Of a DNA stretch of 64,000 nt, positions 1-64,000 are shown piece after piece. The notes under the pieces were generated by a model. The model ran no database searches and was not told the DNA's origin. It saw only the letters and a list, made by a program, of their open reading frames with translations. The translations under genes were made by a program, and so were the position numbers. Source of the stretch: Sphingobacteriaceae bacterium. GTDB lineage: Bacteria; Bacteroidota; Bacteroidia; Sphingobacteriales; Sphingobacteriaceae. The number at the start of each line of letters is the position of its first letter. The first letter of the stretch is position 1. The DNA is taken from assembly GCA_947463785.1 (NCBI GenBank), contig CANHRG010000003.1:62001-126000 (forward strand), read 5' to 3'.

Positions 1-1744
1 CCGATGTAAGACCCTCACCTGCCCTTAACCCTATTAAGGTATTTCTAATTGCACCAGTGGCTGATATACCGGCTCTATAACCAAGCGTAGTTTCTCCTCG
101 TTGATCGTTAGATATTCTACCGGCTTTTTCATTATTTATACGAAAGTTTAGGGGTCTGTCATCTCGAGTACCCAAGTAATTCACACCATCTTCTGTTCCT
201 GAGTTACCTTGTAAAGCCCAGCCCATACCATTGAAAGACTGAAGAAACGGTTTCCCGTTAATATCTGTAGTATAAATTGAGCCTGGAGGCCCATCGGCCA
301 TTTTGTTGAGTGTAATCGCTCCATCACTTACTGTAACTACACCCCCATTGGTTATAGTGGCATCTCCACTCATCGCTACATCACCCGGAAAATTTGCTGG
401 GTTACCCACAAAAATGTGTCCGTCTGTTAGCGTAGGATTCGAATTAACTGCTGCACAATCTAAAGTATTGAACATACCGTCACCATTTGTATCTTCTCCA
501 GGATCATTGATACCATTCATATTTGTATCCCAGCAATTGATACCATTTGGTCCGATTGGTCCTATAGGACCGGCCGGGCCACTCTTACCTTGTGGTCCTA
601 CTACTACACCCGCATTAATGCTTGTCTCATTAGATAAAAAAACGATTAACTCGCCAGTATCTTCAGTAATTTTAGTATTTAATACACTTACACCTTTAAG
701 CGAGTTGAGAAAATCCTCAACGGTTTTATTCTCATTTATAGGATCTTTTTGCCATATTTCAAATGCAGATAATCCTTCCAGTCCCATGGCACCAGGTGCT
801 CCAGCTGGTCCAGCCGGTCCAGCCGGTCCAGTAACTTTTCCTACATTGCTCGTTGTGTTGTCACTAAACGCAATGACTAGATTTCCAGCCGCATCTAATT
901 GTGTACCCGTTATGGAGCGACCATCTACACCTTGCAATCCTTGAACTCCTGCCGGACCGATTACCTGACCAACATTAGTAGTAGTATTATCGCTAAAAGT
1001 CAGCACAAGATTTCCCGCTGCATCAAGCTGTGCACCTGTAACTGATCGACCATCTGCTCCTTGCAATCCTTGAACTCCTGCCGGACCGATTACCTGACCT
1101 ACATTAGTAGTTGTATTATCGCTAAAAGTCAGCACAAGATTTCCCGCTGCATCGAGCTGCGCACCTGTAACTGATCGACCATCTGCTCCTGTTAAACCAT
1201 CTACATATTCTTGTAAAGTTTTACCAGCGTTTCCGGGCAATTGTTGCCAGATCTCAAATGCGGATAATCCATTCGCTCCTGCAGGGCCAGCAGGACCAGT
1301 AGGTCCAATAGGTCCATTCTCGGCATACTTTGCATACAAAGAATAAGGCACACTTAACAACTGAGTTAAACCGGCATTCATGTAAGTATAGCCTCCCTCA
1401 GGATCAACCTCAACTTTTAAAAACTTAGGGCTAATACCCCAAGGTATAGTGCTAAAATTACCCTTGGTGTCTAAGGCACCGGGGCTGCCAATAGCCACCG
1501 TATACAAACCCACTGCATTTGTTTTAACCGATCTGACCTCATTATAATGTACTAAGCCATTTGCTCCTTGATCCTGTATGGAGAGCCGTAACGTTATTTG
1601 TTGATTTACAATTGGATTACCCTTACTATCTCTCAGTGCACCTTGGTAATTAATTTGTTGCGGAACTTGTGCGAAAAGTTGCTGTACTTGGCAAATCAGA
1701 AAAACCAGCAGCAGTATTCTGAAAGGTTTGTTTAATAATTTCAT
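1..1744 (-). CDS. Secreted collagen-like repeat protein with tail-fibre-type domain (partial, 3' end missing)
   Basis: The frame opens at ATG 1744-1742 and stays open to base 1, so the C-terminus lies outside the window. An N-terminal signal peptide (hydrophobic core LLLVFLIC, likely cut after LFA) is followed by a beta-rich domain starting near QINYQG, common at the N-terminus of Bacteroidota surface proteins. Gly-X-Y tracts (GPIGPTGPAGPAG and similar) alternate with a LSAFEIWQ unit (twice) and with three 43-residue repeats containing DGRSVTGAQLDAAG. The last visible part (NYLGTRDDRPLNFRINNEKAG, then LGYRAG) resembles the segment before the S74/endosialidase-type chaperone of tail-fibre-like surface proteins. 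I infer an exported, probably trimeric fibrous adhesin. The function is not known, and the C-terminal domain cannot be checked here. Confidence 0.8.
   Translation of the reverse strand, partial: MKLLNKPFRILLLVFLICQVQQLFAQVPQQINYQGALRDSKGNPIVNQQITLRLSIQDQGANGLVHYNEVRSVKTNAVGLYTVAIGSPGALDTKGNFSTIPWGISPKFLKVEVDPEGGYTYMNAGLTQLLSVPYSLYAKYAENGPIGPTGPAGPAGANGLSAFEIWQQLPGNAGKTLQEYVDGLTGADGRSVTGAQLDAAGNLVLTFSDNTTTNVGQVIGPAGVQGLQGADGRSVTGAQLDAAGNLVLTFSDNTTTNVGQVIGPAGVQGLQGVDGRSITGTQLDAAGNLVIAFSDNTTSNVGKVTGPAGPAGPAGAPGAMGLEGLSAFEIWQKDPINENKTVEDFLNSLKGVSVLNTKITEDTGELIVFLSNETSINAGVVVGPQGKSGPAGPIGPIGPNGINCWDTNMNGINDPGEDTNGDGMFNTLDCAAVNSNPTLTDGHIFVGNPANFPGDVAMSGDATITNGGVVTVSDGAITLNKMADGPPGSIYTTDINGKPFLQSFNGMGWALQGNSGTEDGVNYLGTRDDRPLNFRINNEKAGRISNDQRGETTLGYRAGISATGAIRNTLIGLRAGEGLTS
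822..1208 (-). repeat. Three tandem 129-bp coding repeats in the collagen-like gene
   Basis: Three in-frame units of 129 bp (43 codons) lie head to tail. The two copies at about 951-1208 are nearly identical in DNA, while the copy at about 822-950 has diverged (GRSITGTQLD instead of GRSVTGAQLD). The matching phrases begin at 931 and 1060, exactly 129 bp apart. Each unit encodes a short Gly-X-Y run (GPAGVQGLQG) and a small beta segment ending in TTTNVGQVI. Near-identity suggests recent duplication or gene conversion. Confidence 0.85.
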
Positions 1745-2137
1745 AGGTTGATGATTAGTAGGTTGACAATTAATTTTCTAATCTTTAATTTTAACCATAA
1801 CACAAAAATCTTAATTATTGCTTTGTAAATAAGTTATTATATGACCAAGTGCAGAAATCAAGTGATGAATGGCAAGTTTTAAAAGACAATTGGAGTAGAA
1901 TTTTTTTAGGAGAATCCTAAAAAATTAATCAATTAAACAAAAATTTTATTTTTTAACTATAATTTAAATGACAAAGTGTAGAAATTGGCTAAAATTTAAT
2001 TTAAGCTTTTCAGAGATCCGTTTTTTGCACTATATTTACCTTCGCTAGTAAAAAAAGAAATGGCGAAATACCTCTAAACTTTCTCTTCCCCAACTCAAAC
2101 ATCAGGTTCACGAAGTTTAATCGCCAATACCATAACT
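1745..2137. other. 393-bp intergenic region between divergent genes, with direct repeat and palindrome
   Basis: This A+T-rich gap separates the collagen-like gene (-) from DUF4290-murA (+) and must hold both promoters. It contains a 17-bp imperfect direct repeat, TGACmAAGTGyAGAAAT, at 1842-1858 and 1969-1985 (127 bp apart). It also contains a perfect 10-bp inverted repeat, TTTTTTAGGA-gaa-TCCTAAAAAA, at 1902-1924. No open frame or RNA gene is recognisable. A weak -7-like element (TATATTTA) sits at 2031-2038, about 100 bp before the DUF4290 start. Confidence 0.5.
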
Positions 2138-2788
2138 ATGACATTTGACTATAACAGTACCCGGAATAAGCTAATTCTTTCTGAATATGGCCGTAATGTG
2201 CAAAACATGGTCAGTTACATTTGCGACCTACCCAGCAAAGAGGAACGTAATAAATATGCTCAAGTGGTGATTGATTTGATGGGTTTTCTAAATCCTCATT
2301 TGCGTGATGTGGCCGATTTTAAGCATAAATTATGGGATCACCTGCACATTATCTCTGATTTCAAAATTGATGTAGATTCTCCTTACCCGAAACCATCTCC
2401 TGATGCCATCCATTACAAACCCAAACCTTTGGAATACCCAAATCAGCGTATTCGGTACAAGCATTATGGCAAAACAGTAGAGATCATGATAAACCGGGCT
2501 AAGGAAATTCAAGAGCCTGAACGGAAACAACAAATGGTAGAGGCTATTGCCAATTTCATGAAGATGGCCTATGTAACATGGAATAAAGATCATGTGCCTG
2601 ATGAAACCATTATCAAAGATTTACGTGAACTCTCTAATGGAGAATTGGAACTAAGCGAAAATGTGAGTCTGCACAAAGTAGAATACCGTCCAAACATCCC
2701 GACAAAATCTAAAAATCAACACAAAGGTCGCTCCGGAGGCAAAAACTCAGGTGGAAATCGACCAAAAAATAACGGAAAACGCTATTAA
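2138..2788 (+). CDS. DUF4290 domain-containing protein
   Basis: A 216-residue soluble protein that I recognise as DUF4290, a family I know only from Bacteroidota, where it typically precedes murA, as here. The body (about 1-185) is mostly helical, with a conserved start TFDYNSTRNKLILSEYGRN and a motif MVEAIANFMKMAYVTWNKD near 133-151. The last 25 or so residues are low-complexity, rich in Lys, Gly and Asn, and strongly basic, as in nucleic-acid-binding tails. There is no signal peptide or membrane segment. murA begins 38 bp downstream on the same strand, so the two are probably co-transcribed. The molecular function is unknown; a link to peptidoglycan precursor synthesis rests on synteny only. 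Confidence 0.85.
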   Translation: MTFDYNSTRNKLILSEYGRNVQNMVSYICDLPSKEERNKYAQVVIDLMGFLNPHLRDVADFKHKLWDHLHIISDFKIDVDSPYPKPSPDAIHYKPKPLEYPNQRIRYKHYGKTVEIMINRAKEIQEPERKQQMVEAIANFMKMAYVTWNKDHVPDETIIKDLRELSNGELELSENVSLHKVEYRPNIPTKSKNQHKGRSGGKNSGGNRPKNNGKRY

Positions 2789-2826
2789 TTACCAACAAAC
2801 CTTAACACACCCATTCCTAAATCGAT

Positions 2827-4152
2827 ATGAACGCTTTTGAAATTATTGGCGGTAAAGCCCTAAAAGGTGAAATTATTCCTCAAGGCGCAAAAAACGAAGC
2901 CTTACAAATCATATCAGCGGTTTTACTTACTGCAGAAAAAATGACCATCAGCAACATTCCTGATATCAAGGACGTGAATAAACTGATTGAGCTTCTGGGC
3001 GATTTGGGCGTAAAAATTGAACGCATCAATAAGGATACCTATACTTTCGAGGCCAAAAACATCGATTTGGATTTTTTCCAGTCTGCTACATTTAAAGCTA
3101 AAGGGGGAAGCTTAAGAGGATCGATAATGATTGTTGGTCCACTTTTAGCCCGCTTTGGAAAAGCAGCTATCCCTAAACCCGGGGGCGATAAAATTGGACG
3201 TAGACGTTTAGACACCCACTTCCTAGGATTCGAAAAACTGGGTGCTAAATTTGTTTACGATGCTAAAACAAACTTCTTTACGGTTGATGCCAGCAATTTA
3301 AAGGGCACTTATATTCTTTTAGATGAAGCTTCAGTAACCGGAACGGCTAACGTGGTGATGGCTGCTGTTTTAGCAAAAGGAATCACCACCATTTACAATG
3401 CCGCTTGTGAGCCTTACCTACAACAACTTTGTAAAATGCTAAATCGCATGGGGGCTAAAATCTCAGGTATTGGTTCTAATTTGTTGACCATTGAGGGCGT
3501 AAGTAGTTTGGGTGGAACAGAACACCGCATGCTACCTGACATGATTGAGATTGGTTCGTTTATTGGATTAGCGGCCATGACCGGATCTGAAATCACGATC
3601 AAAGATGTTCAGTATAAAGAACTTGGTATCATCCCTGATATTTTCCGTCGTTTGGGTATCCAAATGGAATTGCGTGGCGATGATTTATTTATTCCTGCTC
3701 AAAAACATTACGAAATAGACACATTTATCGATGGCTCAATCATGACGATTGCCGATGCGCCATGGCCAGGCTTTACTCCCGATTTATTGAGTATTGTGTT
3801 GGTGGTAGCTACACAAGCTAAAGGAACGGTTTTGATTCACCAGAAAATGTTCGAAAGCCGTTTATTCTTTGTGGATAAATTGATTGACATGGGCGCTCAA
3901 ATCATTTTGTGCGATCCGCACCGTGCAACCGTAATCGGTTTAGACCGTAAAGTGAAACTACGCGGTATTGAAATGACTTCACCGGATATTCGAGCAGGGG
4001 TTTCTTTGCTCATTGCGGCTTTATCTGCCGAGGGCAAATCGACCATTTACAATATTGAACAGATTGAGCGTGGTTACCAAAATATCGACGAACGTTTAAA
4101 AGCTTTAGGAGCTAATATTACACGTGTGGATGGCAATGCGCCGAGTCACTAG
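2827..4152 (+). CDS. murA: UDP-N-acetylglucosamine 1-carboxyvinyltransferase (MurA), Asp variant at the fosfomycin site
   Basis: Transfers enolpyruvate from PEP to UDP-GlcNAc, the first committed cytoplasmic step of peptidoglycan synthesis. The 441 residues are slightly longer than E. coli MurA (419). The substrate-binding Lys22-Asn23 pair (GAKNEAL) is present, as is the PGFTPD loop carrying the catalytic Asp (Asp305 in E. coli). The loop that holds Cys115 in E. coli (PGGCAIG) reads PGGDKIG here, putting Asp at residue 121 (codon 3187-3189). Cys-to-Asp MurA enzymes are active but not alkylated by fosfomycin. It follows DUF4290 in a two-gene unit and converges on the PLP enzyme gene 15 bp beyond its stop, with no clear terminator between them. 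Confidence 0.97.
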   Translation: MNAFEIIGGKALKGEIIPQGAKNEALQIISAVLLTAEKMTISNIPDIKDVNKLIELLGDLGVKIERINKDTYTFEAKNIDLDFFQSATFKAKGGSLRGSIMIVGPLLARFGKAAIPKPGGDKIGRRRLDTHFLGFEKLGAKFVYDAKTNFFTVDASNLKGTYILLDEASVTGTANVVMAAVLAKGITTIYNAACEPYLQQLCKMLNRMGAKISGIGSNLLTIEGVSSLGGTEHRMLPDMIEIGSFIGLAAMTGSEITIKDVQYKELGIIPDIFRRLGIQMELRGDDLFIPAQKHYEIDTFIDGSIMTIADAPWPGFTPDLLSIVLVVATQAKGTVLIHQKMFESRLFFVDKLIDMGAQIILCDPHRATVIGLDRKVKLRGIEMTSPDIRAGVSLLIAALSAEGKSTIYNIEQIERGYQNIDERLKALGANITRVDGNAPSH

Positions 4153-4167
4153 TATTTTGCTGCAGTT

Positions 4168-5145
4168 TTACTTCAGGTAATCCATTTCACGCAACCAATC
4201 GTCGTTGTACATTTTACCCAGGTAACGGGTTCCATGATCGTGGAAAATGATGACCACCACGTCGTCTTTTTTTAGCTGATCCTTCATCTGCAACAAGCCT
4301 GCTACAGCAGATCCTGCAGAATTACCAGCAAAAATGCCTTCTTTACGGGCAATCTCCCGGGTCATTAGAGCGGCGTCTTTATCGCTTACTTTTTCGAAAT
4401 GGTCGATAACTGAAAAATCTACGTTCTCGGGCAAAAAATCTTCACCAATACCTTCGGTAACGTAGGGATAGATCTCGTTTTTATCAAAAATGCCGGTTTC
4501 CTTGTATTTTTTGAATACCGAACCGTAGGTATCGATACCCCATACTTTAATGTTTGAATTTTTTTCTTTCAAGTATTTACCGGTTCCGGAGATAGTACCT
4601 CCTGTGCCGACTCCAACCACCAAATGGGTGATTTTACCTTCGGTTTGCTCCCAAATTTCAGGACCAGTTTGCTCGTAATGAGCCTGACTATTGGATAAAT
4701 TGTCGTATTGATTGGGTTTCCAAGAATTGGGTACCTCTCGCTCCAAGCGACTAGAAACCGAATAGTAAGATCGTGGATCTTCAGGATCAACATTGGTTGG
4801 ACAAACAATTACCTCGGCTCCAAATGCACGCAAAGCATCTACTTTTTCTTTCGACTGTTTGTCTGTGGTAGTAAAAATACATTTATAGCCTTTTACTACA
4901 GCAGCAATTGCTAAGCCCATGCCTGTATTTCCAGAAGTTCCTTCAATGATAGTTCCTCCGGGTTTTAAAAGGCCCTTCTTTTCTGCATCTTCAATCATTT
5001 TCAAGGCCATTCGGTCTTTGATTGAATTACCTGGATTGGTAGTTTCAATTTTGGCCAACACCGTAGCGGGAATATCTTTAGTGATTTGATTAAGTTGTAC
5101 CAGCGGTGTATTGCCAATGGTTTCCAGAATGTTTTTATACCACAT
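4168..5145 (-). CDS. Cysteine synthase / cystathionine beta-synthase family PLP enzyme
   Basis: A 325-residue fold-type II PLP enzyme. Lys43 in PGNSIKDRM is the predicted PLP Schiff-base lysine. EGTSGNTGMGLA (about 68-79) is the substrate carboxylate loop and GVGTGGTISGTG binds the PLP phosphate. The central stretch (TDKQSKEKVDALRAFGAEV, then NQYDNLSN and EGIGEDF) resembles the catalytic core of cystathionine beta-synthase more than CysK, but the C-terminal Bateman (CBS) domains are absent. It could therefore make cystathionine or cysteine; the sequence does not settle which. It lies 25 bp after the acyltransferase gene on the same strand and may be the last gene of an amn-acyltransferase unit. 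Confidence 0.88.
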   Translation of the reverse strand: MWYKNILETIGNTPLVQLNQITKDIPATVLAKIETTNPGNSIKDRMALKMIEDAEKKGLLKPGGTIIEGTSGNTGMGLAIAAVVKGYKCIFTTTDKQSKEKVDALRAFGAEVIVCPTNVDPEDPRSYYSVSSRLEREVPNSWKPNQYDNLSNSQAHYEQTGPEIWEQTEGKITHLVVGVGTGGTISGTGKYLKEKNSNIKVWGIDTYGSVFKKYKETGIFDKNEIYPYVTEGIGEDFLPENVDFSVIDHFEKVSDKDAALMTREIARKEGIFAGNSAGSAVAGLLQMKDQLKKDDVVVIIFHDHGTRYLGKMYNDDWLREMDYLK

Positions 5146-5170
5146 AGTAATGTTAGAAGATGATTTAACG

Positions 5171-6235
5171 TTAGCGTCCGCCGGTGATCAAACTGTACAA
5201 TTTTGGACTCACTTTTTGAAGCTTTGCAGCTACAAAAATACCTAATAGGATGCTAAGTAACGGTGCAAAAATATAAACCAGCAGCGAATTTAATTCGCCT
5301 TTACCAAAAAGGGTGAATAAAGCAGGTTTAAAAATCATCAAGACGGGTTCATGGAAGGCATAGATAAAGAATGAAAAGGGTGCCCATTTTAAAATAACAT
5401 CTCTTTTGGAGTAGATCAAACAATCGTAAACACTCCAGATGGCTAGCATCCCCACTAGAATACCCAACTTATGCAAAATAGTCATGTAGATACTGGGAGG
5501 ATAATTGAAATAAATCAATCCCATTTTAGCCCAAATGAGGCAAAACCACATCAATACCAATACGAAGGATTGTTTTGCTGACAGCTGTACTTGCAGCAGC
5601 TCTTGTTTAAAAATTGAAAGATAGGCTCCGAGCGCAAAAAATAACAAAGCCTCATTGGCCACAATAAGCAGATTGAAATTGCTGATCCAAAAACCAGCTA
5701 AAAGCAGCAAAAGCAAAAATTTCAGATTCTTCGCCAACCAAAATAACAACGGAGATAGGAATACTAGAATAACCAAATCTCGGATAAACCATAACTGATA
5801 AGCGATGGGATGAAGAAAAATGGTAGACAAGAGTTTTTCAGCAGAATAACTCGTTACCAGTTCATTGGCAAAGAAAATTCTTGGCGGTGGCAATTGTTGA
5901 AACAAAAAGCAAAGTACTAAGGACCAGAAAGACCAAAAAAAGAAAGGAATTACTAAAGTTTTTACCCTTTTGCGATACTTTTCTTTGAACTCTTCGAGCT
6001 TTCCGCTCGTATTTAAGAAAAAGAGAAAGCCTGAAATGGTAAAAAATAGTGGGACTGCCGTTCGGGCAATACCTTGTGAGATAAATTCCTGAATAAAAAA
6101 ATTATAACTCCGGTCTAAAACGGCCGTTTGACCAGATTTTAGTCTGACTACCTGATTAAAACCGTGCAGAAAAACCACCAAAATCATGGCCATGAACGAT
6201 ACAACTTTCAATTTATCGCTCAGGTACTTATTCAT
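5171..6235 (-). CDS. Acyltransferase family 3 membrane protein
   Basis: A 354-residue polytopic membrane protein with about ten hydrophobic segments. The N-terminus has the layout of acyltransferase family 3 (PF01757, OafA/WecH type): a first membrane helix ending in VVFLHGF, with the conserved His at residue 24, and a following segment with FFTISGFLFF. These proteins move acyl groups, often acetyl or succinyl, across the inner membrane onto sugars of surface polysaccharides. The acceptor here is unknown; no polysaccharide cluster is adjacent. It starts 10 bp after amn on the same strand, so co-transcription is likely, with no obvious functional link. Confidence 0.82.
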   Translation of the reverse strand: MNKYLSDKLKVVSFMAMILVVFLHGFNQVVRLKSGQTAVLDRSYNFFIQEFISQGIARTAVPLFFTISGFLFFLNTSGKLEEFKEKYRKRVKTLVIPFFFWSFWSLVLCFLFQQLPPPRIFFANELVTSYSAEKLLSTIFLHPIAYQLWFIRDLVILVFLSPLLFWLAKNLKFLLLLLLAGFWISNFNLLIVANEALLFFALGAYLSIFKQELLQVQLSAKQSFVLVLMWFCLIWAKMGLIYFNYPPSIYMTILHKLGILVGMLAIWSVYDCLIYSKRDVILKWAPFSFFIYAFHEPVLMIFKPALFTLFGKGELNSLLVYIFAPLLSILLGIFVAAKLQKVSPKLYSLITGGR

Positions 6236-6245
6236 GGTATAGTTT

Positions 6246-7073
6246 CTAGAATTTAAGGTGCTTAACCGTTAAACCATTATTGATTAACTGTTTTAACGAA
6301 TCGATACCTACTTTCAAATGCGATTCTACATAATGCGTAGTCACTTTCGAATCACTTTCGGCAGTTTTTACACCTTCCGGGATCATTGGCTGATCAGAAA
6401 CCAGTAGTAACGCACCCGTAGGAATCTCGTTAGCAAAACCGGTAATAAAAATGGTTGCAGTTTCCATATCCACAGCCATGGCCCGAATTACCTGCAGGTG
6501 TTTTTTGAAATCTTTGTCGTGCTCCCAAACACGGCGGTTGGTTGTATAAACGGTACCGGTCCAGTAATCTAAAGAATGATCACGGATAGTGGTAGAAATC
6601 GCTTTTTGCAAGGCAAATGATGGCAATGCTGGCACTACGGCAGGGAAATAATCGTTTGATGTACCTTCACCCCGAATGGCGGCTATTGGTAAAATCAAAT
6701 CGCCAATTTGGTTTTTCTTCTTCAAGCCACCACACTTACCCAAAAACAAAACCGCCTTCGGATCAATAGCACTTAATAAATCCATCATGGTAGCTGCCAT
6801 AGCACTACCCATACCAAAATTGATCAATGTAATCCCATCGGCAGATACACTTTGCATGGGTTTATCCTGACCCAAAATAGGTGCATCATTATGCCATTTT
6901 GAGAACAATTCAAGGTATTTTGAAAAATTAGTAAGCAGAATATAACCGCTAAAGTCTTCTAGAGGACGACCTGTATAGCGTGGCAACCAGTTTTTAACAA
7001 TCTCTTCCTTATTCTTCAAGCCTTTTTTTACGGGCGTATTGGTTTCGTTCTGTACTTTAGGTTCTTTCTTCAT
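6246..7073 (-). CDS. amn: AMP nucleosidase
   Basis: Hydrolyses AMP to adenine and ribose 5-phosphate. The 275 residues correspond to the catalytic nucleoside-phosphorylase-fold part of E. coli Amn (484 residues); the N-terminal regulatory domain of the enterobacterial enzyme is missing, as in other short bacterial forms. The family signature is visible in INFGMGSAMAATMMDLL, FLGKCGGLK, the nucleobase/ribose region VDMETATIFI (about 203-212) and the catalytic loop VSDQPMIPEG. The first 30 or so residues are polar and Lys-rich and probably disordered. It is preceded by the clpX terminator, so it must have its own promoter in the short space between, or be read through from clpX. Confidence 0.93.
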   Translation of the reverse strand: MKKEPKVQNETNTPVKKGLKNKEEIVKNWLPRYTGRPLEDFSGYILLTNFSKYLELFSKWHNDAPILGQDKPMQSVSADGITLINFGMGSAMAATMMDLLSAIDPKAVLFLGKCGGLKKKNQIGDLILPIAAIRGEGTSNDYFPAVVPALPSFALQKAISTTIRDHSLDYWTGTVYTTNRRVWEHDKDFKKHLQVIRAMAVDMETATIFITGFANEIPTGALLLVSDQPMIPEGVKTAESDSKVTTHYVESHLKVGIDSLKQLINNGLTVKHLKF

Positions 7074-7088
7074 ATGTCTTTATTTTAC

Positions 7089-7116
7089 AAAAAACCCCGA
7101 TAGTTTCGGGGTTTTT
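7089..7116 (-). terminator. Intrinsic terminator after clpX
   Basis: A CCCCGA/TCGGGG stem flanked by A and T runs (aaaaccccga...ttcggggttttt) begins one base after the clpX stop. Read on the minus strand it is a G+C stem with a T tract. It also lies just upstream of amn, separating the tig-clpP-clpX unit from the next gene. Confidence 0.85.
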
Positions 7117-8355
7117 CTATGCAACTTTTAGTTTCTTTAGGTCTGATTTTTCAAATTTCTCCTGGGCATAATCCAGCGTGATGAACAAGTCTTTTGTAGG
7201 TTGTCCAGATGGAACTTCAAACATGGCATCCATCATGATGGCTTCGCAAATGGATCGGAGTCCTCGAGCGCCCAATTTGAATTCCATCGCTTTATCCACC
7301 ACAAAATCCAATACCTCTGGCGCAAAATCCAACTTTATTCCTTCGTACTCAAACAATTTTTGGTATTGTTTAATTAGCGAGTTTTTAGGCTCACTCAAAA
7401 TGCTTCTCAAGGTCGCTCTATCCAATGGATTGAGGTGCGTAATAATAGGCAAACGACCAATTAATTCCGGAATTAAACCGAATGACTTGAGGTCTTGTGG
7501 GGTAATGTATTTGTACAGGTTTTTCAGGTCGATTTCAATTTCGTCCTTATTCACCTTATAGCCCACGGTTTGCGTACGCAAACGATTGGCAATTTTTTTC
7601 TCAATGCCGTCAAATGCTCCACCACAAATGAACAAGATATTTTGGGTATTCACCGGAATCATTTTTTGATCTGGATGCTTACGACCTCCCTGTGGCGGAA
7701 CGTTAACAATGGTACCCTCCAATATTTTTAACAAAGCTTGCTGCACACCCTCTCCAGAAACATCACGAGTGATGGATGGGTTATCGCTTTTGCGAGCAAT
7801 TTTATCTACCTCATCAATGTAAACGATACCCCTTTCTGCGGCTGTAACGTCGTAATCTGCGGCTTGCAATAAGCGAGTTAAAATACTTTCTACGTCTTCA
7901 CCCACATAGCCGGCTTCGGTTAAAACCGTAGCATCGCTAATACAGAAAGGCACATTGAGCACTTTGGCAATGGTTTTGGCCAATAAGGTTTTACCTGTAC
8001 CAGTTTCTCCAACCATGATGATGTTTGATTTTTCAATCTCGACCTCATCTTTACCTACTTTTTGGTTAAGTCGTTTGTAGTGGTTGTATACCGCTACTGA
8101 AAGTACTTTTTTAGCTTGATCCTGACCAATGATGTATTGATCAAGGTGGTTTTTGATTTCGATAGGTTTAAGCAAATTCACCGCAGATTGCTCTGATTTA
8201 CTCTTGCGTGAGTTCAGTTCTTCTGCCACAATCTGACCGGCTTGAGATACACATTTGTCGCAAATGTGCGCATCCAAGCCCGCAATCAGCATCAGGGTAT
8301 CCTGCTTACCAGATCCGCAGAAAGAGCATTTAATATCTTTGGTGTTTTTACTCAT
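7117..8355 (-). CDS. clpX: ATP-dependent Clp protease ATP-binding subunit ClpX
   Basis: AAA+ unfoldase that delivers substrates to ClpP. The 412 residues begin with the ClpX zinc-binding domain (Cys10, Cys13, Cys32, Cys35). Walker A is GETGTGKT (116-123), Walker B is IVYIDEVDK near 178, the RKH pore loop is GGRKHPDQ near 223 and sensor 2 is LGARGLRS. The ClpP-docking loop, IGF in most bacteria, reads VGY at 264-266 in the context [10 protein letters not shown]. The gene begins 1 bp after the clpP stop, so the protease and its unfoldase are almost certainly translated from one message. A terminator follows immediately. Confidence 0.97.
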
Positions 8356-8356
8356 T

Positions 8357-9055
8357 TTATTTGGCAGCTGTAGCGCCTAATACCTCGTCAATCATTCCAA
8401 AATCCTTGGCTTCTTGCGCAATCATCCAGTAATCACGATCGGAAGCTGTATGTACTTTTTCGTACTCAGCACCTGAATGCTTAGCGATGATTTCGTACAA
8501 TTCTTTTTTCAATTTCAAGATCTCACGAGCGGTGATTTCAATATCAGATGCCTGACCTTGAACCCCGCCAAGTGGCTGGTGAATCATCACTCTGGAGTGT
8601 TGCAAAGCAGCACGCTTACCTGAAGCTCCGGCACAAAGCAATACAGCTGCCATAGATGCGGCCATACCGGTACAAATGGTAGCCACATCGGGGCTGATGT
8701 ACTGCATGGTATCGTAAATGCCTAAGCCAGCATATACTGATCCACCAGGTGAGTTGATATAAATTTGAATATCGCGTTTAGCATCAGCAGACTGTAAAAA
8801 CAGCAACTGCGCCTGAATAATGTTGGCAATATTATCGTAAATGGCATCGCCTAAGAAAATGATACGATCCATCATTAAACGAGAAAAAACGTCCATTTGG
8901 GCCACATTCAGATGACGCTCCTCGATGATGTAAGGAGTCATAGACATCGGGATAGCGCTCTGCTCTACCCGGGCAATGAAGCCGTCTACGTGCTGACTAC
9001 CAATGCGGTGGTGTTTAACGGCGTACTTGCGAAATTCGTTTTTATCGATGCTCAT
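8357..9055 (-). CDS. clpP: ATP-dependent Clp protease proteolytic subunit ClpP
   Basis: Self-compartmentalising serine protease that partners ClpX. The catalytic triad is visible as Ser134 (GMAASMAA), His159 (RVMIHQP) and Asp208 (SDRDYWM), with spacing identical to E. coli Ser97-His122-Asp171. At 232 residues it is about 25 longer than E. coli ClpP; the extra length is an N-terminal segment (about residues 1-37) that is likely a propeptide or extended axial region. It lies 11 bp after tig and 1 bp before clpX, giving the tig-clpP-clpX order also known in other bacteria. Confidence 0.97.
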
Positions 9056-9066
9056 TTGCTGATAAT

Positions 9067-10416
9067 TTAGGCTAATTCTAAAAATTTATTGTAGGCTATT
9101 TCCTTTGTATCTAAGGTAACCACTGATTTTAAATAATCAAATACCTTCAAGGCCTTTACTTCTTCGAAAATGCGGTTTGCATTCTCTTTATCCTGCAAGA
9201 ACTGTACCGCATATTGCGATAACTGATCTTCAGGCAGCGGCTGAGGGCTGTACATACGGAACTGTGCATCTAAACGGTTTTTAGCCGCCTGGAATACCTC
9301 TTCGTATTTAATTTCAATCGCATTTTCTTTGATGATTTTATTTTCAATCAAAGTCCATTTCAGGTTTTTAGCAAAGTTTTCGTAATCCTTGTCAATTTCT
9401 TGTTCTGAAAGATTTTCATTGGTTGCTTTCAACCAACGTTTCAGGAAAGCATCTGGCAAATTGAATTTCACTTTGCTTAAACCGAAGTTGTACAAATCGC
9501 CTTGCAAGCGTTGCTCTGCATTTTGCTGCATCATCCCCTCCAATTCTTCGGTAATTTTGGCTTCAAATTCTTTCTCTGTTTTGATTACATCCTGACCGAA
9601 TAGTTTATCAAAAAACTCCTGAGTAAGATCTGCTTCTTCTAAACGGTTTACATTCTTAACGGTAAATTGGAAGGTAGATTTCAAGCCTTTTACATCTTCT
9701 TCCTCAATGTTCAACAATTTTGCAATCACGGTAGCATTACCATCAAAAACTTTGTCTAAATCCAATTTCACCACATCGTCTTTTTTCAAACCGATTAATG
9801 ATTTTTGGATTTTTTTATCGCTTACTAGATCCAAACGGATAGAGGCCTTATCGTTCGCAAAACCACCCTCAAAAACAGTTCCGTCATTTGCCAATTGCTT
9901 CAATTCACCGAACAACACATCGTCATTGGCAGAAACTTCAGGATTGGTCATTTTTCCATAACTTCTACGTAAGTTTTTAATACGCGAAGCCAAAGTATCC
10001 TTATCAATTTTGATTTTGTAAGCAACCAATTTGTCTTTTGAAGTAAAGCTAACTTCAAATTCTGGTGCCAATCCTAATTCGTAATTGAATTCAAACTCAT
10101 CCTGAAAATCCCAGTTAAATTCTTTGTTATCGCCTAATTTAGGAAGTGGCTGACCCAATACTTCAATCTTTTGTTCGGCGATGTAATTGTTTACGGTATC
10201 ACTCAACAGGTTATTGATCTCATCAACTAAAATGCTTTTACCGTACATCTTTTTGATGTGGGCAGGAGGAACCATTCCCGGACGGAATCCTGGAATTTTT
10301 ACTTTTTTAGCATGATCTTTAATGGCTTTTTCTACCCTAGCCTGATAATCTTCAGGTTTGATTTGCACCTTAATTACGGCATTCAGTTGATCGATTTTTT
10401 CCTGTGTGATGTTCAT
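9067..10416 (-). CDS. tig: Trigger factor
   Basis: Ribosome-associated chaperone that meets nascent chains, with a peptidyl-prolyl isomerase-like middle domain. The ribosome-binding signature appears as GFRPGMVP in the N-terminal domain (about 43-50), followed by the FKBP-like region and a long helical C-terminal domain. I chose ATG 10416-10414 (449 residues, MNITQEKIDQ). A longer open frame starting at 10542 reads through a tRNA gene and its terminator and is not a real N-terminus. Only about 22 bp separate the tRNA terminator T-tract from this ATG, so transcription probably enters from upstream. clpP follows after 11 bp. Confidence 0.95.
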   Translation of the reverse strand: MNITQEKIDQLNAVIKVQIKPEDYQARVEKAIKDHAKKVKIPGFRPGMVPPAHIKKMYGKSILVDEINNLLSDTVNNYIAEQKIEVLGQPLPKLGDNKEFNWDFQDEFEFNYELGLAPEFEVSFTSKDKLVAYKIKIDKDTLASRIKNLRRSYGKMTNPEVSANDDVLFGELKQLANDGTVFEGGFANDKASIRLDLVSDKKIQKSLIGLKKDDVVKLDLDKVFDGNATVIAKLLNIEEEDVKGLKSTFQFTVKNVNRLEEADLTQEFFDKLFGQDVIKTEKEFEAKITEELEGMMQQNAEQRLQGDLYNFGLSKVKFNLPDAFLKRWLKATNENLSEQEIDKDYENFAKNLKWTLIENKIIKENAIEIKYEEVFQAAKNRLDAQFRMYSPQPLPEDQLSQYAVQFLQDKENANRIFEEVKALKVFDYLKSVVTLDTKEIAYNKFLELA

Positions 10417-10436
10417 TTTTACAAGATTTTGTTTCT

Positions 10437-10470
10437 TTAAAAAAATTCCCCCCGTTTCAACGGGGGGAAT
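10437..10470 (-). terminator. Terminator or attenuator between tRNA-Leu(UAG) and tig
   Basis: A perfect 10-bp inverted repeat (ATTCCCCCCG at 10445-10454 and CGGGGGGAAT at 10461-10470, loop TTTCAA) is followed on the minus strand by a run of seven T (10445-10439). It begins 2 bp after the tRNA CCA end. This is the strongest hairpin in the window and also sits directly in front of tig. Confidence 0.9.
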
Positions 10471-10472
10471 AC

Positions 10473-10557
10473 TGGTGCGGAAGAAGGGACTCGAACCCCC
10501 ACGCCTTGCGGCGCCAGATCCTAAGTCTGGTGCGGCTACCAATTACGCCACTTCCGC
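10473..10557 (-). tRNA. tRNA-Leu (anticodon UAG)
   Basis: Read on the minus strand, the gene starts GCGGAAG and closes with CTTCCGC, discriminator A and an encoded CCA (10475-10473). The anticodon stem CCAGA/TCTGG encloses loop CTTAGGA, so the anticodon is TAG (bases 10523-10521). A long variable arm and GGTTCGAGTCC T-arm fit the type II tRNA-Leu shape. A strong terminator follows. Confidence 0.97.
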
Positions 10558-10636
10558 ATTTAGGATTTATTTGGACGGCAAAAATAAGATTTTATGCATT
10601 GATAAGCAAATCTAAATTGCCGAAAATAAAACCTAG

Positions 10637-12697
10637 TTATTGTGGGTGATAAATCCGTTTAGCCTGACTTAGTACTTCAAGCTTGTTTAGGCTCATCTTT
10701 TTGGTCTGCTGTTTTACAAAAAGATCCATCTGGTCGGTGTAATGAGGACTTTTAGGATCGGCAGAAGCTCCGTAACAATTGATACTTTCAATTTCAGGAC
10801 CATCTTTAGTAAAACGCACCAAAGCGATATAAGCGTCTCCTTGTTTGGCTTTAATTTGTCCGTTTTTAAGTGGGTCAGCATGCATAGCAGCCAATACATC
10901 GGGCATTCCTGAAACAGCCACACTCTTTTCTCCTCGAATTAAACGCTGGTAATTGCCTAATGGAACGTTAACTGAGCTAAAATACGTGTTGAAATAGTTT
11001 TTAGTTTCCAACAAAGCGGCTCTGCACTCGGCGGTTGTTAAAATTCCGAAGGCTCTGCCCTCTTTCTTCAATTTATCTTCTAGGCTATAATAGGTTTGTA
11101 TGAAAATACTGGCACCAATGCTGGTGGTGTCTGCTCTCCTATCCCATTCTTTTAAAATTCGAATAACATCGGCAATATCTGTGTTCTTTTTTTCATCCAG
11201 TAGGAATAAGCTATCGGCTTTGGTGAAAAAAGAGAGATTTTTAGGCAATTGCAAATCGAATTTGATACGTTTAAAATCGGCAAAACTTACTTTATCTAGT
11301 TCAGAAACCTGCTCCATAAAACGTACACTACGGTTATTGTTCCAGGTTTCGTAGCCCATCGTTTTATCGTAGTTCGCTTCTTTGATATTATCTGAGCTTG
11401 CTGTGGCATTAAATGGAGAGTGGTTTGTATTGAATACGTACCCCGCAGCCGGATTCAGCACCTGTGGCAAATCACGCAATGGATGATAAGCCGTCCATAG
11501 CGTTTTAGAAGTATTTCCCGGCAGGGTACCCTTCCAATTGTAGGTAGAATCACGAAGGGGTAATTTTCCGTTGCTCAAGTAAAAAATAGTGTCTCTCTTA
11601 TCGGCATACACCAAATTATAACCCGAAATAGCACCCATTTCAAGTGCGTTTTTAAATTCTGAGAAATTTTTGGCCTTATTCATGGTAAACCATTGCTCTA
11701 AAGCCCTGATTTCGTCTAAAGCTCCAGCTCTGATACTGAAAGCACCTTTCTTAGTTATCACCGTTGGACCATATTTACTCCAATAGGCAGCTTTTTTTAC
11801 TTGAATGGGCAATATGCCACCAAGTTTGATTTTTAATGGAACTATTTTTTCCTCCAGATTGACCCAAGCTCCATCAAAACGGTATTGTTTTGGATTATCC
11901 GGATTGATTTCTAATTGGAAGATATCTAGTTTGTCTGGGTAATTAACGGTGTGTGCCCAACCCAAATTTTCGTTCACTCCATGCAAAATGCTGGGTGCAC
12001 CCGGAAACAATGCCCCGAGTATATTCCAACCTTCTTCGCTATTGAGGTGCGCTTCATAAAACGCAACCGGCCCCTCTAAAGGTTGGTGCGCATTAATATT
12101 CAGGAAGACACTTCCATCAGTTGTTTTGGCTGAATTAAACGCAAAGGCGTTAGAACCACCGGGTTTAAGAAAATCTAAAGTGGCTACTTTAGTATCAAAA
12201 ATGGATTTAAGTGCTTGATCTGCTCCCGAACTGATGGCTAGTTGCAAAACCGAAAACGCTAACATGTCTTTAGGTGTTACCGGGAAAAGCTCAGGTATCA
12301 AAACTTGCTTTTTGTGGGTTTTTGCGTATTGATTAAAGCCCTGACAATAGCCCGCCAGTACAGCTTTAAAGGCAGGAGAAATATCTTTTTCGTAGCGAGC
12401 TTCTACCAATTCTCGGCAACGAAGCAATTGCACGATATAATCTACCTGGGCACCTTCTTTGCCCTTTAATAAGCCCAACATCGCTTTTCCTGCCAGGTAC
12501 GACGTTTGTATGGTGGCAAAATCATCTTCAGCATGCGCCCAAGCCAAACCGTAGGCCACTTCCGCATCGGTTTTGGCAAAAATATGCGGTACACCCCATT
12601 TATCGCGGGCAATTTGTATAGTTGTAGGTTTAATAGTTTGTGCTGAACTGGCGAATGTGATCAGTAGCAACAAAGCAACAAAATAGTGTTTAAACAT
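10637..12697 (-). CDS. Penicillin acylase family (Ntn hydrolase) secreted acylase
   Basis: A 686-residue secreted precursor. A signal peptide (hydrophobic LLLLITFASSAQ, cut near residue 20) is followed by the family start IQIARDKWGVPHIFAKTDAEVAYG. In this family autocatalysis exposes an N-terminal Ser on the beta chain; here it is predicted to be Ser182 in PGGSNAFAF, with a linker of the usual size before it. The beta-chain HGVNENLGWAHTV segment is also typical. Members hydrolyse amide bonds of penicillins, acyl-homoserine lactones, bile salts or aculeacin; residues seen here do not identify the substrate. It is monocistronic on the minus strand. Confidence 0.88.
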   Translation of the reverse strand: MFKHYFVALLLLITFASSAQTIKPTTIQIARDKWGVPHIFAKTDAEVAYGLAWAHAEDDFATIQTSYLAGKAMLGLLKGKEGAQVDYIVQLLRCRELVEARYEKDISPAFKAVLAGYCQGFNQYAKTHKKQVLIPELFPVTPKDMLAFSVLQLAISSGADQALKSIFDTKVATLDFLKPGGSNAFAFNSAKTTDGSVFLNINAHQPLEGPVAFYEAHLNSEEGWNILGALFPGAPSILHGVNENLGWAHTVNYPDKLDIFQLEINPDNPKQYRFDGAWVNLEEKIVPLKIKLGGILPIQVKKAAYWSKYGPTVITKKGAFSIRAGALDEIRALEQWFTMNKAKNFSEFKNALEMGAISGYNLVYADKRDTIFYLSNGKLPLRDSTYNWKGTLPGNTSKTLWTAYHPLRDLPQVLNPAAGYVFNTNHSPFNATASSDNIKEANYDKTMGYETWNNNRSVRFMEQVSELDKVSFADFKRIKFDLQLPKNLSFFTKADSLFLLDEKKNTDIADVIRILKEWDRRADTTSIGASIFIQTYYSLEDKLKKEGRAFGILTTAECRAALLETKNYFNTYFSSVNVPLGNYQRLIRGEKSVAVSGMPDVLAAMHADPLKNGQIKAKQGDAYIALVRFTKDGPEIESINCYGASADPKSPHYTDQMDLFVKQQTKKMSLNKLEVLSQAKRIYHPQ

Positions 12698-12747
12698 GTT
12701 ATAGTGTTTTGATGTAGCAAGTTAGAGATTATTTTGAACCATCTAAT

Positions 12748-12777
12748 AAAAAAGCCCTCAATAAACAATTGAGGGCT
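12748..12777 (-). terminator. Intrinsic terminator after the nitroreductase gene
   Basis: AGCCCTCAAT (12753-12762) and ATTGAGGGCT (12768-12777) form a perfect 10-bp stem with loop AAACA. On the minus strand a T6 run follows at 12753-12748. It lies 25 bp beyond the nitroreductase stop. Confidence 0.85.
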
Positions 12778-12802
12778 AGATTTACCAAAATAGACTTATT
12801 TA

Positions 12803-13435
12803 TTAAACAATTTCTACGAATTCGGCTTTCGGACGACGAACTTTTTTGGCATTAACTAAGTAGTCGTTTGCTTCATCGCGATTACCAACGGCTAAAACAA
12901 CCGCACTTTTCAAACCTTTTGCAGCTAAACCCAAAGCTTGGTCTAATGCAGCCGGATCAAAGCCTTCCATCGGGGTTGTATCTACGCCCTCCATAGCAGC
13001 TGCGACTAAACCGAAACCTAAGGCAATGTAAGCTTGTTTAGCAAACCAAATTTGCAATTGCTCCGGAGTTTTACCTTCAATAGATCCTAAAATCATCCCT
13101 TTGAAATCGGCTAATGCTTCAACCGGAACATTACGTTCGGCAGCAATTTGGTTGATGTATGCATCTACTTCTTGCAAACCGGCATTTTCCCAAACTGCAA
13201 AAACCAAAACAGCAGAGCCCTCTGTAATTTGAGGCTGGTTGTAAATGGCCGGTGCAATTTTAGCACGGGTAGCGGCATCTTTGATCACCAATAACTTAAA
13301 TGGCTGTAAACCTAAAGAGGTTGGAGCCAACTGTATTGATTCCACAATTCGATTTAATTTATCTTCAGCAACTGGGGTATTGTTCATGCGCTTTGTTGCA
13401 TAACGCCAGTTTAATTTTTCAATGTAATTTGACAT
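12803..13435 (-). CDS. Nitroreductase family NAD(P)H-dependent oxidoreductase
   Basis: A 210-residue FMN-dependent oxidoreductase of the NfsB-like nitroreductase family. Visible signatures are the N-terminal RYATKRM segment (FMN phosphate contact), APTSLGLQPFKLLVI (about 37-51), and the C-terminal half with ALGFGLVAAAMEGVDTTPMEGF, which carries the usual acidic/Gly FMN loop. Such enzymes reduce quinones, nitroaromatics or, in some lineages, enones using NAD(P)H. The physiological substrate cannot be read from the sequence. It stands alone, followed by its own terminator, with tRNA-Leu(CAA) lying upstream on the same strand. Confidence 0.9.
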   Translation of the reverse strand: MSNYIEKLNWRYATKRMNNTPVAEDKLNRIVESIQLAPTSLGLQPFKLLVIKDAATRAKIAPAIYNQPQITEGSAVLVFAVWENAGLQEVDAYINQIAAERNVPVEALADFKGMILGSIEGKTPEQLQIWFAKQAYIALGFGLVAAAMEGVDTTPMEGFDPAALDQALGLAAKGLKSAVVLAVGNRDEANDYLVNAKKVRRPKAEFVEIV

Positions 13436-13567
13436 ATTTCTACTAATTAGAGTACAAATCTAAAATTAGATGTTTAAACATCAATAATCGAAGTGTCATT
13501 TTAATGAACAATCGAAAACAGCATGGAGACGAAAAAACAAACGAAAACGATGGCTGATATAAAATAA

Positions 13568-13595
13568 AAAAGACCATCCGAAAAAGATGGTCTTT
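13568..13595 (-). terminator. Intrinsic terminator after tRNA-Leu(CAA)
   Basis: AAAGACCATC (13569-13578) and GATGGTCTTT (13586-13595) form a perfect 10-bp stem with an A-rich loop, followed on the minus strand by a T run. It starts one base beyond the tRNA CCA end and is the first terminator found downstream of the dxr-rseP-hscB genes. Confidence 0.87.
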
Positions 13596-13596
13596 A

Positions 13597-13679
13597 TGGT
13601 ACCCAGGGCCGGAGTCGAACCGGCACGGTTTCCCATCGGTGTTTGAGACCGACGCGTCTACCAATTCCGCCACCTGGGC
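13597..13679 (-). tRNA. tRNA-Leu (anticodon CAA)
   Basis: On the minus strand the acceptor stem is GCCCAGG/CCTGGGT (with a G-U first pair), discriminator A and an encoded CCA. The anticodon stem TCGGT/ACCGA encloses loop CTCAAAC, giving anticodon CAA. A long variable arm and GGTTCGACTCC T-arm fit tRNA-Leu. Its 5' end is only 6 bp from the hscB stop codon, so it may be cut from the hscB message. Confidence 0.97.
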
Positions 13680-13685
13680 ATCGCG

Positions 13686-14216
13686 TTAGCGGGACGCAAA
13701 TCTATTTAAACTCTCTCTAATTCGCAACAAATATTTTTGTCGATACCAGATATCTTTGATTTTCTGTACTATTTCTTGCTGAGCATCGGTATTTGCGGTA
13801 TCAAATTTGCGGGTAGCATCTTGCAATTCGGCAAGCAAATCCTGCTCCATTGCGGCAATCTTTTCAGTTATCTGATTTAATAACGCAGGATCAATTTCAA
13901 ATTCCAAGTCCATCAAGGCCTCGTTGACCTCCATCATCTCCATCAAAAACTCTTGCGGCAATTGATACTGTCCATCTTCAGATAGTAAACCCTTGAGCTC
14001 TAAAATGTATTCAATTCGTTTTTGAAGATGAGAAAGCGTTTGATAGGCCTTGTTTGTTAGGGTAGCTAACTCGAGTACCTCTGCTTGTTTTTCGGGTGTT
14101 TCATTGATGTAAAAATCCGGATGGTAGAGTTTACTCAATTCGTAAAATTTACGTTTAAGCGCACCCTCATCCAGCTCAAATGAAACTGGCAATTCGTATA
14201 GCTCGAAATAATTCAT
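13686..14216 (-). CDS. hscB: Fe-S cluster co-chaperone HscB (J-domain)
   Basis: J-domain protein that stimulates the HscA ATPase and delivers the scaffold IscU for cluster transfer. The N-terminal J-domain (about 1-70) opens with NYFELYELPVSFELDE, contains the essential HPD motif in LYHPDFY (about 31-37), and ends near ANKAYQTL-type sequence (TNKAYQTL). The C-terminal helical domain (about 85-176) is the IscU-binding bundle. The length of 176 residues matches E. coli HscB (171). It lies 6 bp after rseP and 6 bp before tRNA-Leu(CAA), not beside hscA, which is 34 kb away at 48101. Confidence 0.93.
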   Translation of the reverse strand: MNYFELYELPVSFELDEGALKRKFYELSKLYHPDFYINETPEKQAEVLELATLTNKAYQTLSHLQKRIEYILELKGLLSEDGQYQLPQEFLMEMMEVNEALMDLEFEIDPALLNQITEKIAAMEQDLLAELQDATRKFDTANTDAQQEIVQKIKDIWYRQKYLLRIRESLNRFASR

Positions 14217-14222
14217 GCAGAA

Positions 14223-15548
14223 CTACTTGATAATGTGCTTGAAAATATCGTTTCCAAAAACAAATACCATGAGTGCAATCAGGATAAAGAAACCCACCAT
14301 TTGTGCCTTCTCCATAAACTTATCACTCAAAGGTTTGCCTTTTGCAATTTCAATAAGTAGAAATACCGCATGTCCTCCGTCTAAGGCTGGAATGGGCAAT
14401 AAATTCATCAAAGCCAGCGCCATAGACAGCAGTCCGACCAAACTCCAGAATTTAGCCCAATTAACTGTACTGCCAAACATGGTTGCAATGCCAATGGGTC
14501 CGGTAAATGCTTTATTGGCTTTAACTTGGCCGGTAACGACCTTGCCAATACCTTTGGCGTTGTCTGCAAAAGATCCCCAGGCTTTAGCGGCTCCAACCGG
14601 CAAAGATTGAATTAAGTTATACGATTTAGTTTCCGTAGGAATACCGGTTATCGGAATCACCAAACCCAAAGTTCCATCGGTGTTTACAAGGGCATTTAGC
14701 TTAAGTGTATCGGCTTGGCGAAGAATACCTAATTCCACAGTTTTGGATTTATACTGTTTCAACTCGGATTGGAATTCATCAAAATAGTTCACTTTTCGCG
14801 TATTCACACTGACAATCAAATCACCTGGCTGAACCCCAGCTTTTTTAGCCGGCCCTTGTGGATCAAGCTCTTTAACTTTTTCTAGGTGAATTCTGGGCTG
14901 TACGAATTGTGCAATTCCTTCATCAGCTACCTGATCTAAAATATTACCTGGCACAGCAATTTTTCTTTCTTCACCATTTCTAAGCACACTTAATTCAGAA
15001 TTTCCGAGTAAGACTTTAGAGCTGGTCAGTTCCTCAAATCGTTCTACCTGCTTACCGTTTACAGCAACAATCCGGTCTCCGGCTTCTAAACCAATACTTT
15101 GGCCAACAGTTCCCGGTGCAATGCCGTAAGGTAATTGGGCGTTCGGAATATACGTTTCTCCATATTTTAAAGTCAACATCCAAAAGATAAAAATACCCAG
15201 CACAATATTTACCGTTACCCCGCCCAGCATCACAATTAAGCGTTGCCAAGCTGGTTTTGAGCGAAATTCCCATTCTTTTGGAGGGCCTGACATTTGCTCC
15301 GTATCCATCGATTCATCAATCATACCGGCAATTTTAACGTAGCCACCCAATGGCAACCAGCCAATACCATATTCGCAACCTTTGTAGTTGAAATGAAAAA
15401 GTTTAAATCCCCAGGCATCAAAAAAGAGGTAAAATTTCTCCACTTTGATACCAAATGCACGGGCAGCCAAAAAATGGCCTAATTCGTGCAAAATAACCAA
15501 TATCGATAATCCCAGGAGCAGCTGCGCTGCCATAATCAATCCGTCCAT
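14223..15548 (-). CDS. rseP: Site-2 intramembrane metalloprotease RseP
   Basis: Zinc protease that cleaves within membrane segments of anti-sigma factors and leftover signal peptides. The zinc-binding HELGH motif is at 21-25 in the first membrane helix. The third zinc ligand is in ALDGGHA near the C-terminus, inside NLLPIPALDGG. Two PDZ-like segments are visible, around QSIGLEAGDRIVAVNG and GPAKKAGVQPGDLIVSVN, and there are about four membrane segments. The 441 residues match E. coli RseP (450). It lies between dxr and hscB; the dxr-rseP order is common in bacteria. Confidence 0.95.
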   Translation of the reverse strand: MDGLIMAAQLLLGLSILVILHELGHFLAARAFGIKVEKFYLFFDAWGFKLFHFNYKGCEYGIGWLPLGGYVKIAGMIDESMDTEQMSGPPKEWEFRSKPAWQRLIVMLGGVTVNIVLGIFIFWMLTLKYGETYIPNAQLPYGIAPGTVGQSIGLEAGDRIVAVNGKQVERFEELTSSKVLLGNSELSVLRNGEERKIAVPGNILDQVADEGIAQFVQPRIHLEKVKELDPQGPAKKAGVQPGDLIVSVNTRKVNYFDEFQSELKQYKSKTVELGILRQADTLKLNALVNTDGTLGLVIPITGIPTETKSYNLIQSLPVGAAKAWGSFADNAKGIGKVVTGQVKANKAFTGPIGIATMFGSTVNWAKFWSLVGLLSMALALMNLLPIPALDGGHAVFLLIEIAKGKPLSDKFMEKAQMVGFFILIALMVFVFGNDIFKHIIK

Positions 15549-15573
15549 GTAGCTTATTTTTTGTATTTAGATG

Positions 15574-16740
15574 TTATTCTTTAGTACTTGTTACGATCTG
15601 CTGAGCCAGTAAACGCGTTTCAAAATCCGTTTGCAGGTAATCTTCCAGATTGGGTTGAGTGACATACGGCACACGCTGCATACACTCTTCAATTACCTCA
15701 CTCATCTGCAGGAAGCCTACTCGATCTTTCAAAAACTCTGCCACAACTACTTCATTAGCTGCGTTGATAATGCAAGGCATGTTTCCACCCCTTTTCAATG
15801 CTTCAAAGGCTAAATCGAGGTTACGGAAACTGTCAAGATCGGGCTGCTCAAATGTCAGTTCCGGATAATCTAAAAAGTTAAATCGTGGAAACTGATTGGC
15901 TATGCGTTCGGGATAAGCCAATGCATATTGGATAGGCAATTTCATATCGGGTAAACCCAATTGGGCTTTCATTGATCCATCTTGAAATTGCACCAGCGAA
16001 TGCACAATGGATTGTGGATGTACAATCACGTCAATCTGATCGGCCGCCAAATCAAAGAGCCATTTTGCTTCGATAACCTCCAGGCCTTTGTTCATTAAAC
16101 TAGCCGAATCGATGGTAATTTTAGCTCCCATTACCCAATTCGGGTGTTTTAGTGCTTGATCTTTGCTTACCTGTGCTAAAAACTCCCGGTCTTTGCCCCG
16201 AAAAGGACCACCAGAAGCCGTTAAATAAACCTTTTCGATTGGATTTGACTCCTCTCCTACCAAGCATTGAAATATAGCGGAGTGTTCTGAGTCGACGGGC
16301 AGAATGCGCACCCCATGCTTTTTAGCCATACGCATGACCAAATCGCCGGCAACCACCAGGGTTTCTTTATTTGCCAGCGCAATATCTTTACCAGCCTGAA
16401 TAGCAGATAGGGTTGGCTCCAATCCGGCAAAGCCGACTAAAGCGGTAAGTACAATTTCTACCTCGGGCAAACAAACCACCTCATTTAAAGCGGCAGATCC
16501 TGTTGATACGGTAATTCCAGAACCCTGCAAGAGGACACGTAATTTGTCCAGATGAGATTCATCGCCAATAACCACCTGCTTGGGCTTAAATTCCAAAGCC
16601 TGTGCGGCTAATAGATCCACATTGTTTTGAGCAGTTAACACGGAAACCTGAAACAGCTCCCGATTTTCACGAACAACTTCTAAGGCCTGCGTACCAATAC
16701 TGCCGGTTGAACCCAATATGGCGATTCTTTTTGTTTTCAA
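15574..16740 (-). CDS. dxr: 1-deoxy-D-xylulose-5-phosphate reductoisomerase
   Basis: Converts DXP to 2-C-methyl-D-erythritol 4-phosphate, the committed step of the MEP isoprenoid pathway. The NADPH motif ILGSTGSIG sits at the N-terminus, the metal and substrate site is PVDSEHSAIFQ, and the flexible-loop region contains SASLMNKGLEVIEA. No ATG is suitably placed. I chose TTG 16740-16738 (MKTKRIAILG, 388 residues), which begins 4 bp after the GH3 stop. A second TTG at 16776 would add 12 residues but overlap GH3 by 32 bp. Isoprenoid precursors feed undecaprenyl carriers and menaquinone. Confidence 0.93.
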   Translation of the reverse strand: MKTKRIAILGSTGSIGTQALEVVRENRELFQVSVLTAQNNVDLLAAQALEFKPKQVVIGDESHLDKLRVLLQGSGITVSTGSAALNEVVCLPEVEIVLTALVGFAGLEPTLSAIQAGKDIALANKETLVVAGDLVMRMAKKHGVRILPVDSEHSAIFQCLVGEESNPIEKVYLTASGGPFRGKDREFLAQVSKDQALKHPNWVMGAKITIDSASLMNKGLEVIEAKWLFDLAADQIDVIVHPQSIVHSLVQFQDGSMKAQLGLPDMKLPIQYALAYPERIANQFPRFNFLDYPELTFEQPDLDSFRNLDLAFEALKRGGNMPCIINAANEVVVAEFLKDRVGFLQMSEVIEECMQRVPYVTQPNLEDYLQTDFETRLLAQQIVTSTKE

Positions 16741-16744
16741 GGTG

Positions 16745-18244
16745 TTAGTTGATGTAGGTTGATAAAGTGTCTGCAATTTGACGATCGTTGGCTAAACGAG
16801 GCACTTTGTTTTGGCCGCCTAATTTACCTTGAGATCGCATATAGTTGATGAAGCTATCTTTCTGCAGACTACGAATCACCAAAGTTTGCAAAATTTTGCC
16901 GGCTATCAAATCTCGATAATATACATTCTTTCGCTGCAGTGCTTCATCTACTTGTTGAGCAAATTGCTGCATGTCTTTTGGCTCTTTAGCAAATTCAATA
17001 AACCATTCGTGGTAGGGTAATTTGCCTTTCGGCGGATTGACCTGCGGAGCAACGGTAAACTCTGTAATCTCAACATGCTGCTCTCGTGCAACCGAAAGTA
17101 GGGCATGTTCCACTTCCTCACCTATCACGTGTTCGCCAAAGGCAGAGATGTAATGCTTGATACGGCCGGTTACCACAATACGGTAAGGATCCTTAGACAC
17201 AAATTTCACGGTATCTCCGATACTGTAGCCCCACAATCCGGCAGTGGTATTCAAAATAATGGCGTAATTCACATTTAACTCTACTTCTGCAAGCGACAAA
17301 CGCTTGGGTTGCTCGTTAAAATAGTCGCTAACTGGAATGAATTCGTAAAAAATGCCAGCGTTAACGAGTAAGAGTAACCCTTTTTCAGTTTGCGAATCCT
17401 GATATGCAATAAATGCTTCTGAAGCCGGATAGGTTTCAATACTTGGAATCTTCTTGCCGATACTCTCTTCCAATCGGGCACGATAAGGTTCAAAATTAAC
17501 CCCACCATACACGAATAGACTGAAATTTTTAAAGATGTCTTTAATTTTTTGTCCTCCAGATTGCGTAATCAACCGATCGAAATACATTTGCACCCAAGGC
17601 GGTATTCCGGAAATTAGTCGCATATCCTCCCCGATGGTATCATTCACAATAGCATCCACTTTTTCTTCCCAATCTTCTATGCAATTGGTAGCATACGAAG
17701 GCATCCGATTTTTTTGCAAATAAGCGGGTACATGATGGGCAACAATTCCAGAAAGTCTACCAGTTGGAATACCGGCATGCTCATCGAGAATTGGGTTTCC
17801 CTGGAGAAAAATCATTTTCCCATCTACAAAAGAAGCATCTCCAGTTTCGTGGATGTACGTAAGCAAGGCATTGCGTGCCGCCTTGATATGCTCGGGCATC
17901 GACTCTTTGGAGATGGGAATGTATTTGACACCCGAAGTGGTTCCAGATGTTTTGGCAAAATAAGCAGGTTTGCCCGGCCATAACACATTTTCTTCTCCGG
18001 CAACCATTCGTTCAATATAGGGTCTTAGTTGCTCGTAATCTCGAATGGGTACGTGTTGTTTGAATTCCTGATAGGTTTGAATGTGTTTGAACTGATGATC
18101 TTTACCGAAAGCTGTATGCCTAGCAGCGTGAATCAGCTTTTTAAAAACACGGTGTTGAGCTTTGAGGGCTTGTTTTTTCCAGAGACTTACCTGCCAAACC
18201 ACCAATGCCGCAAAGGGCTTACTCAATGCAGCTTTTATTCCCAT
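16745..18244 (-). CDS. GH3 family acyl-adenylating enzyme
   Basis: A 499-residue member of the GH3 family (named after the plant auxin-responsive enzymes), an ANL-superfamily branch that adenylates a carboxylic acid and conjugates it to an amine or other nucleophile. The ATP motif TSGTTSGVKYIPIS lies near 104-117, a second nucleotide-contact segment YPASEAFIAYQD near 292-303, and the adenylate/hinge segment DTVKFVSKDPYRI-VTGRIKHYI follows. There is no signal peptide or carrier domain. It sits 5 bp after an unknown membrane-protein gene and 4 bp before dxr. The substrate in Bacteroidota is unknown to me; plant-like auxin conjugation should not be assumed. Confidence 0.85.
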   Translation of the reverse strand: MGIKAALSKPFAALVVWQVSLWKKQALKAQHRVFKKLIHAARHTAFGKDHQFKHIQTYQEFKQHVPIRDYEQLRPYIERMVAGEENVLWPGKPAYFAKTSGTTSGVKYIPISKESMPEHIKAARNALLTYIHETGDASFVDGKMIFLQGNPILDEHAGIPTGRLSGIVAHHVPAYLQKNRMPSYATNCIEDWEEKVDAIVNDTIGEDMRLISGIPPWVQMYFDRLITQSGGQKIKDIFKNFSLFVYGGVNFEPYRARLEESIGKKIPSIETYPASEAFIAYQDSQTEKGLLLLVNAGIFYEFIPVSDYFNEQPKRLSLAEVELNVNYAIILNTTAGLWGYSIGDTVKFVSKDPYRIVVTGRIKHYISAFGEHVIGEEVEHALLSVAREQHVEITEFTVAPQVNPPKGKLPYHEWFIEFAKEPKDMQQFAQQVDEALQRKNVYYRDLIAGKILQTLVIRSLQKDSFINYMRSQGKLGGQNKVPRLANDRQIADTLSTYIN

Positions 18245-18249
18245 AGGTA

Positions 18250-18996
18250 TTAAGCTTCGGAGTCTGAGATCAGGATCTCTTCTTCGTCGGTATAGTTGTT
18301 AACCATCTGCCGGTAGGCAATCATCAAAACCAAACTTGAAAAAGGTATGGTGAATAATAAGCCTACAAAGAAGGCCAATGCGCCCAGAAAATTGATCCCT
18401 AGAATTACTAAAAACAAGGTAAATAAGGACCAGAAATGACCTCTGGTAATGGTCCAGCTTTGAGAAATAGATTCTGTTGAACCGGACTCCTGATCAACAA
18501 TAAAGCACAATACGAAGAACAAACGTATAGACATGTAAAGTATTGGGATGGCGATTAATACCAAAATAGGCAGCATTTTCCAACTCAAGGTAGCCATACT
18601 GTCGATATCAGGGGTATTGATGAAATACAAGCCTGCTAAAAGTGAAATAACGACTACCGCGATTGCGCCCATGATGATCTTAACCAACAGAAAATTAAAG
18701 GCTTTAACCACATTTGGAACGAAATCGGGGAATTCGATGTCCGTTTCGTCATCAATCAGTTTAAAAAACACCTGATACATGGCTACCGCGATGAAGGCAT
18801 CGGCCAATTGGATTAGTCCATTTTGTAGCAATGCGCCAGCGGGACTCTCTTCACCGAAAAATAAGGTCATTAAAGAAGTAAAAATAAACATGACCACAAA
18901 CTGAACAGCGGTGAATCCCATTACCACCCAAATGTTCTTTTTAGCTACTTGCCAAGCAGTTGATACAATTTCACTTATTGAAAATGGTCTATCCAT
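18250..18996 (-). CDS. Unknown integral membrane protein (about six membrane segments)
   Basis: A 248-residue protein with about six hydrophobic segments (roughly 22-45, 57-77, 98-122, 138-166, 187-207 and 208-232). The pattern, with a VDQESGSTESISQSWTITRGHFW stretch before the last pair of helices, resembles DUF975-like and GlpQ membrane-domain proteins, but I cannot assign a family with certainty. The C-terminus is acidic and cytoplasmic-looking (TDEEEILISDSEA). It lies 8 bp after the second glycosyltransferase gene and 5 bp before GH3, so it belongs to the same operon. No function is proposed. Confidence 0.75.
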   Translation of the reverse strand: MDRPFSISEIVSTAWQVAKKNIWVVMGFTAVQFVVMFIFTSLMTLFFGEESPAGALLQNGLIQLADAFIAVAMYQVFFKLIDDETDIEFPDFVPNVVKAFNFLLVKIIMGAIAVVVISLLAGLYFINTPDIDSMATLSWKMLPILVLIAIPILYMSIRLFFVLCFIVDQESGSTESISQSWTITRGHFWSLFTLFLVILGINFLGALAFFVGLLFTIPFSSLVLMIAYRQMVNNYTDEEEILISDSEA

Positions 18997-19004
18997 TGTT
19001 TAAT

Positions 19005-19973
19005 TTATTCTTGTTTTAAAATAAGTCGTTTCCAGAAATCTTGCATAAAGCCCAAACCATAAGCCGTGAGCTGCACAAATACTGCAAGAATACTCAAAAA
19101 TGCAACTTTTGCGGAGCTATTTACAGTCCACGAATGGAAAAATATCAACAAAATATACAAGGCCAATAAAACATTGCACCATCCGGCCATTGGTGATTGA
19201 ATCAGGTTAAACACTAAACTGAATAACAAAAACAAGGTAAATAAAGCCGGAAAAAAATGAACTAATTTCAGTTCTGTGGGAAAATGTTTGTAAATATTGA
19301 TGCGGGCACGTCCAAAAAAATGCAATTGTTTAAAGAATTGGCGGAAGTTAGTTCGGCGTTTATGAAAAACAACTGCATCAGGAATTAATCCGATTTTGAA
19401 TCCAAGAGAATGAATTCGGATGCTGAATTCAATATCTTCTCCCAATCTGGTGAGGATAAAACCTCCGGATTTTTCCCAAACTTGGCGTGAAATTCCCATA
19501 TTGAAACTGCGGGGATGAAACTGACCAATGTGTTTTTTGTTGCCACGGATGCCACCAGTTGTAAATACCGAGGTCATGGCATAACTGATTGCTTTTTGTA
19601 CCGGAGTAAAAGATTCATGTGCGGCATCCGGACCACCGTAAGCGTCCAATTGATGCTCTTCTAGGTATTTTTTGACGTTTTCCAGGTAATCAATCGGAAT
19701 CAAACAATCCGAGTCAAACATGACAAAATAATCGCCTTTGGCATGCTTAAATGCAAAATTTCGGGTGAAGCCCTGCCCTTCGTTCTCTTTAAAAAAATAA
19801 CGAATGTCTAATTTGTCGCGGTAACTTTCTACTATTTCGCGGGCATCCAATTGCGAACCATCTTCTACCACCAACACTTCAAAATGTTTATACGCTTGCT
19901 GAGTTAGGGTATGCAAGAGCTCATCTATTTCCTGCGGACGGTTGTAAAGCGGAATAATGATGGAAAAAAACAT
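19005..19973 (-). CDS. Family 2 glycosyltransferase, membrane-anchored
   Basis: A 322-residue GT-A fold glycosyltransferase. The N-terminal nucleotide-binding start is SIIIPLYNRPQEIDELL, with the metal-binding DSD at MFDSDCLI (about 92-99) and a catalytic-region acidic motif LGEDIEFSIRI near 184-194. Two or three hydrophobic C-terminal segments (about 235-320) anchor it in the inner membrane. Donor and acceptor cannot be deduced. It follows the ArnC/DPM-like glycosyltransferase by 12 bp on the same strand, and the pair probably act on the same lipid-linked or surface glycan. Confidence 0.87.
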   Translation of the reverse strand: MFFSIIIPLYNRPQEIDELLHTLTQQAYKHFEVLVVEDGSQLDAREIVESYRDKLDIRYFFKENEGQGFTRNFAFKHAKGDYFVMFDSDCLIPIDYLENVKKYLEEHQLDAYGGPDAAHESFTPVQKAISYAMTSVFTTGGIRGNKKHIGQFHPRSFNMGISRQVWEKSGGFILTRLGEDIEFSIRIHSLGFKIGLIPDAVVFHKRRTNFRQFFKQLHFFGRARINIYKHFPTELKLVHFFPALFTLFLLFSLVFNLIQSPMAGWCNVLLALYILLIFFHSWTVNSSAKVAFLSILAVFVQLTAYGLGFMQDFWKRLILKQE

Positions 19974-19985
19974 GATTGGAGCGAA

Positions 19986-20936
19986 CTAGATTCGTTTGCC
20001 GATTTGATAGTGGTTACGTTCTGGCGAATTACGCGATACAAGCTCTGCGATAAAACCGGTTAAGAACAACTGAAAACCAACAATAATGGCTACCAAAGCA
20101 ATGTAGAAAAGTGGTTGGTCGGTTACATTACGATAGGCTAAACCTTTCGAAATATCAATCAATTTATCGGCAATGAGCCAAACGGTAATTCCAAAGCCCG
20201 CTAAAAAGCTGAGTACACCCAAGGTACCAAAAAAGTGCATGGGGCGTTTGCTAAACTTGCCTACAAAGAAGATAGACAGGAGGTCCAAAAAGCCATTAAT
20301 AAACCTACTGAACCCGAACTTGGTTGTTCCGTATTTGCGGGCACGATGCTCTACTACTTGCTCCTCAATTCGCTTAAATCCCGCCCATTTGGCAATTACC
20401 GGAATGTAACGGTGCATTTCTCCATATACCTCAATGCTCTTCACCACTTCTTTGCGGTAAGCTTTCAAGCCACAGTTGAAATCGTGTAAGTTGTTGATAC
20501 CCGACATTTTTCGGGTTACGGCATTGAATAATTTGGTTGGGATGGTTTTGGTGATCGGATCGTAACGCTTCTTCTTCCAACCAGATATCAAGTCTAGCTT
20601 TTCTTCCTGTATACGGCGATACAGCACCGGAATTTCATCCGGACTGTCTTGTAAATCGGCATCCATGGTAATCACCACTTCACCCTGAGCGGCTTCAAAA
20701 CCGACATTTAAAGCTGCCGATTTGCCATAATTACGTCTGAACTGAATACCTGTAATAGCAGCGTTCTCTTTCTTTAAATCCTCAATCACCTCCCATGAAC
20801 CATCGTTGCTGCCATCATCAATCAAGATGATTTCGTAACTGTAGGCATGATCGTCCATCACCCGTTTAATCCAGGTGCACAATTCAGGAAGCGATTCGGC
20901 TTCGTTGTATAAAGGGATGACCAGAGAAATGTTCAT
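19986..20936 (-). CDS. Family 2 glycosyltransferase, polyprenyl-phosphate (DPM/ArnC/GtrB) type
   Basis: A 316-residue enzyme of the type that moves a sugar from a nucleotide donor to polyprenyl phosphate. It begins LVIPLYNEAESLPELC, has the metal-binding DADLQDSPDE motif (about 89-98), the FRRNYGKSAALNVGFE segment, and two C-terminal membrane hairpins (about 225-300), as in GtrB and ArnC. I chose ATG 20936-20934 (MNISLVIPLYNE); a frame extending upstream to 20972 adds 12 residues that do not match the family start. A terminator lies just upstream (20951-20998), so this gene should begin a transcript running through to tRNA-Leu(CAA). Confidence 0.9.
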   Translation of the reverse strand: MNISLVIPLYNEAESLPELCTWIKRVMDDHAYSYEIILIDDGSNDGSWEVIEDLKKENAAITGIQFRRNYGKSAALNVGFEAAQGEVVITMDADLQDSPDEIPVLYRRIQEEKLDLISGWKKKRYDPITKTIPTKLFNAVTRKMSGINNLHDFNCGLKAYRKEVVKSIEVYGEMHRYIPVIAKWAGFKRIEEQVVEHRARKYGTTKFGFSRFINGFLDLLSIFFVGKFSKRPMHFFGTLGVLSFLAGFGITVWLIADKLIDISKGLAYRNVTDQPLFYIALVAIIVGFQLFLTGFIAELVSRNSPERNHYQIGKRI

Positions 20937-20950
20937 GCTGTAGCAATCAA

Positions 20951-20998
20951 AAAAACGTGCAAATTTTATCAAATAAACAATAAAATCTGCACGTTTTA
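20951..20998 (-). terminator. Long-stem terminator after the DUF4199 gene
   Basis: Two 18-base arms at 20952-20969 and 20980-20997 (aaaacgtgca... and ...tgcacgtttt, one mismatch) enclose a 10-base loop, with a T tract on the minus strand. It ends the dihydroorotase-like/unknown/DUF4199 transcript 14 bp after its last stop and lies 15 bp before the next start codon. Confidence 0.85.
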
Positions 20999-21011
20999 AA
21001 GTATTTCGTTT

Positions 21012-21578
21012 TTACTCTTCAGTAGTGCCTCCAAAAATGGGCTCTTCTTTTTTGAAAATAGCGGCAAAAATAAGCGACATTATAAACTGTACGATCACTC
21101 CTATTCCTAGGGTTTTAAGCAAGTCCATAAAACTGGGATTAAACTGACTTTTCATCCCTTCCATCACTTTTTCTAGGGTTTTATCAATCGTTTCTTCGTC
21201 CATTCCTAATTTTTCATAGGTACCGTAAAGGCTCTCTGAAACAATCGCAGAAATCTTATCAAATGCTCCCGGTTCAATAAATTTATAAAACACAAAGTTG
21301 CCGAGTGTAGCCACTAAACCCGCGATAAATGACATTAAAAAAATGCCATTCAGGGCTTCACGAAACGACCAAAACCCGCCCACTTTTTTTCTTAAATCGA
21401 GGGTAAAATAGATGTAAAGCCCAAGCGAAATGAGCATCATAGCGATACCAAAAAACGTTGATCCCATTAAACCGGGTGAAACGTAATAAATTAAGATACC
21501 TAGTACAAAAGAAATGCCCCCTACGATGAGGCCGTTGTTGATTGCTTCTTGATTAGCATTAGTTGGGGTTGGTTCCAT
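21012..21578 (-). CDS. DUF4199 domain-containing membrane protein
   Basis: A 188-residue membrane protein recognised as DUF4199, a Bacteroidota family of unknown function. Four hydrophobic segments are visible (about 16-35, 38-57, 76-100 and 155-175), with GFWSFREALNGIFLMSFIAGL in the middle being typical. A polar helical stretch (about 105-150) between helices three and four probably lies on one face of the membrane. It begins 2 bp after the acidic unknown gene, closing a tight three-gene unit led by a degenerate dihydroorotase. In other Bacteroidota it is also found near dihydroorotase and glycosyltransferase genes (from memory). Confidence 0.8.
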   Translation of the reverse strand: MEPTPTNANQEAINNGLIVGGISFVLGILIYYVSPGLMGSTFFGIAMMLISLGLYIYFTLDLRKKVGGFWSFREALNGIFLMSFIAGLVATLGNFVFYKFIEPGAFDKISAIVSESLYGTYEKLGMDEETIDKTLEKVMEGMKSQFNPSFMDLLKTLGIGVIVQFIMSLIFAAIFKKEEPIFGGTTEE

Positions 21579-21580
21579 AA

Positions 21581-22252
21581 TTATGAGTTATTAAAATTAA
21601 TGAGTAATTGGTAAACTGCTGAATCAAAATCAGCTACTGGTGCGTTGGTATTAACTTCCACCTGCTCATCATGTGCAGGCTTTGGATTTCGGAAGAAACA
21701 CATTAAAGAGTAAAATAGTTCTTTGATTTCCGAATCGTCCGAAATATCTTGAGCAACTTTGGCCACTTCTTGAGCTGAACTTTCCATCAAAATTTGATTG
21801 GCGATAACTTCTTCATAGATGCGGTGTTCATCCTGAAATTCATCTTCGTCAACCAATAAAAACTCTTTCAGAAAATCGCTCAACTCAGGCTCAATGTCCT
21901 CGTCCTGGCATTCTTTAAGATAGAGTAATACATTTAACAATTCCGTACCACGATCTAAGGTTTGTTCTTCAATGGCTTCCCACTCCGGAGAATCCAAATA
22001 ATCTTCTTCCAACTTGTTTACATCGTCGCTAAAGAAATTAATCAGCAACAAATCGAAAACAACCTCGCGTAATGATTCAAAAGTAGGATAATCATCAATT
22101 GCCTTATCCAGATCTGCTACCTTTTCCAGGTAAGCCTTATCGGAAGAAAAAATGGCGACCAAATCTTTGATCAAAGGTTTAGCATCTTTTTGAGCTAATT
22201 TGCCAAATTGTTGCAGTGAGGCTTCAAGAGCCGAAAGCACAGGTGTGTTCAT
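21581..22252 (-). CDS. Acidic soluble protein of unknown function
   Basis: A 223-residue protein that I do not recognise. It is strongly acidic (runs such as DEDEFQDE and ECQDEDIEPELSD), mostly helical in appearance, and has no signal peptide, membrane segment or Cys-based metal motif. A C-terminal stretch near 185-200 is low-complexity, followed by a hydrophobic end (AVYQLLINF). It starts 1 bp after the degenerate dihydroorotase stop and ends 2 bp before DUF4199, so translation of the three is likely coupled. The context suggests a partner of one of these two proteins, but nothing in the sequence shows a function. Confidence 0.75.
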   Translation of the reverse strand: MNTPVLSALEASLQQFGKLAQKDAKPLIKDLVAIFSSDKAYLEKVADLDKAIDDYPTFESLREVVFDLLLINFFSDDVNKLEEDYLDSPEWEAIEEQTLDRGTELLNVLLYLKECQDEDIEPELSDFLKEFLLVDEDEFQDEHRIYEEVIANQILMESSAQEVAKVAQDISDDSEIKELFYSLMCFFRNPKPAHDEQVEVNTNAPVADFDSAVYQLLINFNNS

Positions 22253-22253
22253 T

Positions 22254-23519
22254 TTAATAATTAGATCTAAAACTTTGGCCTTTATTACAAGCCCAAACTA
22301 CTTTTCCGGTAAGTTTTTGTCCCATCAATGGACTGTTAGCCGAGCGTGAACGATTGCTGCTTGAATCGAATATCCAGCTAGCTTTAGGATCAAACAGAAC
22401 TAGGTTAGCCTGTTCTCCTAGAGCGATTTTCGGCAAATCTACCCCTAAAATTTTTCTTGGGTTCACGACTAATTTATCAACCAGTTCAGTTGGTTTTAAT
22501 CCTGCTTGGATAGCCATGGGCAACAAGGTCTGCAAACCGATCATCCCGAAGGCCGCCAAGCCAAATTCTACATTTTTAAATTCAATTTCATGTGGAGTAT
22601 GCTGCGAAACAATCGCATCAATGGTACCGTCCTTTAATCCGGCCATTAAAGCCTGGCGGTCGTTTTCGGTACGCAAAGGTGGTTTTACCTTATAATAGCT
22701 ATCAAAATCTGACAACACATCCTCAGTGAATACCAAGTGGTGTGCAGCCACATCGCAAGTAACTTTAATTCCTTTAGCTTTGGCTTCGCGTATCAACTGA
22801 ACACTTTTTGCACTTGAAATAGTACTGAAATGAATGGCTGTATCGTGGTAAGCTGCCAATTCAATATCTCGAGCAATCATTAATTCTTCGGCTAAAGCCG
22901 GATTGCCTTTTAAGCCTAATGTAGTGCTCATGGGTCCTTCATTTACCGGCGCTTTACCGGCCAATCCCGGATCTTCAGCATAGGCGAATAGTTTGGCTTC
23001 AATTCCTTTAGCATACAACAAGGAGCGACTCATTAAGCCGGTATCTTTAACCGGATGATCTCCATCTGAAAACGCCAAGGCACCTGCAAGTTTCATATCG
23101 TACAATTCAGCCATTTGCTCCCCTTTGCGATCTTCACTTATAGCGCCAATGGGATAAATGTCTACACCTTCACCCTTAGATTTGTTGAGAATGTAACTTA
23201 TTTCTGATTTAGAGTGAAAGGCCGGCGTAGTATTTGGCATTAAGGCTAGCGCTGTAATGCCACCCGCAAGGGCAGCCGCACAACCAGAAGCCATACTTTC
23301 CTTCGTTTCCAAACCCGGTTCACCAAAGTTTACGTTCAAATCACAAAATCCGACAGAAAGAAAACAATCCTTGGCATCAATTACTTCAGCACCTACAGGA
23401 ATTTTTAAGCCAGATCCAATTTCAGCAATCCGACCTTCAATAATTAGAACATCCTGAGATTCTTTGCTTTTAAACTCTGGATGTACAATGGTTGCCGACT
23501 GCAGGAATATTTTTTTCAT
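22254..23519 (-). CDS. Dihydroorotase-like protein with a degraded metal site (probable pseudo-enzyme)
   Basis: A 421-residue amidohydrolase-fold protein that aligns with class I dihydroorotase along its length (ALMPNTTP, PIGAISED, the AHHL segment, PRKILGV). However, most zinc ligands are lost. The HxH pair is Asn62-Val-Asn64 (DLNVNFGEPG), the His180-type ligand is Tyr180 (FAYAEDP), and the catalytic Asp of TDHAPH is Gln306 (SQHTPH). Asp152 and His230 remain. I infer that it does not hydrolyse dihydroorotate. Known parallels are the inactive PyrC-like subunits that support aspartate transcarbamoylase in Pseudomonas. A near-canonical pyrC exists at 57304. Confidence 0.88.
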   Translation of the reverse strand: MKKIFLQSATIVHPEFKSKESQDVLIIEGRIAEIGSGLKIPVGAEVIDAKDCFLSVGFCDLNVNFGEPGLETKESMASGCAAALAGGITALALMPNTTPAFHSKSEISYILNKSKGEGVDIYPIGAISEDRKGEQMAELYDMKLAGALAFSDGDHPVKDTGLMSRSLLYAKGIEAKLFAYAEDPGLAGKAPVNEGPMSTTLGLKGNPALAEELMIARDIELAAYHDTAIHFSTISSAKSVQLIREAKAKGIKVTCDVAAHHLVFTEDVLSDFDSYYKVKPPLRTENDRQALMAGLKDGTIDAIVSQHTPHEIEFKNVEFGLAAFGMIGLQTLLPMAIQAGLKPTELVDKLVVNPRKILGVDLPKIALGEQANLVLFDPKASWIFDSSSNRSRSANSPLMGQKLTGKVVWACNKGQSFRSNY

Positions 23520-23722
23520 GCTCGTTTAAATTCAGGAAAGACTAAACTGTAAAAAAATGAGGGAAAATAAATGAAACAGCTATCGGGTAAACCTGGAATC
23601 AGTTGAAAAAACTGTAGCTGATTGAATTTCATTAAATCCAAAAGTAGAAAAAATAATGGAAATACTCTGATTTACAGACGTAATTTTTACCCAATGTGCT
23701 AGCTATCACTCCGCAAAAAGAA

Positions 23723-23730
23723 TATTTTTG
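23723..23730 (+). promoter_or_regulatory. TAnnTTTG-type -7 box before the WD40 gene
   Basis: TATTTTTG matches the Bacteroidota -7 consensus exactly and lies only 6 bp before ATG 23737, so the transcript would have almost no leader. No clear TTG -33 element is found at the usual spacing. Confidence 0.4.
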
Positions 23731-23736
23731 CAAGGC

Positions 23737-24654
23737 ATGATTCACGTAAAATTAACCGCCCAAATCAGCGGACACCATAATCCGATTTATACGGTAGCTA
23801 ATTCGCAAAAATTGCACATTTTCTTTACGGCCGGCAACGATAAGGGCGTGGTGGAATGGAGTTTAAAAACGCATGCCTTTGTAAAAGTAATGATGCCGGT
23901 TGAAAGTTCGGTGTATGCCTTGCACTGTCCGGAATCTGTACCAGTTATGGCCGTTGGCGAACGTAGCGGCAAAGTGAGTTTATTCCATTTTGTGGAGCAA
24001 AAAGTCGTTTCCGAGCTTAATTGGCACCAGCAAGCTATTTTCGACATCCAATCGCTGAAAACTAAAAATGAACTCATTATCGCTTCCGAAGACGGTAGTA
24101 TTTCGGCTTGGAACCTCGAAAATTACCAAAAACTGTATCAGTTTCAGGTTAGCCAAGCCATGGTACGGTGCATTGCAGTAAGTCCGGATGAGCAATACCT
24201 GGCTTTAGGTTGCAAAAATCATCAGATCTACATTTACCGAAGTGCCGATTACAGCTTGGTTCAGACACTTAGCGGGCACACCCTTCCCATCACAGCCCTG
24301 CGATTTTCACCCAATGGGAAATACTTGTTGTCTGGCTCAAGAGATGCACAGCTGAAACTATGGAATACAGCAGATTTCAGTTTAAAAGACAGCATTCCAG
24401 CACATTTATTCGCCATTTACGACATTCAATACCATCCCGAAGGAACCTATTTCGCTACATGTAGCCGAGATAAATCCATTAAAATTTGGGATGCAGAGGA
24501 GTTCCGGCTCTTGAAAACGATTAGCCTGGAAAAAGGCTACTCGGCACATAAATTATCGGTGAATAAATTGGCCTGGAACCGGTTCAACAATGAGCTGATT
24601 TCCGTTGGCGACGATAAGTTGATTTTAGTTTGGGAAATTAGCGAAGCAGATTAA
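23737..24654 (+). CDS. WD40 repeat protein
   Basis: A soluble protein of 305 residues made of about seven WD40 blades. Clear repeats end in IYIYRSADY, LKLWNTADF, IKIWDAEEF and ILVWEISEAD, preceded by the GH or SH dipeptides (SGHHNPIY, SGHTLPITAL, PAHLFAIYDI, SAHKLSVNKL). Such beta-propellers serve as protein-interaction platforms; no enzymatic domain is attached and there is no signal peptide. The start is ATG 23737; a TTG three codons upstream is less likely. It converges on the C40 peptidase gene, and the two stop codons overlap within one TTAA (24651-24654). Confidence 0.88.
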   Translation: MIHVKLTAQISGHHNPIYTVANSQKLHIFFTAGNDKGVVEWSLKTHAFVKVMMPVESSVYALHCPESVPVMAVGERSGKVSLFHFVEQKVVSELNWHQQAIFDIQSLKTKNELIIASEDGSISAWNLENYQKLYQFQVSQAMVRCIAVSPDEQYLALGCKNHQIYIYRSADYSLVQTLSGHTLPITALRFSPNGKYLLSGSRDAQLKLWNTADFSLKDSIPAHLFAIYDIQYHPEGTYFATCSRDKSIKIWDAEEFRLLKTISLEKGYSAHKLSVNKLAWNRFNNELISVGDDKLILVWEISEAD

Positions 24655-25433
24655 ACAAAGCGTTTGATAATTCGCAATTGATGCGAATGTTTGCCCAATT
24701 CTTCACTATAAATCCCTTGATTATCAATTGGATCAATTTTAACACGGCCCGAGGCATGGATAATGCGATCGGTGCTCAATAAAATGCCCACGTGAATAAT
24801 TTTACCCTCGGCATTGTCAAAAAATGCCAAATCGCCTGGTTTAGCCGAAGCTAAAAAATCAACGGTTTCGCCCTGCGTAGCTTGCTGAGCAGCATCACGT
24901 AAAATTTTAATCCCAAATTGCTTAAAAACCAATTGGGTTAAGCCCGAACAATCAATCCCCCAGGGGGTTCGTCCACCCCATAAATACGGGGCATTCAAAT
25001 AAAATTTACAGGCAGATTCGAGTTCAGAACTAAATTTAGACGGATCTGGCAAAATGGCTTCACCATCAAACTTGTAGCTTTCTCCTCCGAATTCCAAACG
25101 TAGATCTTTAAAATTTGGCAAGGTACAGCCCGGAACTAAAAAAATTTCCTCGCCGTTAGATTTGATCACTTTCGGCAGGCGGTCTAAGCCCACTATCCAC
25201 TTCTGCTCCGGCCATGATTTAAATTCTTCTGCCGAAATAGCGGTTAATTGTTTGGGGTCTATCCAACCTTCGTAATCCTCATAGAGTGTTCTAATTCGTG
25301 CCCACTTTTCCTGGCGTTCCAAGATCTCAAAAGCATCACCAAACAAAAGCTGAGTGAAAATTTCACTGCGGTCTGAAGCATCCGCTCGTATGGGAGCAAT
25401 AGCAACCCGACAAATTCCGTAAGAAGATTCCAT
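24651..25433 (-). CDS. NlpC/P60 (C40) peptidase with SH3-like domains, YkfC type
   Basis: A 260-residue cysteine peptidase probably cleaving gamma-D-Glu-diaminopimelate bonds of muropeptides. The N-terminal half holds two SH3b-like segments (about 5-62 and 78-130). The C-terminal NlpC/P60 domain has Cys162 in GIDCSGLT, His214 in IIHVGILL and a polar His226 in IIHASGR, a complete catalytic set. WGGRTPWGIDCSG resembles YkfC-type dipeptidyl-peptidase VI. No signal peptide is visible, which favours a cytoplasmic role in peptidoglycan recycling rather than wall cleavage. It is divergent from the universal stress gene with 66 bp between them. Confidence 0.9.
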   Translation of the reverse strand: MESSYGICRVAIAPIRADASDRSEIFTQLLFGDAFEILERQEKWARIRTLYEDYEGWIDPKQLTAISAEEFKSWPEQKWIVGLDRLPKVIKSNGEEIFLVPGCTLPNFKDLRLEFGGESYKFDGEAILPDPSKFSSELESACKFYLNAPYLWGGRTPWGIDCSGLTQLVFKQFGIKILRDAAQQATQGETVDFLASAKPGDLAFFDNAEGKIIHVGILLSTDRIIHASGRVKIDPIDNQGIYSEELGKHSHQLRIIKRFV

Positions 25434-25499
25434 AACTACAAAGTAAAGAGATTTACGAAAAAATCGACAACCGAATCAGAAATTAAACGTTGTTTAGGT

Positions 25500-25970
25500 G
25501 TGAGAAATAGCATCACTTTGAAAAAAATATTGATTGCCATCGATGAAACCAGTTATTCTGAAAAAGCATTGAGTTATGGTTGCCACTTAGCAAAACAACT
25601 ACACGCTAAAATAGCCCTGGTTCACGTAAGCGAATTACCCATGTTACCGGGTTATGTGGGGAACGCCGTAGTTGGCGAGGTGCCTAGTGTTGTACCCGAG
25701 TTACTCTCAGTTGAACAAGAAGCCTCAAAAAAATTACTGGAACGATTATCTGAAGCGTGTGGAAAAGAGACAGCGGTATATACGTTTAGCCGGATGGGTT
25801 TAATTAGGGATGAAATTCTGGCGGTGGCAAAAGAATGGGAAGCAGATTTACTCATTTTGGGCACCCATGGTCGCACGGGATTAGATCATTTTATGATGGG
25901 TAGTATTGCCGAAAGTGTTGTGCGAAAAGCACACTGTCCGGTACTGATCATACCCAATAAAGCGAACTAA
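25500..25970 (+). CDS. Universal stress protein (UspA family)
   Basis: A single-domain UspA-type protein (156 residues from GTG 25500). The start ILIAIDETSYSEKAL and the ATP-binding motif G-2X-G-9X-G-S (GTHGRTGLDHFMMGSIAE, near 121-138) are complete, so it is probably an ATP-binding member. The start is uncertain: GTG 25500 gives six extra residues, whereas TTG 25518 gives the more typical KKILIAIDE opening. It is followed 2 bp later by a strong bidirectional terminator shared with the facing ferredoxin gene. Family members are linked to stress survival; nothing here identifies a specific stimulus. Confidence 0.9.
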   Translation: MRNSITLKKILIAIDETSYSEKALSYGCHLAKQLHAKIALVHVSELPMLPGYVGNAVVGEVPSVVPELLSVEQEASKKLLERLSEACGKETAVYTFSRMGLIRDEILAVAKEWEADLLILGTHGRTGLDHFMMGSIAESVVRKAHCPVLIIPNKAN

Positions 25971-26000
25971 AAAAGCCCCGAATGAAAATCCGGGGCTTTG
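25971..26000. terminator. Bidirectional terminator between usp and ferredoxin genes
   Basis: AAAGCCCCG (25972-25980) and CGGGGCTTT (25991-25999) form a perfect 9-bp stem with a 10-base loop, with A and T flanks on both sides. It serves the + strand universal stress gene and the facing - strand ferredoxin gene. Confidence 0.87.
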
Positions 26001-26019
26001 CTATTTTGATAAAAGCTAC

Positions 26020-26370
26020 TTAAGCTTCAAGATGAAGCCAGGCTTTCTTAGCCATTAATTCTTCTTCTGTTTCACGAACATTTTCATCATCCACACAGCA
26101 ATCTACAGGGCAAACTGCTGCACATTGGGGTTCATCATGAAAACCTACGCACTCCGTACACTTATCCGATACAATATAATACACCTCATCAGATACGGCT
26201 GGCTGAGCGGCTTCCGAATCAATGGATTGACCACCAAAATCAATTAAACCACGTAATCCGGTACCATCAGAAAAACGCCAGTTGGTACCGGCATCGTAAA
26301 TCGCGTTATTTGGACACTCGGGCTCGCAAGCTCCGCAGTTGATACATTCGTCGGTGATTTTTATAGCCAT
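26020..26370 (-). CDS. Ferredoxin with two [4Fe-4S] motifs
   Basis: A 116-residue electron carrier. The first cluster motif is CxxCxxCxxxCP at Cys9, Cys12, Cys15 and Cys19. The second is CTEC followed by an eight-residue insertion (VGFHDEPQ) before CAAVCP, as in the long-insert (Alvin-type) 2[4Fe-4S] ferredoxins. A linker of about 50 residues separates the motifs, and an acidic C-terminal helix follows. It is divergent from the LuxC-like acyl-CoA reductase gene (74 bp between starts), a pairing I remember from other Bacteroidota. A low-potential electron donor role for some reductase is likely, but the partner is not shown. Confidence 0.92.
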
Positions 26371-26444
26371 AATATAGCTGAAATTCTAATTCTAAACTTA
26401 ATTTTACGCCACAAATATAAGAGAATCTGAATATTTAATCAGGG

Positions 26445-27470
26445 ATGAAAGAGAATTTGACACTTGAAAAACGCTTGGATGCTTTTGCCAAACTGGGAGC
26501 ATGGATACGTGATGGCGATCCAGGCATGGAGGACTTGATTCTAGGTTCAGAAAATTACAATGGTTGGTTCACACCTGCCAATTCCCGAAAAGCATTGTGG
26601 AATATTGGTGAGATGCTACAACCGAGTGCATTGAACTCCTGGAGTAAGCAATGGGAAGATTTAATTACTGATCAGGAACCTAAAAAAATTGGATTGATTT
26701 TAGCCGGCAACATCCCATTAGTTGGATTTCACGATGTGTTGGCAGTTCTGGTTGCCGGACATCAGGCTTTAATCAAGCTTTCATCGCAAGATCCTAAGCT
26801 TTTACCTTACACCTTATCAAAACTGATTGAACTAGAGCCCGGATTTGGGAATCGTATAAATTATGTAGATCGATTAGAAAACTTTGATGCCGTTATTGCC
26901 ACCGGGAGTAACAATAGTGCTCGCTATTTTGAGTATTATTTTGGGAAAGTTCCCCATATTATTCGAAAGAACCGGAACAGCGTTGCGGTACTTACAGACA
27001 AAGAAAGCAACAAGGAACTTGAAGCACTTGGTGCGGATATTTTCGATTATTTCGGCTTAGGATGCCGAAACGTTTCGAAGCTATTTGTTCCTAAAGGTTA
27101 TGGATTTGACCGTTTTTTTCAAGCGATTGAGCCTTATCAGAGCATTGCACAGCATCACAAGTACCTCAACAATTACGATTACAACAAATCTATTTATTTG
27201 GTTAACGGCGATCAGCATTTGGATAATGGTTTCCTTTTGTTGAAACCCGATGAAAAACTAGCCTCTCCCTTAGCAGTGGTCTATTACGAGGAATACGAAG
27301 ATCTCCAAGAACTAAACGCCAAGTTACTCCAAGATTCAGCAGCTATTCAGTGTGTTGCCAGTACGGAACAGCTCGACATTCCTAATCAGCTTGTTCAACT
27401 GGGTTGTACCCAAAAGCCTCAACTTTGGGACTATGCAGACGGTATAGATCTGATGCAATTCTTACTCTAA
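26445..27470 (+). CDS. Acyl-CoA reductase, LuxC-like
   Basis: A 341-residue protein of the LuxC-type aldehyde dehydrogenase branch, which reduces acyl thioesters to aldehydes with NADPH. The nucleotide-binding part reads KKIGLILAGNIPLVGFHD (about 80-97), ATGSNNSARYF follows near 152-162, and NRNSVAVL near 177-184. The predicted nucleophile is Cys207 in FGLGCRNVSKLF. There is no LuxE, LuxD or luciferase gene nearby. The divergent ferredoxin and this gene may be functionally linked. The acyl substrate is not evident, and the Bacteroidota members may act on something other than long-chain acyl-CoA. Confidence 0.83.
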   Translation: MKENLTLEKRLDAFAKLGAWIRDGDPGMEDLILGSENYNGWFTPANSRKALWNIGEMLQPSALNSWSKQWEDLITDQEPKKIGLILAGNIPLVGFHDVLAVLVAGHQALIKLSSQDPKLLPYTLSKLIELEPGFGNRINYVDRLENFDAVIATGSNNSARYFEYYFGKVPHIIRKNRNSVAVLTDKESNKELEALGADIFDYFGLGCRNVSKLFVPKGYGFDRFFQAIEPYQSIAQHHKYLNNYDYNKSIYLVNGDQHLDNGFLLLKPDEKLASPLAVVYYEEYEDLQELNAKLLQDSAAIQCVASTEQLDIPNQLVQLGCTQKPQLWDYADGIDLMQFLL

Positions 27471-27497
27471 AAACTGGGCACAATTCAGGGAAAATGA

Positions 27498-27505
27498 TAA
27501 CTTTG
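27498..27505 (+). promoter_or_regulatory. TAnnTTTG -7 box five bases before the small ORF
   Basis: TAACTTTG matches the Bacteroidota -7 consensus exactly and ends 5 bp before ATG 27511. Transcription would begin at or next to the start codon, giving a leaderless or near-leaderless message. A TTG -33 element is not evident. Confidence 0.5.
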
Positions 27506-27510
27506 AAACG

Positions 27511-27714
27511 ATGTATTTGATCAAAGTAAAAGGCGTAGCAAAAATTCCGGATTACGTACAGTTGAGAGACGAAGAGTTCACGCTACTGGCCTATTTCCGT
27601 GTCGATCGTCCGGAAAAATCCTTGGATAAGATCGGATTAGCCGAGCACAGCGAATACATCCTAAAAAAAATAGAAGAACTCCCCTTTGGCCAAGTGTACA
27701 AACTAGAATTATAA
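27511..27714 (+). CDS. Small conserved-looking protein of unknown function
   Basis: A 67-residue protein (MYLIKVKGVAKIPDYVQLRD...) with mixed alpha/beta character, no Cys, no signal peptide and no membrane segment. I do not recognise a family with a known function, though short proteins of this kind recur beside FtsE-like ATPase genes in Bacteroidota from memory. It is probably real: an exact -7 box lies directly upstream, and its stop is 4 bp from the ABC gene start, implying a two-gene message. Confidence 0.7.
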   Translation: MYLIKVKGVAKIPDYVQLRDEEFTLLAYFRVDRPEKSLDKIGLAEHSEYILKKIEELPFGQVYKLEL

Positions 27715-27718
27715 GCAG

Positions 27719-28396
27719 ATGAGCAATTCCGTAATTCAATTAACTAACGTTGATGTTTTTCAGCAAAATCAATTGGTTTTATCGCAAGTAAACCTGCATG
27801 TAGACCGAGGAGAATTTGTTTACCTGATTGGGCAAACGGGTTCAGGAAAAAGTAGTTTACTGAAAGTGATTTACGGCGATTTGCACATCAAAACCGGTCA
27901 AGGAAATGTTGCTGGCTACGATCTAAAAAAGCTGAGCGATGAAGAAATTCCTTTTTTAAGACGGAAACTGGGAATCGTTTTTCAAGATTTTCAATTGTTA
28001 ACAGACCGAACGGTAGAAAAAAATCTGGAGTTCGTATTGCAGGCAACCGGCTGGACCAATCTGCCTGAAATTGCGGGACGTATCCGTGAAGTGTTGGATC
28101 AGGTGGGCTTGCGTTCCAAAATCCAAAAAATGCCTCACGAACTTTCTGGCGGCGAACAGCAACGCGTAGTGATTGCCAGAGCGCTGCTCAACCACCCGGA
28201 AGTTATTTTGGCCGACGAGCCTACCGGGCATTTGGATCCGGAAACATCCGAGGAAATTACCATGCTTTTACGCCAAATCAGCCAATCTGGAACAGCGGTG
28301 GTTTTGGCTACACACGATTATCACATCATCCGAACTTTTCCATCTCGAATCATCAAATGTGAAAACGGGCTGGTGGTGGAAAATGCCAGTATTTAA
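27719..28396 (+). CDS. ftsE: FtsE-like ABC transporter ATP-binding protein
   Basis: A 225-residue ABC ATPase. Walker A is GQTGSGKSS (about 38-46), the Q-loop VFQDFQLL, the signature LSGGEQQR (about 140-147), and Walker B ILADEPTGHLD, followed by a switch His in ATHDYHI. The spacing and the short N-terminus fit FtsE, which with FtsX activates peptidoglycan hydrolysis at the division site. No ftsX-type permease is adjacent; the + strand neighbours are the 67-residue ORF and, after 117 bp, grpE. Related LolD-type ATPases cannot be fully excluded. Confidence 0.87.
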   Translation: MSNSVIQLTNVDVFQQNQLVLSQVNLHVDRGEFVYLIGQTGSGKSSLLKVIYGDLHIKTGQGNVAGYDLKKLSDEEIPFLRRKLGIVFQDFQLLTDRTVEKNLEFVLQATGWTNLPEIAGRIREVLDQVGLRSKIQKMPHELSGGEQQRVVIARALLNHPEVILADEPTGHLDPETSEEITMLLRQISQSGTAVVLATHDYHIIRTFPSRIIKCENGLVVENASI

Positions 28397-28480
28397 CTTG
28401 ATTTTTCATTTTACGCCACTTTGTTAGTTATTTGCAAATACTAACTGACAGCTTGTCGCAAAACCGGTATTGGCAACAAT

Positions 28481-28509
28481 TTTGACCATATCGGACAAAG
28501 AATTTTTTG
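28481..28509 (+). promoter_or_regulatory. Probable grpE-dnaJ promoter
   Basis: A TTTG at 28481-28484 and ATTTTTTG at 28502-28509 (one mismatch to TAnnTTTG) are 17 bp apart, which fits the Bacteroidota -33/-7 arrangement. The -7 box lies 4 bp before the grpE ATG, again implying a very short leader. No CIRCE-type inverted repeat is seen. Confidence 0.4.
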
Positions 28510-28513
28510 AAAC

Positions 28514-29041
28514 ATGTCGAAAACGAAAAAAACTACCAAAGCAGAAACAAGCAGCAAAGCAGAGAAAAAGGCTGGTAAACCAGGTCCTGATGCTGCTTTG
28601 CAAAAATTAAAGGCCGAATTGGCTGAAGCCAACGATAAATACCTGCGTTTGTATGCTGAATTTGATAATTTCAAACGTAGAACCAGTAAAGAGCGGATAG
28701 AATTATTACAAACAGCCGGAAAAGAAGTCATTGTATCTTTACTACCTGTTTTAGACGATTTTGAAAGAGCGCAAAAAGCAATGGAAAATGCGACTGAAAT
28801 TTCGGCCGTAAAAGAAGGAGTAGCGCTTATCCATCATAAAATCAAAAATATTTTAACACAGCAGGGATTGAAAGAAATGGAAGCGAAAGGTTCTGCATTT
28901 GATGCCGATTTACACGAAGCCATTACCAATATCCCAGCACCAACCGAAGATTTGAAAGGGAAAAATATCGACGAACTGGAGAAAGGATACTACCTGAATG
29001 ATAAGGTAATTCGTTTTGCTAAAGTAGTTGTAGGACAATAA
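28514..29041 (+). CDS. grpE: Nucleotide exchange factor GrpE
   Basis: Exchange factor that releases ADP from DnaK. The 175 residues comprise a Lys/Ala-rich N-terminal tail (1-32), a long coiled-coil helix (about 33-85, with [21 protein letters not shown]) and a C-terminal beta domain ending in [19 protein letters not shown], the usual GrpE signature. dnaJ starts 2 bp after its stop. The dnaK gene is not in the window; the DnaK-like gene at 48101 is the Fe-S-specific hscA. Confidence 0.96.
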
Positions 29042-29043
29042 TC

Positions 29044-30201
29044 ATGGCAAAGAGAGATTATTACGACGTACTCGGAGTGGCAAAAAATGCCAATGCTGAA
29101 GAAATCAAAAAGGCTTACCGTAAACTGGCTATCAAATACCACCCCGATAAAAATCCGGATGATAAAGCCGCTGAAGATAAGTTCAAAGAAGCAGCAGAAG
29201 CTTACGAGGTTTTAAGCAACCCGGAGAAAAAACAACGTTACGACCAATTTGGACATGCCGGTAACGCCGCAGGTGCGGGTGGATTTGGTGGCGGCGGTAT
29301 GAACATGGAAGATATTTTCAGTCAATTTGGCGATATCTTCGGTGGTGGCGGAAGCCCTTTCGACAGTTTTTTTGGAGGTGGACAATCTGGCAGAGGAGGC
29401 CGCAGAGTTAGTCGTGGTACCAATCTTCGAATTAAAGTAAAACTGAGCCTAGAAGAAATTGCCAAGGGCACAGAGAAGAAAATAAAGGTTAATAAACAGG
29501 TAAGCTGCTCCAGTTGCGATGGCAGTGGTGCTAAAGATAAATCCTCGTTTCATACCTGCCGTACTTGCGGGGGTAGCGGAGCGGTTCGCCGGGTAACCAA
29601 TACCATTTTGGGCCAGATGCAAACCACCAGCACCTGCCCTAGCTGTAATGGTGAAGGAACTGAAATTACCGCCAAATGCGGCACTTGCCATGGCGAAGGC
29701 TTAATGCGTGGCGAAGAAACCATCAGCATTCAAATTCCGGCGGGTGTAAGTGAAGGCATGCAATTGTCGATGAGTGGCAAAGGAAATGCCGCACCTCGTG
29801 GTGGAGTTCCGGGCGATCTAATCATTTTAATCGAAGAAATTCCGCACGAGACCTTAAAACGCGACGGCAATAATATTGTATACGATTTGCACATCAGCTT
29901 TGCCGATGCCGCTTTAGGCTCAAGTGTAGAGGTGCCCACCATTGACGGGAAAGCCAAAATTAAAATCGAACCTGGAACCCAAGGCGGTAAAATTCTGCGT
30001 TTGAAAGGCAAGGGCATACCGGAGGTAAATTCGTACCACCGTGGCGACCAGCTCATTTATGTAAACATCTGGACACCGAAAGCCTTATCTAAGGAAGAGC
30101 GTGAAACTTTAGAAAAACTGCAAGATTCCCCGAACTTTAAACCCCAGCCGGGCAAGAGCGAAAAATCCTTCTTCGAACGGATGAAGGAATATTTTGGATA
30201 A
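29044..30201 (+). CDS. dnaJ: Chaperone DnaJ (type I J-protein)
   Basis: DnaK co-chaperone of 385 residues with all type I parts. The J-domain (1-70) has HPD in [10 protein letters not shown] Gly/Phe-rich linker (about 74-120) follows. The zinc region has four CxxCxGxG motifs: [24 protein letters not shown] and CGTCHGEG. Then come the two beta-barrel substrate domains and a C-terminal dimerisation tail. It forms a two-gene unit with grpE and is followed by a terminator at 30204-30234. Confidence 0.97.
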
Positions 30202-30203
30202 AG

Positions 30204-30234
30204 AAAAAGCCTTCGAAAAATCGGAGGCTTTTTT
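30204..30234 (+). terminator. Terminator after dnaJ
   Basis: AAAAGCCTTCG and CGGAGGCTTTT pair (one G-U) around a short A-rich loop, with a T6 tract on the + strand. The facing lipoprotein gene ends at 30238, so the same hairpin may also stop minus-strand transcription. Confidence 0.82.
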
Positions 30235-30237
30235 GTT

Positions 30238-30954
30238 TTAGTCCTTTACACAGCGGACTGATAGTCCGAATCGGGGAGCAGCTGTACTTAATATTAGTTC
30301 ATTGGTATTAAATTGAATACCTGTGGCGTTGTTGGAACCGGTAGAGTTCCACCAGAATGAGAAAATCCCTGAAAATGCATAATCCTCTGTATCATTTCTG
30401 CAGCCTGCGGGAAATGCATTAAACCCACTTTTATTGTTTGCAGTCTGATTATTACCCACGTTTCCTTCTGTCTGGTCATTCTCCCAACCAGAAGTAGCCG
30501 CCAAAGATTTGGCAATTTTATTTCCCGTTTTGGTACCGTCATAGTTATAACCATTTGCAATCAAATAATTTTGTAGCTTTTGCCAATCTGAATCGGTAGG
30601 CACATGCCAACCTGTAGGAGCCAACTTGCCGGTATTTACCGCATGCCAGTTATACAACATCCCAAACGTGGCTATATTTGCATAATCGTTATTATAATAG
30701 CATAACATAGGAGAAATGATATTGGGATCTGACCAGGTTTGATACGAAAAAACCATCGGTATAGGTGTTTTATCATTCAGCATAGTGACTTTCAAATTTT
30801 CTGCCATCCACCATTGGTCGCCAATTTTAACGGTTTTGTATACATTGCCTTCCACATCAGTAACTGTGCCAAATTGTGGGCCGCTATATTTATCTTTTTT
30901 ACAAGACCCAAAACCAAAAATCAGCATTGCTGTAATAAAAACAATTTTTTTCAT
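30238..30954 (-). CDS. FISUMP-domain lipoprotein
   Basis: A 238-residue lipoprotein. The signal peptide MKKIVFITAMLIFGFGSC ends in a lipobox with the acylated Cys at 18, followed by KKD. The mature part is a single FISUMP domain (Fibrobacter succinogenes major paralogous domain, TIGR02145), with YKTVKIGDQWWMAENLK near 40-56, APTGWHVPTDSDWQKL, GFNAFPAGCRN and the closing GLSVRCVKD. The fold is C-type-lectin-like. Such proteins are abundant on Bacteroidota and Fibrobacter surfaces; ligand and function are unknown. It is monocistronic, facing dnaJ across the terminator and divergent from the natA-like gene. Confidence 0.9.
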   Translation of the reverse strand: MKKIVFITAMLIFGFGSCKKDKYSGPQFGTVTDVEGNVYKTVKIGDQWWMAENLKVTMLNDKTPIPMVFSYQTWSDPNIISPMLCYYNNDYANIATFGMLYNWHAVNTGKLAPTGWHVPTDSDWQKLQNYLIANGYNYDGTKTGNKIAKSLAATSGWENDQTEGNVGNNQTANNKSGFNAFPAGCRNDTEDYAFSGIFSFWWNSTGSNNATGIQFNTNELILSTAAPRFGLSVRCVKD

Positions 30955-31138
30955 AAGTAGTTATAACATCTTAACACAATAGTAAAGCAGATTGAAATAA
31001 CTTAACAAGCATTCCCGACGAACAAACATTTTTTTACGACGAACAACCATTTTTGAGGTTTTGTTCGATAAATTGATTCCATTTTTTGTAACGATTAGTA
31101 CACACTTTTGTCTAAATTGAAAAGCATCAATCAGCATT

Positions 31139-32032
31139 ATGCTCAGCATCAGAAACATTGTAAAACAATACGCCGAACACCGTGCCCTCGATGGCGTAAG
31201 CCTGGAAGTTGAAAAAGGCAGTATTTTCGGATTATTAGGCCCCAATGGAGCCGGAAAAACCTCACTCATCCGCATTATTAACCAAATTACCGCACCCGAT
31301 GAAGGAGAGGTTTATTTTAACGGCGAAAAGTTAAACCCCAATCATATTGCCAAAATTGGCTACCTACCCGAAGAACGTGGTTTGTATAAAAAAATGACCA
31401 TCGGTGAGCAAGCTTTATACCTGGCTCAACTGAAAGGCCTTTCGCGGGCCGATGCCACTAAACGGATAAAATTTTGGTTTGAAAAAATGGAAATGCAAAC
31501 CTGGTGGGATAAAAAAGTGGAAGATCTGAGTAAAGGGATGCAGCAAAAAGTACAGTTCGTAGCTACCGTTTTACACGAACCCGAACTCATTATTCTGGAT
31601 GAACCTTTTTCGGGCTTCGATCCGGTTAATGCCGAAATCGTAACCAAAGAAATTCTAGAGTTGAATAAAAAAGGTGCAACCATCATTTTCTCTACCCACC
31701 GCATGGAATCGGTAGAGCAATTGTGCGACAGCATTGCCCTCATCAACCGTTCGCACAAAATTTTAGACGGCAAGGTAAAAGACATTAAAAACAGCTACCG
31801 CGATAATACGTTTACCTTAAGTTTCGAAGGAAATTTTCCTGAAGCAAAAGCTGACTTATTTGACATTGTAGCCGAACCAAAAAATGGATCTGTAACCGTC
31901 AAAATTAACAAGGCTAAGAATGCGAATGAATTACTCAGCTATGTTTTGCCACACATCCAAATTCAGGAACTTAAAGAAGAAGTTCCCAGCATTCACGACA
32001 TTTTTATTCAGAAAGTAACGCAATTAAGTTAA
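31139..32032 (+). CDS. ABC transporter ATP-binding protein (NatA type)
   Basis: A 297-residue ATPase of the drug/sodium exporter class. Walker A is GPNGAGKTS (about 38-46), the signature is LSKGMQQKVQ, Walker B is LIILDEPFSGFDPVN and the switch His is in FSTHRME. The C-terminal 80 residues form an extra domain with the EVPSIHDIFI motif typical of NatA/DrrA-like ATPases. The cognate permease starts 4 bp downstream. The cargo is not evident; NatAB exports sodium in Bacillus, but this subfamily is broad. Confidence 0.93.
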   Translation: MLSIRNIVKQYAEHRALDGVSLEVEKGSIFGLLGPNGAGKTSLIRIINQITAPDEGEVYFNGEKLNPNHIAKIGYLPEERGLYKKMTIGEQALYLAQLKGLSRADATKRIKFWFEKMEMQTWWDKKVEDLSKGMQQKVQFVATVLHEPELIILDEPFSGFDPVNAEIVTKEILELNKKGATIIFSTHRMESVEQLCDSIALINRSHKILDGKVKDIKNSYRDNTFTLSFEGNFPEAKADLFDIVAEPKNGSVTVKINKAKNANELLSYVLPHIQIQELKEEVPSIHDIFIQKVTQLS

Positions 32033-32036
32033 GAGC

Positions 32037-33350
32037 ATGAACAAGATTTTACTCATCATTCAACGCGAATACCTAAGCCGAGTTAAAAAGAAATCCTTTT
32101 TATTGATGACCTTTCTCGTACCGGCACTCATTATCGGCATGTATGCCTTAATTGCTTTTTTAAGTGTAAAAGGTGGAGATAAAGTAACTGAAATTACGGT
32201 GTACGACGAGAGTCAGATTTTTGCAGGAAATTTCAAAAACAGCTCCTTAATTCGTTACCAAACGAGCACGTTAAGTTTGGTAGATGCCAAAAAACAGGCT
32301 GCAGAAAACGAAGATGGTTTCATCCTCTACATTCCTGCAGAAACAGGCAAGGAAACTCAGGTTCAATTATTCTCCAAAAAGAAAATAGGTCTTTCCTCAC
32401 TGAGCAATATCGAAAATCAGATGAATGAGATCTTGCGCACCAAACAACTTAAAGATGCTGGTATTGACCCTTCAACCTTGGCCCAAATTAAACCGGACGT
32501 GACTATCAATTCTATTGAATTGACCGCCGAAGGCGAAAAAGACAGTAGTGCCGGCGCTGCCTACATTATTGGATTTGCTGCTGCTATCCTGGTGTACATG
32601 TCCTTATTTATTTATGGGTCACAAGTAATGCGTGGCGTAATTGAAGAAAAAACAAGCCGGATTGTAGAAGTTGTGATCTCTTCAGTAAAGCCATTCCAAC
32701 TGATGATGGGCAAAATCATCGGTATTGGCCTGGTCGGTTTAACCCAATTTATTCTTTGGATAGTTCTGTCCACTACCTTGGTGAGTTCAGCGGGACAATT
32801 TTTTCTAAAAGATAAAATGGAACAGGTTAAATCCATTCAGACCGAAAAATCTGAAGGTCAAAAACCGAACGTTGAATTTAATCAAGGGCCAGGTGCAACC
32901 GTAATTAATGCCATACAAACCCTCAATTTGCCGTATATTTTAGGCACTTTCCTAGTTTATTTTTTGGGTGGATACCTGATTTATAGCGCCTTGTTTGCAG
33001 CCGTTGGTGCAGCCGTAGATAACGAAACAGAAACACAGCAATTTATGCTCCCCATTACGCTTCCATTGCTATTCACCTACATCATGTCGTTCAGTTTTAT
33101 TGTGAATAATCCGGACAGCACCTTGTCTTTTTGGCTAAGTATCATTCCATTTACATCACCTATTGCCATGATGGTTCGTTTACCTTTCGGCGTACCCGAT
33201 TGGCAATTGGCCTTATCAATCGTTTTATTAATAGCCGGATTTTTGTTCACTACCTGGATTGCCTCACGCATTTACAGGGTGGGAATCCTGATGTATGGCA
33301 AAAAGGTGAATTTCCGCGAACTAGCCAAATGGCTTACCTATAAAGAATAG
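32037..33350 (+). CDS. ABC transporter permease (ABC-2/NatB type)
   Basis: A 437-residue membrane permease. The N-terminus (NKILLIIQREYLSRVKKKSF) leads into the first membrane helix (about 20-43). A large extracytoplasmic domain (about 45-170) follows, then five more helices in the C-terminal half (about 173-420), the layout of NatB/CcmB-like ABC-2 permeases. A polar loop near 255-285 (EQVKSIQTEKSEGQK) interrupts the membrane part. It is translated right after its ATPase and 2 bp before the M24 peptidase gene. Confidence 0.92.
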   Translation: MNKILLIIQREYLSRVKKKSFLLMTFLVPALIIGMYALIAFLSVKGGDKVTEITVYDESQIFAGNFKNSSLIRYQTSTLSLVDAKKQAAENEDGFILYIPAETGKETQVQLFSKKKIGLSSLSNIENQMNEILRTKQLKDAGIDPSTLAQIKPDVTINSIELTAEGEKDSSAGAAYIIGFAAAILVYMSLFIYGSQVMRGVIEEKTSRIVEVVISSVKPFQLMMGKIIGIGLVGLTQFILWIVLSTTLVSSAGQFFLKDKMEQVKSIQTEKSEGQKPNVEFNQGPGATVINAIQTLNLPYILGTFLVYFLGGYLIYSALFAAVGAAVDNETETQQFMLPITLPLLFTYIMSFSFIVNNPDSTLSFWLSIIPFTSPIAMMVRLPFGVPDWQLALSIVLLIAGFLFTTWIASRIYRVGILMYGKKVNFRELAKWLTYKE

Positions 33351-33352
33351 CC

Positions 33353-34030
33353 ATGACCGAAGCCAAAGCACAACTGATAGCAGCCGAACAAAAGGCCCTG
33401 CAACTCTTTAAAACTATGGAGGAGCGTGAGCTCATCTGCTCAGGAAAAACCGAAGAAGACTTGAACGATGAGGTTTTTAAATTAGCTAAAGAATTATTTG
33501 GCATCGAAAAATATTGGCACAAACGCATCATCCGTGCCGGTAAAAATACCCTCCTTCCCTACAATGAGAATCCACCCAATTTAACCTTACGGGATGATGA
33601 AATCTTGTTCTTGGATTTTGGACCCATATTTGAAGATTGGGAAGCCGATTTCGGGCGCACGTATGTGATCGGTAAGGATACGGTAAAATTGAAATTAAAA
33701 AATGATTTGGAGCTAATTTGGAAAGAATGTAAAGCTTTTTATAACGCTAAAACTTCTCTTAGCGGTGCCGAGTACTACGCTCATGTGGTTTCGGTAGCCA
33801 ATAGCTACGGCTGGGAGTTTGGCGGCAAAATGGCCGGACACATCATTGGCCACTTCCCGCACGAACGACTGGAAAAAGAGATTAAGGACAATTACATCCA
33901 TCCGGAAAATCACTTAGATATGTTCGGTCCTGATAAATCGGGCAATCCCAGAGAATGGATTTTGGAGATCCATTTGGTAGACAGAGAACGTGAAATTGGG
34001 GGATTTTTTGAGCAGCTATTGAGCGTTTAA
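33353..34030 (+). CDS. M24 family metallopeptidase
   Basis: A 225-residue protein with the pita-bread fold signature of methionine aminopeptidase and aminopeptidase P. The five metal ligands appear complete: Asp88 and Asp99 (FLDFGPIFEDWEADFG, 11 apart as in MetAP), a His in GHIIGHFPHE (163 or 167), Glu205 (ILEIHLVD) and Glu220 (GGFFEQLL). The N-terminal half is reduced compared with Xaa-Pro peptidases. It follows the exporter permease by 2 bp, so it is co-transcribed with it, suggesting but not proving processing of a peptide cargo. Its stop overlaps the maf stop within TTAA (34027-34030). Confidence 0.87.
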   Translation: MTEAKAQLIAAEQKALQLFKTMEERELICSGKTEEDLNDEVFKLAKELFGIEKYWHKRIIRAGKNTLLPYNENPPNLTLRDDEILFLDFGPIFEDWEADFGRTYVIGKDTVKLKLKNDLELIWKECKAFYNAKTSLSGAEYYAHVVSVANSYGWEFGGKMAGHIIGHFPHERLEKEIKDNYIHPENHLDMFGPDKSGNPREWILEIHLVDREREIGGFFEQLLSV

Positions 34031-34599
34031 ATCAGCTTCAACAACTCCTCGTACAAGCGATCGGTTGGCAAACCCACCACATTGGTGTATGAACCGTTAA
34101 TTCGTTCGATACCCACTAAACCAATCCATTCTTGAATGCCGTATGCTCCGGCCTTATCCATAGGCTGACCAGTGGAAATGTAATACCTAATTTGTTCGGA
34201 ATTGAGTTTTTTGAAGTACACCTCAGAGGTTTCTACAAACGAGTGTAGTTGATGCTCTTTCAGCAAACAAACACCGGTCATCACTTCGTGTTTACGACCC
34301 GAAAGTAGCGACAACATTTCAAAGGCATGTTCTTCAGTTTCAGGCTTGCCCAAAATTTGTCCATCAATACAAACTAAGGTATCGGCAGTAATAACGATTT
34401 CGTTGGTTATATCTTCGTCAAAAGCTTGCGCTTTCTTTTCGGCAATGTATAAAGCTACTTCTGCCGGACTTAAATTTTCTGGATAACTTTCATCCACCTC
34501 TTTCAATACAATGCGAAAATCCAAACCCAATAAGTTCATCAACTCTTGCCGACGTGGAGATTTGGAGGCTAAAATAAGTGGAGGAAAAACGATAGACAT
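34027..34599 (-). CDS. maf: Maf-like nucleoside triphosphate pyrophosphatase
   Basis: A house-cleaning pyrophosphatase acting on dTTP/UTP or modified nucleotides. The N-terminal LILASKSPRRQELM phosphate loop, the ITADTLVCIDGQILGKP segment and DKAGAYGIQEW are the family signatures. I chose ATG 34599-34597 (MSIVFPPLILASKSP, 190 residues), which begins 4 bp after the kdsC stop; a longer frame from 34641 overlaps kdsC by 38 bp. It is the last gene of the ccmE-ccmF-DUF2520-fdx-iscX-kdsC-maf string. Confidence 0.93.
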   Translation of the reverse strand: MSIVFPPLILASKSPRRQELMNLLGLDFRIVLKEVDESYPENLSPAEVALYIAEKKAQAFDEDITNEIVITADTLVCIDGQILGKPETEEHAFEMLSLLSGRKHEVMTGVCLLKEHQLHSFVETSEVYFKKLNSEQIRYYISTGQPMDKAGAYGIQEWIGLVGIERINGSYTNVVGLPTDRLYEELLKLI

Positions 34600-34603
34600 G
34601 GCA

Positions 34604-35119
34604 CTAGCCTCTGGCTGAGGGCTGTTCATCCAGCCATACACCTTGTATTTTTAAAACTTTTTCTAGTACTTCGCGAACGCAACCGGCTCCCCCTTTTACT
34701 GGAGAAATATAGGCTGAGATTGCTTTGATCTCTTCAGCAGCATCGGCGGGGCAAACCGGCAATCCTACCTTTTGCATTACCGGATAATCGGGAATATCGT
34801 CGCCCATGTACAATACCTGGTCTGCTTGTAGCTCGTGGATTAACAGAAACTCTTCAAAAGCATCCATTTTGGTTTCTACACCAATATAAATGTCTTTAAT
34901 ACCCAAACCTTGCAAGCGGCTTACCACACTTTGGGATCTGCCACCAGAAATAATAGCGATGGGGAAGCCTCTTTTTACGGCCAGCTGAAGCGCATAACCG
35001 TCTTTGATACTAAAACGACGTAACTGCTCACCGCTTTCGGTTACATGAACCAAGCCGTCGGTAAGCACACCGTCTACATCAAAAACAAAGGCTTTAATAT
35101 GAGAAAGTTTCTGGAGCAT
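34604..35119 (-). CDS. kdsC: KdsC-type HAD phosphatase (KDO 8-phosphate phosphatase)
   Basis: Hydrolyses 3-deoxy-D-manno-octulosonate 8-phosphate to KDO for lipopolysaccharide core synthesis. The 171 residues form a cap-less (C0) HAD domain, as in KdsC. Motif I is FDVDGVLTDG (Asp14 and Asp16), motif II is IISGG, motif III Lys is in ETKMDAF and motif IV is MGDDIPDYPVM. The Gly-rich C-terminal SPVKGGAGCVRE tail that closes a neighbour's site in the KdsC tetramer is present. It lies 2 bp after iscX; other KDO genes are not in view. Confidence 0.92.
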   Translation of the reverse strand: MLQKLSHIKAFVFDVDGVLTDGLVHVTESGEQLRRFSIKDGYALQLAVKRGFPIAIISGGRSQSVVSRLQGLGIKDIYIGVETKMDAFEEFLLIHELQADQVLYMGDDIPDYPVMQKVGLPVCPADAAEEIKAISAYISPVKGGAGCVREVLEKVLKIQGVWLDEQPSARG

Positions 35120-35121
35120 GA

Positions 35122-35364
35122 TTATTGGTTATCACGCCATTCGTACACCCATGCAGACTGGATTTGCTCCAGATGGCCTTCGTTGCACTCTTCGCGTTTA
35201 CCTGAAAAATTAGGCAGGCTCAATACCCATTCCATCAAATCGGTGAAACGAATACGGTAGATTTTTGATTCGCCAAATTCATCGCCAAATTTCTCGTACA
35301 AGCCCATGGCAATGTCTTCGTAATCGTTCCAATAAATGGGTAATGCGTATTTATCGTCTATCAT
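35122..35364 (-). CDS. iscX: Fe-S assembly protein IscX
   Basis: An 80-residue acidic protein of the IscX (YfhJ) family, which binds IscS and iron and modulates cluster assembly. The conserved pattern is visible: W12 near the start with DYEDIAMGLYEKF, the core IRFTDLMEWVLSLPNF, CNEGHLEQIQSAW and a final acidic stretch. It carries about 14 more N-terminal residues than E. coli IscX (66). It starts 2 bp after fdx, the same fdx-iscX order as in the enterobacterial isc operon, although hscA, hscB, iscS and iscU are not adjacent. Confidence 0.92.
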   Translation of the reverse strand: MIDDKYALPIYWNDYEDIAMGLYEKFGDEFGESKIYRIRFTDLMEWVLSLPNFSGKREECNEGHLEQIQSAWVYEWRDNQ

Positions 35365-35366
35365 GA

Positions 35367-35699
35367 TTAATGTCCTAAAAATTGGCTTTGATCTGGTAAA
35401 GTTACTTCAATATCTCCATTGATTACCACACATTGGCAACCCAAACGAGAATTGATACGTGGGTTTACCGCACGGTCAATAAAATCTTCTTCCTTGTCAG
35501 AAATTTCCTGCAGATGCTCCATTCCTTTGTTCACGTACACATGGCAAGTTGAACAACCGCAAACACCACCACAGTTGTGCTGCAGCTCAATGCCGTTATC
35601 CATACAAACATCCAGTACTGAATCCCCTTTGGCAATATCCAACGCTACAGGCTCTTTACCAGCTTCTTCAAAATTGATTTTGATCTTGAAAATACTCAT
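35367..35699 (-). CDS. fdx: [2Fe-2S] ferredoxin, ISC (adrenodoxin) type
   Basis: A 110-residue adrenodoxin-like ferredoxin that donates electrons during Fe-S cluster assembly. Cluster ligands are Cys43, Cys49 and Cys52 (C-X5-C-X2-C) and Cys88 (RLGCQC). Cys47 and Cys90 are extra cysteines near the cluster. The length and the C-terminal DIEVTLPDQS match bacterial Fdx of the isc operon (about 111 residues). It precedes iscX by 2 bp, and lies 41 bp after the DUF2520 gene stop. Confidence 0.94.
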   Translation of the reverse strand: MSIFKIKINFEEAGKEPVALDIAKGDSVLDVCMDNGIELQHNCGGVCGCSTCHVYVNKGMEHLQEISDKEEDFIDRAVNPRINSRLGCQCVVINGDIEVTLPDQSQFLGH

Positions 35700-35740
35700 C
35701 GCAGCGCAAAAATAAAAAATTTAGGTGGCCAAGCCGAGCG

Positions 35741-36496
35741 CTAGCGTAAATTGACTATACTTTGACTGAGTAGGCGATAGATTTCCTGCAAATGTGGCTC
35801 ATTTTTGAGTAAATCAAGGTGTTTTTGCAAAGTTATTTCATCCTTTCGAATGGCCGGACCAGTTTGCACAGTTGCAGGCAAATGCTGTTGTGCTTTAGCA
35901 GCAGTTTCAGCAATCAATGGCCTGATTAGATCGAAATCAAGTTGCTGCGACTCAAGTAAATGTTGCGCAATGGCAAAGAGATGATTACTGAAATTACACG
36001 CAAATACAGCTGCAACGTGTAAAGTCATGCGTTGTTTTGAGTCAAGTTTTATAACCCTTGAAGATAGTTGCTGAGCTAAACCGCTCAACACATTTAATGA
36101 TTCTGGATTATTAGACTCAATAGCAATTGGAACATCCTTAAAATCAACCTCTTTTTCGAAGGAGAAGGTCTGCAAAGGATAAAACACACCGATGTTAGCA
36201 GAAGCCAACACATCCATAGGCGTAGAACCCGAGGTATGAACAATTAATTTATTTGGTAAATCTAAGTTCTTAGCTATACTGGCAATGGCATCATCTTTTA
36301 CCGAAATAATGTACAGATCGGCATCTTTTCGCAAAGCGGAAATTGAGCTGATGGCCGCTGCATTTAATTTTTTAGCTAAATCAGCAGCATGTGCTTGAGT
36401 GGGGCTGTAAACCTGAACAATCTCCTCTCCTGCATTTTGCAAAGCCAGGCCCAGTTGTGTGGCCACACGTCCGCTACCGAGCAGGATGATTTTCAT
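35741..36496 (-). CDS. Rossmann-like and DUF2520 domain protein
   Basis: A 251-residue dehydrogenase-like protein. The N-terminal Rossmann fold (about 1-115) begins MKIILLGSGRVATQLG, an NAD(P)-binding loop, and includes LIVHTSGSTPMDVL. The C-terminal helical DUF2520 domain (about 125-250) contains HVAAVFACNFSNHLFAIA. The architecture resembles ketopantoate and F420H2:NADP oxidoreductases, but the substrate is unknown. The ATG lies immediately after the ccmF stop with no spacer, suggesting coupled translation, although no link to cytochrome maturation is known to me. Confidence 0.85.
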   Translation of the reverse strand: MKIILLGSGRVATQLGLALQNAGEEIVQVYSPTQAHAADLAKKLNAAAISSISALRKDADLYIISVKDDAIASIAKNLDLPNKLIVHTSGSTPMDVLASANIGVFYPLQTFSFEKEVDFKDVPIAIESNNPESLNVLSGLAQQLSSRVIKLDSKQRMTLHVAAVFACNFSNHLFAIAQHLLESQQLDFDLIRPLIAETAAKAQQHLPATVQTGPAIRKDEITLQKHLDLLKNEPHLQEIYRLLSQSIVNLR

Positions 36497-38941
36497 TTAA
36501 GCGGTTTTAAGTTCTTTATTCCGGCGAAAAATGGAAAGTAAGAATCCGATGGTCATCAAAATGGCTCCACCCCAAAATAAATTAATATACGGGAACATGA
36601 TCGCCTTCATCACAATCCATTTTTTCTCGGCTTTCGGTTTTTGGAATACGGTCAATTCGAGTTTATTCTGCTGAGGCAGAATGTTGGTAAAGCGAAGCTT
36701 TAATCCTAAATCATCAACAGATTTACCAAAATCGTAAGTGTTTCCACCTTTTATTAAGAAAACAGGCTCTGCCGAATAGGTTTTGCGCTCATCTTTGATT
36801 TCTAATCCTAAGGATACGGCCACATCACCCTTTTTCAAGGGAATGTTTTGCACTTTAGCATCACGATTCACACTTTTAACCACAATCACCGCATCCCGAA
36901 TTTGGATGGTATCTCCCAAGGCAATTTGGTAAACTTTTGGCTTGCCAAAATCTTCTTCATCACTATGACCTTCATGCGCCTCGTGTTTTTCTTCCTCTTT
37001 CAAAGGCACACTGCTTACATGGGTATATATGTCTTTTAGAGCATAATGACGGGTATCTGGAGAAGCAATGATTTGACGCATTTTAGCATTTTGTTGCGCA
37101 TTCGGATACAAATCGAAACTTTCTTTAACCTTACCAGACTTTTCGTCAATAACTTGGTAATTCACTCGGTAATAGGTATTTGGGCCGGATGTAGAATCGC
37201 CTAAATACGTTACGGTGTAGGGATCCATCTTTACAGGCTCATTCAAATACAGAATAATATTCTCTCTCGGATTATTGCTCTTGGCAAACTCATCACCAAA
37301 ACCGATGCCCGAGGAGTTTACAGACACCACCTTGCTGGTTGCGGCGGCTACCAAGGCTCCAATTAATAAAAATCCAAATCCAATATGCGCCAAGGCCGAT
37401 CCGGCCAGTTTCCACTTCCCTTTAATGGCCTCGAACAAAATATCTGCATTCGCCACAATAGAGAATAAAGAAGTCAGCGTCAGGAGCATGAACATCGGAT
37501 TGCTGTAAATGCCGGTCAAGTATCCCGCGAAAGCGGTGAATACAGCAGCAATAATCAGCGATTTGATCAATTGCTGGTAGAATTTCTTGGGTTCTGTTTT
37601 TTTATACTTTAAAAACTGCGAAAAACCTGAAATAAACGCAATTACTAAGGCAAAAGGCAACTGCCATTTGTTGTAATGTTGTACCACTTGGGTGGGAGGG
37701 GCAATCTCGGTTCCAAAAATTTTATTAAATACCGGAATTGAGGTAGTAGCCAAAACCTGTAAACAGGCTAGCGTAAGCATTACGGAACCGACAAAAAGCC
37801 AAAATTCGCGGGAGTAGGTTTCTTCTTCTTTTTTAGAAAAAGGTAGCGCTTTCCAGCGGGCGATAATCATGGCCAGGGCCAATACAATGAAACCGGCAAT
37901 GTATGCAAATAGTTGCCAGAACATACCAAGATCGGTAAATGAGTGTACTGATGATTCACCTAAAATACCACTTCGGGTAAGGAATGAGGCGTACAGCACC
38001 AGTATAAAACTGATCAATACCAAGAACAATGACGTAAAATAAGCCTGTCCAGAATTTTTGAAAGCCAGCATGACATGGACAGCCGCAATCAGCGTTAACC
38101 AAGGAATAAGCGAAGCATTTTCAACCGGATCCCAAGCCCAGAAACCACCAAAATTTAGCGCTTCATAGGCCCAAAATGAACCCATGATAATGCCCGCTCC
38201 TAAAACCATTACCGCAAACAAGGCCCAAGGCAAAGCCGCTTTAACCCATTCGGTGTATTTCTTCTCCCAAAGGCCTGCGATACCAAAAGCAAAAGGCACG
38301 ATCATGGCGGCAAAACCCATGAACAGGGTTGGCGGGTGAATCACCATCCAATAATTTTGCAATAAGGGATTCAATCCATTTCCATCGTCAATCAAGCTTA
38401 GATAATCAGGACGAGAAAAAATTGGAGCCTGCATGGCTTCCCTTAAGAGAATAAAAGGCGAACTTCCTACGCGTAATCCTAAAATTTCTACACCCAAAAG
38501 CATAGAGGCCAGGAAAGTTTGAGACAACATCACAACCGTCATTACCGGGCTTTCCCAGATTTTGGCTCTGAATACCAAGACTAAACCTAAAACAGATTGC
38601 CAGAATGTCCAAAGCCAGAAACTACCCTCCTGGCCTTCCCAAAAACTCGAAATGATATAATAAACCGGAAGAGATTTGGATGAGTGTGCCCAGGCATAGT
38701 GGTACTCAAACAGGTGATTGTAGATGATGTAAAAAAGCGAAGCACCAATACCAATTACAGCCAAAAAGTTTAACGAGAAGGCTACTCTGGCTATTTTTTT
38801 CCAAGAGTCATCTGGTCGATCTTTATTGGTGGCAAAATAATAACTGATGGTAGATAGTAGGGCTGTTCCAAACGACAGTACGACAAAAAACTGGCCTAAT
38901 TTGCCCGGCAAAAGGCTTTCTCCAAGAAATACGGTATCCAT
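36497..38941 (-). CDS. ccmF: Cytochrome c haem lyase CcmF/NrfE family
   Basis: Large inner-membrane protein that attaches haem to apocytochrome c. Of 814 residues, the first 560 or so hold about 14 membrane segments. The haem-handling tryptophan-rich motif WGGFWAWDPVENASL lies near 267-281, with flanking conserved His in a VIHPPTLFMG segment. The C-terminal third is a periplasmic domain closed by a last membrane helix, longer than in E. coli CcmF (647). It includes a His-rich acidic loop, KHEAHEGHSDEED (about 36951-36990). ccmE is 2 bp upstream, so the haem chaperone and lyase are co-translated. Confidence 0.94.
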   Translation of the reverse strand: MDTVFLGESLLPGKLGQFFVVLSFGTALLSTISYYFATNKDRPDDSWKKIARVAFSLNFLAVIGIGASLFYIIYNHLFEYHYAWAHSSKSLPVYYIISSFWEGQEGSFWLWTFWQSVLGLVLVFRAKIWESPVMTVVMLSQTFLASMLLGVEILGLRVGSSPFILLREAMQAPIFSRPDYLSLIDDGNGLNPLLQNYWMVIHPPTLFMGFAAMIVPFAFGIAGLWEKKYTEWVKAALPWALFAVMVLGAGIIMGSFWAYEALNFGGFWAWDPVENASLIPWLTLIAAVHVMLAFKNSGQAYFTSLFLVLISFILVLYASFLTRSGILGESSVHSFTDLGMFWQLFAYIAGFIVLALAMIIARWKALPFSKKEEETYSREFWLFVGSVMLTLACLQVLATTSIPVFNKIFGTEIAPPTQVVQHYNKWQLPFALVIAFISGFSQFLKYKKTEPKKFYQQLIKSLIIAAVFTAFAGYLTGIYSNPMFMLLTLTSLFSIVANADILFEAIKGKWKLAGSALAHIGFGFLLIGALVAAATSKVVSVNSSGIGFGDEFAKSNNPRENIILYLNEPVKMDPYTVTYLGDSTSGPNTYYRVNYQVIDEKSGKVKESFDLYPNAQQNAKMRQIIASPDTRHYALKDIYTHVSSVPLKEEEKHEAHEGHSDEEDFGKPKVYQIALGDTIQIRDAVIVVKSVNRDAKVQNIPLKKGDVAVSLGLEIKDERKTYSAEPVFLIKGGNTYDFGKSVDDLGLKLRFTNILPQQNKLELTVFQKPKAEKKWIVMKAIMFPYINLFWGGAILMTIGFLLSIFRRNKELKTA

Positions 38942-38943
38942 AA

Positions 38944-39348
38944 TTAGCTTTGAACGGAAGTAGCGGTTTTAACTTCTACCTGATCTTTATTGTATTTAGA
39001 AGGGCACTTCATCAAAATTTTAGAAGCCTGAAACTCCCCTTCAACCATTTTACCTACCAAAACAATTTGCTCAGACTTTTCAAAATCTTGAGGCTTTGTA
39101 CCATTAAAAACAACCTTACATTCTTTACCCTGATTATCTTTTACATAAAAGGAGAAATAATTGGCGTCTTGAATGGGGTTGTAGACAATTGCTTTATTCA
39201 GATCAAGCTTACCCACAACGTGTAATTCAGCATCAGATTTTTGCGCATCGGTAAAATTACCATAGGTACTTGAATCCGCATAGGTACTCACAATCACACC
39301 GATGGCTACTGCAATAACAATGATTCCGAGAAGGGCACTTTTTTTCAT
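38944..39348 (-). CDS. ccmE: Cytochrome c maturation haem chaperone CcmE, Cys (CxxxY) variant
   Basis: Periplasmic OB-fold haem chaperone anchored by one N-terminal helix (about 5-23). I chose ATG 39348-39346 (MKKSALLGII, 134 residues); a longer frame from 39396 adds a doubtful 16 residues. The haem-binding motif of E. coli CcmE is HDENY, with His130 covalently bound to haem. Here the equivalent reads CPSKY, with Cys115 (39006-39004) and Tyr119. CxxxY CcmE proteins are known from some archaea and Desulfovibrio. The short tail after the motif is polar. It precedes ccmF and lies downstream of the gdhA terminator, so it needs its own promoter. Confidence 0.93.
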   Translation of the reverse strand: MKKSALLGIIVIAVAIGVIVSTYADSSTYGNFTDAQKSDAELHVVGKLDLNKAIVYNPIQDANYFSFYVKDNQGKECKVVFNGTKPQDFEKSEQIVLVGKMVEGEFQASKILMKCPSKYNKDQVEVKTATSVQS

Positions 39349-39460
39349 AACAAACTGTTTTACTGAAAGAAAATCTGATGCAACAAAAGTACACAATATC
39401 CTTTTTTAGAAGGAAAGATTTGGCGGATTAATTCGGCTGAAAATTGTCATAAATACATCA

Positions 39461-39502
39461 ATAAAAAAGAAAAGGGGACATCTTGAACAGATATCCCCTT
39501 TA
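39461..39502 (-). terminator. Terminator after gdhA
   Basis: AAAGGGGACA and TATCCCCTTT (one mismatch) pair across a loop of about 11 bases. On the minus strand the hairpin ends in TTTTCTTTTTT. It separates gdhA from the ccmE-ccmF genes. Confidence 0.8.
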
Positions 39503-39522
39503 CATAGGTGATTAACAACAAA

Positions 39523-40959
39523 TCACGGCCAAATACCCATGTTAGAATAGGATACGGCAATCTTATCAATCGCGTTTACAAAAGCTGCAATACGAAGAGT
39601 TTTAATCTTTGGATTATTCACTTTTACTTCACGAATCTCGTGGTAAGCACGAATCATAGTGTCTTCCAATCCAGAATTTACCAATTCTAATTCTGAGGCA
39701 CCTTTTACTATTACGCTGCGTTGCTCCGCTGATAATTTAACACCAGTTGTAGCTTCTACCATGTTCACCAAGTTTTGGTTAGCCGTTTCTTCGTAACGTT
39801 TGTCCATACGACCAAATGCTACGTGCGACAGGTTTTTCAACCACTCAAAATAAGAAACTGTTACCCCACCGGCATTGCAATACATATCCGGAATAATGAT
39901 TCCACCACGTTTGGTAAATAGCTCCTCGGCACCTGGCGTAGTTGGACCATTTGCACCTTCGGCAATTACTTTTGCTTGAATGCGGTTAATGTTTTCTTCT
40001 GTAATTTGATTTTCAAGAGCTGCAGGAACCAAAATATCACAAGCTTGCTCTAATCCTTCGGTTGATTTTTTGAATTCTTTTTGGGCACCTTTGAATCCTA
40101 AAATTGAACCTGTTGATTTGCGGTGGTTAAATACCTCATCGATATCCAAACCGTTTTCATTGTAGATGGCGCCTTCATACTCACATAAACCCACGATTGT
40201 AGCTCCGAATTCAGCTAAGAATTTAGCCGAGTGGTAACCAACGTTTCCTAAACCTTGTACAATTACTTTTTTACCGGCTAAACCAGGAGTTAAGCCAAGG
40301 GCTTTCATATCTTCAGCAACCGATACACATTCGCGTACTGCAATGGCAACACCACGACCCGTAGCTTCTCGACGACCGGCAATACCATGCAAAGCAAGTG
40401 GTTTTCCGGTAACGCAACCCAAGGCATCTAACTGACCAGGATTCATGGTTTGGTAAGTATCGGCAATCCAGCTCATTTCACGTTCGCCTGAACCGTAATC
40501 TGGCGCAGGAACGTCAATAGCAGGACCAATAAAGTTTTTCTTGGTCAACTCTACCGTATAACGACGAGTTATATTTTCTAATTCAGCTACGGTATAATCT
40601 TTAGGGTTGATTTTGATACCACCCTTAGCACCACCAAATGGCACATTCACAATGGCACACTTGTAAGTCATTAAGGCAGCCAGCGCCATTACCTCATCTT
40701 CATTTACCATATCGCTATAGCGGATACCACCTTTGGTAGGCGATTTATGATGAGAGTGCTCTACCCTCCAGGCATCAATCACTTCAATACCATCCCCTTT
40801 TCTGATCGGGAAACGGAAATGATAAACACTATTACACGATTTGATCTGGTCCAGTAATCCAGCTGGATAATTTGTAAACTGGGCTGCATGATCAAAAAAC
40901 TCACACACATCTCCGAAAAAACTCAGTTCCTGATGTGCTGCTCCTTTTGAATTAGACAT
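39523..40959 (-). CDS. gdhA: Glutamate dehydrogenase (Glu/Leu/Phe/Val family)
   Basis: Interconverts glutamate and 2-oxoglutarate plus ammonia. The 478 residues contain the substrate-binding KGGIRYSD segment (about 77-84), the catalytic-region [15 protein letters not shown] (about 105-119), [13 protein letters not shown], and the dinucleotide motif [15 protein letters not shown] (about 222-236). The length is near that of hexameric enzymes of the NAD-type family, but cofactor choice cannot be read safely. It lies between ccmD and ccmE, isolated by 150 bp upstream (with a palindromic site) and a terminator downstream, so it is probably transcribed alone. Confidence 0.94.
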
Positions 40960-41052
40960 ATACTAAATTTTAAATTTTCTGACTGTATAGGTTTGCAATT
41001 TTGATGCAAATTTGAATCAAAAAAAGCCAAACCTGCAAATAAAAATTTCTGA

Positions 41053-41069
41053 GTGTATAGTGTACACTA
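41053..41069. promoter_or_regulatory. GTGTAC-type palindromic site upstream of gdhA
   Basis: The bases GTGTATAGTGTACAC (41053-41067) contain the perfect 12-bp palindrome TAGTGTACACTA (41058-41069), about 95 bp before the gdhA start. A 15-mer of the same design, GTGTACGATGTACAC, occurs at 54327. It may be a repressor or activator site; no regulator gene is adjacent. Confidence 0.4.
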
Positions 41070-41109
41070 CAACGTTTTTCTAAAAAATCTTCGAATAGAA
41101 GTTTTAAAA

Positions 41110-41334
41110 TCAGTTTTTATTCGAAACAGATTTTTCGATTTTACTAATTCTTTTATCCATTCCGAACAAGAAAATCAGCATTCCTAGAATGATAACGGCT
41201 ATAACAGCCACCACTACATAGATCATTCCAGAAGCCCGTAAACCATCGGCCATTTCTACCTGATCGGTATTTTGAGCAAAAGAACAAAAAGATGTAAATA
41301 TGATGCTTAACAAGCTTAGCAATACTACTCTCAT
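41110..41334 (-). CDS. ccmD: CcmD-like small membrane protein
   Basis: A 74-residue protein in the CcmD position directly after ccmC (1 bp spacing). It has a cleavable-looking signal peptide (LLSLLSIIFTSFCSFAQ), one membrane helix (about 37-60, YVVVAVIAVIILGMLIFLF) and a Lys-rich cytoplasmic tail. In enterobacteria CcmD holds the CcmABC complex together and releases holo-CcmE. The sequence is too short for firm homology, so the call rests on size, topology and gene order. The added signal peptide differs from the enterobacterial form. Confidence 0.8.
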   Translation of the reverse strand: MRVVLLSLLSIIFTSFCSFAQNTDQVEMADGLRASGMIYVVVAVIAVIILGMLIFLFGMDKRISKIEKSVSNKN

Positions 41335-41335
41335 A

Positions 41336-41989
41336 TTAAGAATTGATTTCGATTAAACGTGTACGATATCTCATATTGGCGATCCAAACACCAATTAAAA
41401 TCCAGCCAATAACTGCCGGATAAAAAACCAAACGCATTTGGCTGTCTAGATCGTAGGAATTAAATCCCGGATTGCCTCCATTGCCAGGATGCAAAGAATC
41501 TGTCATTCGGGGTAAAATAAACAGCAAAACTAGCATTACCGGAAATGCGAAAACATTATAAACAGCTGAAATTTTAGCTCTTTTCTGCTCTTCATCCATC
41601 GATCCACGCAACACTATATAAGCCATGTACATCAATGTGGCTATTGCTGCACTGTTTAGTTTGGGATCGTTTGGCCAGGGAGAACCCCAAGTGAAATTCG
41701 CCCAAATCATGCCAGTTACTAAACCCAGAAAACCAAACACAATTCCAGTATTGACCATTTCAACAGCAATTAAATCGTGTTTTTCATCTCCCGACGACAA
41801 ATACTTAATGCTGTAAATGACCGAAATAAGGTATAAAACGATCATAGTGAACCACATAGGAACGTGAAAATACAGATTACGGATACTTTCGTGGAGAATG
41901 GGTAAGCGTGGTACTTCAAAAAGAAAACCCGCGATTACGGAATATAGAATAAGAACTGAGGCTAGAATTTTCCACCAGTTTTTTTGCAT
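41336..41989 (-). CDS. ccmC: Haem exporter/handling protein CcmC
   Basis: Inner-membrane protein that loads haem onto CcmE. The 217 residues have six membrane segments. The tryptophan-rich haem motif reads FTWGSPWPNDPKLNSA (about 102-117), corresponding to WGxxWxxDxRLTS of other CcmC proteins, with conserved His in LYFHVPMWF. I chose ATG 41989-41987 (MQKNWWKILA); a frame from 42013 would overlap ccmB. The ccmB stop is 11 bp upstream and ccmD begins 1 bp downstream. Confidence 0.92.
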   Translation of the reverse strand: MQKNWWKILASVLILYSVIAGFLFEVPRLPILHESIRNLYFHVPMWFTMIVLYLISVIYSIKYLSSGDEKHDLIAVEMVNTGIVFGFLGLVTGMIWANFTWGSPWPNDPKLNSAAIATLMYMAYIVLRGSMDEEQKRAKISAVYNVFAFPVMLVLLFILPRMTDSLHPGNGGNPGFNSYDLDSQMRLVFYPAVIGWILIGVWIANMRYRTRLIEINS

Positions 41990-42000
41990 AGCACTAAAAA

Positions 42001-42660
42001 TTAGTCTCGCCAAAGGTAAGGAAATAACAGCAAAGAAACGGTGATCACGATTAGATTAATGGCCAGCAAAACTGCAATTTCATTATAACTACTTGCACGG
42101 TCTAGGCCATCCATGGCATTTTTAGATAACTTGATGAGTAAGATGAGCAAGGGGATAATTACCGGAAAACTTAAAATGGCCATTAAGGCACTACTGTTAC
42201 TAGCTTTTGATGCAATACTCGAAATCAAGGTAAATACCGATGCAAAACTGATACTTCCTAAAACCACTGCCAGTAGGTACAACGCAGGATCTCCAACAGG
42301 ATTTGTAAATACTATTCCGTAAAAAAAGAGCGCAAGAACCGCTAATAGGAACAATAGAAATACATTGTAGATAATTTTTGTGAGGATAATGGCTTGTGCA
42401 GAAGCAATGGTATAAAAATACAATTGCCTGCCCCGACTTTCTTGTACAAAACTTTTGGTAACCGCGTTAATGGAAGCAAAAAGCATGATGATCCAGAATA
42501 AAGCATTCCAGGTTACAGCCTGCAGACCACGAAAAGACAGGTAACACACAAAAATGGTGGAAACTACATACAGCAAAATACCGTTGAGTGCATAGCGTGA
42601 TCGCCACTCGAGTACAATTTCTTTATAGAGTAGGGCTCTAACCTGTTGGTACAGACTCAT
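42001..42660 (-). CDS. ccmB: Haem exporter membrane protein CcmB
   Basis: ABC-type membrane subunit of the CcmABCD complex, 219 residues with six membrane segments, matching E. coli CcmB (220). The N-terminal ALLYKEIVLEWRSRYALNG and the following FVQESRGRQLYFY are typical of the family. I chose ATG 42660-42658 (MSLYQQVRALL); a longer frame from 42741 adds 27 residues overlapping the divergent ogt start. No ccmA ATPase gene is adjacent, so the partner must be encoded elsewhere. Confidence 0.92.
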   Translation of the reverse strand: MSLYQQVRALLYKEIVLEWRSRYALNGILLYVVSTIFVCYLSFRGLQAVTWNALFWIIMLFASINAVTKSFVQESRGRQLYFYTIASAQAIILTKIIYNVFLLFLLAVLALFFYGIVFTNPVGDPALYLLAVVLGSISFASVFTLISSIASKASNSSALMAILSFPVIIPLLILLIKLSKNAMDGLDRASSYNEIAVLLAINLIVITVSLLLFPYLWRD

Positions 42661-42726
42661 GGTTGACAAAGATACTTTTTTTAGCTTCTGGAAGTATTTC
42701 AAGAGCGAATATTGTAAATTGAAGGC

Positions 42727-43203
42727 ATGTTTAGTGATCAACTAGCTACTCCGATTGGCAATTTGCTAATTGAAGCAGACCATTCTGCTGTATCTTCAAT
42801 ACAATTTAGAGAGAAATCAGATATTCGTCCAAATGTCCTAACCGAAATCGCTAAAACCCAATTAGAGGCTTATTTTAAGGGAGAAAACTTAACATTTTCT
42901 TTTCCGATGCAACAAGAAGGAACTCCCTTTCAGCAAAAAGTTTGGGAAACTTTGCAAAGCATCCAAGCCGGATATCCTATTTCTTATGCCGATTTATCTG
43001 TTAAATTAAAAAATCCTCTGGCTATTCGAGCTATTGCCGCTGCTAACGGAAAGAACAACTTATTAATTGCTGTCCCCTGCCACCGCGTTATTGGCAGTAC
43101 TGGAAAATTGGTTGGTTATGCCGGAGAACTGTGGCGCAAAAAATGGTTACTTGAACACGAAGCCCGTATAATTGGCATTGGACAAACTTCCTTATTTTTA
43201 TAA
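42727..43203 (+). CDS. ogt: Methylated-DNA--protein-cysteine S-methyltransferase
   Basis: Suicide DNA-repair enzyme that removes O6-alkyl groups from guanine. The active site PCHRV (acceptor Cys near 118) is intact within LIAVPCHRVIGSTGKLVGYAGELWRK. The helix-turn-helix DNA-binding part PISYADLSVKL and the Asn hinge AAANGKNN are also present. The length of 158 residues is that of the short Ogt type without an Ada N-terminal domain. It is divergent from ccmB, and the DUF421 gene starts 1 bp after its stop. Confidence 0.95.
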   Translation: MFSDQLATPIGNLLIEADHSAVSSIQFREKSDIRPNVLTEIAKTQLEAYFKGENLTFSFPMQQEGTPFQQKVWETLQSIQAGYPISYADLSVKLKNPLAIRAIAAANGKNNLLIAVPCHRVIGSTGKLVGYAGELWRKKWLLEHEARIIGIGQTSLFL

Positions 43204-43204
43204 C

Positions 43205-43723
43205 ATGAACCCTTACCTAGATATCGTTTTACGGAGTGCCGCTGTTTATGGTTTTATGGTCTTGGCCATTCGATTTTTTGGCAAGAAAGAACTTTCACAG
43301 CTTTCTACCACCGATCTGGTGTTTATCATCCTCATCAGTAACTCGGTACAAAATGCCATGGTGGGTTCAAATTCATCACTGGCTGGCGGTTTGGTCGCTG
43401 CTTTGGTACTTTTCGGTTTAAATCATGTATTAAAACTGATTATGTTTAGATCAGCCAAATTTAAAGCCTTGATTGAAGATAAACCCATTATTTTAATACA
43501 TGAGGGTACTGTAGATCAAGAGCATTTAACCCGTACGCGTATCACCCATGATGAGTTAGAGCAAGCTATTCGCGAACATGGTGTTCAGGAAATAGCTGAC
43601 GTAAAACTAGCTATTTTGGAAGTTGACGGGAATATCAGTGTGATTTCTGGTGAAGGAAAAAATTTGAAACAGAGTAGGCACAAATATCGCCGTCTGCACA
43701 AAACCTTAACACGGGGAGCCTAA
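43205..43723 (+). CDS. DUF421 (YetF-like) membrane protein
   Basis: A 172-residue protein with three N-terminal membrane helices (about 8-80) and a C-terminal cytoplasmic DUF421 domain (about 90-155) containing KPIILIHEGTVD, DELEQAIREHGVQEIADVKLAILEVDGNISVI. The family includes Bacillus YetF and spore-germination-associated paralogues; its function is not settled. I chose ATG 43205 (MNPYLDIVLRS), immediately after the ogt stop; a longer frame from 43172 overlaps ogt. Its stop overlaps the AlkB-type gene stop by 4 bp (CTAA, 43720-43723). Confidence 0.87.
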   Translation: MNPYLDIVLRSAAVYGFMVLAIRFFGKKELSQLSTTDLVFIILISNSVQNAMVGSNSSLAGGLVAALVLFGLNHVLKLIMFRSAKFKALIEDKPIILIHEGTVDQEHLTRTRITHDELEQAIREHGVQEIADVKLAILEVDGNISVISGEGKNLKQSRHKYRRLHKTLTRGA

Positions 43724-44745
43724 GCCGGAATACGTTTATCCACCAACTTGAACCAAAGTGGCGGAATTAAAGCAGGCAGAAACATGCTGGTATAACCACC
43801 CGGTAAAACCGGACTTTTATCATACGAAACCAGTGTATTGAAGGGCTTGGCTGCATGAAAGTGATGATCTGCATGTCGACTTAAATCAATTAAAAAATAA
43901 CGGCTTACTAAGCGATCGCTTTGCCAAGAGTGAAGTTCATTTACCCGTTCTTTTTCATCTCTGGTCAAACCGTAATGCTCAATGTAATTGGTGTATTCCA
44001 AAAGTAGATTAGCCAAAAGTGCCTGAAGTAAAACTGCCAAGGCCACCTTTACGCCCAAAAAGCTCCAAATTAACACCGTTACCAACACCGCACCTACAAG
44101 AACAGCAATGACATAATTGTGGATCCCGAAAGGGTTTTTACCCAATTTATATAAGCGTTCTTTTTCTAAATTAATGGACTGACTTAGTTGTCCTTTGGTA
44201 GTTCGAAGAAAAAATGCGTAAAAACTTTCGCCCCGCAAAGCACTCACCGGATCCTTACCGGTGCCTACCCATTTGTGGTGAATACGTAAATGGTGAATGT
44301 AGAAATAGGGATTAAATACCGTGAACAAGAGTAAACGCCCTAAGAAATTCCAAAACGGACTTTTTTTATGTATAAGTTCGTGTGCGATAACAATGCCCAG
44401 ACTACCTGAGGCTACACCTGTTGAAAGTGCTGCGGCTGCAATCCAAAACCCGGTCAGAATTTCTGTAGCCACCGCATAAATTAAACTTCCTATGGCAACA
44501 AACTGCGTAATTACTACAAGCAGCATGAGCAGATCGGGCAAGAAATCGTCCCGACCCTCTTCGTTATTCTTATCCTCAGGCAGCACCAATTCCAACAGCG
44601 CCAAAATCACAAAAGTGAACACAAAATTGGTCAAGCTGTACCAGGAGCCACTTAAATTGCCAAAAATGGCAAGAGCTGCTGGTATCAGATTGATAAAGTA
44701 TTTCCAGTTACGAAATGTATCCTGAATGGTATGTCCGGTCTTCAT
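43720..44745 (-). CDS. AlkB-type membrane di-iron hydroxylase (alkane 1-monooxygenase family)
   Basis: A 341-residue membrane non-haem di-iron enzyme. All histidine boxes of the alkane hydroxylase family are present: HELIHK (near 128-133), HHLRIHHKWVGT (near 157-168), the hallmark NYIEHYG (near 254-260) and LSRHADHHFHA (near 286-296). Six hydrophobic segments surround them. AlkB enzymes hydroxylate terminal carbons of alkanes using rubredoxin; no rubredoxin or rubredoxin reductase gene is adjacent. The substrate might therefore be another lipid or hydrocarbon. It appears monocistronic and ends overlapping DUF421. Confidence 0.9.
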   Translation of the reverse strand: MKTGHTIQDTFRNWKYFINLIPAALAIFGNLSGSWYSLTNFVFTFVILALLELVLPEDKNNEEGRDDFLPDLLMLLVVITQFVAIGSLIYAVATEILTGFWIAAAALSTGVASGSLGIVIAHELIHKKSPFWNFLGRLLLFTVFNPYFYIHHLRIHHKWVGTGKDPVSALRGESFYAFFLRTTKGQLSQSINLEKERLYKLGKNPFGIHNYVIAVLVGAVLVTVLIWSFLGVKVALAVLLQALLANLLLEYTNYIEHYGLTRDEKERVNELHSWQSDRLVSRYFLIDLSRHADHHFHAAKPFNTLVSYDKSPVLPGGYTSMFLPALIPPLWFKLVDKRIPA

Positions 44746-44786
44746 GATGTATGAAGATAGTAAGAAAGCGTTACAACAAGAAAAAT

Positions 44787-45119
44787 TTACTTTTCTGTAA
44801 TCTGCATTTTCTCAGCAAAATGTGCACAGTAATCACGTAGATCACCAATGATGGCTTCTTCGCCTGTTGCTTTTAAAAAGCTATCGCCCATGGTTTGCAG
44901 GGTTTCGTAGAAAAAACGCTTCATTTCATCTACCGGCATATCCTTAGTCCACAAATCAATGCGCAAAGTATTTTTGTAGTTGTGATCCCATAAGGCCAGC
45001 ATCATCGATTTTACCGGAAGTGCTTCCTTCTGTTTAGAATCTGTTGATTCCCAGAGGATGTTTTCTGGTAAATTCTGTTCGTCCAACTCAATAGTCAATT
45101 TGATTTCAGCTTTTTTCAT
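44787..45119 (-). CDS. gldC: Gliding motility protein GldC
   Basis: A 110-residue soluble protein that I recognise as GldC (EIKLTIELDEQNLPENILWES, ALPVKSMMLALWD, LRIDLWTKDMPVDEMK). In Flavobacterium johnsoniae gldC lies with gldB, and its absence reduces gliding, though its biochemical role is unknown. It is widely conserved in Bacteroidota, including non-gliders, so it is a lineage marker more than proof of motility. A small three-helix membrane protein gene lies 3 bp upstream on the same strand; gldB is not present here. Confidence 0.9.
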   Translation of the reverse strand: MKKAEIKLTIELDEQNLPENILWESTDSKQKEALPVKSMMLALWDHNYKNTLRIDLWTKDMPVDEMKRFFYETLQTMGDSFLKATGEEAIIGDLRDYCAHFAEKMQITEK

Positions 45120-45122
45120 ACA

Positions 45123-45380
45123 TTAAAATCCCCGGATAATGAATAATAAGAGGAGCACAAAGATGAGGAATAAGCACTCAACAATCCAAATTCGTTTTAA
45201 GTTATTGAGTGTAAAGCGAAATAGGAAATCTGTAATCAGACTGAGCACCAACAGGCAGATCAGTGGAACCGTACCCAGCTGCCTCCAACCGGTATCGTCT
45301 GCAGAAATCAATAAATAAACGATTGCGGCTAATAAAATGCCACTCAGGATATTTAAAGGAGTTAAACGCAGAGATCTCAC
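45123..45380 (-). CDS. Small membrane protein of unknown function
   Basis: An 85-residue protein starting with GTG 45380-45378 and made of three hydrophobic segments (about 8-26, 33-50 and 62-84). No family is recognised. The short leader RSLRLTPLN and the final IIRGF leave almost no soluble part. It ends 3 bp before the gldC start, suggesting a shared transcript. There is no in-frame ATG alternative, so the start rests on GTG alone. Confidence 0.6.
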   Translation of the reverse strand: MRSLRLTPLNILSGILLAAIVYLLISADDTGWRQLGTVPLICLLVLSLITDFLFRFTLNNLKRIWIVECLFLIFVLLLLFIIRGF

Positions 45381-45410
45381 AGCTACAAAACTAGCAAAGG
45401 ATCTATCAAG

Positions 45411-46487
45411 TTAGCGATGATAAGACTTTTTTGCTGCAGTAAACGTATAGGGCACGGCGTTCGCGTCTACATCACGGGCTTCCAGGCTCAGGTGTGTGTT
45501 GTCTTCCAAGCGCAGCAAAATAGAACGATTCTTCCAAACACCCGATTCAAAAACTTTCACAGTGTAGGTATAAATTTTTCCATCCGGTTTTACATCCTTA
45601 AACGCTCGGTCTATCACACCTGAGGATTGAATATTGATTACTTCATAGAGCCCAGAAGGCACCAAGACGCCGGCGTCACCAATAGATAGAAATAAACGAT
45701 TGGGCTCTACAGCATCTTTAGCAAAAGAGATATTGTTCGATTCTTTGTAAAAGTCATACCCATTCTGAATCCAGTTTCCCTGTAAAGTCCCTAATATATC
45801 CTGATTTACTTCACCGCACAGGGGTTCGGCTGTTCTTTTTACCAAACCATCAGGACTCCCTAATTTACTGATGAGTTGCAGTCTACTTGCACTGTCGAAA
45901 TAATCTAAGGGGCAAACCGGGATATTGTCAACATAAATGCCCAAATCAAAACCAAACTGACCAGGCACATTGGTATAAATGGTACCGATGAGCTCGCCGG
46001 CAGAAACATCAACATCTACATTGAGGGTACACTTTTCATACTGTTTACCTCCAATTGTAGTTGTTTCACAAACCGATGCCGAAAAATTGGAAGCTGCATC
46101 CAGTAATTTGCCTTGCAATTGGGTTACATGTGCAAAGCGAATTCGAGTAGAGCCCGAACCCAAAATAATGGTATAATCCTTTTTTTCATCCAGCTGATTG
46201 GGATTCATTCGCTGACTGACTAACTGAATAACATGAAGGTTTCCAGGAGACTTAAGGTCGAAACTTGTCACCTGGTTCGAAAAGTAAAAATACATATGAT
46301 CTGTTGGAAAGGTATGTCCTGGAGGATTTAAATTACCCAAAGGAACCAAACCGGTGATATAAGTCAAATCGACAGGAAGCACAGCAAAACTACCTAATTG
46401 AATAGCTGAGTTGGATTTCTTGTGACATGTCAGAGAAGAAATGCCAAGTAGAGCAATCGAAACGATTGCATAAAGCGTCTTTTTCAT
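45411..46487 (-). CDS. Lipoprotein of unknown function with an M23-like motif
   Basis: A 358-residue lipoprotein: the signal peptide ends in the lipobox SSLTC with acylated Cys21, then HKKS. Near the start of the mature part is GNLNPPGHTFPTDHMYFYF (about 51-69), which resembles the first strand of the M23/LytM peptidase-like fold (PPGHTFPTDH in secreted members I recall). The later HxH zinc motif of active M23 enzymes is not found, so it may be a non-catalytic relative. The rest is beta-rich, with paired Cys. Neighbours on both sides are unrelated. Confidence 0.65.
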   Translation of the reverse strand: MKKTLYAIVSIALLGISSLTCHKKSNSAIQLGSFAVLPVDLTYITGLVPLGNLNPPGHTFPTDHMYFYFSNQVTSFDLKSPGNLHVIQLVSQRMNPNQLDEKKDYTIILGSGSTRIRFAHVTQLQGKLLDAASNFSASVCETTTIGGKQYEKCTLNVDVDVSAGELIGTIYTNVPGQFGFDLGIYVDNIPVCPLDYFDSASRLQLISKLGSPDGLVKRTAEPLCGEVNQDILGTLQGNWIQNGYDFYKESNNISFAKDAVEPNRLFLSIGDAGVLVPSGLYEVINIQSSGVIDRAFKDVKPDGKIYTYTVKVFESGVWKNRSILLRLEDNTHLSLEARDVDANAVPYTFTAAKKSYHR

Positions 46488-46605
46488 TGCGTTAATTAAT
46501 TAATAATTAATACGACAATCGGGCCCTTTTATTGCCCTTGAGTAAAAAATGCTTAAATCAGAATTAAAACAAGATTTTAACTTAACAAACAGAAACTTGC
46601 AGGAA

Positions 46606-47931
46606 TTATCTCCCGGAACGCTTGGCATTCTTTTTAGAAGAGTTATTCTTTGAGGATGATTTTGATTTACTCGACTTGGTATTCTTAAGCTTTCTTTCAT
46701 GAAAAGCCCCTTTAAATTCAGGATTCTCTTTGCGTTTTTGCAAATCAATTTCCCGAGCCATGTTCTGACGCTCAGCAAAGGGTGTTTCTTCAACAAATAC
46801 GGCAGCTGGTAGTTCCGCTTTAGGTATAGACTGGCGTATCAGCTTTTCAATTTTCTTCACATAATACTGTTCGGCTTCAGTGCAAAACGTGATGGCTTCT
46901 CCGCTTTTGAAAGCACGGCCTGTACGCCCAATCCGGTGAACATAATCTTCAATAACAATGGGCACATCAAAATTGATCACATGACTTACATCAGCCACAT
47001 CCAAGCCACGAGCTGCCACATCAGTAGCCACCAGTATTCGAATATGGCCCTCTTTAAATGAATTAATAGAATTGATTCGGGTATTTTGGCCTTTATTGGC
47101 ATGAATAACACGAACTTGCTCTTCGCCATACTTTCTAAGTAGCCAATGGTAAATATTGTCGGCCACCTGCTTGGTTTTACAAAAAATAATCAAACGCTGA
47201 AAAGACTCATCATCCTGTAGCAGTTGCTGCAGTAAATTGAGTTTGGTTTTAAGGTTAGGTACTTGATACAAAACTTGAGTAACCGTATTCGCTGGCGTGG
47301 CCTGAGGTGCAACTTCGATACGTAAAGGGAACTTTAAAAAATCGCCAGAAATCTTTTCCACTAAAGCGCTCATTGTGGCCGAGAAAAGCAAATTCTGACG
47401 CTTGCGAGGTACCACCTCTAAAATTCGATGAATTGAGCCAATAAAACCCATATCCATCATTTTATCGGCCTCATCCATCACCAAAAATTGGAAGTATTTG
47501 GTTACAATGTGTCCTGCAAGGTACAAATCCAAAAATCGACCTGGTGTGGCCACTAAAATATCAACTCCTTTTTGCAGCTCGGCAATTTGTGTTTTAGGGC
47601 CCAATCCGCCGTACATAACGACAGTACGTAAATCGGTATATTTTGAAAATAAACGAATATTCTCCTCAATTTGCATGGCTAGCTCACGTGTAGGAGCCAA
47701 AATCAATGCCCTGGCATCGTTACCTTGGGCATACTTCAGTTTCATAAGCATTGGCAGAACATAAGCAGCCGTTTTACCCGTTCCTGTTTGTGCAATGCCC
47801 ATAATATCCTGCCCAGATAAAATAGGTGCAATGGCTTTTTGCTGAATCGGTGTTGGCACAGTATAACCTGCCTCTTCAATTGCGTTCAGGATTTGCCGGT
47901 TCAGTTTAAAATCTTCGAAGCTTTGGGCCAT
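46606..47931 (-). CDS. DEAD-box RNA helicase (RhlE-like)
   Basis: A 441-residue ATP-dependent RNA helicase. Motifs are complete: Q motif (PTPIQQKAI), I (AQTGTGKT), Ia (APTRELA), Ib (ATPGRFLD), II (MDEADKMMD), III (FSATM), IV/V (IIFCKTK, ATDVAARGLDVA) and VI (HRIGRTGR). The C-terminal 70 or so residues are a Lys/Ser-rich, unstructured RNA-binding tail ending KKNAKRSGR, as in RhlE and CsdA relatives. It probably remodels ribosomal or mRNA structures, perhaps in cold. It is monocistronic and divergent from hscA. Confidence 0.95.
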   Translation of the reverse strand: MAQSFEDFKLNRQILNAIEEAGYTVPTPIQQKAIAPILSGQDIMGIAQTGTGKTAAYVLPMLMKLKYAQGNDARALILAPTRELAMQIEENIRLFSKYTDLRTVVMYGGLGPKTQIAELQKGVDILVATPGRFLDLYLAGHIVTKYFQFLVMDEADKMMDMGFIGSIHRILEVVPRKRQNLLFSATMSALVEKISGDFLKFPLRIEVAPQATPANTVTQVLYQVPNLKTKLNLLQQLLQDDESFQRLIIFCKTKQVADNIYHWLLRKYGEEQVRVIHANKGQNTRINSINSFKEGHIRILVATDVAARGLDVADVSHVINFDVPIVIEDYVHRIGRTGRAFKSGEAITFCTEAEQYYVKKIEKLIRQSIPKAELPAAVFVEETPFAERQNMAREIDLQKRKENPEFKGAFHERKLKNTKSSKSKSSSKNNSSKKNAKRSGR

Positions 47932-48074
47932 AAGCGCAAAGATAGTCTTTTAAGGTGCAAAATCTCCAGACTAAGCTTTTCTGACTCATTTTACCGCTTT
48001 GCTATTTCCATAACTCTTGACCCCATAGTGACAAGCTAGCTACTACAATTCTACTTAGACTCAATCTAAATAAT

Positions 48075-48082
48075 TACCTTTG
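48075..48082 (+). promoter_or_regulatory. TAnnTTTG -7 box upstream of hscA
   Basis: TACCTTTG matches the Bacteroidota -7 consensus exactly and lies 18 bp before the hscA ATG. A TTG -33 element is not found at the usual spacing. Confidence 0.45.
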
Positions 48083-48100
48083 TGCTCCATTTAAAAACCT

Positions 48101-49957
48101 ATGGCCAAAGTTTCCATCAATTTAGCTACCGGTTCTTTGCAAAAAGAAGACCTTATTGTAGGTATCGATTTAGGTACAACCAATAGTTTGGTAGCCTTTA
48201 TTAATCCCGATGGAAACCCGCAGGTAATTAACGATACCGGTAAGGGTCTTTTGGTGCCTTCTATTGTGCATTTCAATGGAGATGGCTCAGTAAAAGTGGG
48301 TAATGAAGCAAAAGAATACCTTATTAGTGATCCTGAAAACACTATTTTTTCTGTAAAACGATTATTGGGTCGTTCTTACCAGGACATAGCACGCTACCGC
48401 GATTTCTTTTCATACAAAGTAATTGACGACAATACCGAGAGTTTGGTCAAAATTAAGGTTGGAGATAAATTCTTCACCCCAATTGAGCTTTCCGGATTTA
48501 TCCTCAAAGAACTCAAAGAACGAGCAGAACATGCACTGAAAACTCCGGTAACCCGGGCTGTAATTACCGTGCCGGCTTACTTTAACGACAGCCAACGCCA
48601 AGCTACCCGCGATGCCGGGAAATTAGCAGGATTGGATGTATTGCGGATCGTTAATGAACCTACCGCTGCATCTTTGGCCTATGGAATTGGATTAAACCCA
48701 GAAGAAGAAAAAACCATTGCAGTGTACGACTTAGGCGGTGGAACTTTTGATGTTTCCATTCTAAAAATTCAGAATGGAATATTTGAAGTACTGGCTACCA
48801 ACGGAGATACTTTCTTGGGTGGAGATGATTTTGACCGGGCCATTTTAAACTACTGGATTAGCGAAAATAAACTGGATGCAGAAGCCCTGGCAAACGATCA
48901 AACCTTAACTCAAGGATTGCGTTTAAAAGCCGAAGAAGCAAAAAAAGCCCTTACCACGCAGAACCTTTACAACGATGCGTTGAAGGGCATTCCATTAGCT
49001 ATCAGCAAAAATAAGTTTGAGGAGCTCATCAGCGAAAAGGTACAACAAACTCTTGATTGCTGTGCGAATGCGCTACGCGATGCGGGTTTAAAACCTGAAC
49101 AAATTGACGAAGTGATTATGGTTGGAGGCTCTACCCGTACGCCTTTGGTAAAAGAAAGCGTTGCCGAGTTTTTCTGCAAAGCCGTTCACGACCAAATTAA
49201 CCCGGATGAAGTGGTAGCTTTAGGAGCTGCCATCCAATCGGATATTTTGGCCGGAAACCGCAGCGATATTTTATTGTTGGATGTTACCCCGCTCTCCTTA
49301 GGTATCGAAACCATGGGCGGCTTAATGGACGTCATCATCCCCCGAAATTCTAAAGTGCCCACCAAAGCCGGCCGCCAGTATACAACCTCGGTAGACGGGC
49401 AGGTGAATATGAAAATATCTGTTTTCCAGGGCGAACGAGATTTGGTAAGCGAAAACCGCAAACTGGCCGAATTCGAGTTGAAAGGTATACCAGCTATGCC
49501 GGCAGGCCTTCCTAAAGTAGATATCAATTTCTTACTAAATGCCGATGGCATCCTCACCGTACAGGCCATCGAACTTCGTTCGGGTATAAAGCAAGAGGTT
49601 GAAGTAAAACCTACGTATGGCTTGAGCGATGACGAAGTGGAGCAAATGTTACTCGACAGTATTCAGCATGCCCAAGACGATGTACAACAACGCATGCTCA
49701 TTGAGGCCCGAACTGAGGCTGAGCAAATGGTGTACACCGCCGAACGTTTTTTGGAGAAAAATTTAGCTTTTTTACAAGAAAACGAAATCGTCCAAACAAA
49801 AAACCACATCGAGGCACTCAAAGCCAGTTTAAATGCCGGCGACAAAGACCTCATCCATTCAAAAATTGACGAACTTAACGAGTACACTCATCCTTTTGCC
49901 GAACGGGTAATGGATATGGCCATTGCACAAGCCATGAAGGGTAAACAGATCGAATAA
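48101..49957 (+). CDS. hscA: Fe-S assembly Hsp70 chaperone HscA
   Basis: Specialised Hsp70 that, with HscB, drives cluster release from IscU. At 618 residues it matches E. coli HscA (616) and is shorter than DnaK (about 640). It carries the HscA-type N-terminal [11 protein letters not shown] before GIDLGTTNS, and HscA-like [27 protein letters not shown] and [16 protein letters not shown] segments. The variable C-terminal tail of DnaK is missing. Nucleotide motifs [11 protein letters not shown] and GGSTRTPLV are intact. It is monocistronic with its own promoter, 34 kb from hscB and 12 kb from fdx-iscX. Confidence 0.92.
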
Positions 49958-50132
49958 GTTCCCTTTATTCTTCTGGAATCAATTTTTCTATTACGTCTCT
50001 ATTTAGCAAAACCTAATAAATTGGTATATAGAGAGTTAATTAAATTTTCATTACAATAAAATAGTATCTTTATCTAAACCAATAAACATTTAGAAGCTGT
50101 CCGCTTGGCTTCTGTCCTAATTGATAAAGATC

Positions 50133-51068
50133 ATGCAAGCAGCCTCCATTTCTCTGGTTGATAAATTATATCAGCTATTTTTGTCCGAAAAAACGAAAGC
50201 AAAAAGTGAGCATATCATCACGTTAATTGCCATTGGCAGTTTCTTACTACACCTTCTTATTATTCTTCTTTGCAGAATTGGAGTGCTTGATCTGCAAAAT
50301 TATTCTGCCTTATTGGGTAATCCCATCGGTGCCATTTACACACCCTTCTCATTCATCCTGGTGTATGAAGTGTATTTACTCATTTACAATTTACCCAGAT
50401 CAATAACCACCTATATTGGTAAACAGTACGAGATCATGACCTTGATCGTGATCAGGCGGGTATTTAAAGACCTTTCTCACCTAGAACTGAGTTCCAATTG
50501 GTTTGGTATCAAGAATGATTTGCAATTCACATTCGATATCATCGCCTCTGTTGTACTTTTCACCTTGATCTTCATTTTTATGAGATTGAGTAAAAGAAAT
50601 CAACAAAATCTCAACAATGAGCAACCAACACCTGCGCTTAGTCGTTTTTTACGATTTAAAAAAATTGTAGCACTTAGTTTGGTACCCCTTCTGGTGATTG
50701 TAGGCTCCTACAGCTTTTTCAACTGGACCATTGAGAACTTTTTTACCATTCAACCTTTAGGAGCTTCTCTAACGAATATCAACAACATCTTTTTTGATAC
50801 ATTTTTCACCATTCTCATCTTGGTTGATGTGCTCTTATTGCTCTTTTCGTTACGGCATACCGACCAATTTCACAAGGTGTTCAGAAACTCAGGCTTCATT
50901 ATTTCTACCATTCTTATCCGGCTTTCCTTTGGAGTTGAAGGTTTAATCAATACACTTCTAATTATCTCATCAGTAGTTTTTGGGGTGCTGATTTTAGCCA
51001 TTTACAATTTATACGAAACCCATCAGCATAAAAAACTTGCCGAAAACAATCAGAATAATTCTAAGTAA
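50133..51068 (+). CDS. Unknown polytopic membrane protein
   Basis: A 311-residue protein with about six to seven hydrophobic segments (roughly 30-52, 62-85, 128-150, 174-197, 216-236 and 260-287). I do not recognise the family. The stretch TYIGKQYEIMTLIVIRRVFKDLSHLE between helices two and three is the most conserved-looking part, and the C-terminal tail is polar and Asn/Gln-rich. I chose ATG 50133; a TTG at 50121 is an alternative. A short hairpin (AGAAGC/GCTTCT, 50092-50113) lies in the presumed leader. No neighbour gives a hint of function. Confidence 0.72.
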   Translation: MQAASISLVDKLYQLFLSEKTKAKSEHIITLIAIGSFLLHLLIILLCRIGVLDLQNYSALLGNPIGAIYTPFSFILVYEVYLLIYNLPRSITTYIGKQYEIMTLIVIRRVFKDLSHLELSSNWFGIKNDLQFTFDIIASVVLFTLIFIFMRLSKRNQQNLNNEQPTPALSRFLRFKKIVALSLVPLLVIVGSYSFFNWTIENFFTIQPLGASLTNINNIFFDTFFTILILVDVLLLLFSLRHTDQFHKVFRNSGFIISTILIRLSFGVEGLINTLLIISSVVFGVLILAIYNLYETHQHKKLAENNQNNSK

Positions 51069-51097
51069 GATTTTTGACTAGCTAATTTTGTGGCAGT

Positions 51098-51685
51098 TTA
51101 GGAATGCTGTATCAACCTTGCAACATATTTACCAATGATATCGAACTCAAGGTTCACGATATCACCGGCGTTAACCTGTTTTAAATTGGTATGCTCATAG
51201 GTATATGGAATTATGGCCACCGAGAATCCATCGATTTTTGAATCAAAAACCGTCAGCGATATCCCATTTACACAAATGGAACCCTTTTCAACGGTAATGT
51301 TTCCAAGTGTAGTATCGTATTTAAAGGAATAAATCCAACTTCCGTTTTGTTCAGTTACCGCAATACAGGTAGCGGTTTGGTCTACGTGTCCTTGCACAAT
51401 GTGACCATCCAAACGGCCGTTCATGGGCATGCAGCGCTCCAGGTTTATTAGGTCGCCTAACTTAAGATGACCAAGATTGGTTTTGTTAAGCGTTTCTGTA
51501 ATGGCGGTTACGGTATGGCAATCCGGTTTTAACTCAACAACCGTTAAGCAGACACCGTTATGGGCTACACTCTGGTCTATTTTCAACTCTTCGGAAATAG
51601 CAGACTTGATGGTTAAATGAAGATTGCCAGCTTCGCTTTGCAGCGATTCTACCTGACCTAGGGTTTCAATAATTCCGGTAAACAT
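51098..51685 (-). CDS. ribE: Riboflavin synthase alpha subunit
   Basis: Dismutates two 6,7-dimethyl-8-ribityllumazine molecules to riboflavin. The two tandem lumazine-binding repeats are visible: MFTGIIETLGQVESL with NGVCLTV, and LDGHIVQGHVDQ with VNGISLTV. The length of 195 residues is normal (about 200). Its ATG overlaps the accC stop in the arrangement TAATG (base 51685 shared), so translation is probably coupled. No FMN riboswitch is seen, as expected for an internal gene. Confidence 0.95.
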   Translation of the reverse strand: MFTGIIETLGQVESLQSEAGNLHLTIKSAISEELKIDQSVAHNGVCLTVVELKPDCHTVTAITETLNKTNLGHLKLGDLINLERCMPMNGRLDGHIVQGHVDQTATCIAVTEQNGSWIYSFKYDTTLGNITVEKGSICVNGISLTVFDSKIDGFSVAIIPYTYEHTNLKQVNAGDIVNLEFDIIGKYVARLIQHS

Positions 51686-53169
51686 TAGAATTGGGTTCTA
51701 TTTTTTTTCCAGGCAGATTCAGGTTTTACCGCTGAAGCGAAATTCCCTTGCTGAGGTTTCTGCTGCATCAACTGTGCAGCAATGATAGCTGCAATAAAAG
51801 CTTCATCCACCTTCTCTTCAATTAAGTTTTCAGGCTGGAAATAATTTTTCACAAAATGAGTATCAAACTTACCTGAAGTAAAAGCTTCATGCTGCATCAC
51901 AAATTTGCCAAAAGGCAAAGTAGTCTCGATACCTGTAATCTGGTATTCGTCTATAGCCCTGATCATACGCTCAATAGCTTCTTCCCTATTTTTACCATAG
52001 GTAATGAGCTTAGCAATCATCGGATCGTAATAAATCGGAATCTCCATACCTTCTTCAAAACCGTCATCCACCCGAACACCCGGTCCTTGCGGCAAACGGT
52101 AGGTTTGCAGCGTGCCAATATCTGGCAAGAAATTATTGGCCGGATCTTCGGCATACACACGCAATTCCACAGCGTGTCCTTTGATTGCAAGATCTTCTTG
52201 TTTAAAACTTAACTTTTCTCCCCTGGCAATCTTAATCTGTTCTTTTACCAAGTCTAAACCGGTAATCATTTCAGTAACGGGATGTTCAACCTGCAATCGG
52301 GTATTCATCTCCAGGAAATAAAAATTCAATTTTTCATCCAAGATAAACTCTACCGTACCCGCACCCACATAATTACACGAACGAGCCACATCTACCGCAC
52401 ATTTACCCATTTGTTCTCGAATTTCAGGGGTTAAAACTGCCGAAGGCGCTTCCTCCACCACTTTTTGATGGCGGCGCTGTACCGAACATTCGCGTTCAAA
52501 CAGGTGCACAATATTGCCATGCGTATCTCCCAATACTTGGATCTCTATATGTCGAGGTGAAGAAACGTACCGTTCAATAAATACCGAGCCGTCGCCAAAA
52601 GCCGAAGTAGCTTCTGAAACAGCCAAATGCATCTGTTCTTCAAAATCCTCTACCCGATCTACAATACGCATTCCCTTACCTCCACCGCCAGCAGCAGCCT
52701 TAATTAGGATTGGAAATCCCACCTCTACTGCTCTATTTTTAGCTTCCTGCACATCACTAATAGCTTCTTCAGTACCAGGAACCATCGGAATATTGTATTT
52801 CAACGCCGCGGCTTTAGCCGACAACTTATTCCCCATCATCTCCATCGCTTCGGGTGAAGGACCAATGAGCACCAAGCCTGCTTCTTTTACTGCACGAGCA
52901 AAAGCGGCATTTTCTGATAAAAATCCGTAACCAGGATGAATCGCTTCAGCACCCGTTTGCTTGCAGGCTGACAATATCTTGTCAAAAACCAAATAAGACT
53001 GATTGGATGCTGCCGGACCAATACTAACGGCCTCATCTGCATACCGTACATGCAAGGCATTACGATCAGCTTCAGAGTAAACCGCTACTGTTTGGATGCC
53101 CATTTCACGGGCAGAGCGCATAATCCGCAAAGCAATTTCACCACGATTGGCTACCAGTATTTTTTTCAT
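51685..53169 (-). CDS. accC: Biotin carboxylase subunit of acyl-CoA carboxylase
   Basis: ATP-grasp enzyme that carboxylates biotin on the carrier protein for malonyl-CoA (or propionyl-CoA) synthesis. Typical segments are KILVANRGEIALRIMRSA, the Gly-rich KAAAGGGGKGMR near 159-170, ERECSVQRRHQKVVEEAPS and EMNTRLQVEHPVTE. I chose ATG 53169-53167 (494 residues); a GTG two codons upstream is less likely. A tail of about 45 residues after the usual end near 449 replaces any BCCP domain (no biotinylation motif), so the carrier is encoded elsewhere. It is coupled to ribE. Confidence 0.93.
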   Translation of the reverse strand: MKKILVANRGEIALRIMRSAREMGIQTVAVYSEADRNALHVRYADEAVSIGPAASNQSYLVFDKILSACKQTGAEAIHPGYGFLSENAAFARAVKEAGLVLIGPSPEAMEMMGNKLSAKAAALKYNIPMVPGTEEAISDVQEAKNRAVEVGFPILIKAAAGGGGKGMRIVDRVEDFEEQMHLAVSEATSAFGDGSVFIERYVSSPRHIEIQVLGDTHGNIVHLFERECSVQRRHQKVVEEAPSAVLTPEIREQMGKCAVDVARSCNYVGAGTVEFILDEKLNFYFLEMNTRLQVEHPVTEMITGLDLVKEQIKIARGEKLSFKQEDLAIKGHAVELRVYAEDPANNFLPDIGTLQTYRLPQGPGVRVDDGFEEGMEIPIYYDPMIAKLITYGKNREEAIERMIRAIDEYQITGIETTLPFGKFVMQHEAFTSGKFDTHFVKNYFQPENLIEEKVDEAFIAAIIAAQLMQQKPQQGNFASAVKPESAWKKNRTQF

Positions 53170-53187
53170 CGACACAAAGTTAATCGT

Positions 53188-54207
53188 TTAGCTCATTTTT
53201 TGGAGCGTTTGAATGGCATGAGCTATCCCATCTTCAGAAACGTCTAAATGCGTCACAAAGCGTACCATTTGATGACCAAAAGTGCTACATTTTACTCCTT
53301 GAACAGCCATTTTCGCCACAAAATCATCTGCAGGAAAAGCATCTTCCAGCTCAAAAATCACAATATTGGTATCTACCGGCATTACCGATTTTACATAAGA
53401 CTGTTTTTGTAGCGCTTCACCCAATAAACGAGCATGCTCATGATCAATTTTTAAACGATCTACCTGATGATCTAGGGCATAAATAGCCGCAGCAGCCAAG
53501 TAGCCAGCCTGGCGCATGCCACCACCAAATACTTTACGCACTCTGCGGGCTTGTTTTATGGTTTCTTTGCTTCCCAATAGTACGGATCCAACCGGTGCTC
53601 CTAAACCTTTTGATAAGCAAATGGAAATGCCATCGAACAGTCGACCATAATCTTTTGGCTGATCGCCAGTTGCAACGAGCGCATTGAAAAGTCGTGCACC
53701 ATCGAGGTGCAATTTCAAACCATGTTTTTTACAAAGCTGCTGGATAGGTTCAATCTGTGAGGTGGTATAATAACTTCCACCGCCACGATTTACGGTATTT
53801 TCCAAAACCACCAAGCTGGTTCTGGGGTAATGTATATTATCTGGATTAATGTGTGGTTCGATATCCTTCGCAGTCAATCTACCCCGATCGCCATACAACA
53901 AGCGCACCGATGATGCTGAATTGAAAGCAATACCGCCTCCTTCATAGCGATACACATGGGCCGTTTCATCGGCAATCACTTCATCCATAGGTTGGGTAAA
54001 ACATTTAATCGCAATCTGATTGGTCATGGTACCCGAAGGACAAAAAATACCGGTCTCCATACCAAATAGCTGGGCAAGTTTGGTCTCTAAGGCATTTACC
54101 GTTTCGTCTTCGCCATATACATCATCGCCAACCGAAGCACTCCACATGGCTTCGAGCATTCCTGGTGTAGGTTTGGTTACCGTATCACTTCTTAAATCAA
54201 CAATCAT
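53188..54207 (-). CDS. ltaE: Low-specificity L-threonine aldolase
   Basis: PLP enzyme cleaving threonine or allo-threonine to glycine and acetaldehyde. The 339 residues match E. coli LtaE (333). The N-terminal LRSDTVTKPTPGML, GDDVYGEDET, the HLDGARLFNALVATG segment with the PLP-contacting Asp, and the Schiff-base Lys in CLSKGLGAPVGSVLLG (near 202) are all clear. It is preceded on the other side by the divergent kinase gene. accC follows 18 bp downstream, so ltaE-accC-ribE may share a transcript. Confidence 0.94.
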   Translation of the reverse strand: MIVDLRSDTVTKPTPGMLEAMWSASVGDDVYGEDETVNALETKLAQLFGMETGIFCPSGTMTNQIAIKCFTQPMDEVIADETAHVYRYEGGGIAFNSASSVRLLYGDRGRLTAKDIEPHINPDNIHYPRTSLVVLENTVNRGGGSYYTTSQIEPIQQLCKKHGLKLHLDGARLFNALVATGDQPKDYGRLFDGISICLSKGLGAPVGSVLLGSKETIKQARRVRKVFGGGMRQAGYLAAAAIYALDHQVDRLKIDHEHARLLGEALQKQSYVKSVMPVDTNIVIFELEDAFPADDFVAKMAVQGVKCSTFGHQMVRFVTHLDVSEDGIAHAIQTLQKMS

Positions 54208-54326
54208 GGGCTTTCAATTTGAGCAAATAACACATTTCTCACAGATACAAGTACAATTCGTATCGACATCAAAAATAGTTTTTAGCTACGTCTTAACTAC
54301 ATCAAACAGAAAACATTTTATTATTA

Positions 54327-54341
54327 GTGTACGATGTACAC
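54327..54341. promoter_or_regulatory. GTGTAC-N3-GTACAC palindrome between ltaE and the kinase gene
   Basis: GTGTACGATGTACAC is a perfect 6+6 bp palindrome with a 3-bp spacer. It lies in the divergent region, 9 bp before the -7-like box TATTTTTG at 54351-54358 of the kinase gene. A 15-mer of the same design occurs upstream of gdhA at 41053. Confidence 0.42.
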
Positions 54342-54350
54342 GGAAATTCC

Positions 54351-54358
54351 TATTTTTG
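54351..54358 (+). promoter_or_regulatory. TAnnTTTG -7 box upstream of the BadF-type kinase gene
   Basis: TATTTTTG matches the Bacteroidota -7 consensus exactly, 24 bp before ATG 54383. The GTGTAC palindrome sits where a regulator could block RNA polymerase. Confidence 0.45.
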
Positions 54359-54382
54359 AGACTGAATCAAATCTAACCAATT

Positions 54383-55243
54383 ATGATCATTATTGCGGAT
54401 GGTGGCTCGACTAAAACGAACTGGTGTTTGCTGAACGACGAGCAAAAACGCATTTATTTCAATACCGAAGGCTACAATCCGTATTTTTCAGATACTGAAT
54501 ACATCATTAATTCCTTAAAGAATAACCTACCGTCCGATTTAAAAATAGCGGGAATTACTGAGCTCTATTACTACGGTGCAGGTTGTTCTACAGCAGAAAA
54601 AGTAGACACGGTAGTTAAAGCTATGGAGAGTGTTTTCAGCTCTGCAAAAGTATTTGTTGGTCATGATTTACTTGCTGCAGCACGTGCCCTGCTGGGTGTA
54701 AAGCCTGGTTTTGCGGCAATTCTAGGTACCGGAACCAATACTTGTTTATACAACGGACAGGATATCACCTTAAACATCGACTCATTAGGCTATTTCTTGG
54801 GCGATGAAGGTAGTGGTTCTTACATTGGCAAACGCCTTTTACGCGATTACATGCGTGGTTTTATGCCCGGAAATTTACAAGAGGTTTTCTACGAAACTTA
54901 CAAACTGAATGATGAGGATATTCTGGATAACTTGTACAACAAGCCGCTTCCTAATCGTTTTTGCGCAAGTTTCTCAAAATTCATTTACGACAATAATAAC
55001 TACGTAGAATATACCCGTGATGTGGTGGGCGAAGCGTTCAGAGCTTTCTTTAAAAACTTGGTTTCACGCTATCCAGAATACCAAAAGCATTCATTAAACT
55101 GTGTGGGCAGTGTGGGCTATAATTTTCGCGATATTTTAGCCGAAGTAGCCAATGAGTACGGCATGCAGGTAGGCAAAATCATACGTTCACCTATCGATGA
55201 TCTGGTTAATTACCACCAGGCATTGGCCCCAATAGCTAAATAA
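54383..55243 (+). CDS. BadF/BadG-type ATPase, N-acetylglucosamine kinase-like
   Basis: A 286-residue ASKHA-fold sugar kinase-like protein. The phosphate-1 loop is DGGSTKTNWCL at the N-terminus, GHDLLAAARALLG carries the catalytic-type Asp, and AAILGTGTNTCLY with LGDEGSGSYIGKRLL form the phosphate-2 and sugar region. These match eukaryote-like GlcNAc kinases (BcrAD/BadFG family, PF01869) common in Bacteroidota. The likely job is phosphorylating GlcNAc or a related amino sugar from cell-wall turnover; the substrate is inferred from family only. It abuts the UbiD gene end to end, with no base between the two stops. Confidence 0.85.
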   Translation: MIIIADGGSTKTNWCLLNDEQKRIYFNTEGYNPYFSDTEYIINSLKNNLPSDLKIAGITELYYYGAGCSTAEKVDTVVKAMESVFSSAKVFVGHDLLAAARALLGVKPGFAAILGTGTNTCLYNGQDITLNIDSLGYFLGDEGSGSYIGKRLLRDYMRGFMPGNLQEVFYETYKLNDEDILDNLYNKPLPNRFCASFSKFIYDNNNYVEYTRDVVGEAFRAFFKNLVSRYPEYQKHSLNCVGSVGYNFRDILAEVANEYGMQVGKIIRSPIDDLVNYHQALAPIAK

Positions 55244-57082
55244 TTATATCAGTCCATGGAGTGAAGCTCCGGGTTTTCCTAAACGTTCAATTCGTTTTTC
55301 TACCTCAGGATCTTTAACTAAGGCCGGGGCGTGGTGCGGTTTTATTCGGGCATCAATAATCAATGGACCGCCACAAACCCAATGTTTATTTTCGAAATAG
55401 GCATTCACGCCGTGAATATCGTGTGACGGATTGCTTCGAGTAAAGGTTACCCAAACAAAATTTTGAATAGTTTCAGCTGTAAATCCAGCATCGTCACATA
55501 AAACCAACATCGGCAAGCCATTCAGCTTTTGTGATTTTAAGTGTTGATTAATGATTTCTATTTGTTCGCGGCTTTTAGTTTCATCCTGATACTTCGGCGC
55601 TTCTACAGCCAATACACCCGGCATTACCAGTTTGTAATTGTCAAAACCAAGAGGCAGGCTAAAATCTGCAGGTAATTCAGACCATAATTCTCGTTTTTGA
55701 TCACCTGCAACGGCAAATACCACTTTAGAGCCAGCGTTTAAATCAGATCCACTATAGTCTAAGGTATCGATGGTGGTTTTCGTATAAAAGTGAATGTCTC
55801 TGCTCAAATCAATCCGCTCCAATACATGTCGGAGAAAAGCGGGTATATCGTGAATATCCAGATCCGGACGGTCTTCTTTGGCACAAATGAAGAGGTATTT
55901 TGCCAAACTCAATTGGTTTTTACCCAAAATATGGTTAGCGATGGTCAAGATTTCCTGCGGTTTTCGCTCTTTGAGGTACGGCGTATAGCGCTCGCTACCC
56001 AAAGCAAATAAAAGCGGGTGCACACCGGCGGCATCTACGGCATTTACAGCATGCAAGCCAGGTATTTCTTGCGGAATGGCCGCTCCGGTAATTTCGTGTA
56101 TGAGGTCGCCAAAGCTGGTATCTTCTTGGGGCGGACGACCTACCACAGTAAACGACCAGATCGGATTTTTGCGATGGTACACTTTGCGAACCTTCATCAG
56201 CGGGAAAGGATGTTTCAAGCTGTAATAGCCCAAATGATCACCAAAAGGACCTTCGGGTTTATTCTCATGGGGTTCCACCGTTCCGGTGATTACAAAATCG
56301 GCATCAGCCGAAATGCAAAAACCCTCATCATCGTAAAAATAACGGAAACGGCGATTACCCAAGGCTCCTGCAAAGGTCATCTCCGATAAACCTTCGGGCA
56401 AGGGCATAACTGCAGCCAAAGGATGTGCTGGCGGACCACCTACAAAAATGCTCACTTTGAGCGGCTGTCCGGCTGCATTGGCCTTCGTTTGATGTACACC
56501 AATACCGCGATGCAATTGGTAATGCAGCCCAATTTCTTCATCCTGCAAATACTCGTTACCCCCCAATTGAATACGGTACATTCCTAAATTGGCATTCATA
56601 ATGCCAGGACGATCAATATCTTCAGTATAAACTTGAGGCATGGTGACGAAAGGACCGCCATCCATTGGCCAATTCACAATTTGCGGAATATCAGATATCC
56701 GACATTGACCAAATTTGATGGGCGCATTCCAGCCTGAACGCATCGGCAAGGCTGAAAACGCGGTTAATCCGGCAGAAACATACTTGAAAGGTTGTTTAAG
56801 GGCCTTCATCGGGTCACCTTTCAGCTCTACCAAGGTTTTGATCTGCTCCAGGGTATCGCGAAAGAGAAATTTAGACCGATCAAGCGTGCCAAACAAATTA
56901 GATACTGCCGGGAAACGGGAACCTTTAATGTTTTCAAAAAGAATAGCCGGACCCTGATTTTCATATACCCGCAAATGAATGGCTGCCATCTCCAGGTGAG
57001 GGTCTACTTCTTCCTTTACACGGACCAAATGCCCATGCTGTTCCAAGTCTTGTACCGCAGCTGCTAAACTTTTGTAGCCCAT
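55244..57082 (-). CDS. UbiD-family decarboxylase (menaquinone-biosynthesis type)
   Basis: A 612-residue prenylated-FMN-dependent decarboxylase. The long form, with GYKSLAAAVQDLEQHGHLVRV at the start and GPFGDHLGYYSL (about 288-299) in the core, fits the UbiD subfamily annotated for menaquinone (futalosine) biosynthesis. The ERYTPYLKERKPQE and LEMAAIHLRV segments carry the conserved acidic residues. UbiD enzymes need the prenyltransferase UbiX for cofactor; ubiX is not in view. In this lineage the exact quinone step is not established, and an aromatic-acid decarboxylase role is possible. Confidence 0.85.
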   Translation of the reverse strand: MGYKSLAAAVQDLEQHGHLVRVKEEVDPHLEMAAIHLRVYENQGPAILFENIKGSRFPAVSNLFGTLDRSKFLFRDTLEQIKTLVELKGDPMKALKQPFKYVSAGLTAFSALPMRSGWNAPIKFGQCRISDIPQIVNWPMDGGPFVTMPQVYTEDIDRPGIMNANLGMYRIQLGGNEYLQDEEIGLHYQLHRGIGVHQTKANAAGQPLKVSIFVGGPPAHPLAAVMPLPEGLSEMTFAGALGNRRFRYFYDDEGFCISADADFVITGTVEPHENKPEGPFGDHLGYYSLKHPFPLMKVRKVYHRKNPIWSFTVVGRPPQEDTSFGDLIHEITGAAIPQEIPGLHAVNAVDAAGVHPLLFALGSERYTPYLKERKPQEILTIANHILGKNQLSLAKYLFICAKEDRPDLDIHDIPAFLRHVLERIDLSRDIHFYTKTTIDTLDYSGSDLNAGSKVVFAVAGDQKRELWSELPADFSLPLGFDNYKLVMPGVLAVEAPKYQDETKSREQIEIINQHLKSQKLNGLPMLVLCDDAGFTAETIQNFVWVTFTRSNPSHDIHGVNAYFENKHWVCGGPLIIDARIKPHHAPALVKDPEVEKRIERLGKPGASLHGLI

Positions 57083-57303
57083 AGTGGCGCTAAATTCCTG
57101 ATTTTATTTGAAATACTAAATCAACTTGAAAGATATTACTAAGTAAAGACATTCGTTGCCTAAAAAGCTAATCCGTTGACACTATCCAAAAGAAACCCAG
57201 ATTCAAAATGAATGTAGAGATAGTCCAATAATTAGTAATTTAGTTGTGGATTTAAATAGGTTAACAATTAGGGCCACAACTCGATCTAGAAAGACATTTC
57301 CGC

Positions 57304-58650
57304 ATGACACCGAAAACCATTATCAAAAATTGCAGCATTGTAAACGAAGGTCAAATAATCGTGGCCGATGTACTTATTCATGATGGACGCATTGAGAAGA
57401 TCGGGAATGTGGATAGCTCTACAAATGCACAAATAATTGATGGTACCGGAAAGTACTTATTCCCCGGTATTATTGATGGCCAAGTTCATTTTCGCGATCC
57501 CGGTCTAACCCACAAAGGCGATCTGTATACCGAAAGTAAAGCAGCTATTGCTGGTGGTGTGACCTCCTTTATTGATATGCCCAATACTTCGCCAAATGTA
57601 TTGAGCATGGCTATTTTAAACGAAAAATACCGTATTGCTGCTGAAAAATCATTAGCCAATTTCGGCTTCTTTTTAGGTGTAAATGGCGATAACCTTGATG
57701 AAGTGATTCAACTCGATACGTCTAAGCTATTGGGCGTATCAGACGATGGCTTGTATTTTACTAAAAAAGGGAACCTGCTTGCAGATAATCCTGAAACCAT
57801 GGAAAAACTGTTTGCCAATTGCAAATCCGTTATTGCCATCCATTCAGAAAAAGAACAACTAATTGAAGAAAACGAACAAGCCTACCGAGAAAAATACGGT
57901 GAAAATGTACCGGTTGAATGCCACCCGCTCATCAGAAGCGAACGAGCTTGTTTTGAAGCAACCCAAAGAGCCATTGAGCTGGCCAATAAACACCATGCCC
58001 GGCTACATATTTTGCACTTAACCACCGAAGCAGAAACCCATTTATTCCGGAACGATATCCCCCTGACACAAAAAAACATTACCACAGAAGTATCTGTTCA
58101 TCATTTGTGGTTTACTGATAAGGATTATCAGCGTTTGGGCACCTTGATCAAATGGAACCCAGCCATCAAAACTGAAAAAGACAAAAAAGGCTTACTTAAA
58201 GCGTTGATAGAAGATAAAATCGATTTGGTAACTACAGACCATGCTCCACACACACTGGAAGAAAAACAAAAGCCTTATTTCCAGTCCATGTCTGGGGCTC
58301 CTATGGTGCAACACTCCTTAAACATCATGCTTGAGTTCTACAAACAAGGACTCATTTCGTTGGAGAAAATTGCTGAAAAAATGTGCCACAATCCGGCCAC
58401 ACTGTATCACATTGAAAAAAGAGGCTTCATTCGTGAGGGTTATTTCGCAGACTTAACCCTGGTTGACTTAGATTCAAGCTGGACGGTTACAAAAGAAAAT
58501 CTATTGTACAAATGTGGCTGGTCACCGGTAGAAGGAACTACATTCCAAACGAAAGTTACCCATACCTTCGTCAATGGCAATCTGGTTTTTGCCAATGGCG
58601 TTTTCGACGAAACCACTAAAGGAAAAGCATTGACAACCACAACAGCCTAA
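57304..58650 (+). CDS. pyrC: Dihydroorotase (pyrimidine biosynthesis)
   Basis: Forms dihydroorotate from carbamoyl aspartate in de novo pyrimidine synthesis. The 448 residues keep almost all class I ligands: His62 in QVHFRDPG, an Asp in VSDDGLYF, His in AIHSEKE, His in LHILHLTT, and the full TDHAPH. The first residue of the HxH pair is Gln60 (GQVH), a substitution I recall in other Bacteroidota PyrC proteins. This is therefore the probable active enzyme, unlike the paralogue at 22254. It is preceded by 221 bp without a gene that hold a weak hairpin (57243-57280). The peroxidase gene follows 64 bp later. Confidence 0.92.
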   Translation: MTPKTIIKNCSIVNEGQIIVADVLIHDGRIEKIGNVDSSTNAQIIDGTGKYLFPGIIDGQVHFRDPGLTHKGDLYTESKAAIAGGVTSFIDMPNTSPNVLSMAILNEKYRIAAEKSLANFGFFLGVNGDNLDEVIQLDTSKLLGVSDDGLYFTKKGNLLADNPETMEKLFANCKSVIAIHSEKEQLIEENEQAYREKYGENVPVECHPLIRSERACFEATQRAIELANKHHARLHILHLTTEAETHLFRNDIPLTQKNITTEVSVHHLWFTDKDYQRLGTLIKWNPAIKTEKDKKGLLKALIEDKIDLVTTDHAPHTLEEKQKPYFQSMSGAPMVQHSLNIMLEFYKQGLISLEKIAEKMCHNPATLYHIEKRGFIREGYFADLTLVDLDSSWTVTKENLLYKCGWSPVEGTTFQTKVTHTFVNGNLVFANGVFDETTKGKALTTTTA

Positions 58651-58714
58651 CGACAATACAAAGCCATTAAACCTTTGGGTACATTTTGAGTCTAAACATC
58701 AAACCGCCACGTTG

Positions 58715-59923
58715 ATGAAAAGGACAAGCATTACAGTCATTAGCATTGTTTCAGCAATACTAGCAATCGTTAGTTGTTCAAAAACCGAAACCGCTACAAT
58801 CCCTACAAATACCTCAACTACCACTACCTTTCCGGCAGTAACTGCCGCTTTTGGCACAAACATAGACCTTAACAACTTGTTGAACTATGCCAATCAGAGT
58901 AAACCCACGTACATTCTCAAAGACAATAGCAGAGGAAGTGTGATTAGTAATGCCAAAGCGACTTTAGGAAGAGTATTATTTTACGATAAAAGTTTGAGTA
59001 TTGATAATTCCATATCCTGCGCCAGCTGCCACAAACAAGAATTTGCTTTCACAGATACCGCGGTTGTAAGTACAGGCGTATTGGGTGGTAAAACCGCTCG
59101 CCATAGCATGCGACTTATCAATTCGCGTTTTGCTAACGAGGCTAAGTTTTTTTGGGATGAGCGTGTAGCCAGCTTGGAACAACAAACCACACAGCCCATT
59201 CTAGACCATGACGAGATGGGCTTTAGCGGACAAAGTGGTCGTGGTAACCTGAATACCTTGTTGAGCAAACTGCAATCCATTGGCTACTACCAAGAACTCT
59301 TCAAATTTGTGTATGGCGATATTCAGGTAACCGAAACCCGTTTGCAAGAGTGTTTGGCTCAGTTTGTGCGAAGTATTCAATCGTTCGACTCCAAATACGA
59401 TACGGGACGAGCTTTGGTAGCAAACGATCCCCAGCCCTTTCCAAATTTTACAGCACAAGAAAACCAAGGCAAAAACCTATTTATAACCCCTCCAGTTTTT
59501 GATGTAGGAGGAAACCGAATTGCCGGAGGTTTGGGCTGCAATGGCTGTCATCAGGCACCCGAATTTGACATTGATCCGAATACCCGAAACAATGGGGTAA
59601 TTGGCATTGTGAACAGCACAGGAATTGATATTTTCAACACCCGTTCACCTTCCCTCAGAGATTTAGCAGGCCCCAGCGGCAATCCAAACGGACCAATGAT
59701 GCATACCGGGGTAATGACCACACTCAAAAACGTCATCGGGCATTACGGTAGCATCAATACTGCAGCTCGAAACACCAATCTCGACCCCCGTTTAGCCCCC
59801 GGTGGTAATGGTCAACAATTACACTTAACAGCTACAGAAGTAGATGCAGTAGTTGCATTTTTAAAAACCTTAACGGGGAAAAATGTATACACCGATACCA
59901 AATGGAGTAACCCATTCAAATAA
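58715..59923 (+). CDS. Di-haem cytochrome c peroxidase family lipoprotein
   Basis: A 402-residue secreted haem protein. The signal peptide ends in a lipobox (LAIVSC), so it is membrane-anchored. A Thr-rich linker leads to two haem-binding sites, CASCH (near 102-106) and CNGCH (near 275-279), the arrangement of bacterial CcpA/MauG-type peroxidases. FKTPSLRDLA-like sequence appears as FNTRSPSLRDLAG, and MHTGVMTTL is the distal region. It should reduce H2O2 or modify a partner, fed by electrons from other cytochromes, and would be a client of the Ccm system at 36-42 kb. I chose ATG 58715 over TTG 58712. Confidence 0.92.
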   Translation: MKRTSITVISIVSAILAIVSCSKTETATIPTNTSTTTTFPAVTAAFGTNIDLNNLLNYANQSKPTYILKDNSRGSVISNAKATLGRVLFYDKSLSIDNSISCASCHKQEFAFTDTAVVSTGVLGGKTARHSMRLINSRFANEAKFFWDERVASLEQQTTQPILDHDEMGFSGQSGRGNLNTLLSKLQSIGYYQELFKFVYGDIQVTETRLQECLAQFVRSIQSFDSKYDTGRALVANDPQPFPNFTAQENQGKNLFITPPVFDVGGNRIAGGLGCNGCHQAPEFDIDPNTRNNGVIGIVNSTGIDIFNTRSPSLRDLAGPSGNPNGPMMHTGVMTTLKNVIGHYGSINTAARNTNLDPRLAPGGNGQQLHLTATEVDAVVAFLKTLTGKNVYTDTKWSNPFK

Positions 59924-59924
59924 A

Positions 59925-61385
59925 CTAAATCAAGTTCATGATCATCGGCTGCAGCAACCAGCAAAACAAGGTGATTAGGATAATGCAGATGATATTAAGC
60001 ACAAAACCAGCCTTCATCATATCCTTAATTTGAATGTGGCCGCTGGCAAACACAATGGCATTTGGAGGCGTACCCATGGGCAACATACTGGCACAACTGG
60101 CTCCCAAGGTCATCGGAATACCCAATAACAAAGGGTCGATATGTAGTGCTACCGCCAATGAAGAAACAACCGGGGCCATCACAATAACCTGAGCCACATT
60201 ACTCATCACTTCACTCAAAAACACAGAAGCCGTGGTAACCACCAAAATCATCACGAGAATAGAATTACTCGAATAAGAAGCCAGATAAACTCCCAGCTGA
60301 TCAATCAATTGTACGTCCTCCAACGATTTGGCCAAGGCCAAGCCACCACCAAATAACAATAAAATACCCCAAGCCATTTTGCTGGTATCTTCCCATTCCA
60401 ATAAAGCAGCTTGTTTAGAATTGTTTTTTAATCCATTGGGGATAAAAAATAAACTTAGCGCACCCATCATGGCAATAATGGTATCGTCCAATACCAAAAT
60501 CTGCTGGTAGCCATTAATCAGATCTTTGGTAATCCAAAGTACTACTGTCAAGGCAAAAACAAGCAAAACCCGTTTCTCCGGAACCTGAAGTTTACCCAGT
60601 TTTTTCAGCTCGTCTTCGATATAGGCTTTACCCGCTGCACTGTGAGTAATACGATTAGGGTAAAGCACTTTCACCAAAACCCAATACAGTACAATCAACA
60701 ACAAAATCGTTAATGGCACAAACACCATCATCCAATCGGTAAAACCTAAGGTATAATCAAACGTATTGCTGATGTAATTGGCATAGGCCACATTTGGAGG
60801 TGTGCCAATAATGGTACCCAAGGCAAAATTTGATGCATATGCGATGGAAAGCATGAGCACTAATGAAAAATTTCTCAAACCCTTGCTGTCCTCGTTATGT
60901 GCTGAAATAACACTGATAACCGACATGGCAATCGGGTACATCATCATGGTAGTAGCGGTATTGCTCAACCACATACTCAAAAACCCGGTAGCCAGTATAA
61001 ATCCTAAAATGATTCGGTTACCATTGGTTCCGGTGAGCTTAATAATTCCGAGGGCGATACGCTTATGCAAATTCCACTTCTCAATGGCAATGGCAATAAA
61101 AAATCCACCCATGAACAGGAAAATGATACTATCCGAATAATACTTGGTAACCTCCTGAACGGTGCTGATTTTCAACACCGGAAATAAAACAATGGGAATT
61201 AAGGCAACCACAGGAAGAGGCAGTGCATTACTTACCCACCAGCTAATCATTAATGAAGCAATAGCCAATACCGTCTTGGCCTTAAGCCCCAAAGCCAAAG
61301 GGTTGGCAAAAAAGAAAAATAAGCAGATAACTACACCTAATGCGAGGGCTAAAGGTTTTTGATAGTGCTGAATAAATTTCTTCAT
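59925..61385 (-). CDS. DASS/SLC13-type anion symporter
   Basis: A 486-residue membrane carrier of the divalent anion:sodium symporter family. About 11 to 12 hydrophobic segments are present, with the two SNT-type motifs in repeat form: WLSNTATTMM (near 116-125) and the later EVMSNVAQV (near 403-411). Flanking loops TIIGTPPNVAY and LPMGTPPNAIVF are the hallmark of the two re-entrant hairpins. The family imports succinate and other C4-dicarboxylates, sulfate or phosphate; the specificity is not decided by the sequence. It is encoded convergently with the peroxidase gene, stops 1 bp apart. Confidence 0.92.
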   Translation of the reverse strand: MKKFIQHYQKPLALALGVVICLFFFFANPLALGLKAKTVLAIASLMISWWVSNALPLPVVALIPIVLFPVLKISTVQEVTKYYSDSIIFLFMGGFFIAIAIEKWNLHKRIALGIIKLTGTNGNRIILGFILATGFLSMWLSNTATTMMMYPIAMSVISVISAHNEDSKGLRNFSLVLMLSIAYASNFALGTIIGTPPNVAYANYISNTFDYTLGFTDWMMVFVPLTILLLIVLYWVLVKVLYPNRITHSAAGKAYIEDELKKLGKLQVPEKRVLLVFALTVVLWITKDLINGYQQILVLDDTIIAMMGALSLFFIPNGLKNNSKQAALLEWEDTSKMAWGILLLFGGGLALAKSLEDVQLIDQLGVYLASYSSNSILVMILVVTTASVFLSEVMSNVAQVIVMAPVVSSLAVALHIDPLLLGIPMTLGASCASMLPMGTPPNAIVFASGHIQIKDMMKAGFVLNIICIILITLFCWLLQPMIMNLI

Positions 61386-61431
61386 AGCTGGAAACAGAGA
61401 CTAACCGTTAATTGGTAAACAATTTTAAACA

Positions 61432-61887
61432 CTAACCCTCAAATTTTGCGGCAAAAACCCCAAACTTATTCAAAAAATCTACGCCTTCATCACTGGGTAA
61501 TCCTTTGTATTCTGCATAGGAGCGCTTAAACCAAACTTTCTTAATACCCGACGAAAAAATTAAACGGGCACACGAAATACAAGGCGATAAAGTCAGGTAC
61601 AAGGTGGCACCATCCAGCGTAGCCCCATTTTTGGTAGCATACAAAATGGCATTTTCTTCCGCGTGTAAAGCTAACGAGCAAGAGTTTTTAGAATCGCGGG
61701 GGCAACCTTCTTCCGGCCATTCCTCATCGCAATTGTGCGTACCAGCAGGCGGACCATTGTAGCCAATAGAAATGATGCGGGTATCTTTAGTTAGCACCGC
61801 ACCAACCTGGGCTTTCACACAATGCGAACGCTGAGCCAAATCGCTGGCCAGGTTCATGAAAATAGCATCAAAACTCGGTCTGCTCAT
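61432..61887 (-). CDS. Deoxycytidylate (dCMP) deaminase
   Basis: Zinc enzyme converting dCMP to dUMP for thymidylate synthesis. The zinc motif HAEENAIL carries the catalytic Glu, and PCISCA provides the two Cys ligands. The N-terminal MSRPSFDAIFMNLASDLAQRSHC and NGPPAGTHNCDEEW with additional Cys/His resemble ComE-like and phage dCMP deaminases. I chose ATG 61887-61885 (151 residues); a longer frame from 61929 uses TTG and overlaps the MFS gene. It starts 4 bp after the MFS stop and is probably co-transcribed. Confidence 0.92.
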   Translation of the reverse strand: MSRPSFDAIFMNLASDLAQRSHCVKAQVGAVLTKDTRIISIGYNGPPAGTHNCDEEWPEEGCPRDSKNSCSLALHAEENAILYATKNGATLDGATLYLTLSPCISCARLIFSSGIKKVWFKRSYAEYKGLPSDEGVDFLNKFGVFAAKFEG

Positions 61888-61891
61888 AAAC

Positions 61892-63316
61892 TTAATGTCC
61901 GGCTTTGAATTCTGCTTGTTCCAAGTCAATTCCTTGCTTTTGCAACTCTGCTTTTACCTTCCAGGCAAAATATGCCAGGTAAGCAAAACACAGCACCGCC
62001 ACAATGTACGACGAATGAATATCGGTTTTATCGGCCAATAAGCCTTGTAAAGGCGGAATAATTGCACCACCCAAAATCATCATGATTAAAAAAGCCGAAC
62101 CCTGACCGGTGTACTTGCCCAAACCCGTAATCGATAAGGCAAAAATACATGGCCACATAATGGAGCAACACAAACCACCACTAATAAAAGCATAAAGAGC
62201 TATCTGACCGGTAGTCAATAAGCCAATCAACATGGCGGCAGCGCCCAGTAAACCAAAAACCAGTAAGGTTTTAGCCGGTTTCTCTTGTCCAAAGAAAAAG
62301 CCCAATACCAAAACGGCAATGCAAAGCGCATACACATACAAATTGCTCACCTCGTTACCTCGTAAATGGTTCACCAGTAAAATTAAAGCGAAAGCAATAA
62401 AAGGAACCAATACGGTTAGAATATTCTTTGCAGATTTAGACAAACTGAAAGCGCTAATGGCACCCGTCCAACGGCCAATCATCAAACTACCCCAATACAA
62501 GGAAATAAATTGCGAAATGTGCGACTCGTCATAACCTCCAAACTCAGGTAATTTCAGTAAGGCACCCATATTACTCTGAATCGTAACCTCAACCCCCACA
62601 TACACAAAAATGGCCAACATGCCCCACTTCAATTGTGGAAAGTTTAAAGCACCCAAGCCTGGCTCAAAAGCCTCATCAGAAGTTACGCTAGGCAGTTTAG
62701 AAACCGCGAAGAAAATAGCCACGGCTAAAAACACACCGGCCAAAATCAGGTATAAAGTAGTAATTGAAGTAATCGAAGCTTCCTGAGCCCCACTTACCGA
62801 GCCAAACAGCACAATACTCACAATCAGTGGACCCAATAAAGTTCCAAAAGAATTCACCCCACCAGCCAAGTTCAAACGGTGAGCGCCTCCTGCCGGATCA
62901 CCCAGAGCAACCACAAAAGGCTGAGCAGCCGTTTGCTGTAACGAAAAGCCCAAGGCAATCACAAAGAAACTAGTTAGTATAAATGCAAATGAACCCGATT
63001 GTACCGCCGGAATAATTGAAAGCGCACCCACAATAGAAATGAGTAATCCATAAATAATACCCTTCTTATACCCTATTTTATTCAGAATATCTACCCGGGT
63101 AGCCTGAGAAGCGAAATACAAAATCAGCGAGCCGATAAAATAACCCCCATAAAAAGTAAAATCAATCAGTTGCGACTCAAATTGCGTTAAATTAAAATGT
63201 GTTTTACAAAAAGGGATAAAAATACCGTTCGATGCGGCCACGAATCCCCAAAAGAAAAATACAGTAATCAGCGTATACAAAGCGGTACCGTAATTTTTTG
63301 ATGTGTTGGTTTGCAT
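61892..63316 (-). CDS. FucP-type sugar MFS transporter
   Basis: A 474-residue major facilitator with 12 membrane segments. The FucP/glucose-galactose porter signatures are present: [19 protein letters not shown] near 18-36, [20 protein letters not shown], and [13 protein letters not shown]. The family moves L-fucose, glucose or galactose by proton symport; the sugar is not evident. I chose ATG 63316-63314 ([11 protein letters not shown]); a longer frame from 63376 uses a TTG start and runs into the divergent promoter region. The dCMP deaminase gene follows 4 bp downstream. Confidence 0.9.
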
Positions 63317-63450
63317 AATTGGATAAGGTCTTTTTTGTGTAGCACTAACATAACTATTTTTTAAAGAAAAGAACAACTCATATCAAATAGAGAAAACTTT
63401 GTAGTAGTTTCTCTGCATAAAATCAGATATTAGCTTAATCAATTGCACAA

Positions 63451-64000
63451 ATGGAAGTCATCATTTCTGGCATAGGTATGGGTATTGTGCTCTCGTTTCT
63501 CACGGGACCAGTATTCTTCGCCCTGATCAAAACCAGTATCGAGAAAGGCTTCTATTCAGGTATGGCTTTGGCTGCAGGCGTAGTAATTGCCGATGCCGGC
63601 TACGTAGCCCTCAGCCTGTATGGCTCCAGTTACCTCAAACCCGATAGCGCCTATTTAAACTACATCGGTTATGCCGGAGCAGCCATACTAATGAGCATTG
63701 GCATATTTTACCTGTTTAAAAAGGTGAGCATAAGCTACGAGCCCAGCACTTCCAAAACCAAGAAATTAGGTTACTTTTTAAAAGGATTTGCGATGTGCGT
63801 ATTCAACCCCTCGCTGCTACTGTATTGGGTCAGTGTAACCAGTGGGGTCATTTCTATCGCCGGAGGGTTCAACCCGAAAATTATTCTGCCTTTCTTTGCA
63901 TCAATTTTGCTTACCCAATTTAGCCTCGATACCTTGAAAGCCTATTTTGCCAATAAACTGCGCAAACGGATTACTGAGCAAACTTTACTTCGCCTCAACC
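63451..64000 (+). CDS. LysE family translocator (partial, 3' end missing)
   Basis: The frame opens at ATG 63451 and is still open at the window edge (183 codons). The encoded protein MEVIISGIGMGIVLSFLTGPVF has the N-terminal LysE/RhtB signature, with TGPVFFALIKTSIEKGF and a GYVALSLYGSS segment. A central polar stretch (VSISYEPSTSKTKK) lies between helices, followed by LKGFAMCVFNPSLLLYWV, the conserved second-half NP motif. LysE-type proteins export amino acids or other small solutes; the cargo is unknown. It is divergent from the MFS gene with 134 bp between starts. Confidence 0.87.
   Translation, partial: MEVIISGIGMGIVLSFLTGPVFFALIKTSIEKGFYSGMALAAGVVIADAGYVALSLYGSSYLKPDSAYLNYIGYAGAAILMSIGIFYLFKKVSISYEPSTSKTKKLGYFLKGFAMCVFNPSLLLYWVSVTSGVISIAGGFNPKIILPFFASILLTQFSLDTLKAYFANKLRKRITEQTLLRLN

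Follow-up and report, generated by a model that had tools for sequence, protein, structure and literature searches.

In Aquifex aeolicus, the dihydroorotase (DHO) and the aspartate transcarbamoylase (ATCase) form a class A1 dodecamer (PDB-id 3d6n), in which two ATC trimers are held by three DHO dimers (PMC7053772). The DHO of this complex has all of its metal ligands and is active. Its residues His61, His63 and Asp153 make the alpha site, with Asp305 nearby, while His180 and His232 make the beta site and are dispensable for activity (PMC3880350). The class A2 ATCases of Pseudomonas putida, P. fluorescens and P. aeruginosa contain a different partner, PyrC' (pDHO), which has the class I DHO fold but has lost the zinc ligands, and they have no PyrI. 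The pDHO of P. aeruginosa is inactive, yet it is required for the assembly and the activity of the ATCase; dimers of inactive pDHO convert monomeric PyrB into an active dodecamer (PMC7053772). In fungi, a dead DHO fold has also been retained in a pyrimidine enzyme assembly, as the pseudo-DHO domain of Ura2, a fused CPSase-ATCase. Here, we analysed a gene found at positions 22254-23519, on the minus strand, of a stretch of 64,000 nucleotides (the window) from a member of the Sphingobacteriaceae. Like PyrC', its product is a class I DHO homologue that has lost its zinc ligands, six out of six, in a genome without PyrI; unlike the Ura2 domain, it is a separate protein. We consider it likely that this protein is a non-catalytic, DHO-fold subunit of ATCase that would bind PyrB, as the partners in Aquifex and Pseudomonas do. 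A limited literature search found no publication on a dead DHO of the Bacteroidota. In what follows, the class is that of the organism (Bacteroidia, Bacteroidota) and the family is the Sphingobacteriaceae.

The open reading frame starts with ATG and codes for 421 amino acids. The protein scores 341 bits against TIGR00857, above the curated cut-off of 279, which makes it a homologue of class I DHO, and it falls below the cut-offs of the listed DHO equivalog models. Aquifex DHO, which has a homologous PyrB as its partner, is the best match in both sequence and structure: 3d6n is the closest solved relative (E 7e-87), and the top PDB match of the predicted AlphaFold model (pLDDT 84, pTM 0.87) is 3d6n_A, the DHO in complex with ATCase, with a TM score of 0.87 and 37% identity. 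Three loops of the model, 188-203, 271-280 and 313-325, have low confidence. In isolated Aquifex DHO, three loops are disordered until the ATCase binds, and the loops of the model may be the same ones. The segment 271-280 is as conserved among the dead proteins as it is among the active ones.

Alignment to Aquifex DHO shows that all six ligands are replaced (H61N, H63N, D153G, H180Y, H232T and D305Q). The window protein has Asn62 and Asn64, in an Asn-Val-Asn motif, in place of His61 and His63 (codons 62-64, positions 23328-23336 as computed from the codon numbers), Gly153 in place of Asp153 (23061-23063), Tyr180 in place of His180 (22980-22982), Thr233 in place of His232 (22821-22823) and Gln306 in place of Asp305 (22602-22604), all on the minus strand. 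An earlier note, made from the DNA alone, had reported that four of the six ligands were replaced. The four substitutions that it named, Asn62, Asn64, Tyr180 and Gln306, are as written, and Gly153 and Thr233 bring the count to six. The lower count probably arose because Asp152 and His230 were taken for ligands; these two residues align with Asp152 and His230 of Aquifex and are conserved, but they do not bind metal in that enzyme. A catalytically active class I DHO requires His61, His63, Asp153 and Asp305, and the window protein has Asn62, Asn64, Gly153 and Gln306 at these positions. It is thus, judged by its sequence, a catalytically dead DHO paralogue.

The gene for the dead DHO is present in 40 of the 41 nearest genomes, that of the window included, and the single genome without it is 76% complete. 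Across the class, it was found in 209 of 246 genomes (E below 1e-45), to which a profile search adds about a dozen divergent or fragmentary copies. Between close pairs among the relatives, the median dN/dS is 0.046. The gene is therefore held by purifying selection and is not decaying, and this dN/dS of about 0.05, together with the conservation throughout the class, rules out a pseudogene and places the retention of the dead DHO far beyond chance. The proposal that the paralogue was kept for another role is borne out by the same facts and by its dead site. Some copies are very divergent (L219-L223 in family f83 and L066-L070 in family f72), and the PyrB proteins found there are also long-branched.

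The replacements themselves are another matter. The set N-N-G-Y/F-T-Q is found in most Sphingobacteriaceae, the near relatives being Mucilaginibacter, Pedobacter, Sphingobacterium and other Sphingobacteriaceae, so that the conservation of an Asn/Tyr/Gln set holds within the family. It does not hold across the class, where the six ligand columns of 69 proteins show 47 patterns, none of them complete. The entropy of these columns ranges from 0 to 2.2 bits, compared with 1.3 to 1.8 bits elsewhere. The substrate residues R65 and H309 also drift, while 28 of the 64 positions that are invariant in active enzymes remain at least 95% conserved in the class members. The protein could still be an enzyme, either with another arrangement of metal or by acting on a new substrate without any metal. 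The near fixation of the Asn/Asn/Gly/Tyr/Thr/Gln set within the family, and likewise of QHTPHE, is what such an enzyme would display, and since Aquifex DHO is active without its two beta-site histidines (PMC3880350), some of these losses would not by themselves abolish activity. However, the alpha-site ligands H61, H63 and D153 are lost as well, together with Asp305, the substrate residues vary, and the class as a whole shares no replacement set, which makes this explanation highly improbable; the 47 patterns rule out a conserved new active site at the level of the class. We infer that the former metal site is a relic and can drift freely. The dead-clade protein closest to an intact site (L114, genome G515) reads HHDYTD; it keeps H61, H63, D153 and D305, but the two histidines of the beta site are gone, and so are the substrate residues R65, N95 and H309. 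It is possibly a half-way stage.

Another DHO could supply the activity. A second pyrC, at 57304-58650 on the plus strand, had been recognized before, and its product scores above the cut-off of NF006688, the model of the Porphyromonas type (2gwn). Both proteins are amidohydrolases with a DHO annotation. The 2gwn type, however, is a distant branch, with 26% identity between the two proteins of the window, and its metal residues are largely kept. A PyrC of this type is present in the window and in 40 of 40 genomes of the class, compared with 0 of 20 genomes outside the class, and we presume that the 57304 copy is the working dihydroorotase of this genome. Its segment with the carboxylated lysine is replaced by SDDG. 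Residues ~141-160 read GVSDDGLYFTKKGNLL, as they do in two genomes of the same genus (G003 and G005), while other 2gwn-type members have G-[VIL]-K-x-F-x-G-S-S-T-G at this position, with the carboxylated lysine. G389, G396 and G038, three genomes that belong to other families, have the GVSDDGLYFTKKGNLL variant beside a normal copy; in the genome of the window, the SDDG variant is the only 2gwn-type PyrC that was found.

Outside the class, the homologues of the dead DHO are intact. All 20 that belong to other classes of the phylum have retained the six ligands (HHDHHD), and in a quick tree the dead proteins form a single clade beside them (SH-aLRT 99). At 9 of these 20 loci, the active gene is the third in the order pyrR-pyrB-pyrC. 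In the genome of the window, pyrR and pyrB lie together on another contig and the gene for the dead DHO lies elsewhere; at the loci of the class it never adjoins pyrB, the nearest case being about 3 kb away and on the opposite strand (L147). As the tree and the gene order show, the dead DHO descends from an active DHO whose gene often stands beside pyrB outside the class. In the simplest history, the reaction would have passed to the second PyrC in the ancestor of the class, and the old PyrC would have lost its site and moved, yet been retained. Horizontal gain from Pseudomonas is not favoured, as the nearest relatives in this tree, which was made without Pseudomonas sequences, are intact homologues from the same phylum. 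The loss of the ligands looks independent of that in Pseudomonas because it arose inside the Bacteroidota line, with an intact sister group in the phylum.

The distribution of the dead DHO follows the type of ATCase. PyrI was found in 12 of the 246 class genomes, none of which has the dead DHO, and in none of the 209 genomes with the dead DHO. By our own arithmetic, the chance of this exclusion under independent draws is about 2e-11; the genomes are not independent, and those with PyrI may lie in related families, so that the split perhaps reflects few evolutionary events. PyrI (PF01948) is also absent from the window genome and 41 relatives, which does not fit a class B ATCase (PyrBI) and, with the PyrB tree, fits the kind of PyrB that pairs with a DHO. 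In this tree, the PyrB proteins of the dead-DHO genomes, which are 47-89% identical to that of the window genome, are sister to those of the active-DHO genomes. The PyrI genomes have a distinct type, 32-35% identical to that of the window genome. A third type occurs in family f19 (L161, L163, L166 and L167), which has neither the dead DHO nor PyrI; there, PyrB is closest to the ATCases of Bacillus subtilis (348 bits) and Staphylococcus aureus. The ATCase trimer of B. subtilis needs no partner, and the match suggests that PyrB was replaced in this family by a self-sufficient trimer. One class thus has three PyrB types with three partner states: the dead DHO, PyrI and none. The dead DHO occurs together with the class-A-like PyrB, but not with the PyrI-type or the Bacillus-type PyrB. 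The PyrB of the window genome retains STRTK, HPTQ, SRVA and HPGPINRG, which we take to be the catalytic motifs. It scores 207 bits against PyrB of S. aureus and 200 bits against that of Aquifex, and these near-equal scores leave its quaternary class unfixed by sequence alone.

PyrB and the dead DHO are also absent together: neither is present in G202, G346 and G375, while G110, a member of the G202 genus, has the two of them. There are exceptions to this co-occurrence. PyrB was found and the dead DHO was not in G349, G364, G461, G491, G496 and G498, and also in G475, where the PyrB match is weak; the reverse is true of G332 and G428. Most such genomes are drafts in many contigs, and some of the exceptions may be gaps in these drafts. 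G388 (L044) has a class-B-like PyrB that is unlike those of its genus mates, without the dead DHO or PyrI, and a second genome of this genus, G431 (L035 and L175), combines both PyrB types with the dead DHO, also without PyrI; contamination is possible in both.

Because its presence follows the type of ATCase, the dead DHO has probably been retained to hold this enzyme together, as a structural partner. It could instead be a regulatory subunit, whose vacated pocket would bind an effector, for example a nucleotide, that controls PyrB. Where a genome has no PyrI, the dead DHO stands in for it, and the pocket residues are fixed at the level of the family, as such a role would have it. Across the class, however, these residues drift, and the effects of nucleotides in P. 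aeruginosa have been ascribed to destabilisation of the complex and not to allostery (PMC7053772). We regard a regulatory subunit as quite unlikely.

Differently from Pseudomonas PyrC', the window gene is not close to pyrB but belongs to a run that contains envelope-type genes. The tight spacing that had been described is correct: gaps of 1 and 2 bp separate the dead DHO gene from a gene for an acidic protein of 223 amino acids (21581-22252), which lies 1 bp downstream, and this gene from one for a DUF4199 membrane protein (21012-21578), all on the minus strand. The acidic protein is all-helical by prediction (model pLDDT 92); its family, of about 220 amino acids, has no relative in Pfam or NCBIfam, nor a PDB match with an E-value under 0.001. 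In 32 of 40 class loci, counted by eye, the gene immediately upstream of the dead DHO codes for a membrane-anchored protein of 420-460 amino acids without a clear family and with weak matches to DUF7408/CARDB (for example L026:2801-4057, L025:15-1403 and L031:190-1494). This protein is absent from the corresponding place in the window.

The earlier note had left room for the acidic protein or DUF4199 as functional partners, and one could suppose that the dead DHO acts with them and with GT2 glycosyltransferases, either in the envelope or in regulation, in a role that has nothing to do with PyrB. The gene run is conserved throughout the Sphingobacteriaceae; the acidic gene, itself strongly conserved (dN/dS 0.037), is close to the dead DHO in the examined loci of this family and in a few other families, and several families have DUF4199 and a GT2 glycosyltransferase after the dead DHO. 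In most other families, however, the downstream neighbours differ. The acidic gene is found in only 38 of 246 class genomes, compared with at least 209 for the dead DHO, so that the general retention of the dead DHO cannot be due to it, and it persists in two of the genomes that have neither PyrB nor the dead DHO (G346 and G375). On this distribution we rejected the acidic protein as an obligate partner; the dead DHO tracks the type of PyrB instead. A role with the operon neighbours is therefore improbable, and the suggestion of these proteins as partners is not supported.

The best-supported role is that of an ATCase scaffold of the Pseudomonas type, which the earlier note had raised: the type of PyrB, the exclusion of PyrI and the descent from an active DHO agree on it. 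By analogy with Aquifex and Pseudomonas, the dead DHO would form dimers and, through these, join two PyrB trimers in a dodecamer, in which PyrB would be assembled, stabilised or made active. The subunit probably has an independent origin, in the common ancestor of the class. As its gene stands in an envelope and glycosyltransferase run and not with pyrB, the supply of scaffold could set the amount of active ATCase and so tie the production of pyrimidines (UDP-sugars) to the synthesis of the envelope. In the Sphingobacteriaceae, the acidic helical protein could then be an additional subunit or regulator. We hold this extension to be improbable.

If the dead DHO is indeed a subunit of ATCase, the "dihydroorotase" annotated in most genomes of the class would be a part of the preceding enzyme and not the enzyme itself, and annotations and metabolic models would be corrected. 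An independent origin of an ATCase with a dead DHO would be added beside those of Pseudomonas and fungal Ura2, and the class would offer a natural experiment, in which the three types of PyrB can be set against their three partner states.
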